Positions 1 to 64,000 of a stretch of DNA of 64,000 nt are shown in pieces (position 1 is the stretch's first letter; every line of letters starts with the position of its first letter). The stretch covers positions 3,782,001 to 3,846,000 of the forward strand of contig NZ_CP022412.2 in the NCBI RefSeq assembly GCF_002222615.2, given 5' to 3'. Below the pieces are notes generated by a model, which made no database searches, was not told where the DNA came from, and worked only from the letters and a program-made list of their open reading frames with translations. Origin of the DNA: Bacteroides caccae. Its GTDB lineage: Bacteria; Bacteroidota; Bacteroidia; Bacteroidales; Bacteroidaceae. The translations under genes and the position numbers were made by a program.

Positions 1-663
1 TCCGGGAATTTTTCCGTATATACCTCTTTATTAATCCATGACTCAATCTTGGACCCACCCCAACTGGAACAAATGACACCTACCGGCACATTCAAAACTT
101 TACGCAGATAACTTGCAAAAAAATAGGCAGTGGCACTGAAATCCGCGACATTAGCCGGTGTAGACTCCACCCAAGGAGTTGCCACGCAATCATCTAAAAC
201 AGTCTGACTGCTATTTATTTTAAGCGTAATCATACGAATATTATCGGATGGGAGAGCTGTTGCAATAGCATCACATGAGCCCTCCACCGGTTGTCCCCTA
301 AACCCTTTTACAGGCATTTCCATATTCGACTGTCCCGAACATAACCATACTTCCCCTATCAGAACATTAGTAAGTGTTACCGGTTCTCCGTCGGATATAG
401 TAATGGTATAAGGACCACCGGCAGAAGGTGTCTGTACCTGTATTTTCCACGTACCATCCGATGCGGAAGTGGTTGTATAGTTTTTATTATCCCAAGATGT
501 TCTAACTGTAATTTTTCGAGAACGTGTAGCCCATCCCCACAGATTGACATTGGTATTCTGTTGCAATACCATATCATTTCCAATAATTGCCGGTAGCTTT
601 ACCTTTGCTCCCAAAGGTAAAAGACAAAGCATACCGACAATTATGCATAGTATTTTTTTCATG
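1..663 (-). CDS. Sialate O-acetylesterase (3' end cut by window)
   Basis: Removes O-acetyl groups from sialic acids so that sialidase and lyase can act; probably periplasmic. The first 221 residues are visible. A signal peptide covers about residues 1-19, a beta-sandwich-like N-terminal part follows, and the SGNH-hydrolase block SGQSNM at 109-114 contains the catalytic Ser. A second family block, SSWGGSKIESW, lies near residue 200. The catalytic His/Asp part lies beyond the left edge. The ATG follows the MFS stop by 17 bp, so this is the sixth known gene of the sialic-acid operon. It could act on O-acetylated xylan or other sugars, as the family is broad, but the neighbours favour sialate. 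Confidence 0.88.
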
Positions 664-680
664 ATCTATAGTTTTAAATA

Positions 681-1916
681 TTAATCCTTCATATCAATGG
701 TCTTAGGTCGCAAACATGTGACCAGAATGACCAGCATAATTAATACAAATACTGCCAGAAGCGCAAAATCACGTCCCAAATGTCCGGCATCCGTAGATTC
801 TCCCAGAATACTGGTTATTGCCGCCCCCGCAAATACTCCGCACATATTCATTATACCGTATGCCGTTGCCCTATAACGGGCTGAAACAAACTGGCAAAGA
901 ATCGGCATATTATTTGCGTCGAACATTCCGAATCCCACTCCGAACAAAATTGTTCCCAACACTAATGCGAAAATGGAATGTCCGAATCCGATAAACAATA
1001 AAGAGGGAATGATAAAACCCAACCCCAAAGCTCCCGTATATACCCTTCCTCGTACATTTCTGAGCACCCAACGGTCTGATATATATCCACCGACTAACAC
1101 TCCGAACAGTGACGACAAAGCGATGGAAATAGTAGACATCGGTCCTGCCACGGAAATATCAATAGACAAGCTCTCTGAAAAAAGAGTCGGCAACCAGTTT
1201 TTTGCCGCCCATCCCGGAGTGCCCGGCACACAAAAGTAAAACAGGATAATCCAGAAAAAGACATTAGAAAACAACATAGCCAAGCTCTTCAGAACCGGTA
1301 TCTTCGTCACCTTTTCCTGCATAACAGAGATCGTTCCTCTTTCCTTATCCCGTAAGAAAAAGGCCAGAATGACCCCATATCCTACCCCAATAATACCGAA
1401 CCAGTGGAAGGTACTATGCCAAGAATACATGGCTGCAAAAGTAGCTCCGAAACCACCTATCGCCTGACCTACATAGAGCCCTGTCATATGTATTCCCACT
1501 GCCAACGAACGTGTCTTATCTTGATGAAAATCAGCTATCAAAGACAGAGCGGCGGGCAAATACAATGCCTCACTTATTCCCATAATTCCACGAAGCCAAT
1601 AAAGCTGGTCAAAAGTGGTGGCATACCCCATCAAATATGTCACTCCAGACCATACACACAGGCTGCCTACAATCAACCATTTACGACTCATACGATCACC
1701 GATAATCCCGGAAATGGGACTCATCAACCCATATACCCACAAAAAGACCGCCATCAATCTGCCAAAATTTGCAGCCGACTCCAGTTCACGGACATCTGCC
1801 ATCATCGGAATCCGCATAGTAGAAAGCATTTGTCTATCCATATAGTTGAGTAAAGCAACTCCCCATAGTAATCCGACTATCACCCATGGATATATATTTG
1901 AAGTTTTACTGTTCAT
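681..1916 (-). CDS. nanT: MFS transporter, probable sialic acid permease
   Basis: An inner-membrane permease of the major facilitator superfamily, 411 residues with about 12 hydrophobic helices. The loop after helix 2 carries GDRMSRKW, a version of the MFS loop signature. The sequence resembles the anion:cation symporter branch (hexuronate, galactonate and sialate carriers). It sits 3 bp after the sialidase gene and 17 bp before the esterase, in an operon that holds a lyase and a NanM-like protein. Import of free N-acetylneuraminate is therefore the likely role; the substrate is inferred from context only. The symbol follows the nanT name used for the MFS sialate carrier of Bacteroides. Confidence 0.82.
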   Translation of the reverse strand: MNSKTSNIYPWVIVGLLWGVALLNYMDRQMLSTMRIPMMADVRELESAANFGRLMAVFLWVYGLMSPISGIIGDRMSRKWLIVGSLCVWSGVTYLMGYATTFDQLYWLRGIMGISEALYLPAALSLIADFHQDKTRSLAVGIHMTGLYVGQAIGGFGATFAAMYSWHSTFHWFGIIGVGYGVILAFFLRDKERGTISVMQEKVTKIPVLKSLAMLFSNVFFWIILFYFCVPGTPGWAAKNWLPTLFSESLSIDISVAGPMSTISIALSSLFGVLVGGYISDRWVLRNVRGRVYTGALGLGFIIPSLLFIGFGHSIFALVLGTILFGVGFGMFDANNMPILCQFVSARYRATAYGIMNMCGVFAGAAITSILGESTDAGHLGRDFALLAVFVLIMLVILVTCLRPKTIDMKD

Positions 1917-1919
1917 GGC

Positions 1920-3560
1920 TTACCTGTTTAGAATTTCAGTCAAATCAATTTTAATAAAAGCCATATTTGCCTGACTGCTTTCATATAATATCCCTATTGA
2001 ATTTTCATCTATTGACGTGATACTGGAATAACCGGCACTACGATACTGGTCAAACAAAATCCAGTATTTCTCAGGCCATGTCATTCCATCGTCAAAACTA
2101 ACTTTCAAAGTCAACTTATCCCGTGTCTCATAATCGCTGGGATTGGCAAATAATAATATGCTTCTCTTTTCTCCACCGACAGTATAATCATGACGATGCA
2201 AACTTGCCATACACGTCGGTTCCACCAATGCTTTCCGTGATGTAGAGTGCTCTGTCCATGTCTCACCCAAGTCTGTTGTCGTACAAATTCTCCGGCCATT
2301 TACTTCTTTATTACCCCGGTTTCTATTATCACGCATATTCAGCATCACCGTACCGTCACTTAATTGTGCTGCATTACATTCCGTCACATTCAAATATGCC
2401 GGATTACTGGTCATCCAAGTTTTTCCATGGTCTTTACTATATGTAATATTGGAAAATGCGGTTCCTTTCTCATCACGTCCCTGCGTAGGAAAAACCAAAG
2501 TACCGTCTGCCAATGTAATCCCTTGTCCGGGAGCCGGAGCAAACAACCACCATTCAGGGCGTTTAGTCTTACCTGTTATATTATCAGGAAAACTCCATGT
2601 CAGTCCGTCGTCCGTACTTTTAGTTATCAGAAATTGACAGGTTTCTTTCAAACCGATTCCTGGTTGCGATCCTTTCTTCCTCCACTGGTGTATCCAGTAA
2701 GTACTATTTTCATTCAAGCCCTCTATCCACTTGCCATTGTCATCCAATGCACCATGCATCCACAATCCGGCTATATAAATGTCATTTGTATTTTTATCCA
2801 CAAGGATACAAGCATCACTCACTCCATTAAACTTTTGCGGCAAACCTCCCCATTCTCCCATATCCAATACCGTTTGAATGGGTTGCCACGTCAGTCCTTT
2901 ATCAAAGCTACGATGAAGAGCGATATCTATGTTCCCCTGCAAATCACGAGTCAAATCATAGCGGGCATCAAATATAGCCAACAACGTTCCGTTGTTACTG
3001 GTAGCCAGTCCAGGAATACGTGATGAAACGATACCATCCTGTCCCTTCTGTCTTAACGCCATTCCCACTCTCAAGGGGACAACATCCTTATTCGAAACTT
3101 TCAGCTCTCCCCGGCTCGTTTTTATCCGGCTACAATTCACACTAATACGATGTGTCAGTGAAACCGTATCTTTCAATGTCACTGCTACCCAGAAAGACAA
3201 GGAATCATCTTTCACTTGTATATTATCTGTAAAAGAAATTTTCCGTTCAGCAGGTACCGGTCTACATATCAGACGGGATTCATCTATCAGCCCGTTTTTA
3301 TGAGTTCCGTACACTGCAACAGAAACAATATCAGACAAATCCGTACTTCCCTGCAAATCAACATCAATTTGCCGAATGGTATAAGGACTGTTGTCTGTTT
3401 GAATCAAAGTTGCCTTAATAGTCGGATTAATCTGCTTCTTGACTAAAACAGGGATAACAGGTCTTTCCAGTTCCAACCTTATATCTTTACCTAAAGATAT
3501 ATCCGGTATCAATAACAAAATCATCGAAAATATGATAAATATTTTCTTACTTACTTTCAT
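1920..3560 (-). CDS. nanH: Exo-alpha-sialidase (GH33)
   Basis: Cleaves terminal sialic acids from host glycans, exported to the periplasm or surface. A signal peptide covers about residues 1-24. An N-terminal beta-rich domain (about 25-165) precedes the six-bladed propeller. Seen in the propeller: the RIP motif at 181-183 with the first arginine; five Asp boxes near 218, 315, 375, 428 and 488 (for example STDDGLTW); Glu near 394; arginines near 410-413; Tyr 511 in AGYSSIT. These match the GH33 arginine triad and Tyr/Glu nucleophile pair. The 546-residue length fits Bacteroides sialidases with an N-terminal domain. It lies 118 bp downstream of the lyase and 3 bp upstream of the permease. Confidence 0.93.
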   Translation of the reverse strand: MKVSKKIFIIFSMILLLIPDISLGKDIRLELERPVIPVLVKKQINPTIKATLIQTDNSPYTIRQIDVDLQGSTDLSDIVSVAVYGTHKNGLIDESRLICRPVPAERKISFTDNIQVKDDSLSFWVAVTLKDTVSLTHRISVNCSRIKTSRGELKVSNKDVVPLRVGMALRQKGQDGIVSSRIPGLATSNNGTLLAIFDARYDLTRDLQGNIDIALHRSFDKGLTWQPIQTVLDMGEWGGLPQKFNGVSDACILVDKNTNDIYIAGLWMHGALDDNGKWIEGLNENSTYWIHQWRKKGSQPGIGLKETCQFLITKSTDDGLTWSFPDNITGKTKRPEWWLFAPAPGQGITLADGTLVFPTQGRDEKGTAFSNITYSKDHGKTWMTSNPAYLNVTECNAAQLSDGTVMLNMRDNRNRGNKEVNGRRICTTTDLGETWTEHSTSRKALVEPTCMASLHRHDYTVGGEKRSILLFANPSDYETRDKLTLKVSFDDGMTWPEKYWILFDQYRSAGYSSITSIDENSIGILYESSQANMAFIKIDLTEILNR

Positions 3561-3596
3561 AGTATCTTTATTTTAGGTAAATTTGAACGCATTTAA

Positions 3597-3662
3597 CTAG
3601 ATTAGGGGGAGATAGACAGAAAGTAAAGTAGCTAAACCCCAGCAATACACTTTTACTGTCAT
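3597..3662 (-). CDS. Possible 21-aa hydrophobic small protein
   Basis: A short frame lies in the 118-bp gap between the lyase and sialidase genes. Its ATG is 17 nt after the lyase stop and is preceded by the purine-rich AAAGAGGAG. The product would be 21 residues, mostly hydrophobic, with one Lys near the start, enough for a single short membrane segment. I recognise no family. It may be a real small membrane peptide, a leader that couples translation to the sialidase, or chance. Only conservation in related genomes would decide. Confidence 0.25.
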   Translation of the reverse strand: MTVKVYCWGLATLLSVYLPLI

Positions 3663-3678
3663 CTCCTCTTTCTTATCA

Positions 3679-4590
3679 TTAAAATTCAAAGAATTTTATC
3701 GCATCCAAATCACCTTTTAGTTTTTCATACTCTTCCGTTGAAAAAGCTTTTATCGGTAACCGGCAACTGCCGCAATCAAGACCTATAAGTTTCATGATAG
3801 CTTTACCACCACGTACGCCGCCACCATATTTAATAATCACTTCCACTGTACGTATCGATTTCATCTGCCAGGCACGTGCTGTTTCCACCTCATTTTTCTT
3901 CATTGATTCGAAAATGGCATGATAGACATTAGGGATATAATTATATGTACTTCCCACACCTGCCACTGCTCCCATAGATAAACCGGCAATCAGAATCTCG
4001 TCAAAGCCATGTAATACTTCAAACTTATGCTGCTCCAAACCGATACAAGCCCCCATCTCCATCAGGTTATTATGAGTAAACTTCGTTCCTACCAAATTTG
4101 GTATTTTCTTCTTGCCTTCTATCAAAAATTTATCTACCGGCAAGTTAACCCCTGTGATTGACGGCATATTATAATAATAGAAAGGCAACTCACTGGCGGC
4201 CCGGCAAATCGGTGCAAAAAAATCGACCAGTTCATCTACCGTTCCCGGCTTGAAAAAAGAAGGTGCTATTGAAGCGATAGCATCAGCTCCAGTTTGTGCC
4301 GCGTGGCTTGCCAGTTCCATTGCGTCTCGTTGACAGTTTGAACCGACATGTGCAATCACTTTAAAACGTTTAGCAGCAGAGGCTACCCATTTTTCAAGAA
4401 CCGCCTTACGCTCGTCAATAGTCAACGAAGAAAATTCACCAGTCGTACCACACACAAATACCCCTTTTACAGGAGTTGATGCTATCCAATCAGCATATTT
4501 ATCAATAACAGATAAATTCACGTCCCCATTTTCATCCATTGGGGTGAAGGTGGCCGCAACCATACCTTCCAGTCTTTCATAATTGTTCAT
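3679..4590 (-). CDS. nanA: N-acetylneuraminate lyase / DapA family aldolase
   Basis: Class I aldolase of the dihydrodipicolinate synthase family, predicted to split N-acetylneuraminate into N-acetylmannosamine and pyruvate in the cytoplasm. The 303 residues include the GTTGE motif of the family, YYYNMPSITG with the conserved Tyr, and VGTKFT with the Lys that forms the Schiff base. A longer frame runs upstream to 4743, but it would overlap the preceding gene by 127 bp and its extra residues match nothing in the family. The ATG at 4590 starts MNNYERLEGM and leaves a 26-bp gap. A DapA role is less likely because the gene sits between a NanM-like protein and a sialidase. Confidence 0.9.
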   Translation of the reverse strand: MNNYERLEGMVAATFTPMDENGDVNLSVIDKYADWIASTPVKGVFVCGTTGEFSSLTIDERKAVLEKWVASAAKRFKVIAHVGSNCQRDAMELASHAAQTGADAIASIAPSFFKPGTVDELVDFFAPICRAASELPFYYYNMPSITGVNLPVDKFLIEGKKKIPNLVGTKFTHNNLMEMGACIGLEQHKFEVLHGFDEILIAGLSMGAVAGVGSTYNYIPNVYHAIFESMKKNEVETARAWQMKSIRTVEVIIKYGGGVRGGKAIMKLIGLDCGSCRLPIKAFSTEEYEKLKGDLDAIKFFEF

Positions 4591-4616
4591 AATGCATTTA
4601 ATTAGATTATTATATT

Positions 4617-5690
4617 TCACTTTCGGAAAGTTCCTTTCAAAATTAACGGTGTCCGTATGCCGGGTTGTATCTCGCCACTTACTACAAATACCTGATTTCC
4701 AATAGAAACAGCATTCGTTGTAACGGGAATAGGGTATGAACAATCGAACAAAGCTACCAAAGCATTCATGTCCGTACTGACCACCCGAAGTTTACGGCTA
4801 AATCCCGGGTGCTTGGGAGATGTCGGCAAAATTTCCTCCACTCCTCCCAGTATCAAAATCTTGTCTTCTCCATAAGGTATGGCCGTACCCGCCATCACCG
4901 GGAAAGAACCGGTCATTTTATTCCATTTCCCAGTACCCGGTTCAAATACATATCCTTCCGTATATTCCGTCATCAACTCATCCGGTGCATAGCTTCTTCC
5001 ACTAAAGAGGTAAAACCGTCCTCTTTGAGCGACGCCTACCGCATAAGAAAGAGAAGGACCATCCCAACCCGGCATTACCTGCCATCCTTGCTCCTTATGA
5101 TGCAAATCAAGCATATAGAAATGATGAGTTGACCGTTCATTTACCATAGACTCCTGCCCCCCAGCAATATAAATGCAATTATCACAAATAGCCCCCGCTG
5201 CATTAGCCAATGGAACCGGTAAAGAAGGATAACTGACAGAATCTATCACAAATGAATCTATTTCTTTTTTTATCAGAAATACTTTATCGCTACACCGCGC
5301 ATGGTCACATCCACCGATACACAATAAACCTTCCGGCAAACTTATTGAAACCCCATAAGCAAGCGGACGGTCAAGGAAATCATCATATACAGTCCATTCC
5401 TCTGTATCCAAGTTGTAGCTATATAAAGTAGCCCACCAAGTCTTAAGACCTCCCTCCCAAGGATACTTATCAGGAAAGTTAGCTCCACCCAACACAAGCA
5501 ACTTGCCTTCCACTATCCCGGAATATGCACCTGCTAATCCGACGTTCTCCGGCATGCCGGCACATCCCGGAAGCAACAATGTATTTTCCCATTGTGCCTC
5601 TATCCTCTTTTCTTCTTTTCTAAAACAAGATGTATTCATTAGCAATAAAATTAAGGATAAACATAAAATTATCAGATGCCGCCTTTTCAT
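4617..5690 (-). CDS. nanM: Kelch-type N-acetylneuraminate epimerase-like lipoprotein
   Basis: A kelch beta-propeller of the cyclically permuted mutarotase / NanM family, expected to convert alpha- to beta-N-acetylneuraminate after sialidase release. Residues 1-22 are a lipoprotein signal with lipobox NTSC (Cys 22). Kelch repeats follow: LVLGGANFPDKYPW, LLCIGGCDHA, CIYIAGGQES, ILILGGVEE. The motif GGANFPD is typical of NanM. Its ATG overlaps the stop of the upstream regulator (ATGA), which points to translational coupling, and the lyase follows after 26 bp. It contains several Cys residues after the lipobox. Enzyme activity is inferred from family and context. Confidence 0.85.
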   Translation of the reverse strand: MKRRHLIILCLSLILLLMNTSCFRKEEKRIEAQWENTLLLPGCAGMPENVGLAGAYSGIVEGKLLVLGGANFPDKYPWEGGLKTWWATLYSYNLDTEEWTVYDDFLDRPLAYGVSISLPEGLLCIGGCDHARCSDKVFLIKKEIDSFVIDSVSYPSLPVPLANAAGAICDNCIYIAGGQESMVNERSTHHFYMLDLHHKEQGWQVMPGWDGPSLSYAVGVAQRGRFYLFSGRSYAPDELMTEYTEGYVFEPGTGKWNKMTGSFPVMAGTAIPYGEDKILILGGVEEILPTSPKHPGFSRKLRVVSTDMNALVALFDCSYPIPVTTNAVSIGNQVFVVSGEIQPGIRTPLILKGTFRK

Positions 5691-6439
5691 ATACCTTCTA
5701 CCTTTTCACTTTCTGCCTTCTCAGCCATCAATTCCTGACTTCGGTTTACCTTGAAAATTTTATAGACCTCAAAATGTCTTTCGATAGCATCCCGGTAACC
5801 CTTCTCGTCCCCTTTCTTGATAAAGTCCAGCAAATCAGCATGAGTAGCTATCCGACCGCTTTTGCTCATTTCTATATTTATAGGTTTCAAATAATCTTTG
5901 AATTTCTCTTTCACATAGACAAGTATAGGATGAATGATTTCCTGAAATTCAGATATGATTTTATTCCCGGTTATTTTATATAGTTTCGTATGAAAAGCCG
6001 ATTCACTAATTAACGCGTATTCGTTATTTTCAAAAACGATTCCCATTTTTACGATTTCGCTCAGTTCCTCAATATCTTTAGGAGTTATCTTACGGAAAAT
6101 ATCAGTTGATATTCCTATTTCAAGTGCAATTCTGAAATCCAACAAATCCAAAATTGTTTCTTCACTTAAAACACGGGGATCTATCACTCTTTTCATTCCT
6201 CCCAAAATGGAAGGCTCTGTCAGAACCATCCCCTTACGAGGACGTGCGTGAATCAACCCCATCATCTTCAGACGGCTCAGTGCCTCTCTGACAACACTCC
6301 TTGCAACTCCCAGTTCTGCAGCCAGACTATTCTCATTAGGAATAGAATCCCCGCGTCCTAAATCATTCTTTTTGAAATAGGTAAGCAGGCTGTCTTCTAC
6401 CTGATCAATTAACGTTGTTTGATTGATTTCTATCTTCAT
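5687..6439 (-). CDS. GntR/FadR-family regulator of the sialic-acid operon
   Basis: A DNA-binding regulator of 250 residues. The N-terminal winged helix (about 10-75) contains NSLAAELGVARSVVREALSRL, the GntR recognition helix region. The rest is an all-helical FCD ligand-binding domain. It is the first gene of the sialic-acid operon and overlaps the next gene by 4 bp. The perfect palindrome at 6457-6489, 18 bp before its ATG, holds TTGTCCGACAA, which fits the FadR-type core TnGTnnnACnA. It is therefore probably an autoregulated repressor released by a sialic-acid intermediate, like NanR of enterobacteria in role. The ligand is inferred. Confidence 0.88.
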   Translation of the reverse strand: MKIEINQTTLIDQVEDSLLTYFKKNDLGRGDSIPNENSLAAELGVARSVVREALSRLKMMGLIHARPRKGMVLTEPSILGGMKRVIDPRVLSEETILDLLDFRIALEIGISTDIFRKITPKDIEELSEIVKMGIVFENNEYALISESAFHTKLYKITGNKIISEFQEIIHPILVYVKEKFKDYLKPINIEMSKSGRIATHADLLDFIKKGDEKGYRDAIERHFEVYKIFKVNRSQELMAEKAESEKVEGI

Positions 6440-6456
6440 ATCATTAGATTTTTATT

Positions 6457-6489
6457 ATTTGTATTATTTGTCCGACAAATAATACAAAT
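6457..6489. promoter_or_regulatory. 33-bp perfect palindrome, GntR-type operator
   Basis: Two 16-bp arms match perfectly around one central base. The left arm reads ATTTGTATTATTTGTC. The centre TTGTCCGACAA fits the FadR-subfamily operator pattern TnGTnnnACnA. It lies 18-50 bp upstream of the regulator start, so it is placed to block transcription of the whole operon. Confidence 0.85.
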
Positions 6490-6636
6490 GCAATATTAAG
6501 AGATTTTTTTTAGAATGCAAGAAGAAAACAATAGAAAAATAAGCATATGTGTTGAAAAACATACTTTAGAACACAAACGAAAAAGAATTAGGAAATTAGA
6601 TATACTTGTGAAAAATAGAAGGAAACTAAAAAGCAT

Positions 6637-6705
6637 AAAAAAAGGCTATCTATCCCAGACAGCCAATCTTTTTGTTAACCTTAAATCTAATACTATGAAA
6701 AACAC
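6637..6705 (-). ncRNA. Short terminated leader or small RNA
   Basis: A strong promoter (6710-6740, minus) fires into a 65-70-nt transcript that ends in a hairpin, GGCTGTCT/AGATAGCC on the minus strand (6644-6664), followed by seven U residues (6637-6643). No frame of note lies inside. It is about 200 nt upstream of the sialic-acid regulator on the same strand, so it may be an attenuated leader of that operon or a free-standing small RNA. The start point is estimated from the promoter. Confidence 0.6.
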
Positions 6706-6709
6706 ATTG

Positions 6710-6740
6710 CAAAGATACGGACTTTCAGCATATCTCCAAA
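6710..6740 (-). promoter_or_regulatory. Bacteroides housekeeping promoter
   Basis: TTTG at 6740-6737, a 19-nt spacer and TATCTTTG at 6717-6710 match the Bacteroides sigma-ABfr consensus TTTG-N19-TAnnTTTG exactly. It drives the short RNA at 6637-6705. Confidence 0.8.
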
Positions 6741-6820
6741 TTTTCGGAGTAAAGCAACGCATCTTATAACATGGTTTAATAAAAGTAATAGTTTCGTTAA
6801 CATTTAACATAAATCAAATT

Positions 6821-6838
6821 GGATATTAACGAATATCC
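6821..6838 (-). terminator. Hairpin after the export operon
   Basis: A perfect 7-bp stem (GGATATT/AATATCC) with a 4-nt loop lies 19 bp after the stop of the last export gene. There is no clear U-run, so it may only protect the transcript end. Confidence 0.35.
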
Positions 6839-6856
6839 TATTGAGTGATTCAGAGA

Positions 6857-9277
6857 TTATTCATATCGTAAAGAGCGGGCAGGTTTGCTCATTATTATCT
6901 TTATGGTCTGGAAAGCTACTGTTATAAATGAGATAAACAACATTAGCAATACAGGCATAATAAAGAACCATGCTTTCAAATCTGTGCGGAAAGCATAATG
7001 GCTCAACCAGGCATTCATACTAAACCAAGCTAGTGGCAAAGCAATAACAACTGCTATCAGAATTAACAGAAAGAATCCCTTAACCAACTGATAGAAGAGT
7101 GTCCAACGGGAAGCCCCAAGAACTTTACGTATCCCCATTTCTTTGGTACGTGTGGAACATGAAAACATGACCAGTACCCAAAGTCCCAAACAGGAAATGA
7201 AAATAGCCAAACCGGTAAAAGCGCCAATCATTACACCAAACACCTCATCCTGACGATACTGGTGGTCGAAGAATTGGTCGAGGAAAAAGTAATCGAAACT
7301 GGAATCCGCAAAATATTGATTCCAAATCTCATGCACCTGTGATACCAATTCACGAGGATCGCCGGAAGTCATTACGATAGAGATATAACGTTGTGGTAAC
7401 CAGGCAATCTTATCTTTATGAATCAACATGATAGGTGTATAATTCTTGTTCAATGCCTGTTGGTGATAATCTTTCACTACTCCGATAATCTGCATCGGGG
7501 CATCAGTACATTCAACGTTCACCAACTCCCCTATAGCCTCATCATTAGATGTAAAGCCCAGGTTACGCACAGCCGTTTCGTTAATCACCAGTTTGTCTAC
7601 ATCATCTCCATAGTCTTCCGAGAAATTTCTTCCGGCCACAACTTGCAATCCATAGGCATCCACATAATCGGGGTCGCAGGCAAGCATCTCATACAGGCGA
7701 TTCTGCTTCAGAGCATCATTGGTACGACGATTGGAAAGGAAAGTCGCTACTTCCTCGCCCGGCACAGCGCCGGAGAAAGTGACTTGATATACCAACGGAA
7801 GACGTGCTATCGTTTTTTTCATAGCTTCCAGTTTCGTATTCAGTCCCTCGGTATGCCCAGGAAATTTGACCACCAATGTCTGATTGGTCTTAACTCCCAA
7901 AGACTGGCTGCGCATAAAACTCAACTGTGCAAAGACAATCAATGTGCCGCACAACAATATCATTGAAGCCATATATTGAATGATAACCAAAACTTTCCGT
8001 GTCCGTTCTCCGGATTTACTATGCAAGAATTTCCCCTTCAACAACATAATTGGTTTCCGATTCAGCAAAGCCAATGCCGGATAATATCCAGAAAGGAATA
8101 TCCCGACGATAAAAACAAGAATCAATAAAATCCACCAATAATCTATCAGCCAAACGGAGAAGGTAACGGTACGGCCTACCAATTGATTAAAGTACGGAAG
8201 AACCAATTCTATCAAGCCAACGGCGAGTACAAAAGCTATCAGGTTCATCACTAATGCTTCAAACAAAAATTGATGAATCAACTGCTTGCGGAAAGCTCCC
8301 ACTACCCGCCTAACTCCCACTTCTTTGGCACGCTCCATTGAACGGGCTACGGTGAGGTTTATATAGTTTATCCAGGCAATAGCCAAAATAGCAATAGCAG
8401 CAAAAATCAAGGCAATCATAGAAGAACGGTTTCCTTTCGTCTCCGCTTCGTATCCTACCTGCGGAGTGAGGTGTATATCTGCCAGAGGGATTAAAGAGAC
8501 TCCCCATGTCTTGTTTTTCAAGGCTTCATCCGTCTTGTACTTTTCCGCCATTACAGGAAATTCTCTCTCTATTTCCGCTTTCCTTTCGGGAGAGTCAAGC
8601 AGGACGTAGGTATAAGCCTCGTGTTTGTACCAATATTCCTGCATATATTTAGGCAGAGATTTATACGAAATCAGAAAACTATAATGTATATGCGAGTTGG
8701 AAGGCATTTCTTTCATCACTCCGGTCACTTCACACGATATCTTGTCGTATGCGCCGGTAAAGATGAATATCTTCCCGATAGGGTCTTCGTCCTTGAAATA
8801 TTTACTGGCAATGCGTTCGGTGATTACCACTTGCCCCGGCATGGAGAGACAGGTTTTCTTATCGCCTTTCAAAAGTTCGAAATCAAAAAGGCGAAAAAAG
8901 CTGGGTTCGGCATACGCTATCTGATTCTCCCGCAAGGTCAGTTCACCGTATTTCACTATTTGTTCCGGCTGGAGTAGGGAGCCGATTCGGGTATAATCCT
9001 CTATTCCGGCAAGGTTCTCTTTCATTGCCGAACCATATCCGAAGGAGCTGCTTGCCCAGTAGTCGGTCAGCACTTCCCCTTCGTGAAACGTACTTTGCAC
9101 ACGGTAGATATGGTCATACTTTGTGTGCATTTTATCAAAGCTGAATTCAAAAGTCACGTAGGTAAGAATCAGCAGTGCCGATGCCATACCAATCGCCAGT
9201 CCGAATATATTAATGAAACTGAACCTTTTCCGTTTCATCAGATTCCGCCAAGCACTATTCCAGTAATTTCCTATCAT
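6857..9277 (-). CDS. MacB-like ABC permease with FtsX domains (second copy)
   Basis: Inner-membrane subunit of an ABC exporter, 806 residues. The order is an N-terminal membrane helix (about 18-40), a MacB-type periplasmic core, a group of three to four helices (about 285-430), a second periplasmic region, and a C-terminal FtsX module containing MGIRKVLGAS, a typical cytoplasmic loop. It overlaps the ATPase gene by 4 bp (ATGA). It is a paralogue of the permease at 10012-12420 with the same layout and shared stretches such as VPGEEVA/VPGVEVA and IHLTPQ. The two probably form a heterodimer around the single ATPase. It is the last gene of the operon. Confidence 0.87.
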   Translation of the reverse strand: MIGNYWNSAWRNLMKRKRFSFINIFGLAIGMASALLILTYVTFEFSFDKMHTKYDHIYRVQSTFHEGEVLTDYWASSSFGYGSAMKENLAGIEDYTRIGSLLQPEQIVKYGELTLRENQIAYAEPSFFRLFDFELLKGDKKTCLSMPGQVVITERIASKYFKDEDPIGKIFIFTGAYDKISCEVTGVMKEMPSNSHIHYSFLISYKSLPKYMQEYWYKHEAYTYVLLDSPERKAEIEREFPVMAEKYKTDEALKNKTWGVSLIPLADIHLTPQVGYEAETKGNRSSMIALIFAAIAILAIAWINYINLTVARSMERAKEVGVRRVVGAFRKQLIHQFLFEALVMNLIAFVLAVGLIELVLPYFNQLVGRTVTFSVWLIDYWWILLILVFIVGIFLSGYYPALALLNRKPIMLLKGKFLHSKSGERTRKVLVIIQYMASMILLCGTLIVFAQLSFMRSQSLGVKTNQTLVVKFPGHTEGLNTKLEAMKKTIARLPLVYQVTFSGAVPGEEVATFLSNRRTNDALKQNRLYEMLACDPDYVDAYGLQVVAGRNFSEDYGDDVDKLVINETAVRNLGFTSNDEAIGELVNVECTDAPMQIIGVVKDYHQQALNKNYTPIMLIHKDKIAWLPQRYISIVMTSGDPRELVSQVHEIWNQYFADSSFDYFFLDQFFDHQYRQDEVFGVMIGAFTGLAIFISCLGLWVLVMFSCSTRTKEMGIRKVLGASRWTLFYQLVKGFFLLILIAVVIALPLAWFSMNAWLSHYAFRTDLKAWFFIMPVLLMLFISFITVAFQTIKIIMSKPARSLRYE

Positions 9278-9990
9278 ACAGTTTCATTTTTAGCTGACAT
9301 ATTTTTTCCCAGTGGGCGGTTGACGTTTTCGGCTACGATTTGTCCGTCTAATAATTGAATGACGCGGTGTGCGTACATTGCATCCCGTTGAGAGTGGGTA
9401 ACGATGATGATAGTAGTTCCCTGAGCATTCAGTTCACTCAATAGTTCCATTACTTCTATACCGTTCACCGAATCCAAATTTCCGGTAGGTTCGTCAGCGA
9501 GAAGCAATTTACAGTCCGTCACTACGGCACGAGCAATAGCTACGCGCTGTTGCTGTCCACCGGACAATTGCTGTGGATAATGGTTGGCACGATGCAGCAG
9601 GTTTACTTTCTCGAGTACTTTCTTTACTCTTTCTTTACGTTCATTGGCTTTGACGCCTATATAGATAAGGGGTAATTCTACATTCTCACATACGGTCAGC
9701 TCGTCAATCAAGTTGAAACTCTGAAAGATAAAGCCGAGATTACCTTTCCTGAGGGCAGTCAATTGGTTCTCATTCATTTTATCCACCTGTTTTCCTTCAA
9801 AGAAATAAGAGCCGGAAGTTGGAGAATCGAGTGTACCCAAAATATTCAGCAGTGTTGACTTACCGCATCCCGAAGGACCCATTATAGCAACAAACTCCCC
9901 TTGTTCCACTTGTAAAGTGACTTCGTTCAATGCCTTTGTCTGCACTTCTTCGGTTGCGAAGAGTTTTGTCAGTTTTTCAGTCTTAATCAT
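9274..9990 (-). CDS. ABC transporter ATPase, MacB/LolD type
   Basis: Cytoplasmic motor of the exporter, 238 residues. Walker [10 protein letters not shown] (about 39-47), Q-loop FIFQSFNL, signature [14 protein letters not shown], Walker [13 protein letters not shown] and switch His in IIVTHSQ are all intact. It belongs to the short LolD/MacB ATPases that power mechanotransmission rather than substrate passage through the membrane. The gene sits between two paralogous permeases, 21 bp after the first and overlapping the second, so one ATPase probably serves both. Confidence 0.92.
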
Positions 9991-10011
9991 AATCAGTTCA
10001 ATATTTATTAG

Positions 10012-12420
10012 TTATTCATATTTTAAAATACTCATCGGTTTCAAGCAGATAATGCGCCACACTTGTTGAAAAACAGTAAGGAACGCAATCAGCATCAACA
10101 GCGCAAAAACGACTGCATATATCCACCAAGGTAGCGAAATATGGAAAGCATACGTCTCCAACCAGCCATTCATTAACACTGCTGATACGGGTATACCGAT
10201 TGCAGATGCCAATATAGTGAGCAACATCAGCTCCTTGGTCAAGATAAAAAACAGGCTGCTTTTATTTGCACCGAGCACCTTGCGGATACCCACTTCTTTC
10301 AAGCGCGATAAGGTTGAAAACAATGTTACAATCCACAAACCGAGACATGCCACAAATATGGCAATTAAAGAAGCACTGGCAAATATCCAACCGAAATTAC
10401 GGTCTGATTTATAAAGGAAAGTATTCAAATCACTCAAAAAGAAATAAGAAAATAAAGAAGTCGGAAAATATTCATGATACATCTGCTCGATCTCCTTCAA
10501 AGCACTATCTTCTCCTTCGCCTGTCAAGCGGACTGAAATATAAGGTGTTGCAATAAATGGTACTCGCTCTTTCATAAAGAAGATAATAGGTTTGTAAGCC
10601 ACGGAAAGCGATTGCTGGTGATAGTTTTTCACCACTCCGATAATTTCGAGCGGTTCGCCTACCACCTCCATTTTAACCTGCTGTCCCAATGCGGCTTCGG
10701 GCGACTCATAACCTAATAACCTGACTGCTTCCTCGTTGAGCACTATCCGGTTGAGGTCACCGCCAAAGTCCTCAGAGAAGTACCGCCCACAAATCATAGC
10801 GGGCATATAGGCAGATAGATAATCATAATCTACGGCAAACATCTGTATCAGTTTCACTTGCGAAGGGTCACTTCCATAAGGACGATTGGTAAAATAATTG
10901 GCTACCTCCACCCCGGGAACAGCTCCTGAAACGGTTACGTGGCTTACATCTGCCCGTTGCTTCAGACGCTTGGTGAAACTTTCCAGACGTAGTGCCAATC
11001 CCTCGGTGAAAGAGGGGTACTTAATGACTAACATACGTGAATGAGAATCGACGGAAGCCTCACTTTGCATATAACACACTTGCCGAATCACTGTGAACGT
11101 GCCAGTAATCAGAACAAAAGAAGCGAGAAACTGAACCACAATCAGCACTTTCCTTATCCGGTTACCGCGTTTACCGTGTAACAGTTTCCCCCTCATAATT
11201 TCCGACGGACGTATAGTAACCATCAGCCAAGAAGGATAGAAGCCTACAACAAACGTACCGATAACAACCACTCCGGCTACAATTCCCCAAAAAGCAGGCA
11301 ACATAAGTATATCCGCCCCAAAGCTTTGCCCTGCCCAGCGATAAACAAGGGGTAAAAGGAGTTCCAGCCAACCAAGAGCTATCAGCGTAGCCAACAGATT
11401 CATGAAACCTGATTCAAGAAGTCCCTGGATAATAATCTGACGGCGCGAAGCACCAAAAGCCTTACGCAACCCGAACTCACGTCCGCGTTCCAAAAAACGC
11501 GCCACAGTCAGATTCAAGGCATTAGCCCAACCTATCAGTAGCAGAGCAACGGACATCACCAATAGTATAAGAACCGCAGTCCGACTCCCTTTCACTTCTT
11601 TCTCATAAGCTTTTTGTGGAGTGAGATGAATGTCTTTCAGCGGTATCAGTTCTACCGCCCAAGTCTTATGTCTCAAGGCATCAGTTTTGTACTTATCGGA
11701 TATATTGAGAAAAGCCTCTTCAATCTCTTCCGGACATTTTCCGGACATCAGGCGGACATAGGTATAAACTCCGTGAATGTACCAAATGTCCTGTCGCTCT
11801 TTGGGAATCGTACTATATGAAAGTAGAAAATCATATTGCAGATGGGAACGAACAGGCATATCTGCTATCACGCCGGTAACTTCAAAGTTTTGCTGCGATG
11901 AAGGCGTACTGAAAGTCAGCACCTTCCCTATCGGGTCTTCTTCATCAAAATAACGATTTGCCGCACTTTCGGTCAGTACCACCGTATTAGGACGCACCAG
12001 TTGCCCGGTCTTATCTCCTCTAATTATCGGGAAACTAAATATCTCAAAAAAAGCAGGTTCGGTGTAGCAATAATGTGCTTCGGCAAATCTCCTGTCGAAG
12101 TAATTCACCACTTGTTCGCGGTCTTGTGCTGTTACACGGACATACTTCTCAATGCCTGCAATTTCACGAGCCATTGCAGGTGCATGGCCGTAAGCTGTAG
12201 TCGCCCAGTTATCTGTCAGCGTCTTGCCTTCATACAACCGGCTTTCAACACGATATACACGTTCGGTATTGTGGAATGAATCGTAGCTTAACTCCGACCA
12301 TACGTAAAGTATGATAAGCAATGCTGTTGCAATACAAACAGACAATCCCGTTATATTTATCAGTGTCAGAGATTTTTTAACCCGCTGACTACGTATCACT
12401 TGTGAAAAGTAATTTATCAT
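10012..12420 (-). CDS. MacB-like ABC permease with FtsX domains (first copy)
   Basis: 802 residues with an N-terminal helix (about 18-41), a MacB periplasmic core, a helix group near 280-430, a second periplasmic region and a C-terminal FtsX module with VGIRKVLGANKSS. The layout equals that of the 806-residue permease two genes downstream, a tandem paralogue. It starts 9 bp after the adaptor stop. Together with the adaptor, TolC-like protein and ATPase it forms a tripartite MacAB-TolC-like pump that moves substrate from the periplasm across the outer membrane. Substrate unknown. Confidence 0.87.
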   Translation of the reverse strand: MINYFSQVIRSQRVKKSLTLINITGLSVCIATALLIILYVWSELSYDSFHNTERVYRVESRLYEGKTLTDNWATTAYGHAPAMAREIAGIEKYVRVTAQDREQVVNYFDRRFAEAHYCYTEPAFFEIFSFPIIRGDKTGQLVRPNTVVLTESAANRYFDEEDPIGKVLTFSTPSSQQNFEVTGVIADMPVRSHLQYDFLLSYSTIPKERQDIWYIHGVYTYVRLMSGKCPEEIEEAFLNISDKYKTDALRHKTWAVELIPLKDIHLTPQKAYEKEVKGSRTAVLILLVMSVALLLIGWANALNLTVARFLERGREFGLRKAFGASRRQIIIQGLLESGFMNLLATLIALGWLELLLPLVYRWAGQSFGADILMLPAFWGIVAGVVVIGTFVVGFYPSWLMVTIRPSEIMRGKLLHGKRGNRIRKVLIVVQFLASFVLITGTFTVIRQVCYMQSEASVDSHSRMLVIKYPSFTEGLALRLESFTKRLKQRADVSHVTVSGAVPGVEVANYFTNRPYGSDPSQVKLIQMFAVDYDYLSAYMPAMICGRYFSEDFGGDLNRIVLNEEAVRLLGYESPEAALGQQVKMEVVGEPLEIIGVVKNYHQQSLSVAYKPIIFFMKERVPFIATPYISVRLTGEGEDSALKEIEQMYHEYFPTSLFSYFFLSDLNTFLYKSDRNFGWIFASASLIAIFVACLGLWIVTLFSTLSRLKEVGIRKVLGANKSSLFFILTKELMLLTILASAIGIPVSAVLMNGWLETYAFHISLPWWIYAVVFALLMLIAFLTVFQQVWRIICLKPMSILKYE

Positions 12421-12429
12421 ATCATAGAC

Positions 12430-13677
12430 TTATTTCAGTATCAGTTTCTCGTTATCGCCAAACAGTTCATATCCGGATACAATCACCCGATCACCAGGTT
12501 TTAATCCTTCGGTAACCTCATAGTACTGCGGATTTTGTCGTCCGATGCGGATAGGCTGACGAATAGCAAATTTACCACTTTCATCCACAACATACATCCA
12601 TCGTCCACCGCTTATTTGGAAAAATCCGCCACGCGGCACCAAAATAGCCTGTGCAGGGTCACCCAATTGTAGATTGATATGATAGGTCTGCCCTGCACGT
12701 ATATTCTCCGGTCGTCCGGCTGTAAACTGCAAATCGGTACGAAACTGCCCTTCTTTTACTTCCGGATACGGCTTCGTCACCTCCAGTTTATAACTGACAC
12801 CGTCACGGGTAAAGTCAGCCGGCAATCCGGGTACAACACGCTCCACGTAATGTTCGTCAATCTGCGCTTGTACTTTCAGGTCAGAAGTGATGATCTGACC
12901 AATGTGCTCGCCCGCAGCTATTGATTGTCCTATCTGTGCATCAAGATTACCTACCTGCCCGTCAATAGGAGCTTTCACCTTCAGGTTCTCAATTCGTTCG
13001 CGTACCAGCGCGAGACTCTGTTTCATATTACGTATGTTCTCGTCCAAGCTGTTTACCTGACTTTCACGGAAAATATTATCCTGACGAATACGCTCGTCAA
13101 TGACATCCAACTGTTCTTTAGCCGCATCATACTCCTCTTTGGCAAGTCGATAATCTTCTTCTGCAATAAGTTGCTCTTTTATCAGGCGACTGTATTGCTC
13201 ATAACGGCGCTGTTTCACCAGCCGATCTTTATTTAGCCCAATACGCTCTTGTTTTAAACGCAAGCGTTCCTGCTCCATGCTAATACGGGTATTACGAAGT
13301 TCATTCTCCTGATAAGCCAGATCCGCTTCGCTCTGCATAATACCAATATTTAGTAACGGATTACTGAGACGCAAAATCACGTCGCCTGCCTTCACCATAG
13401 CACCTTCTTCTTTTAGACGTTCTTCCACACGTCCACCTTCCACGGCATCCATATAAATAATACGATTAGGCATTACCTGACCAATGACACGAATATAGTC
13501 ATTAAACTCACCACGGTTAACGGTAGCAATCGTCAGACGTTCTTTCTCCACAGTCATGGAAGAGGTAGTGTCTCTGAATATGAAATATAAAACAACGGCA
13601 ATAACAAAGGCTATACCACCTATTACATATAGATGTTTACGGGTAATGCCGGGTTTACGTTCAATAGGTGTATCCAT
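12430..13677 (-). CDS. Periplasmic adaptor (membrane fusion) protein
   Basis: Links the inner-membrane permeases to the TolC-like channel. A single membrane helix lies at about 15-35. A barrel/lipoyl half-motif follows (VIGQVMPNRIIYMDAVEGGRVEERLKEEG cut here by the lipoyl fold), then a long alpha-helical hairpin (about 115-220, rich in Glu, Arg and Gln) and the second lipoyl half with KVKAPIDGQVGNL. The C-terminal barrel ends near residue 415. It lies between the TolC-like gene (85 bp) and the first permease (9 bp). It is an HlyD/MacA-type adaptor by fold. Confidence 0.88.
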   Translation of the reverse strand: MDTPIERKPGITRKHLYVIGGIAFVIAVVLYFIFRDTTSSMTVEKERLTIATVNRGEFNDYIRVIGQVMPNRIIYMDAVEGGRVEERLKEEGAMVKAGDVILRLSNPLLNIGIMQSEADLAYQENELRNTRISMEQERLRLKQERIGLNKDRLVKQRRYEQYSRLIKEQLIAEEDYRLAKEEYDAAKEQLDVIDERIRQDNIFRESQVNSLDENIRNMKQSLALVRERIENLKVKAPIDGQVGNLDAQIGQSIAAGEHIGQIITSDLKVQAQIDEHYVERVVPGLPADFTRDGVSYKLEVTKPYPEVKEGQFRTDLQFTAGRPENIRAGQTYHINLQLGDPAQAILVPRGGFFQISGGRWMYVVDESGKFAIRQPIRIGRQNPQYYEVTEGLKPGDRVIVSGYELFGDNEKLILK

Positions 13678-13762
13678 AAGGAATCAATCAAAAATAGGGT
13701 TATTATAAATTAGTTATTAAAGAAGTATCAACTTTGTTATTCAAAATATATAAACTCTGCCT

Positions 13763-15064
13763 TTATAAGAAAGTTCCCTCCCGGTAATATTTCTCCAGTT
13801 TCATCATCATTTCTACCTGCAAGCGCACACGAACCAGTTCTGCTTTGGCGGAAATAAAACGATTGCGGGCTTCCATTAACTGAAAGACAGAGATAAGCCC
13901 TTCTTCCCACTTTCGTTCGGATTCTTTCAAGACCAGAGTTTCCGCGCTCAATTGCTGCAATACCTGTTGATGTTCCGTATAGCCGGCACGTAGGGAAAGA
14001 AGAGTTTGCTCAATTTCAGTATATAGCTGTTGCTTCTCCAATTCCTCTTCATTCTTCAGGCGATACAAGTTCAATTTCAACTTCCTTTGATTCGTAAAAC
14101 GTTCAAAACCGCTCAACAAAGGGAAAGAGATACCGATACCGATATATTTTCCTATATTATCCCGCAATTGCCTGGCGGAAAATGCAGTGTTGTAGAAATT
14201 AGAACCTACCGTAAAGCGGCCATAAACAGAAGGAGAAAAAGCTCCGCCCGCCATTGCATATTCTTTGCGGGCAGCTTTCTGCTTTAAGCTAATCATACGC
14301 ATGGCAGGGAGTACTTCCAACGATTGTCTATACAATGTTTCCGTAGAGGGGAGTGAAAGTAACGGGAGTTTATTCAATTCGACAATCGTATCCTGAATGA
14401 CAAGTGTATCACCCGACTGAAAGTTCATCAACTGTTCCAGATGCAGTAATGACAACCGACAGCTATTAGCACGGGATTGGTAACGATATATATCCCCTTC
14501 CCTGCGGGCTTTTACCTCTTGCAAGTCGGAAACGGATTTCAAGCCCAGTTCCACAAATGTCTCGGTTTGTTTCAGGTATCGTTCGCTCAACCGGCTTTGC
14601 TCCAAAGCCAAATTCAAGAGTTTTCTTTCCAAAACCAGTTTGTAGTAAGCATCCGTCACTTGATAGGCGAGTTCATTCTGCCTGTCTTTCAGTTCCCATT
14701 TGCTGCGTTCCCGATTTATTTTCCGAAAACGAACCTGATTGATACGTGAAAAACCTTCAAACAAAGACAAAGTCATATCAAGACCTATCGTTCCTTCTTC
14801 AAAAGTCTTTTCTGTATAACCATTGGTATCCGGGTCTATCGAACGCCCGAAACGCTTTCCTGTTTCTGCGTTGGCTACTATGCGGGGAAGAAATGTACCG
14901 ATAGCGGCAGCATAATCCGTTCGTGCTTCCTTTATGTTAATGGCACTATTCCGTATAGAAGGATTCTGTTTCCATGCCAAACGGATACATTCATCCAAAC
15001 TCATTGCAGATTGAGCATACGTAATCACGGGCAATAAAAACAATAAAAAGAAAATGTTCCTCAT
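13763..15064 (-). CDS. TolC-family outer membrane efflux protein
   Basis: Outer membrane channel of the pump, 433 residues. A signal peptide covers about 1-17 and is followed by AMSLDECIRLAWKQNPSIRN, the typical start of the first OEP repeat. Two long coiled helical regions are seen, each with a short beta segment (GLDMTLSLFEGF and GIGISFPLLSGF), as in the two-repeat TolC fold. It is the first gene of the export operon. A sigma-54 promoter (15106-15121) ends 41 bp upstream of its ATG. Confidence 0.9.
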   Translation of the reverse strand: MRNIFFLLFLLPVITYAQSAMSLDECIRLAWKQNPSIRNSAINIKEARTDYAAAIGTFLPRIVANAETGKRFGRSIDPDTNGYTEKTFEEGTIGLDMTLSLFEGFSRINQVRFRKINRERSKWELKDRQNELAYQVTDAYYKLVLERKLLNLALEQSRLSERYLKQTETFVELGLKSVSDLQEVKARREGDIYRYQSRANSCRLSLLHLEQLMNFQSGDTLVIQDTIVELNKLPLLSLPSTETLYRQSLEVLPAMRMISLKQKAARKEYAMAGGAFSPSVYGRFTVGSNFYNTAFSARQLRDNIGKYIGIGISFPLLSGFERFTNQRKLKLNLYRLKNEEELEKQQLYTEIEQTLLSLRAGYTEHQQVLQQLSAETLVLKESERKWEEGLISVFQLMEARNRFISAKAELVRVRLQVEMMMKLEKYYREGTFL

Positions 15065-15105
15065 TCTTCAGTATATATGCAATTGTGTTCTATATGAATT
15101 AAAAA

Positions 15106-15121
15106 AGCAAACATAATGCCA
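15106..15121 (-). promoter_or_regulatory. Sigma-54 promoter of the export operon
   Basis: On the minus strand the site reads TGGCATTATGTTTGCT. GG and GC are separated by exactly 10 nt, and TTTGC fits the -12 element. The predicted start is near 15096, about 30 nt before the TolC-like ATG. An NtrC-type activator is encoded next door in the opposite direction. Confidence 0.8.
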
Positions 15122-15176
15122 CAATACTTAAACCACTGATTACAAGATAGATGACATACATTATTTTATCGTTCCC

Positions 15177-15191
15177 GTCCAATTATTACAC
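15177..15191 (+). promoter_or_regulatory. 15-bp motif, copy 1 (probable activator site)
   Basis: GTCCAATTATTACAC. With copies 2 and 3 it gives GTCCAATwwTTAsAC, an imperfect palindrome with half-site GTCyAA. It lies about 80-95 bp upstream of the predicted start of the export operon, a usual distance for an NtrC-type activator. Confidence 0.6.
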
Positions 15192-15199
15192 ACTATAAC

Positions 15200-15214
15200 G
15201 TCTAAAAATTGGAC
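15200..15214 (-). promoter_or_regulatory. 15-bp motif, copy 2 (probable activator site)
   Basis: On the minus strand GTCCAATTTTTAGAC, inside a 7-bp-arm inverted repeat TAACGTC/GACGTTA (15197-15219). Copies 1 and 2 are 23 bp apart centre to centre, about two helical turns, so two dimers could bind the same face. Confidence 0.65.
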
Positions 15215-15335
15215 GTTATCAATAAAAAGCCACCATGACCTGCGTGCAAACAGCCATTATTCAACGTTCAGGCTATAAATATTACTTAAACGAAACATAG
15301 GATAAAGTCATGTTTCAGGAAATGTATCATAAAAC

Positions 15336-15350
15336 GTCTAATTATTGGAC
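15336..15350 (-). promoter_or_regulatory. 15-bp motif, copy 3, overlapping the regulator promoter
   Basis: On the minus strand GTCCAATAATTAGAC. Its last five bases overlap the -24 element of the sigma-54 promoter at 15346-15361. Binding here would be expected to block, not activate, the regulator promoter. Confidence 0.6.
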
Positions 15351-15361
15351 ACTCTCTTGCA
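15346..15361 (+). promoter_or_regulatory. Sigma-54 promoter of the regulator-kinase operon
   Basis: TGGACACTCTCTTGCA: GG-N10-GC with TTGCA at -12, pointing to the regulator gene; predicted start near 15372, 70 nt before the ATG. The TTGC of its -12 element is also followed, 19 nt later, by TATCTTTA, a weaker housekeeping-type match, so the region may carry two overlapping promoters. Confidence 0.65.
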
Positions 15362-15441
15362 GGGAAAAGTAAAAACGAATATCTTTACCCAAAAACTTAA
15401 AGAATCGTTCAACCCAGGCAGATCCCCCCAATCTTACATAT

Positions 15442-16800
15442 ATGGAAACCGGAACTATTTTAATAGTAGATGATAATAAAAGTGTGTTGGCTTCGCTGGA
15501 ACTTTTACTCGAAAATGAATTCAGTACAGTCCGCACAGCTGCCAATCCTAATCAAATAACAACACTGCTCACTACCACTTCCATTGATATCGTAATTCTC
15601 GATATGAATTTTTCGGCCGGTATCAATAACGGCAACGAAGGACTATACTGGCTGAAACATATTCACGAAATCCGCCCCGCACTCCCTGTGGTAATGTTAA
15701 CTGCTTACGGAGATGTGGAACTAGCCGTAAAAGCTTTGAAGAACGGAGCTACCGACTTTCTTCTCAAACCTTGGGATAACCGGACACTGGTTCAGAAAAT
15801 AAAGGAAGCATACAATAATAAATCGAACAGGAAAAGTTCCTCAAAATCAAAAAACTCAATCGTAGGATCCGGCAATCCGAACAAACCTGAAATGCTGATA
15901 GGGCATTCTCCCGCCATGCTACAATTAATAAAGGTAGTCAATAAAGTAGCCAGGACCGACGCCAATATTCTGATAACCGGAGAAAACGGGACCGGAAAGG
16001 AAATGCTGGCCAGAGAAATACACCGCCTGTCTCCACGCAATACTCGTCCCATGTCAAGTATCGACATGGGAGCTATCAGTGAATCCCTTTTTGAGAGCGA
16101 GCTTTTCGGTCACGAGCGCGGAGCTTTTACGGACGCTTACGAAAGCCGTCCGGGAAAATTCGAAGCTGCCAGCGGCAGTTCGCTTTTTATGGATGAGATT
16201 GGAAATCTTCCCCTTGCACTACAAGCCAAATTACTGACTGTACTACAAAACAGGAATATCACCCGAATCGGAAGTAATAAAGTCGTCCCCGTTGATATAC
16301 GACTCATTTCCGCCACCAATAAAGACATCCCGGAAATGGTGAAACAAGGATTATTCCGCGAAGATTTATTCTACCGTATCAACACTATCCACCTTGAAAT
16401 TCCTCCATTACGAGAACGAGGAGACGACATACTCCTGTTCGTCGAAACCTTTCTCCACCGTTTCGCTTCGAAATACCAACGCCCGGAAATGCGAATGCAT
16501 GAGCAAACAATAGAGAAACTACGCTCTTACCACTGGCCGGGCAATATCCGGGAACTGCAGCACGCTATCGAGAAAGCCGTTATCTTGTGTGAAGGCAACG
16601 TGATACGCCCCAAAGACATTTTGGTAAAACAAACCTGGAAGCCGCAAACCACCAGCACTGTCCCCAATTTGGAAGAAGTGGAAAGGCAAGCCATTGAAAC
16701 AGCCATTCTGCAAAATAATGGCAACCTGACTGCCGCCGCCGAACAATTGGGAATCAGCCGTCAGACACTCTATAACAAACTAAAACGTTTCAAACCCTGA
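15442..16800 (+). CDS. NtrC-family sigma-54 response regulator
   Basis: An activator of sigma-54 promoters, 452 residues. The receiver domain (1-120) has phospho-acceptor Asp 54 in VILDMNF and Lys 109 in LLKPW. The AAA+ domain has Walker A GENGTGKE (180-187) and the sigma-54 contact loop as GAFTDA (227-232), where the family norm is GAFTGA. A Fis-type helix-turn-helix ends the protein (NLTAAAEQLGISRQTLYNKL). The kinase follows after 5 bp. The divergent export operon has a sigma-54 promoter and upstream repeats, so this protein is its probable activator. Confidence 0.92.
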   Translation: METGTILIVDDNKSVLASLELLLENEFSTVRTAANPNQITTLLTTTSIDIVILDMNFSAGINNGNEGLYWLKHIHEIRPALPVVMLTAYGDVELAVKALKNGATDFLLKPWDNRTLVQKIKEAYNNKSNRKSSSKSKNSIVGSGNPNKPEMLIGHSPAMLQLIKVVNKVARTDANILITGENGTGKEMLAREIHRLSPRNTRPMSSIDMGAISESLFESELFGHERGAFTDAYESRPGKFEAASGSSLFMDEIGNLPLALQAKLLTVLQNRNITRIGSNKVVPVDIRLISATNKDIPEMVKQGLFREDLFYRINTIHLEIPPLRERGDDILLFVETFLHRFASKYQRPEMRMHEQTIEKLRSYHWPGNIRELQHAIEKAVILCEGNVIRPKDILVKQTWKPQTTSTVPNLEEVERQAIETAILQNNGNLTAAAEQLGISRQTLYNKLKRFKP

Positions 16801-16805
16801 ACAGC

Positions 16806-18059
16806 ATGATATTCAGCCGACACATCTATTGGATTATACTACTACACGTCATGCTTATCCTCGTCACCTCGGGAACAGGCGCCTGGCTTATCATCTCACA
16901 ACGCGGATTTGTAATAGGCACATTACTAATTACCTGTTCCCTCTTCCAAATCAGCAGGCTGGTAAATAAACTAAATTCATTCAACCAAAAGTTGCGTGTC
17001 TTTTTCGATGCCATAGAAGACAAGGATAATATGCTTTACTTTCCCGAACAAAACGTTAGTAAAGAACAGGAAAAACTGAACCGCTCTCTCAACCGCATCA
17101 ATTTCCTGCTCGCCAAAACTCAATCAGAATATTCCAAACAGGAACACTTCTACCGCTCACTCTTGGAAGAAGTGCCCAGCGGTGTATTAGCATGGGATTC
17201 TACCGGAAAAATAATCATAGCAAACAGCACTGCCCTTTCCTTATTAGACTGCCAGCAATTAACCCGATACCGACAACTGGAATCCTTACTGCAAGAAAAA
17301 GGCAAAAAGGAGCATCTCAGTCTTTCACAAAGCCGGATGAAACTACAAGATGAAACAATAACTCTCTTGTCTATCAAGGATATCGGTGACGAGCTTAGCG
17401 ACAAAGAAAGTGAATCGTGGAACAAACTAAGCCACGTGCTCACTCATGAAATAATGAACACCATTGCTCCCATTATCTCCCTGTCACAAACACTGTCCAC
17501 CTATCCGGACATCAACGAAAAAGCAGTTCGCGGACTTCGCATCATTCAAGCACAAAGCGAACGTTTATTGCAATTTACCGAATCCTTCCGTCACCTCTCC
17601 TACCTGCCAAAACCCGAAAAGAAACTTTTCTCACTTACGGCAACCCTGCAAAATCTCCGGGAACTCTTATCCGGCGACTTCAAAGAAAGCAATATCATCT
17701 TCACACTGACCTGCGAACCTAAAACGATTTATATGAAAGGTGACGAGAACCAACTCTCCCAAGTCCTGCTTAACCTTCTGAAAAACTCCATGCAAGCACT
17801 GGAAGGAAAAGAAAAAGGCAGAATCAGCATCCATGCACAACAAGACGAACACATATCTATTGACATTGCGGACAACGGCCCGGGTATTCCGCCTGAATTA
17901 CAGGAAAAGATATTTATTCCTTTTTTTACCACCAAATCAGAAGGCAGCGGTATCGGATTAAGCCTATGCAAACAAATTATCCGCCTTCACGACGGGCATC
18001 TCACCATTCAGGAAAGCAATCCCGGCAAAACAATTTTTCATATTGATATGCCATTATAA
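16806..18059 (+). CDS. NtrY-like sensor histidine kinase
   Basis: Partner of the upstream response regulator. Two adjacent membrane helices (about 9-31 and 34-50) leave almost no periplasmic loop, so the signal is probably sensed in the membrane or cytoplasm. A PAS-like segment (about 112-195) precedes the phospho-acceptor His 214 in VLTHEIMN. The ATPase part has the N box LLNLLKNSMQAL, the G1 box DNGPGIP and the G2 box GSGIGLSLCKQI. The 417-residue layout matches the small NtrY-type kinases of Bacteroidota. It is 5 bp after the regulator and in the same operon. Confidence 0.9.
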   Translation: MIFSRHIYWIILLHVMLILVTSGTGAWLIISQRGFVIGTLLITCSLFQISRLVNKLNSFNQKLRVFFDAIEDKDNMLYFPEQNVSKEQEKLNRSLNRINFLLAKTQSEYSKQEHFYRSLLEEVPSGVLAWDSTGKIIIANSTALSLLDCQQLTRYRQLESLLQEKGKKEHLSLSQSRMKLQDETITLLSIKDIGDELSDKESESWNKLSHVLTHEIMNTIAPIISLSQTLSTYPDINEKAVRGLRIIQAQSERLLQFTESFRHLSYLPKPEKKLFSLTATLQNLRELLSGDFKESNIIFTLTCEPKTIYMKGDENQLSQVLLNLLKNSMQALEGKEKGRISIHAQQDEHISIDIADNGPGIPPELQEKIFIPFFTTKSEGSGIGLSLCKQIIRLHDGHLTIQESNPGKTIFHIDMPL

Positions 18060-18118
18060 AACAAACCTTTCCGGTGCTTTTCGTGTTTATTATTATATAA
18101 ACGAACGAATCGCACGAT

Positions 18119-19144
18119 ATGAGCATCAAAGAACAATACTGGAAATATTCCCTCATTGTCATTATTCTATTTATGGGAGTTATCATCTTCCGGCAAATCA
18201 CTCCTTTTTTGGGAGGATTACTGGGAGCATTAACTATGTATATACTTGTACGCACACACATGAATTATCTGACAGAAAAGCGGAAAATGAAACGCAGCAT
18301 CAGTGCATTACTGATTACGGCAGAAACCATTATGGTGTTTCTTGTTCCGCTGGGATTAATAATCTGGCTAGTGGTAAACAAACTTCAGGATATAAATCTG
18401 GCTCCGCAAACCTTTATCGAACCCATTCAGCAAGTAGCAGAATTTATTAAAGAAAAGACCGGTTATGATGTATTGGGAAAAGATACGCTATCATTCATCG
18501 TATCTATCCTCCCTCGTATCGGACAGATAATTATGGAAGGCGCCAGTAGCCTTGCAGTCAATCTATTCGTCATGATATTCGTGCTTTACTTTATGCTGAT
18601 AGGAGGAAAAAAAATGGAAGCATACGTCAACGACATTCTTCCTTTTAATGAGGCAAATACGCAGGAAGTCATTCGTGAGATTAACATGATTGTACGTTCC
18701 AATGCTATCGGCATTCCTCTGCTGGCTATCATTCAGGGAGGCGTCGCCATGATAGGCTATCTTATTTTCGGAGCACCCAATATACTATTATTAGGTTTCC
18801 TCACCTGCTTCGCAACTATTATTCCAATGGTAGGTACAGCATTGGTATGGTTTCCCGTAGCCGCTTATCTGGCTATTAGCGGAGACTGGTTCCATGCAAT
18901 CGGGCTCGCTGCATACGGAGCCATCGTCGTGTCACAATCCGACAACCTGATCCGATTTATCCTTCAAAAGAAAATGGCGGACACACATCCGCTCATCACT
19001 ATTTTCGGAGTTGTCATCGGTTTGCCGTTATTCGGATTTATGGGAGTCATCTTCGGGCCGTTATTACTCTCGCTATTCTTCCTTTTCGTGAATATGTTCA
19101 AGAAAGAATATCTGGATTTGCGAAATAACCTTCCTTCAAGATGA
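18119..19144 (+). CDS. AI-2E family transporter
   Basis: Inner-membrane protein, 341 residues with about seven to eight hydrophobic segments and the conserved C-terminal block of the family (ITIFGVVIGLPLFGFMGVIFGP). Members are often called AI-2 exporters, but several carry Na+/H+ antiport activity and the true substrate here is unknown. It starts 59 bp after the kinase on the same strand and may be read from the same promoter. There is no obvious functional link to the pump. Confidence 0.85.
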   Translation: MSIKEQYWKYSLIVIILFMGVIIFRQITPFLGGLLGALTMYILVRTHMNYLTEKRKMKRSISALLITAETIMVFLVPLGLIIWLVVNKLQDINLAPQTFIEPIQQVAEFIKEKTGYDVLGKDTLSFIVSILPRIGQIIMEGASSLAVNLFVMIFVLYFMLIGGKKMEAYVNDILPFNEANTQEVIREINMIVRSNAIGIPLLAIIQGGVAMIGYLIFGAPNILLLGFLTCFATIIPMVGTALVWFPVAAYLAISGDWFHAIGLAAYGAIVVSQSDNLIRFILQKKMADTHPLITIFGVVIGLPLFGFMGVIFGPLLLSLFFLFVNMFKKEYLDLRNNLPSR

Positions 19145-19200
19145 GGGAACTATCGAAAAAATGCGTACTTTTGCGGGCGTAAAAACGACACTTAAATTCA

Positions 19201-20373
19201 ATGGAAGCATTTACATTCAATACTGCCGAACTGATTCTTTTATCGGCGGCAGGTATTCTTTTTATCATTCAGCTTATTTACTATTTCGGTTTGTACAATC
19301 GGATACACGTTCGCAATAAGACTGTACGCAAAGAGGAAACCCACTTCTCACGGGAATTGCCTCCACTTTCCGTCATTCTTTGTGCACGCAATGAAGCTGA
19401 TAACCTGCGTAAAATTCTGCCTGCTATTCTGGAACAAGATTACCCGCAGTTCGAAGTCATTGTTATCAATGACGCTTCCACTGATGAAACAGAAGATGTG
19501 CTGGGATACATGGAAGAAAAATATCCTCATCTCTACCATAGTTTTACACCGGACAGCGCCCGCTATATCAGCCACAAGAAACTAGCTCTGACATTAGGTA
19601 TCAAAGCCAGCAAGCACGACTGGCTTGTATTTACGGAAACCAACTGTATGCCTGCAAGTAACCAATGGCTGAAACTTATGGCGCGCAACTTCACTTCGCA
19701 AACGCAAATCGTATTGGGGTACAGCGGATACGACCGTATCAAAGGCTGGTTACACAAACGTATCGCATTCGATACATTATTTCAGTCTTTACGTTATCTG
19801 GGGTTCGCCTTGGCCGGAAACCCCTATATGGGTATCGGTCGTAACATGGCTTACCGTAAAGAATTATTCTTCAAACAAAAAGGATATTCCAAATATCTGA
19901 ACCTGCAACGCGGAGAAGATGACTTGTTCATTAATCAAATAGTAACCAAAACGAATACGCGCGTAGAAACTGACTTCAACGCTACGATGCGTATACAGCC
20001 CGTCTATCGCTACAAAGACTGGAAGGAAGAAAAAATTAGTTATATGGCTACCGCACGCTTCTACCGTGGAGCACAACGTTACCTGTCGGGATTCGAAACA
20101 TTTTCCCGCCTGTTATTCTATGTCGCCTGTATGGCAGGTATCGTATTCGGCATACTCAACTTTCATTGGCTGGTAGCAGGTATTGCATTATTGATATGGC
20201 TGCTTCGTTACATAACGCAAGCTATTGTGATTAACCGGACAGCCAAAGAAATGGGGGGAGGTAGAAAATATTATTTCTCATTGCCCATATTCGATATTCT
20301 CCAACCGATACAATCTCTTAATTTCAAGCTATGCCGCCTTTTCCGAGGGAAAGGTGATTTTATGAGAAGATAA
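19201..20373 (+). CDS. Membrane glycosyltransferase, family 2
   Basis: Transfers a sugar from a nucleotide donor on the cytoplasmic face of the membrane. An N-terminal helix (about 10-32) is followed by the GT2 fold: LSVILCARNEADNL, VIVINDASTDET (donor-binding Asp), TETNCMPAS in place of the usual DxD segment, and RGEDDLFINQ with the catalytic-base EDD. One or two C-terminal helices follow (about 305-345). A -7-like TACTTTTG lies 32 nt before the start. Acceptor and product are unknown. The gene is convergent with the next one. Confidence 0.85.
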   Translation: MEAFTFNTAELILLSAAGILFIIQLIYYFGLYNRIHVRNKTVRKEETHFSRELPPLSVILCARNEADNLRKILPAILEQDYPQFEVIVINDASTDETEDVLGYMEEKYPHLYHSFTPDSARYISHKKLALTLGIKASKHDWLVFTETNCMPASNQWLKLMARNFTSQTQIVLGYSGYDRIKGWLHKRIAFDTLFQSLRYLGFALAGNPYMGIGRNMAYRKELFFKQKGYSKYLNLQRGEDDLFINQIVTKTNTRVETDFNATMRIQPVYRYKDWKEEKISYMATARFYRGAQRYLSGFETFSRLLFYVACMAGIVFGILNFHWLVAGIALLIWLLRYITQAIVINRTAKEMGGGRKYYFSLPIFDILQPIQSLNFKLCRLFRGKGDFMRR

Positions 20374-20405
20374 TAAACCTGTTTATTTATATCCGGAAGG
20401 AAGAC

Positions 20406-21650
20406 TTACTCATATCGCATAGAGTTTGCCGGATTGATTTTCGTTATCAGGAAAGAAGGACCGATCAACATCAGCACCGACGACAACAATGTACCGATAT
20501 TAATCAAAAGAAAAAGCCAGATATTGAAAGAGACCGATACTGTATCGACATAATAACTTTCCGGGTCGAGTTTGAGAATTCCGAATTGAGATTGAATAAA
20601 GTAGAATGCCAGACCGATCACGTTTCCCCAAAGCATTCCTTTTCCGATAAGAAAAACAGAGAACCAAAGAAACGTCTTACGAATAGTGAAATTGTCAGCT
20701 CCCAACGCTTTCAGGATTCCTATCATATTAGTACGTTCAATGATAATAATCAATAGACCGGAAATCATGGTAAATCCGGCAACCCCTATCATTAAGAACA
20801 AAATCACCCATACATTCATATCCAATAAGCCAAGCCATTCAAATATCTGGGGATTCAGTTGTTCAATATTCCGTACATAATATATGCCTCCAAACTTATC
20901 CCGCTGACTATCGGTATCAATAGCGATTTCATAAGTTACGTCTTCCAACTTATCATAATCACGAACCTGCAATTCCACTCCGCTCACCTGCTCCCGCTGC
21001 CAACCGTTCAAGCGGTTCACCAGATTGAGATCAGTCAATAAAAAAAGATTATCATACTCGGAGAAGTTAGTCTGATAGATTCCAGCAATCGTCAAACGAC
21101 GGGCACGAACCTCATCTTGTATATAATAGGTATAAATTTTATCTCCTAGCTTCAACTTCATCTTAGTAGCCAAAGCCTTGGAAATAAGCACCTGATTGGA
21201 AGATACAGAATCACTGAAAACGGGAATTTCTCCTTCGACCAGATATTCCTTCATAAAGCGGGAATCAAATTCCGGTCCAACACCCTTCAACACCATTCCC
21301 TGAAAGGCGTCGTCTGTTTTTATCATTCCCGGTTTGGTGGAATAACGTTGTACATGACTCACTTCAGGATAATCGGAAAGGGCGGCAATCAAACTGTCGC
21401 CAGCAACAATCGGATGTGTCTCATAAGAATTGACCGCATCCAGATTCGTTATCTGGATATGCGAGCCAAATCCAATGACCTTATTTCTCACTTCACTTTT
21501 AAACCCGATCACTACCGCTACCGCTATAATCATTACAGCCAGTCCGATAGCAATACCCGCCATAGCAATGAGGACCGCAGGACGTGATACCTGCTTTCCG
21601 CCATCGCTTTCACGATAGATACGCCGGGCTATGAAAAGTGATAGAGACAT
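20406..21650 (-). CDS. LolC/LolE-like lipoprotein-releasing permease
   Basis: Inner-membrane FtsX-family protein, 414 residues. It has an N-terminal helix near 25-50, a large periplasmic domain (about 55-270), and three C-terminal helices. The block IERTNMIGILKALGADN is typical of LolC/LolE loops. It probably extracts lipoproteins from the inner membrane for transfer to LolA. The ATPase and second permease are not adjacent. The gene follows the aminotransferase by 3 bp, so the two are co-transcribed. Confidence 0.87.
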   Translation of the reverse strand: MSLSLFIARRIYRESDGGKQVSRPAVLIAMAGIAIGLAVMIIAVAVVIGFKSEVRNKVIGFGSHIQITNLDAVNSYETHPIVAGDSLIAALSDYPEVSHVQRYSTKPGMIKTDDAFQGMVLKGVGPEFDSRFMKEYLVEGEIPVFSDSVSSNQVLISKALATKMKLKLGDKIYTYYIQDEVRARRLTIAGIYQTNFSEYDNLFLLTDLNLVNRLNGWQREQVSGVELQVRDYDKLEDVTYEIAIDTDSQRDKFGGIYYVRNIEQLNPQIFEWLGLLDMNVWVILFLMIGVAGFTMISGLLIIIIERTNMIGILKALGADNFTIRKTFLWFSVFLIGKGMLWGNVIGLAFYFIQSQFGILKLDPESYYVDTVSVSFNIWLFLLINIGTLLSSVLMLIGPSFLITKINPANSMRYE

Positions 21651-21653
21651 CTT

Positions 21654-22853
21654 TTATTCCGTTCTTCCCGGATACGCCTCCAAAGCCTTTTGCAAGACAA
21701 AAAGCGCACGGGTCAAGTCTTCTTTTTTCAATACATAAGCAATACGAACCTCGTTGATACCAGAGCCCGGAGTGGTATAGAAACCGGAAGCCGGAGCCAT
21801 AAAGACTGTCTGCCCTTCGTACTCGAAGTCCGAAAGACACCAGGCACAGAACTTATCCGAATCATCTACCGGAAGTTTCGCCACCGTGTAGAAAGCTCCC
21901 ATAGGAATCGGAGAATAAACACCCGGAATGCGGTTCAATCCGTCAATGAGGCATTTACGACGTTCCACATATTCATCATAGGTCTCACGTGAATATTCTT
22001 CCGGAGCATCCAATGAAGCCTCGGCAGCAATCTGTCCGATCAAAGGGGGACTCAAACGAGCCTGACAGAACTTCATAACAGCGTCACGTATCTCTTTGTT
22101 CTTGGTAATCAGCGCACCGATACGGATTCCACATTCCGAATAACGTTTCGAAACGGAGTCAATCAGAACCACATTATTCTCGATGCCTTCCAAATGGCAG
22201 GCAGAAATATAGGGCGAACCGGTATAGATAAATTCGCGATATACTTCATCGGAGAAAAGGAATAAATCGTATTTCTTCACCAAGTCACGAATCTGATTCA
22301 TCTCACGACGAGTATACAGATAACCGGTCGGATTGTTCGGATTACAAATCAGGATAGCTTTGGTACGTTCATTTATCAGTTCTTCAAATTTCTCCACTTT
22401 CGGAAGTGAGAAACCCTCTTCGATAGTCGTGGCGATAGTGCGGATCTTCGCTCCGGCAGAGATAGCAAATGCCATATAGTTGGCATAAGCCGGTTCCGGA
22501 ACAATAATTTCATCCCCGGGATTCAGACAGGAAAGGAAAGAGAAAAGCACCGCCTCCGAACCACCCGACGTAATGATTATATCATCTGCTGTAAGATTGA
22601 TATTGAACTTTGCATAATATCCTACTAATTTCTCGCGATAGCTACGATAACCTGCGCTGGGACTGTACTCCAGCACTTTGCGATCAATGTTGCGTATCGC
22701 GTCAATCGCGACCTGAGGCGTGGGCAGGTCAGGCTGTCCGATGTTCAGGTGAAATACATGAACTCCGCGTTGCTTGGCAGCGTCTGCCAAAGGAGCCAGT
22801 TTTCTGATAGGAGATGCAGGCATCTCGTTTCCGCGAATGGATATGGTTGGCAT
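21654..22853 (-). CDS. PLP-dependent aminotransferase, class I/II
   Basis: Cytoplasmic transaminase, 399 residues, of the aspartate/aromatic aminotransferase group. Seen are ITSGGSEAVLFSF (phosphate and PLP contacts), CNPNNPTGYL, FSDEVYREFIY (Asp and Tyr contacting PLP), LIDSVSKRYSECGIRIG with the PLP Lys, and NEVRIAY with the Arg that binds the substrate carboxylate. All key residues are present. The exact amino acid cannot be read from sequence. It is the first gene of a two-gene operon with the LolE-like permease; a TACATTTG -7 element lies at 22914-22907. Confidence 0.88.
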   Translation of the reverse strand: MPTISIRGNEMPASPIRKLAPLADAAKQRGVHVFHLNIGQPDLPTPQVAIDAIRNIDRKVLEYSPSAGYRSYREKLVGYYAKFNINLTADDIIITSGGSEAVLFSFLSCLNPGDEIIVPEPAYANYMAFAISAGAKIRTIATTIEEGFSLPKVEKFEELINERTKAILICNPNNPTGYLYTRREMNQIRDLVKKYDLFLFSDEVYREFIYTGSPYISACHLEGIENNVVLIDSVSKRYSECGIRIGALITKNKEIRDAVMKFCQARLSPPLIGQIAAEASLDAPEEYSRETYDEYVERRKCLIDGLNRIPGVYSPIPMGAFYTVAKLPVDDSDKFCAWCLSDFEYEGQTVFMAPASGFYTTPGSGINEVRIAYVLKKEDLTRALFVLQKALEAYPGRTE

Positions 22854-23034
22854 AATTTTAACTACAAATTACTTAATTACTATTTACTTTATCTACTTGG
22901 AGCTGCAAATGTACGCAATAATTTGAATACAGAGACATAAAAACTTTAAAAACCTTAGCAAGGTTAAAAACGTTATGGGATTTTGAAAATAAAGCTATAC
23001 ATTTGTCATACGGAAAACTTAAAACAATATCATA

Positions 23035-24270
23035 ATGACCATACACCTTATCTCATTTGCGTCACTACTTCATAAACAAGCCACGCTGCGCAGTTCGCAT
23101 GAAGCGATTTTAAGCGAACTCGAAAAATATTATACTGTCAAGCTTGTCGATTATCAGGATATGGACAAGTTGACGAGTGATGATTTCAAGATTATTTTTA
23201 TCGCTACCGGCGGAGTAGAAAGACTGGTCATCCAACATTTCGAACGACTTCCCCGCCCTGCCATTTTACTGGCCGACGGTATGCAAAACTCACTTGCAGC
23301 CGCTCTGGAGATATCTACATGGTTACGCGGAAGAGGAATGAAAAGCGAAATTCTTCACGGTGAATTACCGGCAATCATACAACGTGTACATATACTCTAT
23401 AATAATTTCCGGGCACAACGTTCTTTATTCGGCAAACGCATCGGAGTTATCGGAACACCTTCATCCTGGTTGGTCGCCAGCAATGTTGACTATCTTCTGG
23501 CAAAACGCCGTTGGGGTATCGAATACATAGACATTCCATTGGAACGAATTTATGAACATTTTCAACAAATCACAGATGAACAGGTAGGTGCTTCCTGTGC
23601 TGCCGTTGCTTCACAAGCTCTTGCTTGCCGTGAAGGAACTCCCGAAGATTTAATCAAAGCGATGCGATTATATCGGGCTATTAAGAAAGTATGCGAAGAA
23701 GAAAAGTTGGAGGCGTTGACACTCAGTTGTTTCAAACTGATTGAGCAAATCGACACTACCGGTTGTCTGGCATTATCTTTGCTGAATGACGATGGCATAA
23801 TGGCAGGTTGTGAAGGGGATCTTCAGTCGATATTTACTTTGCTGGCCGTGAAGTCATTAACCGGAAAAGACGGATTCATGGCGAATCCTTCCATGATTAA
23901 TTCCCGCACCAACGAGCTTATATTAGCTCACTGTACCATAGGCCTTAAACAAACGGAAAGATACATTATCCGCAACCACTTCGAGACAGAAAAAGGTATT
24001 GCTATCCAAGGCTTACTTCCAACAGGAGACGTGACTATTATTAAATGTGGCGGCGAATGTCTGGATGAATATTACTTGTCCACGGGAACATTATCCGAAA
24101 ACACGAATTATATCAATATGTGCCGTACACAGGTACGTATCCGTATGAATACTCCCGCCGAGTATTTCCTGAAGAATCCATTGGGCAATCATCATATTCT
24201 GATTCACGGAAATTACGAAGATGCATTGAATGAGTTTTTCCTGGCGAATGCCTGCAAACGGACAGAATAA
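23035..24270 (+). CDS. L-fucose/L-arabinose isomerase-like protein
   Basis: A 411-residue cytoplasmic protein with the layout of the fucose isomerase-like fold: two Rossmann-type N-terminal parts (IFIATGGVERLV; RIGVIGTPSSWLV) and a C-terminal domain. CEGDLQSIFTL supplies the Glu and Asp metal ligands, and NHHILIHGN a probable His ligand. It is shorter than true fucose isomerases (about 590), so the substrate is open. The PL8 lyase gene follows after 45 bp, which suggests co-transcription. A TACATTTG -7 element lies upstream at 23000-23007. The function is inferred from fold only. Confidence 0.7.
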   Translation: MTIHLISFASLLHKQATLRSSHEAILSELEKYYTVKLVDYQDMDKLTSDDFKIIFIATGGVERLVIQHFERLPRPAILLADGMQNSLAAALEISTWLRGRGMKSEILHGELPAIIQRVHILYNNFRAQRSLFGKRIGVIGTPSSWLVASNVDYLLAKRRWGIEYIDIPLERIYEHFQQITDEQVGASCAAVASQALACREGTPEDLIKAMRLYRAIKKVCEEEKLEALTLSCFKLIEQIDTTGCLALSLLNDDGIMAGCEGDLQSIFTLLAVKSLTGKDGFMANPSMINSRTNELILAHCTIGLKQTERYIIRNHFETEKGIAIQGLLPTGDVTIIKCGGECLDEYYLSTGTLSENTNYINMCRTQVRIRMNTPAEYFLKNPLGNHHILIHGNYEDALNEFFLANACKRTE

Positions 24271-24315
24271 ATAAAATACAGAAAAGCAATCCGAAAACAG
24301 TCTAGAATAGAAAAT

Positions 24316-26364
24316 ATGAAAATCACACCCTCTTACCTTTATCTCTCGTTACTTCTTTGTCTATTAAGCTATGCACCGCTCGATGCACAAGAAGCGTTCA
24401 ATGACTCAGTCGCCTTAATCAAAAGAAACTATATAAATGCCACTGTCGGCAAAGATAAAGGTAAGGAGGTGCTTCTTAGGCAATTATCAACAATCCCTCC
24501 AGAGAAGGAAGCTTCGGACCAGAATGTAATTGAGTTACAACAACTATATCCTATCTCCCCTAAAGAAATCAAACATTTAATAAATACTCTCTATACGGAC
24601 GGTTCATGGGAAGATATCAACTACGCAGATACGAAACGTTCCGGGTGGGAACCGAAAAAACATACCGAACGGATATTGAAACTCACTAAATACCATTACC
24701 AGAAAAAGCAGATACTTAAACCGTCTGAAAGAGCCCGACTGACTAACGCCATTCATCAAGCAATGAATTTCTGGTTTAGTAGAAAACTGGTATGCAAAAA
24801 TTGGTGGTATAATCAAATCGGCATTCCACGTACACTCGGGCCCGCATTCCTATTGTTCGAACAAGAAATGAGCGAACCGGAAAAACAAGGCGCAATCAAA
24901 GTAATGATGAATTCATCCTTCGGCATGACAGGACAGAACAAAGTTTGGCTGGCAGGTAATGTACTAATCAGAGCTTTATTGCAGAATGACTGGCAACTGG
25001 CAAAAGAAGCACGGAAAGTTATTGCCTCTGAAATAACTCTCGGACAAAAAGAAGGAATCAAAGCTGACTGGAGTTTTCACCAGCACGGGCCCCAACAACA
25101 GTTTGGCAATTACGGCCTGTCTTTTATATGCAATATGAGTTTCTATTCGGAACTATTTACCGGCACTACCCTTGCTTTTTCACAGGAACAACAAAGAATT
25201 CTCACCTCCCTGCTACTAGAAGGTTACCAATGGATTATCTGGAGGGGATATTGGGATGTAAATGCGCTTAACCGCCAACTATTCCGCAACGCAGATATTG
25301 ACAAAGGATTTAGTTTACTATTTGCCGCACATTCATTAATGAAAAGCAGCGAACCGGAAGTTGCCGATCAAATAAAGAAAATGATTCTTCGAAATTCTTC
25401 TTTTTCACAAGTCCCCAACTCATTCACCGGAAACAAACATTTCCGGGAGTCGGACTATACCGTTCACCGTACTCCTACCTGGCTGGCTTCCGTACGTATG
25501 GCTTCCGAACGAGTAATCGGCACGGAACTGGTGAACGAGGATAACCTGAAAGGATATTACATGGCCGACGGTGCATTGTATACGTATGTGCATGGAGATG
25601 AATACCATAACATTTTTCCTTTTTGGAATTGGAGAAGAATCCCGGGGATTACTACTTATGAAAGCAATGCGCCTATTCCTAATCCCAATAAAACAGATGC
25701 GCGAAATCACAGTTCCTATGTAGGAGGAACGACTTACCAAAATACCGGAATTACTGCTATGCAGCTGAAACGTAACAAACTGGAGGCGAATAAAACCTGG
25801 ATATTTACGGATAACTATGTATTATGTATGGGAAGCAACATCCATGCTGACAGCACAGCCACTATTATGACATCTATTGACCAACGGTTCAGCAAAGGCA
25901 AAGTATGGTCTGATGACAATAAACGGATTTTCCATGATAATACCGGATATATCATCTTGCAGGCGGACACTTGCATCACTCTGACCGAGAATAAAGAAGG
26001 ACAATGGAAAGATTTTATGGGAATGTACAAACCCGAAATTCTAAAAAGTAAATTATTCTCAGTTTACTTAAAACACCGTAAAGATGCACCTGCATCTTAT
26101 GTATATCTGACACTTCCAGCCACCACACAACAAAAAGTGCGCGATTTCGACAGTCGCTCCGTTCATATCATCCGCAATGATAAAAAAGCACAAGCGGCTG
26201 TCATCAATGATCTATGTTACGCAAGTGTTTATCATCCTACCAATTTACTAATAGACAATGATAATCCGATTGCTATCTCAGAACCGGGCACTTATATCAT
26301 TCATATAAAAAAGAAAGAAATCGTGTCTCACGAATCTTTTGCACTCCAACTTACAAATAAATAA
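24316..26364 (+). CDS. Polysaccharide lyase family 8 (chondroitin/hyaluronan type)
   Basis: Secreted lyase of 682 residues that should cleave uronic-acid-containing glycosaminoglycans by beta-elimination. A signal peptide covers about 1-24. The alpha/alpha-toroid part has NWWYNQIGIPRTLGP, the WLAGNV segment with the catalytic Asn position, DWSFHQHGPQQQFGNYG with the His and Tyr of the catalytic set, then the beta-sandwich domain. HRTPTWLASVRM and WNWRRIPGIT are also typical of PL8. There is no SusC/SusD pair next to it, so it is not part of a classic utilisation locus here. Its neighbour is the isomerase-like gene. Confidence 0.85.
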   Translation: MKITPSYLYLSLLLCLLSYAPLDAQEAFNDSVALIKRNYINATVGKDKGKEVLLRQLSTIPPEKEASDQNVIELQQLYPISPKEIKHLINTLYTDGSWEDINYADTKRSGWEPKKHTERILKLTKYHYQKKQILKPSERARLTNAIHQAMNFWFSRKLVCKNWWYNQIGIPRTLGPAFLLFEQEMSEPEKQGAIKVMMNSSFGMTGQNKVWLAGNVLIRALLQNDWQLAKEARKVIASEITLGQKEGIKADWSFHQHGPQQQFGNYGLSFICNMSFYSELFTGTTLAFSQEQQRILTSLLLEGYQWIIWRGYWDVNALNRQLFRNADIDKGFSLLFAAHSLMKSSEPEVADQIKKMILRNSSFSQVPNSFTGNKHFRESDYTVHRTPTWLASVRMASERVIGTELVNEDNLKGYYMADGALYTYVHGDEYHNIFPFWNWRRIPGITTYESNAPIPNPNKTDARNHSSYVGGTTYQNTGITAMQLKRNKLEANKTWIFTDNYVLCMGSNIHADSTATIMTSIDQRFSKGKVWSDDNKRIFHDNTGYIILQADTCITLTENKEGQWKDFMGMYKPEILKSKLFSVYLKHRKDAPASYVYLTLPATTQQKVRDFDSRSVHIIRNDKKAQAAVINDLCYASVYHPTNLLIDNDNPIAISEPGTYIIHIKKKEIVSHESFALQLTNK

Positions 26365-26368
26365 CCGG

Positions 26369-27217
26369 TCACCGAGGAACTGATATTCCCGTGTCCTCCC
26401 ATTTTCTATCATGCCACTCTACAACCGAAGTGAAACCTGCCTTCTTCAAAGCAGCCAGAGCTTCGGCACGAGCATTATTTATCCTTTCCGGATAGTGAGC
26501 ATCACTATTAACCTGCACCCGAACACCTAATTCTTTCAAGAAAGTGAAATATCGTTCATTAGGATAGAATGTTCCCAGTTCATGATAAGCTTTGGTATTG
26601 ATTTCTACAATATAGCCGTGTTCGGCAATGGCCGTGAAGTATCCGCGAACCAATGTATCATACCACGGTTCATCCAATAACCCCGGACGATAGCAGGAAG
26701 CATTGTAGTGCATCTTATCCGCATGACCTACAATATCAAATCCCCCTAATTCTACCATACGAAGCAGATTCTTATAATAAAGGTGAACCACATAATCCAA
26801 GTCACCATCGAAATGCTTGTCTATTAATTGACGGAAAGTATCTGCCGGAGTATCAATATCCACGATTTCCCGCTCCGGAGAATGCAGCATGTGTACCGAA
26901 CCGATCCGGTAATCAAGCGGCAAATCCTGAAAACGAGGCAAAGAAGGATTGCTGTCCTCATCCAGATAATCTATTTCAAGGCCGATTGCCAATTCTATTT
27001 TATCAGCATACTTTTCTTTGAGACGAGAGAATTCAGAAAGGTAATCATCCATCCGATCCCATTCCATTGTCCATGCAGTAGAGAACGGCAACGGGGCATG
27101 AGAAGAAATGCCATAGGAAGTAAAGCCTTCGCTGATAGCAAAGCGGATAAAATCTTCCATATTGGCCCGTCCGTCGCAATACAGGCAATGACTATGATAA
27201 TTGGTCAGGTTTGTCAT
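26369..27217 (-). CDS. PHP-domain histidinol-phosphatase-like protein
   Basis: A 282-residue phosphoesterase of the PHP superfamily. Metal ligands are visible: HSHCLYCDG near the N-terminus, GLEIDYL, GSVHML, GHADKM, EINTKA and NSDAHYPERI at the C-terminus. The HisK/HisJ-type histidinol phosphate phosphatase is the closest recognised family. It is not in a his operon here, so another phosphate ester is possible. It converges with the PL8 gene, whose stop lies 4 bp away, and no terminator separates them. Confidence 0.83.
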   Translation of the reverse strand: MTNLTNYHSHCLYCDGRANMEDFIRFAISEGFTSYGISSHAPLPFSTAWTMEWDRMDDYLSEFSRLKEKYADKIELAIGLEIDYLDEDSNPSLPRFQDLPLDYRIGSVHMLHSPEREIVDIDTPADTFRQLIDKHFDGDLDYVVHLYYKNLLRMVELGGFDIVGHADKMHYNASCYRPGLLDEPWYDTLVRGYFTAIAEHGYIVEINTKAYHELGTFYPNERYFTFLKELGVRVQVNSDAHYPERINNARAEALAALKKAGFTSVVEWHDRKWEDTGISVPR

Positions 27218-27280
27218 AAAGGTTTATGTTATCAGGGGTATCTGGTTATCAGAATTTTCGGGTTTATTGTTATTCGGAAT

Positions 27281-29149
27281 TCAACCTTCTATTTCGCTGA
27301 GTTCCAACCAGCGCATAGTCTTTTCATCAATCAGGTCATTCACTTCCGGCAATCGTTTTGACTTCTCGGTCAGTTCGTCCACAGAGAGCGTACCGCTGCA
27401 CAGCTGTTCTTCAATCTGCGCCTTCTCCGTTTCCAGTTCGGCTATTTCTTTTTCCAGTTGTTCAAACTCACGTTTTTCTTTGAAGCTCATCTTCCGCTTA
27501 TCATTCAGACGGACACGGGCCGTCTTCTCCTCCTGCGGTTTCTCAGCCTCTTTTTCCTGTTGCGCTTTCGCATCTTTCCAATCTCGGTAATCACTGTAAT
27601 TTCCGGGAAAGTCACGGATATCTCCCTGTCCGTTGAATACCATTAAATGATCCACTACCTTATCCATAAAGTAACGGTCGTGTGACACCACAATGACACA
27701 ACCTTTGAAGTTCTGAAGATATTCTTCGAGCACGTTCAAAGTTATAATATCCAAGTCGTTGGTAGGCTCGTCAAGCACCAGAAAGTTGGGATTACGCATC
27801 AGAACCGTGCAGAGATACAGACGGCGACGTTCACCTCCACTCAATTTATAAACGTAGCTATGCTGCGTTTCGGGAGTAAACAGGAAATGTTGAAGGAATT
27901 GGGATGCCGTCAGTTTCTTGCCGTTACCCAGTTCTATGATCTCGGCAATATCCTGTACCACATCAATCACCTTCATCTGTTCGTCAAACTGGAGACCGTC
28001 CTGCGAATAATAACCGAAACGAACCGTTTCGCCGATATCCACCGTACCGCTATCAGGCTGTACCTGCCCCATGAGTATTTTGATAAATGTAGACTTTCCC
28101 GTTCCGTTGTTACCTACAATTCCCATTTTCTCATAACGGGCAAAAATATAAGAGAAATCATCCAGAATCTTCAAGTCACCGAAACTCTTATAAAGATGAT
28201 CGGCTTCGAATATCTTGCTGCCGATATAAGAGGCTTTTACTTCCAGTTTCACATTATCATTGCGGATATGTTGCTTCGCCACCTTTTCAAGTTCGTAGAA
28301 AGCATCTTCCCGATAACGGGCCTTATGTCCGCGTGCCTGCGGCATCCGGCGCATCCAGTCAAGTTCGGTACGATAGAGGTTATTGGCACGTTCTATCTCC
28401 ACACTTTTTGCGTCGATGCGTTCCTGACGTTTTTCGAGGTAATAGCTATAATTCCCTTTATATTGATAAAGCTGCCGATTGTCTATTTCGATAATCTCCG
28501 AGCAGACACGGTCGAGGAAATAACGGTCGTGCGTCACCATGAGCAAGCTGAGATTGGTACGGCGGAGATATTCTTCGAGCCATTCGGTCATATCCAGATC
28601 AAGGTGGTTGGTAGGCTCATCAAGAATCAACAAGTCCGGTTCAGTAATCAGGGCGTTAGCCAAGGCGACACGTTTCAACTGTCCGCCGGAGAGCTGCTTC
28701 ACTTTCTGGTCGAAGTTACGGATTTTGAGTTGAGAAAGGATTTGCTTGGCTTTCTGTTCATATTCCCATGCCTCCTCCTGGTCCATACGCACCAAAAGCT
28801 CATCCATCCCGGGATGTCCATCGGTTTCCATACAACGTTCGTACTCCTTTATCAGTTCCACGGTACTGTTGCCGTGATGAAAACAAGCCTCAAGGACGGT
28901 CAATTCTTCAGGATATTGCGGGTCTTGCTCCAGATAATCGACACGAAGGTCACGACGGAAAACTATATTTCCGTTATCATATCCTTCTTTGCCTGCGATG
29001 ACATTCAACAAGGTTGTTTTTCCGGTACCGTTCTTGGCGATCAGTCCCACACGCTGGCCTTCGGCAATGCCAAAAGATATATTTTCAAAAAGAACCAAGT
29101 CGCCGAAGGACTTGGTCAGGTTGTCTACTTGTAAATAAGGTACTGCCAC
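27281..29149 (-). CDS. ABC-F family ATPase (Uup-like)
   Basis: Ribosome-associated ATPase without membrane domain, 622 residues. There are two nucleotide-binding domains: Walker A GLIAKNGTGKTT (about 36-47) and GIVGNNGTGKST (about 347-358), signatures LSGGQLKRVALA and LSGGERRRLYLC, and Walker B LLILDEPTNHLD and LVLDEPTNDLD. The linker between them is rich in Arg, and a coiled-coil C-terminal extension (about 535-622) rich in Glu and Lys resembles Uup. It begins with GTG; no nearby in-frame ATG exists. A cytoplasmic translation or ribosome-assembly role is known for the family. Confidence 0.9.
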   Translation of the reverse strand: MAVPYLQVDNLTKSFGDLVLFENISFGIAEGQRVGLIAKNGTGKTTLLNVIAGKEGYDNGNIVFRRDLRVDYLEQDPQYPEELTVLEACFHHGNSTVELIKEYERCMETDGHPGMDELLVRMDQEEAWEYEQKAKQILSQLKIRNFDQKVKQLSGGQLKRVALANALITEPDLLILDEPTNHLDLDMTEWLEEYLRRTNLSLLMVTHDRYFLDRVCSEIIEIDNRQLYQYKGNYSYYLEKRQERIDAKSVEIERANNLYRTELDWMRRMPQARGHKARYREDAFYELEKVAKQHIRNDNVKLEVKASYIGSKIFEADHLYKSFGDLKILDDFSYIFARYEKMGIVGNNGTGKSTFIKILMGQVQPDSGTVDIGETVRFGYYSQDGLQFDEQMKVIDVVQDIAEIIELGNGKKLTASQFLQHFLFTPETQHSYVYKLSGGERRRLYLCTVLMRNPNFLVLDEPTNDLDIITLNVLEEYLQNFKGCVIVVSHDRYFMDKVVDHLMVFNGQGDIRDFPGNYSDYRDWKDAKAQQEKEAEKPQEEKTARVRLNDKRKMSFKEKREFEQLEKEIAELETEKAQIEEQLCSGTLSVDELTEKSKRLPEVNDLIDEKTMRWLELSEIEG

Positions 29150-29176
29150 GTAGTTTAGTAATTAGTTAGGTAGTGG

Positions 29177-29983
29177 TTAGTAATTAATAATCAAGGATTT
29201 ATATTCTTCAATAACATTGCAAGGCTGCCCTGCTTTTACTTTGCTCCAAGCTATCTTCATCGGGTCGATAATCCGGTCCTTGTAGTCAAGTACGGGAGCT
29301 TCACGGTTGCCGTCAATCAAGGTCTTCCATTCCATGCCTTCCACTTCGTTGGCCAGAATGGTGCATACCGTTATGCCGATTGCCAGCCATTCGTCCTTTT
29401 TCTTCGGTCCTATCTTGCCACTGTCAATCACCTGCTGAAGTTTTTCCAAGTCGTCTTCCACTCCCTGAAAATCTTTCTTCAGTTCCTCTTTCACGGTAGA
29501 TACCACCCACTCGTAGCTTTCATTAATCTGATAAATCTCGGAGAGACGGACAGGAATAAGTTCCGCCGGATATTTCTCACCCTCCTTGCGAATCTCCAGA
29601 GTGGCGATAACCTCCTCTGCTTCCTTCACACTTCCGCCTTTGGGAACGGTAAACGAACATTCGAAAGCGATATTGCCGATACCGGTAATCCACAGGTGAG
29701 AAGTATAGTATTTTCCTTCCTCCTGAAACATTTCCTTGCTATATGCACTCTCCAATGCCCCGACCTTCACCAATGAAGCCGATTCATTCTCTTTCAGTTC
29801 CTGCCGAACGGCATCCCTGCCGTAAGTAGCATTGCCTTTAAATGCAGATATACGAAAGTTTCCCGTCCATACATCGGGATTATAGAAAAGAAAAGAGCCT
29901 TCGCCGTCTTCAAACTCATTCCAGTCCGACGGATAGTTCATAGAAAACCATGCTCCGGGAGAGATAAATTTCTTGCCTTGCAT
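29177..29983 (-). CDS. DUF3805/DUF3806-type protein of unknown function
   Basis: A 268-residue protein with no signal peptide and no membrane segment. The N-terminal part (ISPGAWFSMNYPSDWNEFEDGEGSF cut short here) looks like the PsbP/DUF3805 fold, and the C-terminal half (about 135-268) like DUF3806, a helical domain ending in VDGNREAPVLDYKD-like text. The combination occurs in Bacteroides proteins of unknown role. A TATTTTTG -7 element lies at 30018-30011. It is followed by the ABC-F gene after 27 bp and may be co-transcribed with it. Confidence 0.7.
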   Translation of the reverse strand: MQGKKFISPGAWFSMNYPSDWNEFEDGEGSFLFYNPDVWTGNFRISAFKGNATYGRDAVRQELKENESASLVKVGALESAYSKEMFQEEGKYYTSHLWITGIGNIAFECSFTVPKGGSVKEAEEVIATLEIRKEGEKYPAELIPVRLSEIYQINESYEWVVSTVKEELKKDFQGVEDDLEKLQQVIDSGKIGPKKKDEWLAIGITVCTILANEVEGMEWKTLIDGNREAPVLDYKDRIIDPMKIAWSKVKAGQPCNVIEEYKSLIINY

Positions 29984-30034
29984 CCTTTTTCATTAAAATG
30001 ATTACTCGGGCAAAAATACGAAAAAAAGTGTTCA

Positions 30035-31228
30035 CTACTTCCCTATCGGTTGTATTTTCCTGCGTACTTCTTTGGAAATCTCCAAAAACATATAATTCAG
30101 CTTTCCGGAATGGATACCTTCTTCGTTCTCTTTGTACTTCTTGTTGGCATATTGTTTGGATTTCTCGAAGGTGAGCAGAGACATTTCGTTCTGTGATTTA
30201 CCTACCATGGTGGAATCCAGTTGCTCGTCGGGGAAGAAATCATCCAAGTCAACATCCCCAATCATTGTTGTTTCAAGGAAGTTCATGTCTTTATGGGAGT
30301 TGTCGGTATAATACCCCACGAACATGTGTCCCGGAGTACGTACCAGAATCGGGTCTATATTGATAGAACGAAGCAACGACGCAAACAACACACTACCGTC
30401 CACACAGTTGATTTGTGAAGAGTCCAGTGCATCATCAAACGTGCGGACCCGTTGCGAGAAAACAACATTGCTCGACAGGCTGGTATTGGAAACCGAACTG
30501 TAACGGAATTTGCGTTTCTGCAAGATGTTCCAAAGAGCATAGACTTGCTTGTCTACCACACCTTTCGCCTTACTCTGGTATCCCAGAAAACGATTCACGA
30601 TACGGGTATTCAACGCTTCGCGAAGCAATTGGTCAATCATAGGATTTTCTTCATTGACATAGGCGGCAAAGAAGATACTGGTATCATAAAATTTTGTTCC
30701 GTTTGCCACATATCCCAACAGACACTCGTTGATGCTGCGTACTGAAAAAGTACGCACCCGCTGGCCTAAGTCGTCTCCGTTCATTTCCACCTTCACGGCT
30801 ACGCTGACCGGCTCGGCCTGAACATTATTTTTCAATGCTTCATAATTCCAGATTATATCAGGATAAATGGTATACTCAGTCCGCGGTCTATTTAGAACGA
30901 ACTCCGACACGGAACGGGAGAAGAAAGGCGTCTCCGCCACCTCGATACGCACACGGCTATAAGCGGTTCTTGATTTCACCCGCACGGCAATACATGACTT
31001 CGGATTTCCCAGATACATAGAGTCCGAAGGCGTGATTACTTGCGCATCCGTGGTGGCTACCGACAGTATGGCGGAAGGAAAGATATTCCCTCCCAGATCA
31101 TCAACAATCTCGAAACCGGAATTGAAAGAGGTGTATTTAAAAACGGAAATCCCTCCTATCAGAAGGAAAAGGACGATGATCGCCCCTATCACTTCGCGCC
31201 TGTGATTTTTCAAGTCAAATTTTATCAT
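30035..31228 (-). CDS. Membrane-anchored transglutaminase-like protein
   Basis: One N-terminal membrane helix (about 14-33) anchors a periplasmic domain. Near the C-terminus SQINCVDGSVLFASLLR (Cys about 275) and RTPGHMFVGYY (His about 301) give the Cys-His arrangement of transglutaminase-like or cysteine-peptidase-like proteins; a following acidic residue could complete the triad. The middle region (40-190) is beta-rich. The listed start is the ATG at 31228; a TTG 9 bp upstream also opens the frame. A TATCTTTG -7 element lies at 31281-31274. The substrate is unknown. Confidence 0.65.
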   Translation of the reverse strand: MIKFDLKNHRREVIGAIIVLFLLIGGISVFKYTSFNSGFEIVDDLGGNIFPSAILSVATTDAQVITPSDSMYLGNPKSCIAVRVKSRTAYSRVRIEVAETPFFSRSVSEFVLNRPRTEYTIYPDIIWNYEALKNNVQAEPVSVAVKVEMNGDDLGQRVRTFSVRSINECLLGYVANGTKFYDTSIFFAAYVNEENPMIDQLLREALNTRIVNRFLGYQSKAKGVVDKQVYALWNILQKRKFRYSSVSNTSLSSNVVFSQRVRTFDDALDSSQINCVDGSVLFASLLRSINIDPILVRTPGHMFVGYYTDNSHKDMNFLETTMIGDVDLDDFFPDEQLDSTMVGKSQNEMSLLTFEKSKQYANKKYKENEEGIHSGKLNYMFLEISKEVRRKIQPIGK

Positions 31229-31411
31229 TGCTTGCAAGTTGTATTTTAATCTATTGCTATTCTATTTCTCTAACAAAGATAACAAATAACAAACGTTTTT
31301 TCCTCCCCCGGCCAATAAAAACTATTAAATTTCGTCCGAACAGCCGTATTCCGCCGAATGTAATACGATTGTAATATTTGTTTCATCCGCCCGTAACAAA
31401 GTCTCCTCATC

Positions 31412-31443
31412 TTTGTCCCGAAATAAAAAAAAGACTAACTTTG
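31412..31443 (+). promoter_or_regulatory. Promoter of the PhoB/PhoR-like operon
   Basis: TTTG at 31412-31415, 20-nt spacer, TAACTTTG at 31436-31443, close to the Bacteroides consensus; 26 bp before the regulator ATG. Confidence 0.65.
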
Positions 31444-31469
31444 TCATATCACATTAATACATATATCTT

Positions 31470-32159
31470 ATGAACGAAACCCGTATTTTAGTTGTCGACG
31501 ATGAAGAAGACCTCTGTGAGATTCTGAAATTCAATCTTGAAAACGAAGGTTATGAAGTGGATACCGCCAATTCTGCCGAAGAAGCGCTAAAAATGGACAT
31601 CAGCAGTTATCACCTGATTCTCCTCGATGTGATGATGGGAGAAATCTCCGGCTTCAAAATGGCGAATATGTTGAAAAAAGACAAGAAAACAGCTAAAGTG
31701 CCCATTATCTTTATCACAGCCAAAGATACGGAAAACGATACGGTCACAGGCTTTAACCTGGGAGCGGATGATTATATTTCCAAGCCTTTCTCCCTGCGTG
31801 AAGTGATCGCACGTGTGAAGGCCGTACTCCGGCGTACCGCAACAGCGGAAACGGAAAGAGCCCCCGAACGGCTCGTCTATCAGTCATTGGTCATTGATAT
31901 TACCAAGAAAAAGGTTAGTATCGACGGCGAAGAAGTGCAGCTTACTAAAAAAGAATTTGAAATATTGCTTCTATTGGTACAGAACAAAGGACGTGTATTT
32001 TCACGCGAAGATATCCTCACCCGCATCTGGAGCAATGAAGTTTACGTGCTCGACCGTACTATCGACGTAAATATCACCCGCTTGCGGAAAAAGATAGGCG
32101 AATACGGCAAATGCATTGTCACCCGCCTCGGATACGGATACTGTTTCGAAGCAGAATAA
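31470..32159 (+). CDS. OmpR/PhoB-family response regulator
   Basis: A DNA-binding regulator of 229 residues. The receiver domain has the acidic pocket DDEED, phospho-acceptor Asp 53 in LILLDVMM, the conserved Thr in IFITAK and Lys 103 in ISKPF. The C-terminal winged helix (about 135-229) ends in VNITRLRKKIGEYGKCIVTRLGYGY-type text (shortened: RLGYGYCF). The kinase begins 9 bp downstream. The sequence looks closer to PhoB than to RprY of Bacteroides, so I give no symbol. Confidence 0.9.
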   Translation: MNETRILVVDDEEDLCEILKFNLENEGYEVDTANSAEEALKMDISSYHLILLDVMMGEISGFKMANMLKKDKKTAKVPIIFITAKDTENDTVTGFNLGADDYISKPFSLREVIARVKAVLRRTATAETERAPERLVYQSLVIDITKKKVSIDGEEVQLTKKEFEILLLLVQNKGRVFSREDILTRIWSNEVYVLDRTIDVNITRLRKKIGEYGKCIVTRLGYGYCFEAE

Positions 32160-32168
32160 TTATTGATT

Positions 32169-33950
32169 ATGAACCTACCTGTCAATCAAAAACATTTCCT
32201 CTCTTTCAGCCGGAAACTCTTTCTTTCGGTCATTTCGTTGTTCCTGGTATTCGCAATCTGTTTCATCGCCTATCAGTACCAACGGGAAAGGGAATATAAA
32301 GTCGAACTGCTGAATACACAGTTACAAGACTATAACAGCCGGCTGTACGAACAACTGAACGATAGTCCGGCTATCGAAGAAACTACCGACAAATATATCC
32401 GTAACCATGCATTGAAGGATTTGCGTGTGACGCTGATTGATTTGCAGGGAAATGTCATTTATGACAGTTATAAGACACAAGAAATAAAACACGAAAACCA
32501 CCGCGACCGTCCCGAAGTGCAGAGAGCCTTGAAAGAAGGAAACGGATTCGATGTACGCCGTACTTCCGAAACCACCGGACTTCCTTATTTTTACTCCGCC
32601 ACACGTTACGGGGATTATATTGTCCGGTCGGCGTTGCCGTATAATGTCAGCTTAATCAATAACCTGAAAGCAGACCCGCATTACCTGTGGTTCACCGTGA
32701 TTGTTTCTTTATTGCTGATGATTATTTTCTATAAATTCACCAATAAGCTGGGAACTTCGATCAGCCAACTCCGCGAGTTTGCCATGCGTGCCGACCGGAA
32801 TGAGCCTATCGAAATGGCGATGCAGTCAGCCTTTCCGCACAACGAACTGGGAGAAATTTCACAGCATATCATTCAGATCTACAAACGTCTGCACGAAACG
32901 AAAGAAGCACTCTATATCGAACGTGAAAAACTGATTACCCATCTTCAGATTTCGCACGAGGGACTAGGGATATTCACGAAAGACAAAAAGGAGATTCTGG
33001 TCAACAATCTCTTTACCCAATACAGCAATCTGATTTCCGACTCTAACCTGGAAACGACGGAAGAGGTCTTTGCAATCAGTGAGCTGAAAGAGATTATCCA
33101 TTTTATAAACAAGAACCAGCAACAACGTTCGCTCAGTAAAGATGAGAAGCGGATGTCTATTACTATTAATAAGAACGGACGGACATTTATCGTAGAATGT
33201 ATTATCTTCCAAGATGCCAGTTTCGAGATTTCTATCAACGATGTCACTCAGGAAGAAGAACAGGTGCGCCTGAAACGCCAACTGACGCAGAACATTGCCC
33301 ACGAATTGAAAACACCTGTCAGCAGTATCCAAGGGTATCTGGAAACAATCGTCAACAATGATAATATTTCACGGGAGAAAATGAACACTTTCCTTGAACG
33401 TTGTTATGCACAAAGTAATCGTCTGAGCCGGCTGTTGCGTGACATATCTGTATTGACGCGCATGGACGAAGCCGCCAACATGATCGACATGGAACGGGTG
33501 GACATCAGTGTATTGGTAGGTAACATCATCAACGAAGTTGCTTTGGAATTGGAAGAAAAACATATCACTATCGTCGACTCATTAAAGAAGGGAATACAGA
33601 TCAAGGGTAATTACTCCCTGCTCTACTCCATTTTCCGCAATTTAATGGATAATGCGATTGCTTACGCCGGAACGAATATTCAAATCAACATCAACTGTTT
33701 CCGTGAGGACGAGAACTTCTACTATTTCAGTTTCTCCGATACGGGCGTAGGCGTACCGGCCGAACACCTGAACCGTTTATTCGAGCGTTTCTACCGGGTA
33801 GATAAAGGTCGCTCACGCAAACTGGGCGGTACCGGTTTGGGGCTGGCTATCGTAAAAAATGCCGTGATTATTCATGGCGGCAATATCTCCGCCAAAAGCA
33901 GTCAAAGCGGTGGACTGGAATTCGTGTTTACACTGGGGAAAGAGAAATAA
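32169..33950 (+). CDS. PhoR-like sensor histidine kinase
   Basis: Membrane sensor kinase of 593 residues paired with the upstream regulator. Helices at about 15-37 and 175-195 flank a periplasmic domain of about 140 residues. A HAMP/PAS-like linker (about 200-365) leads to the His box QNIAHELKTPVSSIQGYL (His near 378) and an ATPase domain with N box FRNLMDNAIAYA, G1 DTGVGVP and G2 GGTGLGLAIVKNA. The frame also opens with TTG at 32163, but the ATG at 32169 is preferred. The stimulus is unknown. Confidence 0.9.
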   Translation: MNLPVNQKHFLSFSRKLFLSVISLFLVFAICFIAYQYQREREYKVELLNTQLQDYNSRLYEQLNDSPAIEETTDKYIRNHALKDLRVTLIDLQGNVIYDSYKTQEIKHENHRDRPEVQRALKEGNGFDVRRTSETTGLPYFYSATRYGDYIVRSALPYNVSLINNLKADPHYLWFTVIVSLLLMIIFYKFTNKLGTSISQLREFAMRADRNEPIEMAMQSAFPHNELGEISQHIIQIYKRLHETKEALYIEREKLITHLQISHEGLGIFTKDKKEILVNNLFTQYSNLISDSNLETTEEVFAISELKEIIHFINKNQQQRSLSKDEKRMSITINKNGRTFIVECIIFQDASFEISINDVTQEEEQVRLKRQLTQNIAHELKTPVSSIQGYLETIVNNDNISREKMNTFLERCYAQSNRLSRLLRDISVLTRMDEAANMIDMERVDISVLVGNIINEVALELEEKHITIVDSLKKGIQIKGNYSLLYSIFRNLMDNAIAYAGTNIQININCFREDENFYYFSFSDTGVGVPAEHLNRLFERFYRVDKGRSRKLGGTGLGLAIVKNAVIIHGGNISAKSSQSGGLEFVFTLGKEK

Positions 33951-34223
33951 TCTTTCTCCGGCAGATATAGATTATTACTCGTCTCATTCGAGTCTGCTTA
34001 CACGTTCCGAAAAAATTACCGGAGAAAGACTTCAATTATTATTACCATAAAAATACAAATCTCGAGACTTAGAATAAGCGTTATATAAAAAAACGAACAT
34101 TCCACTACATAAACGTTCTTATCGTTATTAATAAATTCAATGATCGTTTATTATAAACGTCCCCTCCGTTTATTATAAACTTTAAAATAAAAATTCATAG
34201 AAAAACATCCGAAATAATACAAC
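33951..34223. other. Gene-free stretch with structured and repeated DNA
   Basis: After the kinase stop there is an 11-bp stem (TCTTTCTCCGG / CCGGAGAAAGA, about 33951-34028) with a long loop, an AT-rich stretch, and two tandem palindromes at 34146-34180. I see no gene here. Confidence 0.5.
34146..34180. repeat. Two tandem palindromes, GTTTATTATAAAC
   Basis: Identical 13-bp near-palindromes occupy 34146-34158 and 34168-34180, 22 bp apart centre to centre, so they face the same side of the helix. This is the form of a paired operator, but no promoter is clear beside it. Confidence 0.5.
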
Positions 34224-34388
34224 AAAAAAGGCTGCGAACCTTATAAAATTCGCAGCCTTTAGCCAGTATTGATCGCCCTTCCCCTCATCAAAAAAGGAGG
34301 AGACAATCTATATTTGTTGTAAAATTACACCACTTTCTACTTTTATTCCATACTTTTTCATTCTTCTGTTATTGATTTCACGTTCTCT
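34224..34388 (-). ncRNA. Orphan small RNA candidate, about 165 nt
   Basis: A good promoter (34394-34424, minus) is followed by about 165 nt that end in a 9-bp GC-rich hairpin (GGCTGCGAA/TTCGCAGCC, 34230-34257) and six U residues. No minus-strand gene lies downstream, since the flanking genes are on the plus strand. The RNA contains CUCCUCCUUUUUU, similar to the anti-Shine-Dalgarno end of 16S rRNA, and a 17-codon frame near its 5' end. The hairpin also works on the plus strand, so it could terminate kinase transcripts. Confidence 0.6.
34308..34361 (-). CDS. Possible 17-aa peptide inside the small RNA
   Basis: ATG to TAG, product MKKYGIKVESGVILQQI. It begins about 27 nt into the predicted transcript and is preceded by AGAAG. 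Basic start, no known family. It could be a leader peptide, a small toxin or chance. Confidence 0.25.
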   Translation of the reverse strand: MKKYGIKVESGVILQQI

Positions 34389-34393
34389 GTCTA

Positions 34394-34424
34394 CAAATAT
34401 ACAACATAAAAAAGCATTTGTCAA
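34394..34424 (-). promoter_or_regulatory. Promoter of the orphan small RNA
   Basis: TTGA, 19-nt spacer and TATATTTG (34401-34394) on the minus strand, one base off the Bacteroides consensus. Confidence 0.65.
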
Positions 34425-34495
34425 GTCCCTCCGACGAAATTATAGTTAACTGATAACTTCAAATAATATCCTGCCGAACAAAAAAAGAAGAATGT

Positions 34496-34526
34496 TTTGA
34501 ATAAAATAAAAAGGGAGTTATCTTTG
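34496..34526 (+). promoter_or_regulatory. Promoter of the thioredoxin-like lipoprotein gene
   Basis: TTTG (34496-34499), 19 nt, TATCTTTG (34519-34526): exact consensus. It puts the transcript start near 34532, which excludes the TTG at 34535 as start codon. Confidence 0.8.
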
Positions 34527-34570
34527 CCTGCAACTTGAAAAATAATCAGATAAATGTAGAACAGCAAGTC

Positions 34571-35509
34571 ATGAAAACAAACTTAAATATCCTTCCCATT
34601 CTCTGCTTCCTCCTCCTTTGGTCCTGCAAAAGCGGGAATGCTTCAAGCCAGACTAAAAACGAAGTGTCACAGGACACTATCAAGACTTTCACGCTGCCCG
34701 CTATCCCTCAAATAATGGTAGCACCGGAACAACGTGCCGAGTTCTTAGTAAAGCACTACTGGGATAATGTGAACTTCGCCGACACCAACTACATTCATCA
34801 TCCGGAAATAACCGAACAGGCGTGGGTGGATTACTGCGACATTCTGAATCATGTCCCCCTCAAAACCGCACAGGAAGCTATACGCAAAACGATCGACCGC
34901 ACAAACGTAGACAAGAAAGTATTCGCCTACATCACCGATTTAGCGGATAAATACTTATATGACCCCAACTCTCCGATGCGTAACGAGGAATTTTATATTC
35001 CCGTATTGGAAGCAATGGCAGCCTCTCCCGTATTGGAAGAGATAGAAAAAGTACGCCCCAAGGCACGGTTGGAATTAGCTCAAAAGAACCGCATAGGCAC
35101 CAAAGCTATAAACTTCACCTATACCCTTGCTTCCGGCGCTCAAGGCTCCCTCTATCAGCTTAATGCCGATTATCTTCTGCTATTTATCAATAATCCCGGT
35201 TGCCACGCTTGTACGGAGACAATCGAAGGTTTAAAGCAAGCCCCTATCATCAGCCAACTCATAAAGGAGAAGAAGCTGATCGTCCTTTCTATCTACCCCG
35301 ATGAAGAGTTGGATGACTGGCGCAAACATCTGAATGAATTTCCCAAAGAATGGATTAACGGATATGATAAGAAATTCACAATCAAAGAGAAACAACTGTA
35401 TGACCTGAAAGCGATCCCTACTTTATACCTATTAAATAAAGAGAAAACCGTATTGTTGAAAGATGCTACCACACAAGCGATTGAAGAATACCTGATGATA
35501 CATCAATAA
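34571..35509 (+). CDS. Thioredoxin-like lipoprotein (DUF5106 type)
   Basis: An exported 312-residue lipoprotein; the signal ends with lipobox LLWSC (Cys about 18). An all-helical N-terminal domain of DUF5106 type (about 45-165) precedes a thioredoxin-like fold with PGCHAC as the CxxC-like active site (the spacing is C-H-A-C), and a cis-Pro segment AIPTLYLL. It probably acts as a periplasmic or outer-membrane thiol-disulfide protein. The frame can be extended to a TTG at 34535, but that codon coincides with the predicted transcript start, and the ATG gives a proper signal peptide. The cobalamin riboswitch promoter starts 13 bp after its stop. Confidence 0.8.
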   Translation: MKTNLNILPILCFLLLWSCKSGNASSQTKNEVSQDTIKTFTLPAIPQIMVAPEQRAEFLVKHYWDNVNFADTNYIHHPEITEQAWVDYCDILNHVPLKTAQEAIRKTIDRTNVDKKVFAYITDLADKYLYDPNSPMRNEEFYIPVLEAMAASPVLEEIEKVRPKARLELAQKNRIGTKAINFTYTLASGAQGSLYQLNADYLLLFINNPGCHACTETIEGLKQAPIISQLIKEKKLIVLSIYPDEELDDWRKHLNEFPKEWINGYDKKFTIKEKQLYDLKAIPTLYLLNKEKTVLLKDATTQAIEEYLMIHQ

Positions 35510-35521
35510 TCTTCTTCTTTC

Positions 35522-35552
35522 TTGCATAAAACAAATAAACTATCTATCTTTG
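35522..35552 (+). promoter_or_regulatory. Promoter of the cobalamin riboswitch transcript
   Basis: TTGC, 19-nt spacer, TATCTTTG (35545-35552); the predicted start is just before the riboswitch. Confidence 0.7.
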
Positions 35553-35561
35553 TCGCGCATC

Positions 35562-35741
35562 GGTTTGCAACTCTCACATACGAGGGAAGCGATTAAAAGG
35601 GAATCAGGTGTAAATCCTGAACAGTCCCGCTGCTGTAAGTTCCACACATTACGTTGCGAGCAACCTACTTTTAGCCACTGGAAAGAAACTTCCGGGAAGG
35701 CGCCCGCAACAGGAACAAGTCAGAAGACCTGCCGTGCAACC
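35562..35741 (+). ncRNA. Cobalamin riboswitch aptamer
   Basis: The segment has the typical parts in order: GGTTTGCA closing arm, GGGAATCAGGTGTAAATCC, CAGTCCCGCTGCTGTAA, the B12-box GCCACTG (35674-35680), GGGAAGG, AGTCAGAAGACCTGCC and the closing TGCAACC. It lies in front of btuB, a usual target. Confidence 0.93.
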
Positions 35742-35782
35742 AATTTCACTGCTTTCGAGGAAAAAGCGTTGAGTCTAATGAA

Positions 35783-35789
35783 CCGGACA
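35783..35789 (+). promoter_or_regulatory. Alternative pairing arm for the btuB terminator
   Basis: CCGGACA here is identical to the 3' arm of the terminator at 35893-35899. It can pair with the same partner, TGTCCGG at 35871-35877, and so could form an antiterminator just after the aptamer. Confidence 0.5.
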
Positions 35790-35869
35790 ATTCGTCTATC
35801 ATTTCATTCATCACTCTGATTCAGAGAAAGTATGTTTAAATTAATAAACTCTGCCAAAGTTTATTTAGC

Positions 35870-35904
35870 GTGTCCGGTCGAAGGGATTTCGCCCGGACAC
35901 TTTT
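35870..35904 (+). terminator. Riboswitch-controlled terminator before btuB
   Basis: GTGTCCGG (35870-35877) pairs with CCGGACAC (35893-35900), with an inner CGAA/TTCG stem, followed by TTTT. It ends 6-30 nt before the two possible btuB starts, so it can stop transcription ahead of the gene. Confidence 0.7.
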
Positions 35905-35933
35905 AAAATGTGAAAACAGCCAGAAAATCAAGG

Positions 35934-37976
35934 ATGAGATATGTGACGTTTTATATGAGTATCTGTGCAGCATTCTGCTGCCAATTTCTATCCATACCGC
36001 TTTTTGCACAACAGCAGAAAGTGGATACAACGCATACCTATTTTATTCCGGAGGTTACCGTTTCTGATATTTACCAGACCCGTGAGGTCCGTTCTACTGC
36101 ACCTCTACAACTATTTTCCAAAGAAGCCCTGAAGAATCTGCACGCCTTGCAAGTGTCCGATGCGGTGAAGCATTTTGCCGGTGTGACTGTAAAAGACTAC
36201 GGAGGCATAGGAGGTCTGAAAACTGTCTCCATACGCAGTTTGGGAGCACAGCACACCGCCGTAGGCTATGACGGAATTGCCATAACGGACTGTCAGACGG
36301 GACAGATCGACATCGGCCGTTTCTCACTTGATAATGTAGATCAACTTTCGTTGAGCAACGGGCAGAGTGACAATATCTTCCAACCGGCACGTTTCTTCGC
36401 TTCTGCAGGAATATTGGACATACAGACGCTCACTCCCCGCTTTGAGAAAGGGAAACGAACTAATATAAGCGCTGCTTTCAAAACCGGTTCGTGGGGACTT
36501 GTCAATCCCTCTATCTTATTGGAACAACAACTCAGCCCCCAATGGACAGTTTCGGCGAACGGTGAATGGATGTCGTCAGACGGACAATATCCGTACACGC
36601 TACGTTATGGAAACGCAGCAGACGACCTGACTTCACGTGAAAAACGGAAGAACACGGATGTCGAAACGTTCCGTGCCGAAGCCGGGCTTTACGGCAACTT
36701 CTCCGACAAAGAGCAATGGCGGCTAAAAGCTTACTACTTCCAGTCTTCCAGGGGATTGCCGAAAGCGACCACGCTATATAACGACTTTTCCGCACAGCAC
36801 CTCTGGGACAAAAATACATTTATACAAAGCCAATATAAAAAGGAATTCAGCCGGCAATGGGTATTCCGGACTTCTGCCAAATGGAACTGGAGTTACCAGC
36901 ATTATCTGGACCCTGCTATCAAAAACAATGAAGGCAAAACAGAGAACAGCTATTACCAGCAGGAATACTATCTTTCCGCCTCCGTGTTATACAGGCTGCT
37001 GAACAATCTTTCGTTTTCATTATCTACCGACGGCAGTATCAACACGATGAATGCCAACATGGCAGACTTTGCACATCCCACACGCTATTCGTGGTTGACA
37101 GCCATTGCCGGAAAATACGTCAACGAATGGTTCACTCTATCTGTTTCCGCCTTGGCAACCGTTATCAACGAGCAGGCCGACAAGGGAGGAAGCGCAGGCA
37201 ATCACCGCAAATTAACTCCTTACGTCAGCGCCACATTCAAGCCTTTCCGGAATGAAGAATTTCGTGTCCGTTTCTTCTACAAAGATATTTTCCGTTTGCC
37301 TAGTTTCAATGATTTATATTATCAGGAAGTGGGTAACAGCAAATTGAAACCCGAAAATGCCCGTCAATACAATATCGGTTTGACGTATAGCAGAAATGTA
37401 TGTACATTCCTGCCCTACCTGTCGGCAACCGTTGACGCATATTATAACAAAGTGACGGACAAAATCATTGCTTACCCGACCAAGAACCTTGCTGTGTGGA
37501 GCATGAGGAATTTGGGCAGTGTAGAGATCAAAGGTATTGACGCCACAGGAAGCCTATCGCTCCAACCCCGGGAAAGTATCCGTATCAATTTTTCCGGGAA
37601 CTATACTTATCAACGGGCATTAGATGTCACAACTCCGGACGCCAGCTCGAACAAATCGACTTATAAACATCAGATAGCCTACACCCCCCGCGTCTCCGCT
37701 TCGGGACAAGCGGGCATCGAAACACCCTGGATAGATTTATCTTATTCGTTCCTCTTTTCGGGAAAACGTTATGCGTTGGGACAGAACATTCCCGAAAACC
37801 GGTTGGCCAGTTACAGCGATCACAGTATTTCAGCCGGCCGAGACTTCCGGATAAGAAAAGTTACAACGTCTCTTAGCGTAGAGGTTTTGAATCTGCTGGA
37901 TAAAAATTACGAGATTGTTCAGTTCTTCCCCATGCCCGGCCGTTCAGTCAGGGCAACATTGAAGATAAGATATTAA
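35934..37976 (+). CDS. btuB: TonB-dependent vitamin B12 receptor, BtuB-like
   Basis: Outer membrane importer of cobamides, 680 residues. A signal peptide ends near FAQQQ. The plug domain has SDAVKHFAGVTVKDYGGIGGLKTVSIRSLG-type text (key piece: VSIRSLGAQHTAVGYDG) and the barrel ends in an aromatic C-terminus (LKIRY). There is no carboxypeptidase-like N-terminal domain, so it is not a SusC-type protein. A GTG at 35910 opens the same frame 8 codons earlier; I prefer the ATG. The riboswitch upstream makes the substrate assignment strong. The TonB-box region is not distinct. Confidence 0.9.
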   Translation: MRYVTFYMSICAAFCCQFLSIPLFAQQQKVDTTHTYFIPEVTVSDIYQTREVRSTAPLQLFSKEALKNLHALQVSDAVKHFAGVTVKDYGGIGGLKTVSIRSLGAQHTAVGYDGIAITDCQTGQIDIGRFSLDNVDQLSLSNGQSDNIFQPARFFASAGILDIQTLTPRFEKGKRTNISAAFKTGSWGLVNPSILLEQQLSPQWTVSANGEWMSSDGQYPYTLRYGNAADDLTSREKRKNTDVETFRAEAGLYGNFSDKEQWRLKAYYFQSSRGLPKATTLYNDFSAQHLWDKNTFIQSQYKKEFSRQWVFRTSAKWNWSYQHYLDPAIKNNEGKTENSYYQQEYYLSASVLYRLLNNLSFSLSTDGSINTMNANMADFAHPTRYSWLTAIAGKYVNEWFTLSVSALATVINEQADKGGSAGNHRKLTPYVSATFKPFRNEEFRVRFFYKDIFRLPSFNDLYYQEVGNSKLKPENARQYNIGLTYSRNVCTFLPYLSATVDAYYNKVTDKIIAYPTKNLAVWSMRNLGSVEIKGIDATGSLSLQPRESIRINFSGNYTYQRALDVTTPDASSNKSTYKHQIAYTPRVSASGQAGIETPWIDLSYSFLFSGKRYALGQNIPENRLASYSDHSISAGRDFRIRKVTTSLSVEVLNLLDKNYEIVQFFPMPGRSVRATLKIRY

Positions 37977-37993
37977 TATTATAAAAGGATATT

Positions 37994-39976
37994 ATGGACG
38001 TGAAAAGGAAATTGACATATATATTCCGGCTCTGTCTGCCGCTGCTATTATTACTCAACGCTTGCGATGATATGGAGGACAAGCCCTTCACCTCATCGGA
38101 CATCACAGGTGACCCGACAGAGACGGATACAGCCGAACTCTATGCGTTGTGCGAAGGATTGTTCAATCAGAATAACAGTTCGCTGATGCGTTTTTCTTTC
38201 AATAACCAGCGAATGGTACGCAATTATTTCAAGACGATCAATCACCGGGGACTGGGAGATACGGCTAATGATCTGGCAATTTACGGTAGCAAGATATATA
38301 TTGTAGCCAACGTTTCCAGTACGATAGAAATAGTGGATTTCCAAACGGGAAACTCGCTGAAACAGATTCAAATGCTGACAGAGAACGGAAATCCCCGGGA
38401 ACCGCGATACATTGCTTTTCATAAAGAAAAAGCCTATGTCTGTTCTTATGACGGTACGGTAGCACGTATTGACACGGCTTCGCTTACCATAGACGCTATG
38501 ACAACAGTGGGACGTAATCCTGACGGAATTTGTGTACAGGATGACAAGTTATATGTTTCCAACTCCGGCGGATTGGACCATGCGTCGGGATTGGGGGTAG
38601 ACAATACAGTGTCCGTGGTTGACATCGCTACATTCAAGGAAACCGATAAAATTATCGTAGGTCCGAATCCGGGAAAGATCATTGCCGATACGAAAGAAAA
38701 AGTCGTTTATGTAGCCACCCGTGGCGAAGATGTAGAAGCCGGAGATTATAATTTCGCAAAAATAGATTGCCGGACAAAGGTAGTCACCCACTATAATGAG
38801 AGAGTACAAAACTTTGCTATTGACGGAGAGATTGCTTATCTATATAACTATAATTACAGTACACAAACCGCTTCTATCAAGACATTCAATCTAAAAACAG
38901 GAGAAACTGTCCGTGAAAATTTCATTACGGACGGAACCAATATCAGCACTCCTTATGGAATCAATGTCAATCCCTACAGTGGGAATATATATATCACAGA
39001 CGCTTATGACTACACCGTATATGGAGATTTGCTTTGTTTCAACCAACAAGGACAACTCTTGTTCCGCCTAAATAATATCGGACTGAATCCAAATACAATC
39101 GTATTCAGCGACAAGGCTTCCCGAAGCGATATTGATGATACCGGAGAAACAGAAAATTCATTGGCTTTTGCCAATAAGGTATGGGAGTACAGGCCGGCTC
39201 CGGGACAATTTATCAATACTACTACATCTGCCTATAAAAATGGATTTACCTATGATGATATACTGAAAGAAGCAACCCGCAAAATACGGCAAAAATCAAT
39301 CATCACTTTAGGAGGATTCGGCGGTTACATTGTTCTGGGTTTCCCGCAATCAATCCCGAACGTAGAAGGAGAGTATGATTTCAAGATAAAAGGAAATGCT
39401 TATTACAATCTGAAAACAGAAACAGGAAAATTAGGGGGAAGCGCCGAACCGGGTATCGTATTTGTATCTAAAGATGTAAATGGCAATGGAGAACCCGATG
39501 ATGAGTGGTATGAGCTGGCCGGAAGCGAATACGGGAAAGATACGGAGACACGTGGATATGAGATCACTTATTATCGACCGGAACCGGCAAACCAGAATGT
39601 CTCTTGGAAAGACAATCAAGGAAACGAAGGTGAAATCCTCCGGAACAGCTTTCATAACCAAGAGTCCTATTATCCTGTATGGATACAGGAAAATGAAATA
39701 ACATTCCGGGGAACACGCTTAAAGGACAATGCTGTTCCGGAAAATGGATTATGGGTAGGATATTGCTATCCGTGGGGATATGCCGACAATCATCGCAATG
39801 ATAAAGAAGGCAGTAATTTTAAAATAGACTGGGCAATAGACAGCAATGGAGAATCCATCGTTTTGGATTGTATAGACTTTGTGAAAATCATGACTGCCGT
39901 CAATCAAGACTCAGGGCAAATGGGAGAAATATCGACAGAAGTAACAACTGTCGAAAACCTGCATTTCAAGAATTAA
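37994..39976 (+). CDS. BtuG-like surface propeller lipoprotein with extra domain
   Basis: 660 residues with a lipoprotein signal (lipobox LLNAC, Cys about 24) followed by DDMED, an acidic surface-export-type tail. The N-terminal part (about 45-390) is a YncE/DUF5074-type propeller with repeated blocks (LYVSNSGG, KIYIVANVSS, VVYVATRGED, NIYITDAYDY). BtuG, which captures B12 outside BtuB in Bacteroides, has this fold. The C-terminal 270 residues (WYELAGSEYGKDTETRGYE, VWIQENEITFRG, GLWVGYCYPWGYAD) are an added domain absent from a plain propeller. It lies 17 bp after btuB in the same operon. B12 capture is inferred. Confidence 0.75.
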   Translation: MDVKRKLTYIFRLCLPLLLLLNACDDMEDKPFTSSDITGDPTETDTAELYALCEGLFNQNNSSLMRFSFNNQRMVRNYFKTINHRGLGDTANDLAIYGSKIYIVANVSSTIEIVDFQTGNSLKQIQMLTENGNPREPRYIAFHKEKAYVCSYDGTVARIDTASLTIDAMTTVGRNPDGICVQDDKLYVSNSGGLDHASGLGVDNTVSVVDIATFKETDKIIVGPNPGKIIADTKEKVVYVATRGEDVEAGDYNFAKIDCRTKVVTHYNERVQNFAIDGEIAYLYNYNYSTQTASIKTFNLKTGETVRENFITDGTNISTPYGINVNPYSGNIYITDAYDYTVYGDLLCFNQQGQLLFRLNNIGLNPNTIVFSDKASRSDIDDTGETENSLAFANKVWEYRPAPGQFINTTTSAYKNGFTYDDILKEATRKIRQKSIITLGGFGGYIVLGFPQSIPNVEGEYDFKIKGNAYYNLKTETGKLGGSAEPGIVFVSKDVNGNGEPDDEWYELAGSEYGKDTETRGYEITYYRPEPANQNVSWKDNQGNEGEILRNSFHNQESYYPVWIQENEITFRGTRLKDNAVPENGLWVGYCYPWGYADNHRNDKEGSNFKIDWAIDSNGESIVLDCIDFVKIMTAVNQDSGQMGEISTEVTTVENLHFKN

Positions 39977-40014
39977 TCAATAAAACAATTAATAACTAAA
40001 AATTAAAAAAGGAC

Positions 40015-40758
40015 ATGAAGAAATTATCTTTATTACTACTGTTGTCAGTATTTGTATTTTGCAGTTGCGGGGATGATGACGATGATGTAAAAAACGAAGT
40101 GGTCGTTAGTTTTGAGAATCTATTGACCGAGGAAAACAGTCAATTTATCGCAGACGGTACCCCCAACAATCAGGCATTCCAAGAAACTGATTTCAAAGAT
40201 CCTAAAAACTTAATTAATTTCAACCACTATTATGCCGACTGGGGTTCCGGTTATAGTTTTGCCGGATTTTCTTATATGAATATAACAGATAATCAAACAG
40301 CCAATAGTCCTGCACCAATAACAGGTAAAGCTAAAATTGGTAGTGTGTATATTGGTGTAGACAGTACCGACGGAGAATATGGAACTCCAGCAATTCTGAC
40401 CATATTAGATACTAACTATAAATTAAAAGGAACCTGGATAGCAAACAGTACATGGGCATACATGGGTATGATACAAGGAGACGGTTATGCAAGGGCTTTC
40501 AAGGCGGGAGATTGGTATAAAGTTACAGCAACAGGATACGATGAAGCTGGTAATGAAACAGGAAAAGCAGAAATCTTATTAGCAAATTATAAGACCGATA
40601 ATGACCTTCCTGTTAAAGAATGGATATGGTTTGACCTAACCCCGCTCCAAAATGCTGTAAAAGTTAAATTTATACCCGACTCTAGTGATAAAAATGAATA
40701 TGGTATGAACACTGCCTCCTATTTCTGTCTTGACGGCATCACGTTAATTGAGAAATAA
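40015..40758 (+). CDS. DUF4465 lipoprotein of the B12 locus
   Basis: 247 residues. The lipobox FCSC is followed by GDDDDD, a strong surface-export signal of Bacteroides lipoproteins. The rest matches the beta-sandwich DUF4465 family (INFNHYYADWGSGYSFAGFSYMN shortened: DWGSGYSFAGFSYM; IGVDSTDGEYGTPA; YFCLDGITL). The function of this family is not known. It is third in the riboswitch-controlled operon, after btuB and the propeller gene, and a terminator follows, so an accessory role in cobamide capture is likely but unproven. Confidence 0.75.
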   Translation: MKKLSLLLLLSVFVFCSCGDDDDDVKNEVVVSFENLLTEENSQFIADGTPNNQAFQETDFKDPKNLINFNHYYADWGSGYSFAGFSYMNITDNQTANSPAPITGKAKIGSVYIGVDSTDGEYGTPAILTILDTNYKLKGTWIANSTWAYMGMIQGDGYARAFKAGDWYKVTATGYDEAGNETGKAEILLANYKTDNDLPVKEWIWFDLTPLQNAVKVKFIPDSSDKNEYGMNTASYFCLDGITLIEK

Positions 40759-40828
40759 AACAATCATTCTGTCCGTCTGGCGCACTAAGTTACAGACTTA
40801 ACAAGAAAGATAAGTGACCAAAGATAAA

Positions 40829-40877
40829 CGGTGAACAATTTGTGGAGACTCCACTCATTGCTCACCGTTATTTTTTA
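40829..40877 (+). terminator. Terminator of the B12 operon
   Basis: ACGGTGAaCAAT pairs with ATTGcTCACCGT (40829-40869), and six T residues follow. Confidence 0.8.
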
Positions 40878-40895
40878 TAGAATACATAGTCCGCG

Positions 40896-41528
40896 TCAAC
40901 ACGAAGTCCACGTCAACACAAAGTCCTCACAGATACGATACCCCACAGAAAAGAGTGACTGCCCTTCCGTCGCATATTCTCTAACCTGAAAAGTGCCTTC
41001 CTTTTGAGGAATAAAATGCGATAAACAAAGTTTCCGCAAATCAGCGTCGGCATTCTTCATGCATTTGAAAATCGTTTCCTTTGCCGACCAGTGCAACAGT
41101 ACCCCCCACGTAGTATCTCCCTGATAAGCCTCTACCTGCTCATCCGGACGAATAAAACGATCGAAAACTTTATGTACCCGTTTGCCATATTGTTCAATAT
41201 CAATGCCAACAGGAGTTTTGGGATTAAGAATCACCGCCACATACCCTTTCGTATGCGAAATACTGATAAAAAAGGAATCATCAGTCAGAAACGGTTTGCC
41301 TTCCGAAGAATAACCTATTTGCTTATCTTCTTTCAACATAAAGTACAATAAGACACGGACAGACAACCACTCTATCTTTCTCCGTTCGGAAGCAAATTGC
41401 AAAAGTTCCTGTTCACAACAGACCCTGCGCGCATCAGGTAAAAGAGCCAACAATGCCTCCAGTGATTCCTCCACCTTCCAGACAGCCCATTGTGTATCAT
41501 TCGTTTTATCTTGCAGAAATAATCCCAT
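40896..41528 (-). CDS. 4'-phosphopantetheinyl transferase, Sfp type
   Basis: Transfers phosphopantetheine from CoA to carrier proteins in the cytoplasm; 210 residues. The family motifs are visible: FFISISHTKGYVAV, PVGIDIEQYGKRV with the metal-binding Asp-x-Glu, and LLHWSAKETIFKCM with the WxxKEA-like block. It is the last gene of the mutY-ssb-gldE group, 1 bp after gldE. Linkage to gldE is often seen in Bacteroidota. The target carrier protein is not in this window. Confidence 0.87.
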   Translation of the reverse strand: MGLFLQDKTNDTQWAVWKVEESLEALLALLPDARRVCCEQELLQFASERRKIEWLSVRVLLYFMLKEDKQIGYSSEGKPFLTDDSFFISISHTKGYVAVILNPKTPVGIDIEQYGKRVHKVFDRFIRPDEQVEAYQGDTTWGVLLHWSAKETIFKCMKNADADLRKLCLSHFIPQKEGTFQVREYATEGQSLFSVGYRICEDFVLTWTSC

Positions 41529-41529
41529 T

Positions 41530-42885
41530 TTACTCTTTGTCTTCCGCCCCTTCCGTTTCTTCTTTCGGCAGGATCGTAAACTTCACCTTTAAAATACGGC
41601 GGCTGTCCATTTCCAGCACTTCAAACTCATAATTATGATAAGTCACCTTCTCATGCAATGCGGGAAATTCACCTTTAATCTCAAGCAACATCCCTGCCAG
41701 TGTATCGGCATCCCCTACCACTCTCTCAAACTCATCTTCGTCCACTTTCGCAATCTTGTAAAAGTCCGTAAGCTGAGTCTTAGCTTCAAATATCCAGGTA
41801 TGGTCATTCAACACGACATACGTGCGTTCCTCATCATCATATTCATCATGTATCTCACCAACAATTTCTTCAATGATATCCTCCATTGTCACCAGTCCGG
41901 AAGTACCTCCGAACTCATCCACAACGATAGCAATATGAATCTTGTTCGCCTGAAAATCACGAAGCAAATCATCAATCATCTTTGTCTCCGGCACAAAATA
42001 AGCAGGCCGGATCAATGATTGCCAACGGAAGTTATCTCCTTTGTTCACATGCGGCAGAAGGTCTTTGATATACAACACCCCTTTTATATTATCCCGCGAA
42101 CCGGAATAAATAGGAATACGCGAATAAGCATTTTCAATGATACACTGCATCACCTCCTTGAAAGGGGTACGGATATCCAGATCGACCATATCCAGGCGCG
42201 ACGTCATTACCTCCTTTACCGTTTCGCCACCAAAACGGATAATCCCTTCCAGAATATTATTCTCCTCGGAGATTTCCGCCTTATCCGTCAACTCCAGTGC
42301 ATGCGACAGTTCATCTACGGAAATATTATGATTCTTCTTGGCGAAGTGCTTGTTCAGGAAAGTAGTAGAGCGCACCAAGACAGAAGCAATCGGATAGAAT
42401 ACCTTTTCCAAGGCATAAATCCCCGGTGCGGAGAAACGGCAGAAAGCCAACGTCTTCTGCGCCGAATAAATCTTCGGCATGATTTCACCGAACAACAGCA
42501 GTAAGAAAGTAAGAATAACAGTCAATATCAGGAACTCTGCCAACGGAGAATGGAATACAAACACATTCATAAAGAAGAAATTGCAGAGCATGATAATGGT
42601 TACGTTCACAAAATTATTAGTAATCAATATCGTTGCCAACAAACGTTCGGAATCATCCAGAAGAAAGCTTATCTTTTCGTCAGCAGGATGTTTGCGTTCG
42701 TCAATATCATTCTTGTCCGAGGGAGAAAGCGAGAAAAAAGCTATTTCTGAAGCCGAAGCAAAGCCGGAAGCAAGCAGGAGCACACCAGCCAGCACTATGG
42801 CAATAATAGCAGAGATAGAAGGAGTGTTTACGGTAATACCGTTGAAAATATCAGCCAATTGGCTTAAATAACCATCTGAGTCCAA
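41530..42885 (-). CDS. gldE: GldE-like membrane protein (CNNM, CBS pair, CorC_HlyC)
   Basis: Inner-membrane protein, 451 residues, named after the gliding-motility gene but common in non-gliding Bacteroides. A DUF21/CNNM region with four hydrophobic segments (about 20-185) is followed by two CBS domains (about 210-335, with VVDEFGGTSGLVTMEDIIEEIVG shortened here: DEFGGTSGLVTMED) and the C-terminal CorC_HlyC domain. Metal ion transport or regulation is suggested by the family. The start codon is TTG at 42885, giving MDSDGYLSQLADIFN; no ATG occurs upstream in frame. Confidence 0.87.
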   Translation of the reverse strand: MDSDGYLSQLADIFNGITVNTPSISAIIAIVLAGVLLLASGFASASEIAFFSLSPSDKNDIDERKHPADEKISFLLDDSERLLATILITNNFVNVTIIMLCNFFFMNVFVFHSPLAEFLILTVILTFLLLLFGEIMPKIYSAQKTLAFCRFSAPGIYALEKVFYPIASVLVRSTTFLNKHFAKKNHNISVDELSHALELTDKAEISEENNILEGIIRFGGETVKEVMTSRLDMVDLDIRTPFKEVMQCIIENAYSRIPIYSGSRDNIKGVLYIKDLLPHVNKGDNFRWQSLIRPAYFVPETKMIDDLLRDFQANKIHIAIVVDEFGGTSGLVTMEDIIEEIVGEIHDEYDDEERTYVVLNDHTWIFEAKTQLTDFYKIAKVDEDEFERVVGDADTLAGMLLEIKGEFPALHEKVTYHNYEFEVLEMDSRRILKVKFTILPKEETEGAEDKE

Positions 42886-42902
42886 AGAGTATATATTTTA
42901 GT

Positions 42903-42950
42903 TAAACAAAAGACAATGTGCCAATCAGCTTTTATAAACCAGTTGGCACA
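42903..42950 (-). terminator. Terminator between ssb and gldE
   Basis: TGTGCCAA/TTGGCACA stem (42917-42950) followed on the minus strand by TCTTTTGTTT. It may only weaken read-through, since gldE begins 18 bp further on. Confidence 0.5.
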
Positions 42951-42962
42951 CTGTCACAGTAT

Positions 42963-43442
42963 TTAGAACGGCAAATCATCTGCCGGGTTATCTTGTACAG
43001 GTTGCGCCTGCGACTGCTGCGGCTGTTGGTTTTGTTGCATTTGCTGCGGCTGTTGTGACGGTGTTGCAGCCCCCTGTTGTGCAGAAGTGCCCGCACCTTG
43101 GCCGGCCCCTTTCGGGGTCAACATTTCCATATTGTCCACATAAATCTCGGTGATATAGCGCATAGCTCCCGACTGGTCGCTGTAAGAGCGAGTTCTGATC
43201 TTTCCCTCCAGATACAGTTTGTCACCTTTGTGTACATACTTATCCACGATTTCAGCCAGACGGTTGGATGCTACAATATTATGCCATTCAGTTCTTTCGG
43301 GAATCTGCGTACCATTTTGCAATGTATATCCGCGATCGGTCGTAGCCAACGGAAAAGTTGCCACTGCCGACCCCGTATCAAAGTATTTCACCCGTGGATC
43401 TTGTCCCACGTTACCTATCAATATCACTCTGTTTACTGACAT
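42963..43442 (-). CDS. ssb: Single-stranded DNA-binding protein
   Basis: 159 residues. The OB fold runs from MSVNRVILIGNVGQDPRVKY to about residue 110. A Gln-rich, disordered tail follows (about 120-150) and the acidic tip DNPADDLPF recruits partner proteins. The frame continues upstream to 43514, but those residues precede the family start and would lie inside the gene's own promoter; the ATG at 43442 is the start. It lies between mutY and gldE, as in many Bacteroidota. Confidence 0.93.
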   Translation of the reverse strand: MSVNRVILIGNVGQDPRVKYFDTGSAVATFPLATTDRGYTLQNGTQIPERTEWHNIVASNRLAEIVDKYVHKGDKLYLEGKIRTRSYSDQSGAMRYITEIYVDNMEMLTPKGAGQGAGTSAQQGAATPSQQPQQMQQNQQPQQSQAQPVQDNPADDLPF

Positions 43443-43483
43443 ATATGTATCAAGTTTATCATTCTTTAATTCAAATCTGCTGC

Positions 43484-43514
43484 CAAAATTAAACAGAATA
43501 ACAATAGAATGCAA
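43484..43514 (-). promoter_or_regulatory. ssb promoter
   Basis: TTGC (43514-43511), 19-nt spacer and TAATTTTG (43491-43484) on the minus strand, in the gap after mutY. The predicted start is about 35-40 nt before the ssb ATG. Confidence 0.65.
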
Positions 43515-43529
43515 GGATTGTTGTAACTT

Positions 43530-44582
43530 TTATTTCGAATCGACATACTTCTCAATAAAAGCGTGCACCAATCTGGGGACGGCATATTGCCCCAGTTCCT
43601 CCGCCTTTATTTTCCGATAGTTACCGAAAGAAGCCGACTCTGCGGGCAGAGTCACCTCATAGAAATTAGCATAAATCACCCGATGAGACAGCACGTGCTT
43701 CACCTCTCTGCAAACCGAACGCACCACGACCGGTTTCTCCCCCTCTGCCACTAACTCCCTAAATTCGGGTAAAGCCAGAAACTCCTCCTCCGACAAAGCA
43801 ACCGAAGTCTCTATCAACGGCAATTCAAACAAATTCTTCCAAATATCATCCGCCGTCCGTTTATTTATAAAGGTATACGCGCCCGCACGTACATAAATAT
43901 AATTAAAGTAACGATTCGTTATCTTCGTCTTGTGCTGCTTCACCGGCAGTTGTGCCACCCTTCCCGCAGAAAGTGCCGAACAACTCTCCGCCAACGGGCA
44001 AAACAGACAGTCAGGCGATTGTGGCGTACACTGTATCGCACCGAAATCCATAATCCCCTGATTGTAAAGAGCCGGCTGCTTCCTGTCCAGCATTTCATCC
44101 GCCAAGGCAGCAAACAACTTCTTCCCTTCCGTCGAATCAATCGGCGTATCAACACCGAAATAACGGGAAAGCACCCGATACACATTGCCGTCCACCACCG
44201 CATAAGGCATTCCATAGGCAAAGGAACAGATAGCCGCTGCCGTATACTCTCCCACCCCTTTCAGAGCAAGTACTTCCGGATATGTCTTAGGGAAAACACC
44301 GTTCATGCTTTTCGCCGCCGCATGAAGATTACGGGCACGCGAATAATATCCCAACCCCTGCCAGAACTTCATCACCTCATCCTCGTCCGCATCCGCCAGG
44401 CTCTGCACATCAGGAAAACGCTTGATAAACCGTAGAAAATAATCGTAGCCTTGCGCCACGCGTGTCTGCTGAAGAATAATTTCGGAAATCCATATCAGAT
44501 AAGGATCCGAAGATTCCCGCCAGGGCAATTCTCGTTTATTCTCCTTATACCAGTCTATAATTGCTTTACTAAAAATATTCAT
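43530..44582 (-). CDS. mutY: A/G-specific adenine DNA glycosylase
   Basis: Repairs A opposite 8-oxoguanine; 350 residues. Seen: RELPWRESSDPYLIWISE (start of the domain), helix-hairpin-helix LKGVGEYTAAAI, catalytic Asp in VDGNVYRV, the 4Fe-4S cluster cysteines in CTPQSPDCLFCPLAESC, and a NUDIX-like C-terminal domain that reads 8-oxoG. The frame extends to 44747, but the first 55 residues match nothing in the family; the ATG at 44582 (or 44588) fits. It is divergent from the HU gene. Confidence 0.9.
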   Translation of the reverse strand: MNIFSKAIIDWYKENKRELPWRESSDPYLIWISEIILQQTRVAQGYDYFLRFIKRFPDVQSLADADEDEVMKFWQGLGYYSRARNLHAAAKSMNGVFPKTYPEVLALKGVGEYTAAAICSFAYGMPYAVVDGNVYRVLSRYFGVDTPIDSTEGKKLFAALADEMLDRKQPALYNQGIMDFGAIQCTPQSPDCLFCPLAESCSALSAGRVAQLPVKQHKTKITNRYFNYIYVRAGAYTFINKRTADDIWKNLFELPLIETSVALSEEEFLALPEFRELVAEGEKPVVVRSVCREVKHVLSHRVIYANFYEVTLPAESASFGNYRKIKAEELGQYAVPRLVHAFIEKYVDSK

Positions 44583-44708
44583 TCCCATATCGGTTGTTCG
44601 TCTTACATTTATCTTGCAAATACTATCCAAAAGCAGTACAAAAGTAACTCTTTTGACTCTAAGAAAACTTAATGCCTCCACTTTTTTAGAAAAATGTGCA
44701 GAATATAT

Positions 44709-44739
44709 TTTTTTAGCAGACCAAAAAGCTATATATTTG
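44709..44739 (+). promoter_or_regulatory. HU promoter
   Basis: TTTT, 19-nt spacer and TATATTTG (44732-44739), 51 bp before the HU ATG. Confidence 0.6.
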
Positions 44740-44790
44740 CAGTCCAAAAAATTAGCAAAAACCTAGTAATAATATTTTTTTTAAGGAAAA

Positions 44791-45066
44791 ATGACTAAAG
44801 CAGATATTGTAAACGAGATTACAAAGAAAACCGGTATTGACAAGACAACCGTTCTTACAACAGTTGAAGCATTCATGGATGCCGTAAAAGATTCGTTGTC
44901 TAACGATGAGAATGTATACCTTCGTGGATTTGGTAGCTTCGTGGTGAAGAAAAGAGCCCAGAAGACTGCTCGCAACATTTCCAAGAATACTACTATCATC
45001 ATCCCCGAGCACAACATTCCGGCTTTCAAACCGGCTAAGACATTTACAATCTCAGTAAAAAAATAA
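44791..45066 (+). CDS. HU-family DNA-binding protein
   Basis: Small histone-like protein of 91 residues that bends DNA as a dimer. The N-terminal helices (MTKADIVNEITKKTGIDK) are followed by the strand and arm region; GFGSFVVKKR and the conserved basic arm around ARNISKNT are clear. Length and sequence are standard. It heads an operon-like run with the 30-aa gene and is followed by a terminator at 45222-45270. Confidence 0.93.
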   Translation: MTKADIVNEITKKTGIDKTTVLTTVEAFMDAVKDSLSNDENVYLRGFGSFVVKKRAQKTARNISKNTTIIIPEHNIPAFKPAKTFTISVKK

Positions 45067-45102
45067 ATTTAACAAGAGTATTAACCCATAAAATGTGAAG
45101 CT

Positions 45103-45195
45103 ATGCCAAGCGGAAAGAAGAAAAAAAGACATAAAATGTCTACGCACAAGCGTAAAAAAAGACTAAGAAAGAACAGACATAAAAGCAAAAAATAA
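45103..45195 (+). CDS. Cox24/AURKAIP1-like mini ribosomal protein
   Basis: A 30-residue, very basic product: MPSGKKKKRHKMSTHKRK at the start and KRLRKNRHKSKK at the end. Short proteins of this type are known in Bacteroidota and correspond to the mitochondrial small-subunit protein AURKAIP1/Cox24. It would be missed by a length cut-off. It lies 36 bp after HU and is followed by a strong terminator. Confidence 0.85.
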   Translation: MPSGKKKKRHKMSTHKRKKRLRKNRHKSKK

Positions 45196-45221
45196 TTTTT
45201 AAGTCTGGATCACACAGAAAT

Positions 45222-45270
45222 AAAGAACAAACTTGCGAAGCTCGATGTCTTTCAAGTTTGTTCTTTGTTT
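45222..45270 (+). terminator. Terminator of the HU transcript
   Basis: A perfect 14-bp stem, AAAGAACAAACTTG with its complement CAAGTTTGTTCTTT, and a U-rich end (GTTT). Confidence 0.8.
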
Positions 45271-45286
45271 AAGTAGCTAACCCAAA

Positions 45287-45315
45287 ATGAACAATTTGTC
45301 AAAAAAGTTGTTCAT
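45287..45315 (+). promoter_or_regulatory. Hairpin in the RNase G/E leader
   Basis: ATGAACAA/TTGTTCAT, an 8-bp stem with a 13-nt loop, lies 38 nt before the start codon and lacks a U-run. A leader structure cut by the enzyme itself is known for E. coli rne; here it is only a possibility. Confidence 0.4.
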
Positions 45316-45353
45316 AGTAAATGAGATTCAATCAATAATAAGGAAACAAAACA

Positions 45354-46928
45354 GTGACAAGTGAACTAGTAGTTGACGTACAACCCAAAGAGGTCTCTAT
45401 CGCTCTTCTCGAAGATAAGAGTCTGGTGGAACTTCAAAGCGAAGGGAGAAACATTTCTTTCTCCGTGGGCAATATGTATTTGGGACGTATCAAGAAATTG
45501 ATGCCCGGTCTGAATGCATGTTTCGTGGACGTCGGTTACGAGAAAGACGCTTTCCTTCATTATCTTGACCTGGGTCCTCAATTTAACTCACTCGAAAAGT
45601 TTATAAAGCAGACTTTAAGCGACAAGAAGAAGCTGACTTCTATCAGCAAAGCAACCCTACTTCCCGATCTTGACAAGGACGGAACCGTATCCAACACACT
45701 CAAGGTGGGACAAGAAGTAGTGGTGCAAATTGTAAAGGAACCTATCTCCACTAAGGGACCGCGACTGACGTCCGAGATTTCATTTGCCGGACGCTACCTC
45801 GTGCTTATCCCTTTCAATGACAAGGTTTCTGTTTCGCAAAAAATTAAATCGAGCGAAGAACGCGCCCGCCTGAAACAGTTGCTGATGAGCATCAAGCCGA
45901 AAAATTTCGGTGTCATCGTCCGCACGGTAGCCGAAGGCAAACGCGTAGCCGAACTCGACGGAGAGCTTAGAGTCCTGGTTAAACATTGGGAAGATGCAAT
46001 GGCTAAAGTACAGAAAGCCACCAAGTATCCGACGTTGATTTATGAAGAAACCAGTCGCGCCGTAGGTTTGTTGCGCGACCTCTTCAACCCTTCTTTTGAG
46101 AATATTCACGTCAACGACGAGGCTGTGTACAACGAAATCAAAGACTATGTATCACTGATCGCGCCCGACCGGGCAAACATCGTGAAACTGTACAAAGGCC
46201 AGCTTCCCATTTACGACAATTTCGGTATCACCAAGCAGATTAAATCATCGTTTGGTAAAACAGTCTCTTACAAGAGTGGTGCCTATCTGATTATTGAGCA
46301 CACTGAGGCGCTTCACGTAGTAGACGTGAACAGCGGTAACCGCACCAAGAATGCCAACGGGCAGGAAGGTAACGCACTCGAAGTAAACCTGGGAGCCGCC
46401 GACGAGCTGGCTCGCCAACTGCGATTAAGAGATATGGGTGGTATCATTGTCGTAGACTTCATCGACATGAATGAAGCCGAAAACCGTCAGAAGCTTTATG
46501 AACGGATGTGTGCCAATATGCAGAAAGACAGGGCACGGCATAATATTCTGCCGCTCAGCAAATTCGGGCTGATGCAGATTACACGCCAGCGTGTGCGTCC
46601 GGCTATGGACGTCAACACGACCGAAATTTGTCCTACCTGCTTCGGAAAAGGCACTATCAAGTCGTCCATTCTCTTTACGGACACTTTGGAGAGTAAAATT
46701 GATTATCTGGTCAACAAACTGAAGGTTAAGAAATTCTCGTTACACGTCCATCCGTATGTTGCCGCCTACATCAATCAGGGACTCGTTTCCCTGAAACGGA
46801 AATGGCAGATGAAATACGGATTCGGTATCAAGGTTATTCCAAGTCAGAAACTCGCTTTCTTACAATATGTGTTCTATGATACACATGGAGAAGAAATCGA
46901 CATGAAGGAAGAAATCGAAATCAAATAG
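45354..46928 (+). CDS. rng: Ribonuclease G/E family
   Basis: Endoribonuclease for rRNA and mRNA processing, 524 residues. An S1-like domain (GNMYLGRIKKLMPGLNACFVD-like; key part NMYLGRIKKLMPG) is inserted in the N-terminal part. The catalytic DNase-I-like part has VVDVNSGNRTK and VVDFIDMNEAENR, with two metal-binding Asp residues. The zinc-link CPTCFGKG follows near 430. It has no E-type scaffold tail. The start is GTG; AAGGAAAC lies upstream. Confidence 0.9.
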   Translation: MTSELVVDVQPKEVSIALLEDKSLVELQSEGRNISFSVGNMYLGRIKKLMPGLNACFVDVGYEKDAFLHYLDLGPQFNSLEKFIKQTLSDKKKLTSISKATLLPDLDKDGTVSNTLKVGQEVVVQIVKEPISTKGPRLTSEISFAGRYLVLIPFNDKVSVSQKIKSSEERARLKQLLMSIKPKNFGVIVRTVAEGKRVAELDGELRVLVKHWEDAMAKVQKATKYPTLIYEETSRAVGLLRDLFNPSFENIHVNDEAVYNEIKDYVSLIAPDRANIVKLYKGQLPIYDNFGITKQIKSSFGKTVSYKSGAYLIIEHTEALHVVDVNSGNRTKNANGQEGNALEVNLGAADELARQLRLRDMGGIIVVDFIDMNEAENRQKLYERMCANMQKDRARHNILPLSKFGLMQITRQRVRPAMDVNTTEICPTCFGKGTIKSSILFTDTLESKIDYLVNKLKVKKFSLHVHPYVAAYINQGLVSLKRKWQMKYGFGIKVIPSQKLAFLQYVFYDTHGEEIDMKEEIEIK

Positions 46929-46936
46929 ACAGAAAA

Positions 46937-46966
46937 GGCGGCTCGCGGGAAACGGGTCGCCTTTTT
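46937..46966 (+). terminator. Terminator after RNase G/E
   Basis: GGCGGCTCG pairs with CGGGTCGCC (with two G-U pairs), followed by TTTTT. Confidence 0.75.
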
Positions 46967-46973
46967 GTTTCTA

Positions 46974-47813
46974 TCATTCTAATTTTTCAATTTCTTCGGT
47001 TGTAAGTCCGGTACATTCCGAAATTAGTTCGAGAGAAAGACCTTTGGATTTCATGATACGGGCTGTTACTTCCTTTTCTTTCTGCATCCCTTTCTGCATC
47101 CCCTTCTTTTCAGCAAAATCCAGCGTATTGAAATAGTCATTGTAGACTTTCCATTCTTCTTCGTACTGTGCTCTTTCTTCCTGGGTCATATTTGCTTTGG
47201 AAGCCAGCTTTTCCAGTCGTTCGAAGACGGCTTTTCGTGCCTTAAAAGGCATTCTGTCAAGTGTATCCATATGCTTTAATATATAAATCCAGCGTTCAAA
47301 ATCCGTATTGCATTCATCCTCTTCTTTATTAAAGTTTGGCAATTCGATAAAGATTTGCCGAAACTTGTCATTAAAGAGCTTTCCTGTAGCCCGGTCGGAT
47401 AAGACAACATCTGTCCTTATCGTTGCAGGCATGTCCTTGTCCATTACAAAGTTCATGAAGAACACTCCATATACAGCATCCAACCGGAAATTCCATTGTC
47501 CCCTTTTGGCTTGTTGCGTAATGGCCCTTGAGAGATAGAAAAGAGCACGGTCCTTAAAATAAGGTTGTTCCCGATTCTGCATTTCCACGATAATACGCTC
47601 ACCTGTATCGGTCATGCAGTAGATATCGTAGATGATCCCTCGTTCATTTTTTACTTCCGGCTGTTGTTCGTTGTTGAGGAACTGAATGTCGGTTATCACA
47701 TGCTCTCCTACGAGCAAATCATTTAAGAAGCTGATTAATAACTCCTTTTCTACCTCTCTGCCGAATAAAAACTTAAAGCCGTAATCGGTAAAGGGATTAA
47801 TAAATCTTCCCAT
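46974..47813 (-). CDS. Rpn / PD-(D/E)XK nuclease family protein
   Basis: 279 residues of the Rpn/PF12784 type, related to transposase-derived nucleases. The start MGRFINPFTDYGFKFLFG and IVEMQNREQPYFKDRALFYLSRAI are typical. The D-x(n)-E-x-Q motif (YDIYC..., IIVEMQ) fits the nuclease core. The C-terminal tail carries a short repeat, KGMQKGMQKEKE, and a helical end. In E. coli, Rpn proteins promote RecA-independent recombination; in Bacteroides there are many copies, of unknown role. Confidence 0.83.
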   Translation of the reverse strand: MGRFINPFTDYGFKFLFGREVEKELLISFLNDLLVGEHVITDIQFLNNEQQPEVKNERGIIYDIYCMTDTGERIIVEMQNREQPYFKDRALFYLSRAITQQAKRGQWNFRLDAVYGVFFMNFVMDKDMPATIRTDVVLSDRATGKLFNDKFRQIFIELPNFNKEEDECNTDFERWIYILKHMDTLDRMPFKARKAVFERLEKLASKANMTQEERAQYEEEWKVYNDYFNTLDFAEKKGMQKGMQKEKEVTARIMKSKGLSLELISECTGLTTEEIEKLE

Positions 47814-47946
47814 TATACGTGTTGATTGTGTATCTTACAACAAAGATAAGGCTTTTTTGTTGAATAAGAACTGGTTGGAATAAAAAATGAGTTGTTCACA
47901 AAGAACATTTTTCCTTTAGAATAAGAGAGAAGGAGATGTAAGGACG

Positions 47947-47979
47947 AAAAGCCCGGACTTTCGCAAGCACGGGCTTTTT
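47947..47979. terminator. Bidirectional terminator
   Basis: AAAAGCCCG and CGGGCTTTT form the stem, with a T-run on both strands. Confidence 0.7.
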
Positions 47980-48067
47980 GTATTCTCAAGACATCCCCCT
48001 TTCATAGGGGAAATCATGACCGGCTAATTGTGACCGGTATAATAAGGGAGATGCATTAAGAGTTAGC

Positions 48068-48112
48068 AAAAGGGATGTCAGTGGGAAATTATTAGGAAGA
48101 CATCCCTTTTCT
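48068..48112. terminator. Bidirectional terminator
   Basis: A 12-bp stem, AAAAGGGATGTC with GACATCCCTTTT, ending in T-rich sequence on both strands. Confidence 0.7.
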
Positions 48113-48226
48113 TAAGAAGCACAGCATAGAAGGATTGACTTTCACAAGCGAATGGCTTCGTACTGGTGCTTCTCGGAGTTTTCTTCACCACGAGGGTGAA
48201 GAAGGGTTTATCTTGTTGATTTCAAA

Positions 48227-48276
48227 GATATCTCCCGGTCTTTCAGAAAATGAATCCGGGAATCACGAGAGATATC
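48227..48276 (-). terminator. Structured 3' end of the 988-aa gene
   Basis: GATATCTC/GAGATATC and CCCGG/CCGGG stack into one interrupted stem just after the stop. A second stem (TTCTTCACC/GGTGAAGAA, 48181-48203) follows. No U-run, so it may protect the mRNA end. Confidence 0.4.
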
Positions 48277-48297
48277 GTCTGATACATCAAAGGCTTA

Positions 48298-51264
48298 TTA
48301 CCATGCAGGAACTGTAACTGTTACAGTTTTAGCCTCCATAGCACCCCAAGGAGATTTAGGAGTAACTGTTACTTTTACTTCCATTGGTTTTGCACTTACA
48401 GACCAATCGGCTGCCGTTGTTGTTAATTTGAGCACGCCTTTAGCAATAGTAGGTTCAAAGAAGCCATTATTAGCACCTTCTTCCATTACATATTCTACAT
48501 CGAAACCATATATAGTCATAGGATCATTGCTGTCGTAAATATTCTCAGCAGCTTCCGGCCATATTTTGTTTTCAGCAGCAGTAGCATCTTTCCAAACAAG
48601 AGCAGTTTTCAAATCAAGACCTTCTTTTCTCTTTTCTATTGAAGTTACATCATAAGTAAGTTTACCTTGATCTTCCGGTTTTTCTGCGCTATATGCAAAT
48701 GTTCCGTTCAGTTTATCAGCAGGAATTGTCACTGCAATTTCTTTAGAGAATACTTCATGTTCACCGCACTTTCCTGTCAGTGTTACTTTAATAGGATCAC
48801 CTTCGTAAGAATTAGTTACAGTTACATCACCACTTTCAGTTACAGTGACACCTGTAATAGAAACTTCACCTTCAGCAAGAACAGGAGCAAACTTTAAAGT
48901 AGCACCGGAACCTAAGCCAGCAAAACTGCTCTCAACAGCTGCATAGTTAGAATAAAGCTCTTTCAGGTTTCTTGTTGCTGTTACAGCTGTATAATTACTT
49001 TCCTGAGTACCTGCACCTGTAAATGTACGACCCAGTACTGCTTTACTTCCGTCCCAAGTCTGAGCATTATCTATTAGTTTGAAAGCTGCATCATTTGCAT
49101 CAGGATAGCTTATCGTTACACCTTTCACTGTTACATCAATGCTCTTGTTGCCGTCTTGACTAGTAATTCTAGTAGTAATATCAGTAGCTTCGCATACTGT
49201 GCTTGCAGGAACTTTCAAGACAAGAGCACCGCTAGAACTGCCCAACTTAATTGTCTGAGTTACCGGAACTGCTGTAAATGTACAATTGTTGAAATTATCA
49301 ACGCCCAATGCTTCCTTTATCTTAGCTACGGCAGCTACGGTAGCACTTTCTGCAGTTACATCGAGTGTATATGATTTTTCTGCGCCATTCCACAGAAGAG
49401 GTAATTGCGCAGCAGCAAGTACAACTTCTTGTGCTTCACCTTCAGTGATCAATTTAACCTCTCCATAATCACCAGTATATTCTACTGTTTTTTCAGAAGA
49501 AGCACCCAGACCAGACACTGTTATTGTATACGATACTTTCGCCTTGTTACTTACTTCTGCTGCTTCTTTTGCAGACAACACGCCTGCTTCAGACAATTCA
49601 AAATTAGCGGCATTAGTACCTCCCAGAGTTAACTCCATAGGGAACTTATCTGCAGAAATTCCATATTGACTTAGCTTCGTTCTTGTGTCGGCTTCGCCTT
49701 CAACATCTCCATTATTATCTACTGATGAATAAACTGTCAAAGTATAGTCACCACCCGTTTTATAGTCGATAGTGTTTCCTTTAACTAATGTTGCCGGCTT
49801 TTCTTTCGGAGTCCACTCTACCTTGCTAATATACAGATTATTCTTCACAGCAACGAAATAGTTTGAAGAAATATCATTCAAAGTCTTCGCCTCACCTTCA
49901 ACTTTATCCGTCAGTGTCAAAGCGATTGCATAGCTAGCTGCTGCCTTACTAGCATCTAAAGTCACCTCAATCAGATTGGCTTCGTCTTCTACAGCTTCAA
50001 TCTTTGTAATATTGAACAATTCACCTGTAGCACGTGTTTTCACCGTCTGATAATCTACTGCAACATTATATTTAGCAGTTGCCTGTCCAAAATTATCAAT
50101 CAGTTCCTTCGCTGCACTACTCGGGGATACACGGAATCTCACTTTCACATCGCCACCGCTAATCATCGGTTCCCAATCGGCTGCATTACCGTTAGAACCA
50201 AACTTAGCATAGAACGTACTAAGCTGAACCAGTCCGTCTGCATATTCCGGTACGTATACGATACTTTGGATCATGCCTTTCAGTGCTGTAATTTCTGCTT
50301 CCAATTCTGCTTTCAACTTACCTAATGTAGACTCTACATTTGTCAATTCAGTGTCAATGATGCCTTGTACAGCCTCCCCAAAAGTCTTACCTTCAGGAAT
50401 TTGGAGTGCAGTCAAAGCATTTTTTGCAGCCACAATCTCATTGATAAGTGCTGCATAGTCTTTAGACTGACCTTCCTCAGTACCTACGTGTGCATTGATA
50501 GCTTTCAACAGTTCATCCAAACTGTCCAGTTGTTTTTTGATAACACCGTTTTCTTTAAAGATTTCATTGTAGATTTTATCTACAAATCCCGTCAAATCCT
50601 TTACACCGGTTATTCCGAGGCCTTCAATGTGCTCATTCAGTGCTTTAGCATTTGATGCAACACCGGCTTGTACAGCTTCGATTACATATTGGGCAATAGC
50701 TCCCTTGTTTTCACCTTTATCGTTCAGTGCATTTATAATGCTCTGATTGATGAATTTATCGAAGCTAGTGTTTTCGAAGCCGCTCAAATCCTCCGGATTA
50801 GCAATAAACTTATTTTCTGCATCAATCAAAGCCTGAAGAGTCGTCTTCATTCCCTTCAAAGCCTCAATATCTCTATTAATGGCATCAACTGTTGCCTGAC
50901 TGGCTTTACCATTTATTAATTCAGTAAGTTCAGTCTTAGCTGCTGCCAAGGCATCAGCTACGGTTTTATCACCAGCTGCCAGCTTACCTTCCAATTCTTT
51001 AATTTTGGCTTCCAAATCAGTGGCAGTAACTTTGCCGTCAACCAGATCCTGCAAGTCTTTAACCTTCTTTTCCAAAGCTTTCGTTGCCGCATCAACAGCA
51101 GCTTTCATGTCTTCCGTGCTCACAGGATTAGTCGATTTAATATTATCGACCTGTTCCTGCAAGCCTTTAATGTCGTCATCATAATCCTTACAACTTGTGA
51201 CTGTTGTAGTGACTGCAAGCGTCAATGCCCCGAAAAGCATTACCCTAACAAAATTTTTCTTCAT
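48298..51264 (-). CDS. Phase-variable surface lipoprotein, S-layer-type (BT1927-like)
   Basis: 988 residues. A lipoprotein signal (lipobox VTSC, Cys 25) is followed by KDYDDD, which suits surface export. Residues about 30-340 are heptad-rich, low-complexity helices (KALEKKVKDLQDLVDG), likely coiled coil. The rest is beta-rich with many Val, Thr and Ala residues and no catalytic motif. Layout and start resemble the S-layer-type lipoproteins of B. thetaiotaomicron (BT1927 family), whose promoters invert. An invertible segment lies 61 bp upstream, with its own recombinase. As sequenced the promoter faces away, so the gene should be off. The family call is from memory; the lipoprotein nature is seen. 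Confidence 0.75.
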   Translation of the reverse strand: MKKNFVRVMLFGALTLAVTTTVTSCKDYDDDIKGLQEQVDNIKSTNPVSTEDMKAAVDAATKALEKKVKDLQDLVDGKVTATDLEAKIKELEGKLAAGDKTVADALAAAKTELTELINGKASQATVDAINRDIEALKGMKTTLQALIDAENKFIANPEDLSGFENTSFDKFINQSIINALNDKGENKGAIAQYVIEAVQAGVASNAKALNEHIEGLGITGVKDLTGFVDKIYNEIFKENGVIKKQLDSLDELLKAINAHVGTEEGQSKDYAALINEIVAAKNALTALQIPEGKTFGEAVQGIIDTELTNVESTLGKLKAELEAEITALKGMIQSIVYVPEYADGLVQLSTFYAKFGSNGNAADWEPMISGGDVKVRFRVSPSSAAKELIDNFGQATAKYNVAVDYQTVKTRATGELFNITKIEAVEDEANLIEVTLDASKAAASYAIALTLTDKVEGEAKTLNDISSNYFVAVKNNLYISKVEWTPKEKPATLVKGNTIDYKTGGDYTLTVYSSVDNNGDVEGEADTRTKLSQYGISADKFPMELTLGGTNAANFELSEAGVLSAKEAAEVSNKAKVSYTITVSGLGASSEKTVEYTGDYGEVKLITEGEAQEVVLAAAQLPLLWNGAEKSYTLDVTAESATVAAVAKIKEALGVDNFNNCTFTAVPVTQTIKLGSSSGALVLKVPASTVCEATDITTRITSQDGNKSIDVTVKGVTISYPDANDAAFKLIDNAQTWDGSKAVLGRTFTGAGTQESNYTAVTATRNLKELYSNYAAVESSFAGLGSGATLKFAPVLAEGEVSITGVTVTESGDVTVTNSYEGDPIKVTLTGKCGEHEVFSKEIAVTIPADKLNGTFAYSAEKPEDQGKLTYDVTSIEKRKEGLDLKTALVWKDATAAENKIWPEAAENIYDSNDPMTIYGFDVEYVMEEGANNGFFEPTIAKGVLKLTTTAADWSVSAKPMEVKVTVTPKSPWGAMEAKTVTVTVPAW

Positions 51265-51327
51265 AACTACTTAAAAATTACATTAATAATATATTATTAA
51301 ACACTAAGTTTCAATAATAGACGGCCC

Positions 51328-51346
51328 GTTACTTCGTAGGTAACGG
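51328..51346. repeat. Left inverted repeat of invertible promoter
   Basis: GTTACTTCGTAGGTAACGG is the exact reverse complement of 51611-51629. It contains GTTAC-N7-GTAAC, two arms with a 7-bp spacer, as expected of a tyrosine recombinase crossover site. Confidence 0.88.
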
Positions 51347-51610
51347 AGAAACCTTTGTTCCTGCTCTCTGAGAGTAGTCGATACTGAAAAATGATACGAT
51401 AAGTGATGAAAGTTCTTTACCCCTGCTTCTGACGAGCGGCAGAGGGGAGGGAAACCTTTTGCAATATTTAGAAGTTAACAAAGCCCTAATACAAAGAATC
51501 CACGTGTTTTATCTGTCCTAGTTCCGCTTTTGAGTAGTTTATTGGAAAAAATGTTTGATTTCGTTTGGTTGTTTTAAGAAATATGCTCATATTTGCACCG
51601 ATATTCAAAC
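51347..51610. mobile_element. Invertible promoter segment, 264 bp
   Basis: DNA between two 19-bp inverted repeats. It carries one good promoter (51564-51595), reading right in this orientation, and a hairpin (CCCCTGC...GCAGAGGGG, about 51420-51447). Inverted, the promoter would face the lipoprotein gene and give a leader of about 90 nt. No promoter of comparable quality points left as sequenced. Confidence 0.85.
51564..51595 (+). promoter_or_regulatory. Promoter inside the invertible segment
   Basis: TTTG (51564-51567), 20-nt spacer, CATATTTG (51588-51595). It reads toward, and antisense to, the recombinase gene. Confidence 0.65.
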
Positions 51611-51629
51611 CCGTTACCTACGAAGTAAC
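51611..51629. repeat. Right inverted repeat of invertible promoter
   Basis: CCGTTACCTACGAAGTAAC, the exact reverse complement of 51328-51346, 11 bp from the recombinase stop. Confidence 0.88.
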
Positions 51630-51639
51630 AGACTTACAA

Positions 51640-52584
51640 TCAAGCGCTTACACCTATCACAGAGCGTTTTACAAAATCGAGAACCTGTTTATTTGCTTCA
51701 TCAATTTTCTTACTCCGGAAAGGTTTGAGATACGTCTCGGTCACTGTAATGGACGAATGTCCCATAGCTTCGGAGATAATGCCCGGGTGAATTTCGCAAT
51801 AATAAGCCGTTGTAGCCCAGGTATGGCGCGCGGTATAGGAGCTCAATCTATCCTTCAATCCCAAAAACCTTCCCAATAGTTCCAACTGATAATTGAAATG
51901 GCGCAATGCCAACTGATATTCCCGATAAGCTTCCGGCGAACCTTCGGCGCTGCGGAGAATAGGGAACAAATAAGGCGAACGCTTATCACGGTTCATATAC
52001 TTCTGCAAGAGGAACATGGCTTCCGGTGTCAACGTCACCGACAACGGACGACCCGTTTTGCGGCGACGGTAAGTAATGACATCCCCCCGAAGATCGCTCT
52101 TACGCAGGTAAGCCAGATCGACAAAAGGCAATCCCCGAAGCAGGAACATGAGAATAAACAATTCCTGCGCACCCCTCATGCCGGGAGGTATGGCGGCCGA
52201 CTGCAACAGGCGGGCAAACACCTTCTTCATGTCTTCCATATCCAACGCCCGCCGGCGGTCCGCCCGCGTACCTGTATATACGGAACGGAACAGATGCGGC
52301 ACGTACGGCGCACGATGAAGATCGACGGCCCGATTGTAAACGGCACGCATCGTGCGAAGGTACGTAGACACCGTGTTCCAACTACACCCGCGGGCACGAA
52401 GGCTACCCTCAAAATGTTTCAGCCACTCCGGAGTTATTTCCCGAAACTCCACGCTTTCCGATTCCTGAAAAACAAGAATCGCATTCAAACTACTTCTATA
52501 CACATGAGCAGTCCCTAAATTTCCACTCTGCTGCAAATCGGCAGCCACTTGTTTCATAAACGAAGTAAAACTTTCCTTCTTCAT
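51640..52584 (-). CDS. Tyrosine recombinase (promoter invertase)
   Basis: 314 residues. The N-terminal SAM-like DNA-binding domain (about 5-105) leads to the catalytic domain. Catalytic residues seen: Arg in RGLPFVDLAYL, Lys in YRRRKTGRPL, His-x-x-Arg as TARHTWATT (R and H), His in MGHSSITVTE and the nucleophile Tyr in TETYLKPF. Its stop lies 11 bp from one inverted repeat, so it probably inverts the adjacent promoter segment. A TTG start 6 bp upstream is possible; the ATG at 52584 is preferred. It belongs to the chromosomal tsr-type recombinases of Bacteroides. Confidence 0.9.
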   Translation of the reverse strand: MKKESFTSFMKQVAADLQQSGNLGTAHVYRSSLNAILVFQESESVEFREITPEWLKHFEGSLRARGCSWNTVSTYLRTMRAVYNRAVDLHRAPYVPHLFRSVYTGTRADRRRALDMEDMKKVFARLLQSAAIPPGMRGAQELFILMFLLRGLPFVDLAYLRKSDLRGDVITYRRRKTGRPLSVTLTPEAMFLLQKYMNRDKRSPYLFPILRSAEGSPEAYREYQLALRHFNYQLELLGRFLGLKDRLSSYTARHTWATTAYYCEIHPGIISEAMGHSSITVTETYLKPFRSKKIDEANKQVLDFVKRSVIGVSA

Positions 52585-52787
52585 CAACAAATAATTTAAT
52601 TAATAATATTTACTATTCCCACACTTTACTTTAGTAAAACAAAAAATTCAATATATAAAAATTTACATACATAAAATTACAAAAATAAAAACTAAAACTT
52701 TCATGTTATTTATCAAATATATTTTCATATATTTGTGCGGTTTTTAAGACAAAAGCCATAATTAAGAAACAATTAAATTGTAAATTT

Positions 52788-53093
52788 ATGAAAAGTAATG
52801 AAGTAGCTGACGAAAGCTACAGCATTAACGGTTTCAAGCATTTTTCCGATTTGGCAGTGGCATACTTCCCTCAAATGGCAAGTACATCGTCCGCCAGCAA
52901 AAAAATGCGTAATTGTATCAAAGCAAGTAATGCTTTGAGTGAACAACTTGCCGACGCGCACTACACCGACACGACGATCGAGATCAGCCCCGAAATGCAG
53001 CTAATCATCTACCGCCATTGGGGACCGCCCCACATTATACTGTCGGTCAAAGTACAGCGCGTAGCAGAAAACAAAAACACGGATAAGAAATAA
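52788..53093 (+). CDS. DUF4248-like small protein
   Basis: 101 residues, no signal peptide or membrane segment. Text such as SINGFKHFSDLAVAYFPQM and SASKKMRNCIKASNALSEQL resembles the DUF4248 family, found next to HU-like and amidase genes in many Bacteroides. A compact basic helix with aromatic residues suggests a nucleic-acid or protein-binding role, but none is known. A TATATTTG element lies 40-50 bp upstream. It opens the phage-like cassette. Confidence 0.65.
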   Translation: MKSNEVADESYSINGFKHFSDLAVAYFPQMASTSSASKKMRNCIKASNALSEQLADAHYTDTTIEISPEMQLIIYRHWGPPHIILSVKVQRVAENKNTDKK

Positions 53094-53511
53094 AAGAAAA
53101 ATCGAACTATATATTTTTAAATATATCATTTATCTTTTATCGTTTATTATGTATTCCACTTTGCGTTCGGCATTTTTTCCCACAGAAAGATAACTCTCAA
53201 AAATACAGCTATTTGCAGTAGGAAAAAAGTGTTCCACAAAGTGTTCGTAAAAACGACCGTATTTTTCAACTAAAACAGAGCCTCCGATTCAACCGAACGA
53301 AGGCTCTGTTTGTCTGTATCAAAGGCTCTGCCGGACAGAAACGGAGTATCTGTTTCATCATCCCCTCCGGAGAACATCCGCAGAGAGAAAAAACAGTTAG
53401 CGGAAGTACATTCGAAGTCCGCAACCGTCCACAGTCATCCACACACCACAACGCCTCTTGCAAGCCATACGCAAAGGGATTACCTTTACCGAAAATTTTA
53501 AATAAGCCAAA
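53094..53511. other. 418-bp gap with a terminator, no gene
   Basis: Apart from the hairpin at 53272-53313 and the short repeat GTGTTC (twice, about 53229-53246), I see nothing that is coding. The region is moderately AT-rich on the left and GC-richer on the right. Confidence 0.5.
53272..53313. terminator. Terminator after the DUF4248-like gene
   Basis: AAACAGAGCCT and AGGCTCTGTTT pair in an 11-bp stem (53273-53311) with a T-rich end on both sides. Confidence 0.7.
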
Positions 53512-54141
53512 ATGAACAAATTTAATTTCCAAGCCATGACAAAGCATGGTTTTCTCATTATCCCGAAAACCTTATTGCAACAACAGATAGAAAATCCGCA
53601 CCTGCAAGAGGGAGAGATAGAGGCACTCCTGAAAATCCTGATGAAAGTCAACTATTCGGAAACGCTATACAACGACCGCTGCAACAAGAACTGCCCGTGC
53701 AAAAGAGGTGAAAGCCTGTTCAGTTACCGCGACTGGAGCCGCGTTCTCCACTGGTCCACCGGGAAGACTTTCCGCTTCATGCACGGACTTGCCACCCGGG
53801 GAATCATCGAAATCATCCCCCACCCCAACAATACATCCCTGCACATACGCGTCGTCGAATATGACAAATGGGTGGGACTGCCCGATGCCGGGAAACAGAA
53901 AAAGAAAGCTGTCAACGAGAAGTTCCAACTGTTCTGGAACGAATACCACAGCATCACGCAGCTTCCCAAGGAGAACATCGCCAAGGCGCAACGCGAGTGG
54001 AAGAAGCTGAGTGACAAGGAACAACAACTGGCAATCGACAACATCGAAGTATATTATTTCCACCAGACGAACGTCAATTTTCTCCTCCATGCCGGCAGTT
54101 ATTTATCGAACAAAGCTTTCCTGAACGAATACACCTATTAA
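53512..54141 (+). CDS. wHTH-like protein, possible helicase loader or primosome part
   Basis: 209 residues, cytoplasmic. The N-terminal 120 residues (GFLIIPKTLLQQ, EIEALLKILMKVNYSE, RDWSRVLHWSTGKTFRFMHGL, RGIIEIIPHP) look like a winged helix of the phage replisome organiser kind. The C-terminal 80 residues (FWNEYHSITQLPKENIAKAQREWKKL-type text, shortened: AKAQREWKKLSDKEQQ) are helical. The stop overlaps the helicase start (TAATG), so translation is coupled. The pair recalls DnaD-like protein plus DnaB of phages. Function inferred. Confidence 0.6.
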   Translation: MNKFNFQAMTKHGFLIIPKTLLQQQIENPHLQEGEIEALLKILMKVNYSETLYNDRCNKNCPCKRGESLFSYRDWSRVLHWSTGKTFRFMHGLATRGIIEIIPHPNNTSLHIRVVEYDKWVGLPDAGKQKKKAVNEKFQLFWNEYHSITQLPKENIAKAQREWKKLSDKEQQLAIDNIEVYYFHQTNVNFLLHAGSYLSNKAFLNEYTY

Positions 54142-55523
54142 TGATGAATACCGAAAACAGAGTTTCGCCCCAAGCACCCGAAATAGAGGAAGCGATCCTC
54201 GGCGCCTGCCTGATAGAACAGGAAGCCATGCCGCTGGTAGCCGACAAGCTACGCCCCGAAATGTTTTACGTGCTACGCCACCAGATAATCTACGCCGCCA
54301 TGCTGGCGATGTATCAGGCGGGTACCAAAATCGACATCCTCACCGTGAAAGAGGAACTTTCACACCGCGGAAAGCTCGAAGAAGCGGGCGGTCCGTATGG
54401 TATCACCCAACTGAGCAGTAAAGTGGCAAGTTCCGCACACATCGAATACCACATCCGGATTGTGCACGAAAAATACCTGCGGCGCGAAATGATCCTGGGC
54501 TTCAACAAACTTCTCGCCTGTTCGCTGGACGAAACCATGGATATCGACGACTCGCTGATAGATGCACACAACCTGCTCGACCGCCTGGAGGGTGAGTTCA
54601 ACCACAACACCCACCTGCGCGACATGGACGCACTGATGAGCGCCGCCATGACCGAAGCCGAGGGACGTATCGCCAAGAGTACGAACGGAGTGACCGGCAT
54701 TCCCACCGGACTGACGGATCTGGACCGCATGACGTCCGGACTCCAGAACAGTGATCTAATAGTACTTGCCGCCCGTCCCGGTGTAGGGAAAACCGGCATG
54801 GCATTGCATCTGGCACGGAACGCGGCAATGGCAGGATATGCCGTAGCCGTCTACAGTCTTGAGATGCAAGGGGAAAGGCTGGCCGACCGCTGGCTGACGG
54901 CAGCCAGTGAGATCAGCGCCCGCCGGTGGCGGTCGGGAACAGTCAGCACGCAGGAACTGGCAGAAGCACACGCCACAGCCGCCGACCTCGCACGTCTCCC
55001 GATACACGTAGATGACAGTACATCGGTCAACATGGAACACATCCGTTGCAGCGCCCGGCTGCTGCAAAGCCGGAATGAGTGCAACATGATTATCATCGAT
55101 TACCTGCAACTATGCGACATGACGACGGGACAAAACAACCGTAACCGAGAGCAGGAAGTGGCGCAAGCCACCCGCAAGGCCAAGCTGCTTGCCAAAGAAC
55201 TGAATGTGCCTGTGGTGTTGCTCAGCCAGTTGAACCGTGTGTCGGAGGGCCGTCCCGCCGGTCGCCCCGAACTGTCACAACTCCGCGAGAGCGGAGCGAT
55301 CGAGCAGGATGCGGACGTCGTGTTACTACTCTACCGCCCTGCCCTCGCACGCATACCGACCGACCGCGAAAGCGGTTATCCCACCGAAGGGCTCGGCATT
55401 ATAATCGTAGCCAAACAACGCAACGGGGAAACCGGGAACGCTTATTTCGGGCATAATCCGGAAATGACAAAAATTACGGACTATGTACCGCCATTGGAGT
55501 TTCTGCTGAAACATGCAAAGTAA
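54141..55523 (+). CDS. DnaB-like replicative helicase (phage-type paralogue)
   Basis: 460 residues. The N-terminal helical domain (PEIEEAILGACLIEQEAM) and the RecA-like domain are present, with Walker A AARPGVGKT (210-218), MIIIDYLQLCDM as Walker B, LSQLNRVSEGRP and GAIEQDADVVLLLYRP near the C-terminus. It is shorter than a chromosomal DnaB and lies in a cassette with a wHTH protein, HU-like protein and amidase, so it is likely of phage or mobile origin. The DNA is more GC-rich than the neighbouring genes. Its start overlaps the upstream stop by one base. Confidence 0.87.
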   Translation: MMNTENRVSPQAPEIEEAILGACLIEQEAMPLVADKLRPEMFYVLRHQIIYAAMLAMYQAGTKIDILTVKEELSHRGKLEEAGGPYGITQLSSKVASSAHIEYHIRIVHEKYLRREMILGFNKLLACSLDETMDIDDSLIDAHNLLDRLEGEFNHNTHLRDMDALMSAAMTEAEGRIAKSTNGVTGIPTGLTDLDRMTSGLQNSDLIVLAARPGVGKTGMALHLARNAAMAGYAVAVYSLEMQGERLADRWLTAASEISARRWRSGTVSTQELAEAHATAADLARLPIHVDDSTSVNMEHIRCSARLLQSRNECNMIIIDYLQLCDMTTGQNNRNREQEVAQATRKAKLLAKELNVPVVLLSQLNRVSEGRPAGRPELSQLRESGAIEQDADVVLLLYRPALARIPTDRESGYPTEGLGIIIVAKQRNGETGNAYFGHNPEMTKITDYVPPLEFLLKHAK

Positions 55524-55628
55524 AAGTGATTCCAGTGTGAGACAGATTCAATTTTATACAACAATAATTTTCAATCATCCGTGCCTTGTTTTATTTCAAA
55601 AATCAGTATAAAATAAATGGCAAAATAC

Positions 55629-55659
55629 TTGACTTCTCCTTTCAGATTTTGTATATTTG
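55629..55659 (+). promoter_or_regulatory. Promoter of the HU-like gene
   Basis: TTGA, 19-nt spacer and TATATTTG (55652-55659), 54 bp before the ATG. Confidence 0.65.
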
Positions 55660-55713
55660 TAATGTCAATAATGACAGAAAATATTATTACTTAAACCTTA
55701 ACTTTTTTCAATT

Positions 55714-56223
55714 ATGAACGTATTAGTGGAGCGCTATCAGCGCAGAAAGTATGTGAATCAGGAAGATTCGCAGGTGTTGTATTATGTACGCCAGAAATCG
55801 GGTACTGTGAGAGTTATGGACGTCAATAAGCTGGCGAATGCGATCGAGGCGAATTCTTCGCTCACAGCGGGAGATGTGAAGCACGCTATCGAGGCTTTTG
55901 TAGAGCAGTTGCGTCTGTCGCTCACGCAGGGCGATAAAGTGAAGATCGACGGATTGGGCACGTTCCACATCACGTTGAGCAGCGAGGGCACGGAGAAGGA
56001 GAAAGATTGCACGGTGCGCAGTATCCGCCGGGTGAATGTCCGTTTCGTGGCGGACAAGGCGCTGCACCTGGTGAATACCAGCCACACTGCCACCCGAAGT
56101 GAGAATAATGTAGATTTCGTCCTTGCGGGGAAGGGCGAAGGTGAAACCGACGGCTCCGATGACGGAAACGGCGGAAATGATAAACCGGGCGGCGGTGGTG
56201 TCACTCCCGACCCGTCTGTTTAA
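55714..56223 (+). CDS. HU-HIG-type DNA-binding protein with Gly-rich tail
   Basis: 169 residues. The HU-like domain covers about 1-115, with MDVNKLANAIEANSSLTAGDVKHAI, an arm region, and GLGTFHITLSSEGTEK in place of the usual HU strand; this is the longer HU variant common in Bacteroides. The C-terminal 45 residues are disordered and rich in Gly, Asp and Asn (GSDDGNGGNDKPGGGG). It has its own promoter in the 190-bp gap after the helicase. It is likely a DNA-organising protein of the cassette, not the main chromosomal HU. Confidence 0.8.
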   Translation: MNVLVERYQRRKYVNQEDSQVLYYVRQKSGTVRVMDVNKLANAIEANSSLTAGDVKHAIEAFVEQLRLSLTQGDKVKIDGLGTFHITLSSEGTEKEKDCTVRSIRRVNVRFVADKALHLVNTSHTATRSENNVDFVLAGKGEGETDGSDDGNGGNDKPGGGGVTPDPSV

Positions 56224-56251
56224 AGGTATTCTTCATTAATAAATCACATTC

Positions 56252-56536
56252 ATGTTAGATAAGATTATAGAAATCATTATGACGGTGCTGCCCTTTCTGG
56301 GCAGCAGCCGCAAGAAGCGCAAAGTCATGGCGCAGGAGGTAAAAGAGTTCAGCGAACTGGTGAAAGACCAATATACTTTTCTGATGCAGCAATTGGAGAA
56401 GGTGTTGAAGGATTATTTTGACCTTAGTTCGAGGGTGAAGGAAATGCATACGGAGATCTTTTCACTGCGGGGACAACTTGCACAGGCGGCAGCCCTGCAA
56501 TGCAGCAATAAAGATTGTACGCAACGGGCGCTGTGA
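56252..56536 (+). CDS. Small protein between HU-like gene and amidase
   Basis: 94 residues, unrecognised. Residues 1-18 are hydrophobic (IIEIIMTVLPFLG), followed by RKKRK and a helical, coiled-coil-like part (about 30-75), then two Cys near the end (CSNKDC). One short membrane segment with a basic patch would suit a holin-like or spanin-like partner of the amidase; this is inference from position. Related cassettes often carry a roughly 30-aa protein here; this one is longer. The amidase ATG starts 10 bp downstream. Confidence 0.5.
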   Translation: MLDKIIEIIMTVLPFLGSSRKKRKVMAQEVKEFSELVKDQYTFLMQQLEKVLKDYFDLSSRVKEMHTEIFSLRGQLAQAAALQCSNKDCTQRAL

Positions 56537-56546
56537 AAGAGAACGT

Positions 56547-56996
56547 ATGCGACCTATAAAGTTGATAGTAATCCACTGTTCCGCTACACGTGAGGACAGG
56601 GAGTTTACGGAATATGACTTGGATATCTGCCACCGCAGGCGGGGATTCAACGGGACGGGATACCATTTTTATATCCGCAAAAATGGGGATATCAAATCGA
56701 CCCGACCTCTCGAACGCATCGGCGCACACACCCGTGGCTTCAACAAAGAAAGTATCGGTATCTGCTACGAAGGCGGGCTCGACTGCAAGGGACATCCCAA
56801 AGATACCCGTACCGAATGGCAGAAACATTCGATGCGTGTGCTGATTCTCACTTTATTGAAGGATTACCCGGGCTGCCGCATCTGCGGACATCGCGACCTC
56901 AGTCCCGACCTGAACGGAAACGGTGAGATAGAACCGGAAGAATGGATCAAGGCTTGTCCCTGCTTTAATGCTGAAAAGGATTGGGGGAAGGTGTAA
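56547..56996 (+). CDS. N-acetylmuramoyl-L-alanine amidase (Amidase_2)
   Basis: Zinc amidase of the T7 lysozyme/PGRP type, 149 residues, with no signal peptide. Ligands and neighbours visible: LIVIHCSATRED (His), YHFYIRKNGDI, GICYEGG, CGHRDLSPD (His) and ACPCFN (Cys). It should cut the bond between muramic acid and the stem peptide; without a signal it needs help to reach the wall, as phage endolysins do. The frame extends to 56478, but the ATG at 56547 begins right before the domain and is preferred. Confidence 0.88.
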   Translation: MRPIKLIVIHCSATREDREFTEYDLDICHRRRGFNGTGYHFYIRKNGDIKSTRPLERIGAHTRGFNKESIGICYEGGLDCKGHPKDTRTEWQKHSMRVLILTLLKDYPGCRICGHRDLSPDLNGNGEIEPEEWIKACPCFNAEKDWGKV

Positions 56997-57031
56997 ACTG
57001 AGAAAAGCGCTCTCCTTTCTCTAAAAAGATG

Positions 57032-57089
57032 AAACAGGAAACTCCAACTAACCGATTGATAAAGTCGGATTAGTTGGAGTTTCCTGTTT
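57032..57089. terminator. Very long hairpin after the amidase
   Basis: A perfect 20-bp stem, AAACAGGAAACTCCAACTAA with its complement, plus an inner CCGA/TCGG stem. It ends in a T-rich stretch. It closes the cassette and is unusually long for a terminator. Confidence 0.75.
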
Positions 57090-57120
57090 ATTCAAAAAGA
57101 AATTCTTTCTTTTATTGATT

Positions 57121-57400
57121 CTTCTTCAAATTTGGTGGTAATTTAACCAGTCGGTGGTATCTCCATTCCCCTCCTTCGGGGAAGGAGGGGTGGCTGAAAG
57201 CCGGGGTGGTAGGTGGATACACAATGCTGATAATAATAGACTTACGCATTCACCTACCACCTCCCCCTACGGGTACTCCTCCTTCCCGAAGGAGGAGAAT
57301 GGAGAATACTATCGACTATCAAATTATTGTTGAATACTATCGACTATCAACTTTCAAATTATTATTTTCCTAATTAAGTTTACCACCAAATTTGAAGAAG
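57121..57400 (+). mobile_element. MITE-like repeat, copy A (280 bp)
   Basis: The ends are inverted repeats, CTTCTTCAAATTTGGTGGTA at the left and its complement at the right, 21 bp perfect. Inside are GC-rich hairpins (CCCCTCCTTCGGGGAAGGAGGGG and CTCCTCCTTCGGGAAGGAG, first cut here) and a direct repeat GAATACTATCGACTATCAA. There is no coding frame. Copy B (60029-60308) is the same sequence in the opposite orientation, 274 of 280 bases identical by my count. It ends 7 bp before the metalloprotease stop codon. Confidence 0.85.
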
Positions 57401-57407
57401 CAACCTT

Positions 57408-59945
57408 TTATTTTGCTTCGAATGCAGTATCAATCAATGCTTTCAGGTTCAGGTAATGGCTTCTGTATATACCACCGGAAGCGCTTGCTGCATTGGCAAG
57501 GTCTCTCCGGAGATCTGTCAGTTGCCCACGGGCAATGGCGGATGCTTCCGACAGAGAATCGGGCATATACTGATTGGCGTTCGTCTTCGGTTTCTCGAGC
57601 ATTGCAGTCAATGAGTTGACATAGACTTTCTGCAAGGCACGTTGATTGAGGTCGGGTCTTTTCCCTCCTCTCAGATCATTCCAGATACTCTTTCTCAAAT
57701 CCTGGAACATCTCAGCGGAAGTGTAGGCTTTCGTACCGTTCATCAACTCGTTAGTTGTCATTTTATCCAATGTGCGGCTGCTAAGCAAGCCTTTCAGTAT
57801 GCCACTCTGCACACTGAAGATAAAACTGGAGGTGTTGACCTGGGCTTTCTCCAACAGTTGGCTATCCATTAGCCAGGTAGGCATGGTGAACAGTTCTTTG
57901 TTCAGGAAGGCCATTGCTTTCTTCTGTATCTCTTTCGGCACAAATTCCACTGCTTTCACATCGGTCTGCTCTACCGAAATCGGGGTGCTGTAAATACCGG
58001 CAACATTGGTCGCCACGTGTCCCATATACAGAGAGAATTGTCCGGCGACATTACTATATAAAGTTCTTGCTTTCTCGTAACCTTCGTTCGGCTCGTACGT
58101 CCACTTTATAATTTCGGGCATGATACGTTTCAGGTTCTTGATACCATATGTACCAGCCAGCATAGCATCGTCTCCCAAGTCTTCGTTCTGGTTGCGGGGA
58201 TCGTCGCGGTCGCTTTCCGTACCGAAGGTGTAACGCTTGTCTTCTTTCAGCTTACTGATAATCCACTTGTTCATGTGAGGAATTTCATCTTCCGCCGTCT
58301 TGAATTCGGGCATCCAGCGATACCCCCACTCGATAGACCAATCGTCATAGATACCGATGCGCGGGAAGATTCCGGCACGTGAGATGCTGTCTTCCGGCTG
58401 GGCGATGTAGTTGAAACGTGCGTAGTCCATGATAGACGGGGTGTGGCCGTTGGCTTCCACCCATGCTTTGTCTCTCAGTTTCTCTACCGGAACGGTAGCG
58501 GAAGAACCGAAGTTATGACGCAAGCCGAGTGTGTGGCCTACTTCATGAGAAGACACGAAGCGTATCAATTCGCCCATGAGTTCATCGTCAAACTGAGGTT
58601 TGCGTGCCCCCGGGTCTATGGCTCCGGCCTGTACGATATACCAGTTGTAGAGCAACAACATTACATTGTGATACCAGTTGATATGTGTTTCCAGAATTTC
58701 ACCGCTGCGGGGATCGTGTACGTGAGGACCGCTTGCGTTCGGAATGTCGGAAGGCTTATAGACGATAGCCGAGTGGCGGGCGTCTTCCAAACTCCAGGTA
58801 GGATCGTCCGTGGGGGCTTCCTTACCGATAATGGCATTCTTGAATCCGGCTTTCTCGAAGGCTTTCTGCCAGTCGTTGACACCTTGAATCAGGTAGGGAA
58901 CCCACTTCTTAGGAGTAGCAGGGTCGATGTAAATAACGATCGGTTTCTTGGGTTCTACAAGTTCTCCTCTCAGATATCTTTCTTTGTCCTCGTCTTTCGG
59001 TTCGAGACGCCAACGGGTGATGTTCGCTTTGTATTTCATACCGTGCGGGTTACCGTCAAAGTCTTTATAGCCGACAGCAAAATAGCCTACGCGGGGGTCA
59101 TAGAGTCGCGGTTTCATCGGCTCTTTGGGCAGGAGCAGCATAGAGCTGTTCAGTTCGTAAGTCATCGGACCGGTGGAGTTGTAGTATTGAGCAATCATTT
59201 TCTCAAGAGCGCTGCCCATAGGCGGTTTCCGTTGGAAGGTGCGCACGGTGCGGATTTCGATATTCTGCGGGAAGGCTTTCAAGGTGTCGATATAGCTGGC
59301 GTCGGAGATCATTGAAGTCGCCCCGATATTATCTTTCGCATAGTTGGAGAAAGAGAACATATCATTATCCCTGCGGATAAAGTCGGTCATTTCGATCACA
59401 TAGTTTTTCGTCAGGCTGTCCTTGCGCATCGTCTTCAGCGGGAAGGTGGCAACGATAGGTTGCACGTTGGAGTTCAGCACTGCCTGATACATTCCCAGTG
59501 TATCGGTGGAATGTTCCAGATAAGAGATCTGACGGATAAACAGTTTGTTGTCCCGTCCCAGTTCGAAACGTATCACTTCATCGCTGATATGGTCGCCCGG
59601 ATAGCCGGCTTTACGTTTTTGTTTGTCCACCGGGGCCTTTACAATACGGTTGACAATCAGAATATCCCGTCCAAACAGGGAATCGGGGATTTCGAAGAAG
59701 TATTTTCCTTCTATACAGTGCACCTTGAAGAAACCGTTCATAGTCTTGGCTTTACCGGTGATTACGCTTGCATAAGGTTGGAAAGGAGATTTCTTGGCTT
59801 TCGCTATGGAGTCGGCTTTCGCTTTGTCGACAGCTTCCGTCTTACTGTTTTTCTTTTTCTTCTTTTTAAAGATGTCGGTTGACTGCGCTCCGGCCGTTGG
59901 AATCAACATTGCCAGAAGCAACAAAAAGGTAGTTAGTTTTCTCAT
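57408..59945 (-). CDS. Zinc metalloprotease, DUF5117/DUF4953 type
   Basis: Exported protein of 845 residues. A signal peptide covers about 1-20 (AGAQS). A Lys-rich stretch (27-52) precedes the beta-rich DUF5118/5117 parts. The peptidase motif is HEVGHTLGLRH with His 467, Glu 468, His 471 and His 477, the metzincin-like zinc signature. Bacteroides have several paralogues with unknown substrates. It is the only gene between two inverted MITE-like repeats and has its own consensus promoter, which lies inside the unit. Its Lys-rich run (FKKKKKKNSKTE) is unusual. Confidence 0.87.
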   Translation of the reverse strand: MRKLTTFLLLLAMLIPTAGAQSTDIFKKKKKKNSKTEAVDKAKADSIAKAKKSPFQPYASVITGKAKTMNGFFKVHCIEGKYFFEIPDSLFGRDILIVNRIVKAPVDKQKRKAGYPGDHISDEVIRFELGRDNKLFIRQISYLEHSTDTLGMYQAVLNSNVQPIVATFPLKTMRKDSLTKNYVIEMTDFIRRDNDMFSFSNYAKDNIGATSMISDASYIDTLKAFPQNIEIRTVRTFQRKPPMGSALEKMIAQYYNSTGPMTYELNSSMLLLPKEPMKPRLYDPRVGYFAVGYKDFDGNPHGMKYKANITRWRLEPKDEDKERYLRGELVEPKKPIVIYIDPATPKKWVPYLIQGVNDWQKAFEKAGFKNAIIGKEAPTDDPTWSLEDARHSAIVYKPSDIPNASGPHVHDPRSGEILETHINWYHNVMLLLYNWYIVQAGAIDPGARKPQFDDELMGELIRFVSSHEVGHTLGLRHNFGSSATVPVEKLRDKAWVEANGHTPSIMDYARFNYIAQPEDSISRAGIFPRIGIYDDWSIEWGYRWMPEFKTAEDEIPHMNKWIISKLKEDKRYTFGTESDRDDPRNQNEDLGDDAMLAGTYGIKNLKRIMPEIIKWTYEPNEGYEKARTLYSNVAGQFSLYMGHVATNVAGIYSTPISVEQTDVKAVEFVPKEIQKKAMAFLNKELFTMPTWLMDSQLLEKAQVNTSSFIFSVQSGILKGLLSSRTLDKMTTNELMNGTKAYTSAEMFQDLRKSIWNDLRGGKRPDLNQRALQKVYVNSLTAMLEKPKTNANQYMPDSLSEASAIARGQLTDLRRDLANAASASGGIYRSHYLNLKALIDTAFEAK

Positions 59946-59973
59946 GTTCTTATTTTTAAGATGTTAATAACTG

Positions 59974-60004
59974 CAAAGTTAACTATTCACACGAGCTATC
60001 CAAA
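59974..60004 (-). promoter_or_regulatory. Promoter of the metalloprotease gene
   Basis: TTTG (60004-60001), 19 nt, TAACTTTG (59981-59974) on the minus strand: a full consensus match, lying between copy B of the repeat and the gene. Confidence 0.78.
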
Positions 60005-60028
60005 CAATACTTCCTTATTTTTCAGGTT

Positions 60029-60308
60029 CTTCTTCTAATTTGGTGGTAAAATTAATTAGGAAAATAATAATTTGAAAGTTGATAGTCGATAGTATTCAAC
60101 AATAATTTGATAGTCGATAGTATTCTCCATTCTCCTCCTTCGGGAAGGAGGAGTACCCGTAGGGGGAGGTGGTAGGTGAATGCGTAAGTCGGTTATTATC
60201 AACATTGTGTATCCACCTACCACCCCGGCTTTCAGCCACCCCTCCTTCCCCGAAGGAGGGGAATGGAGATACCACCGACTAGTTAAATTACCACCAAATT
60301 TGAAGAAG
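60029..60308 (-). mobile_element. MITE-like repeat, copy B (280 bp)
   Basis: Reverse complement of copy A with six differences by my count, same 280-bp length and terminal repeats. It lies 83 bp upstream of the metalloprotease and 68 bp after the flippase-like gene. Its internal hairpins could also stop transcripts coming from the inositol-lipid operon. Confidence 0.85.
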
Positions 60309-60376
60309 CATCATTTTTCAAAGCCAAACGAGAATTTTCTTTTCCGGCTTAAAATTGACGCAGTATGCCATGCCGG

Positions 60377-61369
60377 CTAATTTCCTTTCCTGTTTCCAAC
60401 CTTCATCAGAGCAAGCCCGATCACGATCCAGACCATTTCGCGGACACGGGTAATCAGTGCAGCATAAACCCCGTAGGCTCCGGAAAGGGAGAGGCCACCT
60501 ACGGCAAGTGCAAAGCCTCCTTCACGTCCACCGAGCTGCATCGGCAAGAAGAACAAAAGATTGGCCAACAAGGAGGAAAAGGCAGCAATCAGGCAGCAGT
60601 CGGCAAAGCTGACGTTTGTTGTCAGCACATTAAGTATCAGCCAGATCTCAAGGCAACTGACAACACGAGCCGTGTATTCTAGAAAGAGGGCCGAATAAAA
60701 AGTACGTTTCTTCTGCCGGTGAAGGAGGGCGATTTGCTTATCTATGTTTTCCAGTTTCTCTTTATGGGTTTCGGCAAAATGAAGTACTTTCTTCTTTAGA
60801 AAAGGGAGACGACTACCCATGCGGATAAAGGCAACTGCCATACCGTGCCGGTAGCCTTTTATAAAAAGGACGGTAACCAGCAGGCAGAATAAAGTGATAG
60901 CTCCCAGAATAACGCTCATGACCCACCCTACGGGATAGAGACAGACATACAACAGGACGGAAGTCAGCCAGAAACAAAAGTGGGAGAAGATGTGCATCAT
61001 CACGTAGAGAATCACCGAAGAGGTAGCCCTTTCGATTCCGATAAAGGGTTTCAGCTCCATAATCCGATAAGGCTCGCCTCCCATGAGCCCGACGGGTGTC
61101 ACATAATTGAGCGCAAAGCCTGTTACGGTAAATTTATAAAGCCGGGAAAAGGAAAAGCCCGGTTTGCCTCCGCTACGGATGATGATATACCATGACAGCG
61201 TATTAATAAGGTAGACAAACAGCCAAAGCAACAAGACCAAGGGCAAATATATTCCTGCACGCTTCAGATTCACCCAAAGTTCCCGATAATCCATATCGAA
61301 TGTGAATATCATTATCAGGACGGCAATGATGCCAAAAGCGAGGAATATATTGCGGTACTTGTTCTTCAC
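60377..61369 (-). CDS. Flippase-like / LPG synthase TM-domain protein
   Basis: Inner-membrane protein, 330 residues with about eight hydrophobic segments. It belongs to the lysylphosphatidylglycerol synthase transmembrane (flippase-like) family and shows GGEPYRIMEL and LPMQLGGREGG, both typical. It lacks the soluble catalytic domain of MprF, so it is probably a lipid-moving or lipid-binding protein. It is the last gene of the inositol-lipid operon, 23 bp after the PAP2 gene. The start is GTG. Confidence 0.83.
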   Translation of the reverse strand: MKNKYRNIFLAFGIIAVLIMIFTFDMDYRELWVNLKRAGIYLPLVLLLWLFVYLINTLSWYIIIRSGGKPGFSFSRLYKFTVTGFALNYVTPVGLMGGEPYRIMELKPFIGIERATSSVILYVMMHIFSHFCFWLTSVLLYVCLYPVGWVMSVILGAITLFCLLVTVLFIKGYRHGMAVAFIRMGSRLPFLKKKVLHFAETHKEKLENIDKQIALLHRQKKRTFYSALFLEYTARVVSCLEIWLILNVLTTNVSFADCCLIAAFSSLLANLLFFLPMQLGGREGGFALAVGGLSLSGAYGVYAALITRVREMVWIVIGLALMKVGNRKGN

Positions 61370-61392
61370 TGCTTCTTATATACCTGTATATT

Positions 61393-62328
61393 TTACTTTA
61401 TATACTTATAATACCTGTCAAAGAATCTATTAAATGCCGGAATTTTCATCAGCCCGTATTCAAACACCAGCCAACCGAGTAATGCGCAGGATATACCGAG
61501 CAACACATCAATGATGTAGTGGTGACAGGAATAAACAGCCGTTCCCCAAATGCCCAGCATGATAACGGCAAAGAGAGTAATCACATACCACCTGCATTTG
61601 CCGATGATAGCATATACCAGAGCCACCACCATATAGGCGGCATGAAGCGAAGGCACTGCGGCAAAAACATTGGCATTGCGCCCGTAGATAGAGTCGAAAA
61701 TCGTCACACCGAAGAAAGCGTCGAAACGTCCCAGACCGGCTACGTTGCCCGGAGTGTTCAGTATCGGTTCGAAACCGTAATTAATGGCATACCAGGGGGG
61801 AGCAGCAGGATGAATGTAATAACCGGCAAAGCCGATTAAGTTGACCAGCAGAAATACCAGCGCAAAGCGGAGATATGTTTTTCTCTGCTTCTTGAAGTAC
61901 AGGCAAAGACCGAACAGGATAGGCACGGGGACCCAACACAGATAAAAGATGCCGGCAAAGACATCTGCAACCGGCCAGTTATGGGCAGCGAAATATTCGC
62001 ACGGGGTAATCAGGATACCGTTGTCCATGACCCCGAAAAGAGATTTCTCCAGATTGTATAATCCGGCTACATCAATCGGGTTCACTTCGTAATTGGGACA
62101 GATACGCATCCAGTCGTAGGAGATTCCGAAAATGGCAAAAGGCAACAGGGCTAATGCAAGTTTACGGGTGGGTAGCCCGGCAAAGAATAAGACCAGATAG
62201 AGTGCCACCATTAAGAAATGTTCGGAACGAAGTCCGATGAAGACACCTGTCAGCAAAAGAAAAAGAGCCATAGTGATTACAGTAATCAGGGCTTCATTCT
62301 TTGACGGCAGTTCAATAACTATTTTCAT
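61393..62328 (-). CDS. PAP2-family inositol phosphoceramide synthase-like protein
   Basis: Inner-membrane enzyme of 311 residues with about six helices. Catalytic PAP2 pieces are AAVPSLHAAYMV (His) and SCHHYIIDVLLG (His, Asp). It resembles the aureobasidin-type inositol phosphoceramide synthases that move phosphoinositol from phosphatidylinositol to ceramide. In B. thetaiotaomicron the homologue lies in the same order beside the PI-phosphate synthase, GtrA-like and PgpA-like genes. The reaction is taken from that knowledge. It follows the CDP-alcohol transferase by 46 bp. Confidence 0.85.
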   Translation of the reverse strand: MKIVIELPSKNEALITVITMALFLLLTGVFIGLRSEHFLMVALYLVLFFAGLPTRKLALALLPFAIFGISYDWMRICPNYEVNPIDVAGLYNLEKSLFGVMDNGILITPCEYFAAHNWPVADVFAGIFYLCWVPVPILFGLCLYFKKQRKTYLRFALVFLLVNLIGFAGYYIHPAAPPWYAINYGFEPILNTPGNVAGLGRFDAFFGVTIFDSIYGRNANVFAAVPSLHAAYMVVALVYAIIGKCRWYVITLFAVIMLGIWGTAVYSCHHYIIDVLLGISCALLGWLVFEYGLMKIPAFNRFFDRYYKYIK

Positions 62329-62374
62329 TCTAATAAGGTGTTAATATACCAATACTATTTAGCTTTTCGGACAA

Positions 62375-63025
62375 TTATTTCATCATTACCTTATAGCAAT
62401 GTCTCACACGCGCGAAAGCTGTGATATTGGCAAATACGGCAACGAAAGCCAAAGGTACAATCAGTATCAACATCGGGTCGAAAGCCGTGATATCTTTGAA
62501 TACACCGCAGAACAACGCTCCCAGACTGGTGAGTACCACACGTTCCGGACGCTGCATGAATCCTACTTTACACTCGATACCTAATCCTTCGGCACGTGCA
62601 CGAACATAGCTCACCATTAACGAACCGATCAATGCCACAAACGCAATCAGGGCATAAAAGAAATAATCTTTCATCGACAGGTAGTAGCAGATACCGAAAA
62701 ATGTCATCAGTTCGCTGTAACGGTCGAGCACCGAATCATAGAGTGCACCGAATTTGGAACTCATGTTTCCCAACCGCGCCACACGACCGTCCATCATATC
62801 GAACAATCCGGCAAACAGAATAACACCTCCCGCCCAACCGACGATAGCAAGGTCGTTCCGGCCGCCACAGATACCGGCATAGACAAACATTCCTGCTGCC
62901 ACCACGTTCAGGATAAATCCGGTTGTAGTGATAAAATTGGGAGTGATTCCGATTTTAATCATTCCGTGTATCAAAGGATTGATAATCTTATAAATCAACT
63001 GTTGCAAATAATCTCTGTAATTCAT
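62375..63025 (-). CDS. CDP-alcohol phosphatidyltransferase (PI-phosphate synthase-like)
   Basis: Joins CDP-diacylglycerol to an alcohol phosphate, here probably inositol phosphate. 216 residues, about six helices. The signature DG-x2-AR-x8-G-x3-D-x3-D is complete in [20 protein letters not shown] and the following SVLD. In the B. thetaiotaomicron cluster the homologue makes phosphatidylinositol phosphate, which a PgpA-like phosphatase then dephosphorylates; both are present here. It starts 43 bp after the GtrA-like gene. Confidence 0.87.
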
Positions 63026-63068
63026 ATTGTGTCTAAATCTGTTTTTATCTAAATCTTCTGTTTTTATT

Positions 63069-63566
63069 TCAATCTCTTTTTCTGAACAAACTTCCTATGT
63101 TTATATTCCGGTATACAAAAAAGCGGTGCATATTATAATTCCAGAATAATGCGACGATAACCGCTACCGCCATTTTGGGGATAATGAAAAAGTCGCCGAA
63201 ATACTGACTGAGCGTATCGCGTACCCAAGGAATCTTTGCCAATGATTCCGTCAGCGCATACGTTCCCCACGTGTTCAGCCAGATGCTGCATACCCACACA
63301 AGGATAAACTTTACAGCAACGTTCGTTTTCTTTCCTGTCGATTTAAAGGTCCATTTATAATTAATTACGCAATTGACAATTCCTCCGTATACAGCCCCTG
63401 CGAGGGTAGCATATACATAGTAGACTTCAAACAGCCTCACCAGAAGAATTGTAACCAGAAAGTCTGCAATAGTTGCCATTTGAGCCGAAAGCTGCGCCCT
63501 CAAAAACATGAAGAAGCCACCCTTCTGGGAAATCATCCGTGCAACTTTTCTCAGCCAATCACACAT
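63069..63566 (-). CDS. GtrA-family membrane protein
   Basis: 165 residues with four hydrophobic segments and the GtrA fold ([58 protein letters not shown] shortened: [14 protein letters not shown]). GtrA proteins are thought to move lipid-linked sugars, or to help membrane glycosyl transfer. Its exact role in inositol lipid synthesis is unknown. The first ATG (63566) overlaps the upstream PgpA-like gene by 16 bp; a second ATG at 63536 would avoid the overlap. Confidence 0.82.
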
Positions 63567-64000
63567 CTTACTCCTGCTAACAAGATAAAACTATATACCC
63601 CTGCCAGTATATCATCCATCATCACACCTACCCCACCTCTGAGACTCTCCATTTTGCGGATGCCCAATGGCTTGGCAATGTCGAATGCACGGAACAGGAC
63701 GAAAGCCGCCACTACATACCATATCCATTTGTCATTGTCGGGAACGGCAAGCAATGGTATCCACACTCCGACCATTTCATCTACCACTACACGCGAAGGA
63801 TCTTCCCCCCAACAAGCCTCCAGCTTATCGGCAGCCCAGATCCCGGCGAAAGTAAACACAATCACCAACGCGGCAGTAATCCATAAGACAACAGAAAAAG
63901 GGAGCAGAAGATAAAGTGCAATCCAGATGATAGAAGCCAGCAACGCCCCGGCGGTACCGGGAGCAAAAGGAGAAAAACCGGAGCCAAAGCCCGTGCCTAT
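63551..64000 (-). CDS. pgpA: PgpA-like lipid phosphatase (5' end cut by window)
   Basis: Only the C-terminal 149 residues are visible; no start is in the window and the frame runs off the right edge. The text GTGFGSGFSPFAPGTAGAL is the conserved N-terminal block of phosphatidylglycerophosphatase A, and VVVDEMVGVWIPLLAVP and FRAFDIAKPLGIRKMES follow. In this cluster it is expected to remove the phosphate from phosphatidylinositol phosphate. Its neighbours, the GtrA-like and CDP-alcohol genes, support that; the myo-inositol phosphate synthase should lie just beyond the edge. Confidence 0.85.
   Translation of the reverse strand: MGTGFGSGFSPFAPGTAGALLASIIWIALYLLLPFSVVLWITAALVIVFTFAGIWAADKLEACWGEDPSRVVVDEMVGVWIPLLAVPDNDKWIWYVVAAFVLFRAFDIAKPLGIRKMESLRGGVGVMMDDILAGVYSFILLAGVRCVIG

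Follow-up and report, generated by a model that had tools for sequence, protein, structure and literature searches.

The window, i.e. the whole 64,000-nucleotide stretch of Bacteroides caccae DNA analyzed here, carries a short segment bounded by inverted repeats and placed between the gene for a 988-aa S-layer-like surface lipoprotein and that for a tyrosine recombinase (Table 1). A sequence-only reading of this DNA had described two exact 19-bp inverted repeats with GTTAC-N7-GTAAC cores and 264 bp between them, and this was borne out by a repeat search and a pattern search, the arms being exact reverse complements. The same reading placed the recombinase gene 11 bp from one repeat; the adjacency holds, the true gap between stop codon and arm being 10 bases (51630-51639) and 11 being the coordinate difference. 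Within the segment, a conserved stretch may form a hairpin, for which covariation is weak in the alignment of 38 of the 51 available segment sequences, segments containing N being left out (7 pairs, 2 with a double change, covariation term 0). This hairpin was ruled out as a canonical terminator because no T-run follows it, and the predicted folding of the 5' leader of the ON transcript was no better than that of shuffled sequences (z -0.86). One further exact inverted repeat was found in the whole window (at least 16 nt, arm starts 100-1000 bp apart), at 57121-57141/57380-57400. Its 21-nt arms, with 238 nt between them, enclose a second 21-nt inverted repeat (95%) and lie just 3' of a gene of the met-zincin family encoding 845 aa, with no recombinase ORF immediately adjoining; they resemble a palindromic repeat element.

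Table 1. Features of the promoter switch and its flanking genes in the window
Feature	Position	Strand	Basis or remark
Lipoprotein gene, 988 aa, S-layer-like surface protein, presumed switch target	48298..51264	-	sequence
A+T-rich leader between switch and lipoprotein gene	51265..51327	-	near-identical across the five S-type units of the genome
Left inverted repeat arm, GTTAC-N7-GTAAC core	51328..51346	+	repeat and pattern search
Invertible segment, OFF orientation as assembled	51347..51610	.	264 nt between arms
Conserved stretch CCCC...GGGG that may form a hairpin, within segment	51420..51447	.	segment alignment
Predicted Bacteroides-type promoter, TTTG-N20-CATATTTG	51564..51595	+	aimed at recombinase 3' end; by consensus only
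Right inverted repeat arm	51611..51629	-	plus strand reads CCGTTACCTACGAAGTAAC
Tyrosine recombinase gene, 314 aa from ATG, likely invertase	51640..52584	-	ORF, PF13102 and PF00589

Bacteroides promoters carry a -33 element, TTTG. For the -7 element, the consensus TAnnTTTG is given in an excerpt of PMC4747536. Scanning for this type of promoter gave a match to nine of ten consensus positions that is the only one that good in the segment, the best scores elsewhere being 8 on the segment's other strand and 7 on the gene's strand of the leader; as the sequence-only reading had held, this promoter faces away from the 988-aa gene and toward the recombinase gene. A separate strong promoter for the 988-aa gene in the leader, named in that reading as evidence against an invertible promoter, was not found by the consensus scans: the Bacteroides-type scan gave no good match there on the gene's strand, and the E. 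coli-type scan returned no promoter within the segment and one match in the leader; the region holding it had 6 matches versus 6.0 expected. Taken singly the Bacteroides-type match is weak and falls short of significance: on the promoter strand, a score of 9 is reached by 15% of 1000 dinucleotide shuffles. The call gains weight from the fixed place of the putative promoter in most of the other units of the same type. The combination of promoter and repeats is beyond chance because the design recurs, with ten units in this genome, 120 in the genus, and none for a reversed-pattern control.

Units of the same design in the genome and the genus

A pattern search of the 4.57-Mb genome gave 26 exact GTTAC-N7-GTAAC sites, versus 9 for the reversed control, and 19 of these, together with one single-mismatch site, form ten repeat pairs. 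All ten units are OFF, and in each a tyrosine recombinase gene is directed at the pair, with no more than about 50 bp between its end and the pair, and a gene of the same orientation lies on the far side. Five units, including that of the window (the others being L032, L035, and two in L036), are of the S-layer type (S-type) and precede lipoprotein genes sharing the leader M-K-R/K-...CKDYDDD. The four other S-type recombinases are 77-79% identical to that of the window, and paralogous recombinases, these four among them, could act in trans on its switch. Positions R150, K176, R253, H276, and Y285, which we take to be the catalytic R-K-R-H-Y of a tyrosine invertase, are invariant in all five. 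The remaining five units carry a second type of recombinase. Beyond the switch lie UpxY-like genes in three of them, with a match to the UpxY antiterminator model for the single one tested, and genes of DUF3575 and DUF3868 in a fourth; the fifth is L239. The recombinases of the UpxY units are 38-41% identical to that of the window. Four second-type enzymes (L031, L033, L034, and L037) read FCGM or FGGM where those of S-type have LRGM/L/I, and they seem to be without the first catalytic arginine.

To extend this beyond one genome, we searched 158 Bacteroides genomes for exact occurrences of arm-N(245-272)-arm, and one script scored all units, leaving out 21 loci (L038-L058) taken as copies of genomes in the set. 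This census gave 120 distinct units in 29 of the 158 genomes, with up to eleven units in one genome. A family recombinase lies in tandem with the switch, its 3' end at most 350 bp from one arm, in 119 units, the exception lying near the end of a short contig. Of these 119, 111 have an open frame of 270 codons or more that ends beside the switch, and in eight S-type units the frame is shorter, being broken, contig-cut, or masked. The promoter points toward the recombinase (OFF) in 110 units and away from it (ON) in 8, spread over seven genomes; two units are without an orientation call, namely L308, OFF-like by eye, and one without a recombinase on its short contig. By type, there were 66 OFF, 3 ON, and 1 without a call for S-type units, and 44 OFF and 5 ON for the second type. 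Two of the ON S-type units, L317 and L319, retain a recombinase ORF of full length that encodes both Pfam domains, each with a lipoprotein whose leader is similar; in the third, L117, an inserted element splits the recombinase. Both orientations are thus found in nature, as a difference between individual genomes from separate species. An earlier, looser count seeded on recombinases, from which units with identical segments were removed, gave OFF:ON ratios of 56:1 for S-type and 58:6 for the second type (ON in 1/57 versus 6/64, Fisher p 0.12). This count also listed 11 recombinase matches that had no repeat pair (7 and 4) and a single unit lacking an orientation call. For a control repeat, GTTCGTTTAA, there were 16 units in 10 of the 158 genomes; among 15 loci read by eye, 7 were assignable, 2 ON and 5 OFF, a small set, the remaining loci lying between divergent genes or having no clear target gene.

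Strand exchange by tyrosine recombinases takes place inside the spacer and needs matching sequence. The search pattern did not demand agreement between the 7-nt spacers of a unit, yet these are identical between the two arms in 118 of the 120 units, as would be expected from strand exchange pairing the arms; the exceptions are L117 and L104, the latter with a recombinase of long open frame. Between arms of different units, spacers agree in 21.6% of S-type comparisons versus 84.3% for the second type, in which one spacer predominates. S-type spacers that match within a unit and often differ between units may be one way for switches of the same genome to avoid cross-recombination. Some genomes repeat spacers, and the rule that every switch in a genome has its own spacer was dropped because of them.

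The sequence-only reading's central proposal, an invertible promoter that is OFF as sequenced and has its own recombinase, is thus supported by the ten units of the same design, the 8 ON among 118 oriented units elsewhere, and the matching arm spacers. The uniform OFF orientation of the ten units would also suit a dead or static relic that no longer inverts; this reading is highly improbable given the perfect arms, a recombinase ORF with the expected catalytic residues, relatives in the ON state, and the matching spacers.

Relation to known switches

Switches of this kind are known in Bacteroides, and the locus is a further example. In an excerpt of PMC12118408, BT1927 and seven further B. thetaiotaomicron loci near site-specific integrases share the repeat consensus CCGTTACCTABVRAGTAAC, and GTTAC palindromes are placed next to invertase genes at capsule loci. 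The right arm of the window switch fits this consensus exactly, which supports the link to S-layer phase variation drawn in the sequence-only reading. For BT1927, an excerpt of PMC12548429 describes a promoter that inverts and is locked when one repeat is mutated, an ON state in about 1 in 1,000 cells in rich medium, and protection against phages and complement upon BT1927 expression. According to part of the text of PMC11892184, invertase genes beside such invertons are generally oriented so that the promoter cannot drive them, and the arrangement of recombinase and inverton is therefore already in print. Invertons and transcription starts have been mapped in B. thetaiotaomicron (PMC10994844), the excerpted text of which holds nothing on these recombinases.

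We are confident that the locus is a phase-variation switch for one of the genome's five S-layer-like surface lipoproteins, probably flipped by the adjacent recombinase. The tyrosine recombinase encoded next to the segment would bind both palindromic arms and swap strands inside their identical 7-nt spacers, so that the 264-bp segment inverts. In the OFF state, as assembled, the predicted promoter would drive transcription back into the recombinase gene at its 3' end, and in the ON state it would read through one arm and the conserved leader into the lipoprotein gene. By analogy with published data on BT1927, the OFF state is expected in most cells. That the window recombinase moves the window segment and that the predicted promoter is active are both inferred, the latter from consensus and conserved position.

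The window locus shares with S-layer loci of the BT1927 type the 19-bp palindromic repeat, the invertible promoter, the adjoining integrase, the large surface lipoprotein, and the presence of several paralogues per genome, whereas the window copy is without an adjoining OmpA-type partner gene; the likeness is one of locus design. In addition, both orientations are seen here across species only (3 ON among 69 oriented S-type units, one of them with a split recombinase). The gene next downstream of the 988-aa gene (46974-47813) belongs to the PDDEXK_2 transposase family and occupies the position that the barrel partner takes at the BT1927 locus; that partner is a putative one in the excerpt of PMC12578637 on the Bt1926-27 S-layer locus. 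In print, an OmpA partner is described for BT1927 and the other loci of its type are said to lie close to genes for surface proteins and OmpA-family proteins. One L036 paralogue is accompanied by an OmpA gene; we treat such a partner as common in BT1927-type loci and not strictly defining.

The 988-aa protein itself has a lipoprotein-like leader ending SCKDYDDD, which recurs in many lipoproteins of the S-type loci fetched. Within the genome, the five S-type lipoproteins have near-identical leaders and diverge beyond them, the others being 18-30% identical to that of the window. The protein matched no Pfam or NCBIfam model above the cut-off; among three related switch-controlled lipoproteins scanned, DUF4988 was above the cut-off in L317 and L096 and below it in L117. 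A PDB sequence search gave no meaningful match and no solved relative. The 988-aa protein could be a phase-variable surface lipoprotein outside the S-layer, e.g. an adhesin, and the missing family match and OmpA-type partner would agree with this, as would the mean pLDDT of 39 of a structure prediction made from four sequences. We give this reading a limited chance, because leader and switch are shared with S-layer-type loci and the similarity to other switch-controlled lipoproteins runs over the whole length (46% identity to L092:4522-7539; against several others, 26-34% along extended stretches). Its S-layer function rests on the kinship of the locus, from which we infer that the product probably forms an S-layer.

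Two other groups of switches bear comparison. In excerpts of the B. fragilis work, the Tsr19 (BF2766) system likewise has a recombinase with an inverted promoter, IVp-I, immediately downstream, mostly OFF and of the TAnnTTTG type, but it controls extracellular polysaccharide genes and its enzyme also moves a distant site, whereas in the units counted here a recombinase adjoins each switch. The UpxY capsule invertons of B. thetaiotaomicron and B. xylanisolvens share the GTTAC/GTAAC palindrome and the adjoining invertase gene, and three such units occur in this genome; on the other hand, they control capsule operons, and their recombinases here are only distantly similar to that of the window.

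Predominance of the OFF orientation

Published work ties switches of this type to the resistance of gut Bacteroides to phages and complement. The genus census, with 119 of 120 units in tandem and 110 OFF to 8 ON, brings into focus what makes these switches default to OFF and whether cis silencing of the recombinase occurs. One answer, a form of the feedback tentatively proposed in the sequence-only reading, is a latch, in which the antisense transcript of the OFF promoter across the recombinase 3' end would lower recombinase levels, and the ON state would free the recombinase and let the segment flip back. The tandem geometry and the OFF excess both suit such a latch, as do excerpted results on B. 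fragilis (PMC4747536), where wild-type cells had the promoter immediately downstream of BF2766/Tsr19 mostly OFF, with no such orientation difference at a distant promoter that this enzyme also moves, and the OFF deviation vanished with a plasmid-borne enzyme. The distant promoter was, however, ON in all 96 deletion mutants and so is not plainly unbiased (PMC4747536, same excerpt). The suggestion made by the authors of that work is that recombinase expression is suppressed or that some other regulatory mechanism acts; the antisense latch in cis is a reading of our analysis and not theirs. Among the matches listed in a literature search, no title or abstract opening describes antisense control of such an invertase.

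A transcript-level constraint on the recombinase 3' end might leave a trace in synonymous codon conservation, which was scored for recombinases of suitable length beside a repeat pair. In the second type (55 recombinases, mean 0.478), the 3' end is more conserved than nearly all windows of codons, at 0.508 for the last 60 codons (0.8% of windows as high), 0.539 for the last 40 (4%), and 0.611 for the last 20 (1.7%), in agreement with a latch. On the other hand, the excess is slight in the S-type, to which the window belongs (40 recombinases, mean 0.484), with 0.527 for the last 60 codons (4.3%), 0.525 for the last 40 (11.7%), and 0.53 for the last 20 (19.7%), and the first 20 codons are equally conserved in both types (0.63 for S-type and 0.62 for the second type). 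The control repeat type is also mostly OFF in its small set, which might speak against the latch as well. We hold the latch to be rather unlikely.

Selection against costly surface proteins, of which few would be expressed at once, or sampling explains the OFF excess as well and needs no feedback. Such an explanation, to which we give an even chance, fits the number of units that a single genome may carry and the scarcity of ON units, the lean of the other repeat type toward OFF, and the small ON fraction of BT1927 in vitro in the excerpt of PMC12548429. By itself, selection or sampling leaves unexplained the loss of the OFF excess with a plasmid-borne recombinase in B. fragilis (excerpt of PMC4747536). 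The broader proposition that recombinase-adjacent Bacteroides invertible promoters are self-latching, the OFF state silencing its own recombinase by antisense and making OFF the default throughout the genus, is one we consider unlikely; if it were true, a genome like this one would carry about ten independent OFF-latched surface switches.

A mobile element in recombinase genes

Some recombinase genes are interrupted by a mobile element with two tandem tyrosine integrases (L117:1179-3639, L106, L232, and L250-L260). A literature search on the element gave nothing among the matches listed. A search with the end sequence of the element found 11 copies in 8 of the 158 genomes, and in 10 of the 11 an R-H-T-[WF] catalytic box follows the element end in frame and reads as part of a tyrosine recombinase gene. 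As read from these junctions, the insertion site of the element lies in the codons for the catalytic box of tyrosine recombinases, switch recombinases included. Four copies adjoin GTTAC-type switches (L253, L256, L257, and L258), and a fifth, L250, is S-type-like by eye. Four switches have a recombinase split by the element, three of them OFF and one ON; the latter is the L117 switch (4135-4436, the same place as L258), the arms of which differ by one mismatch in the spacer.
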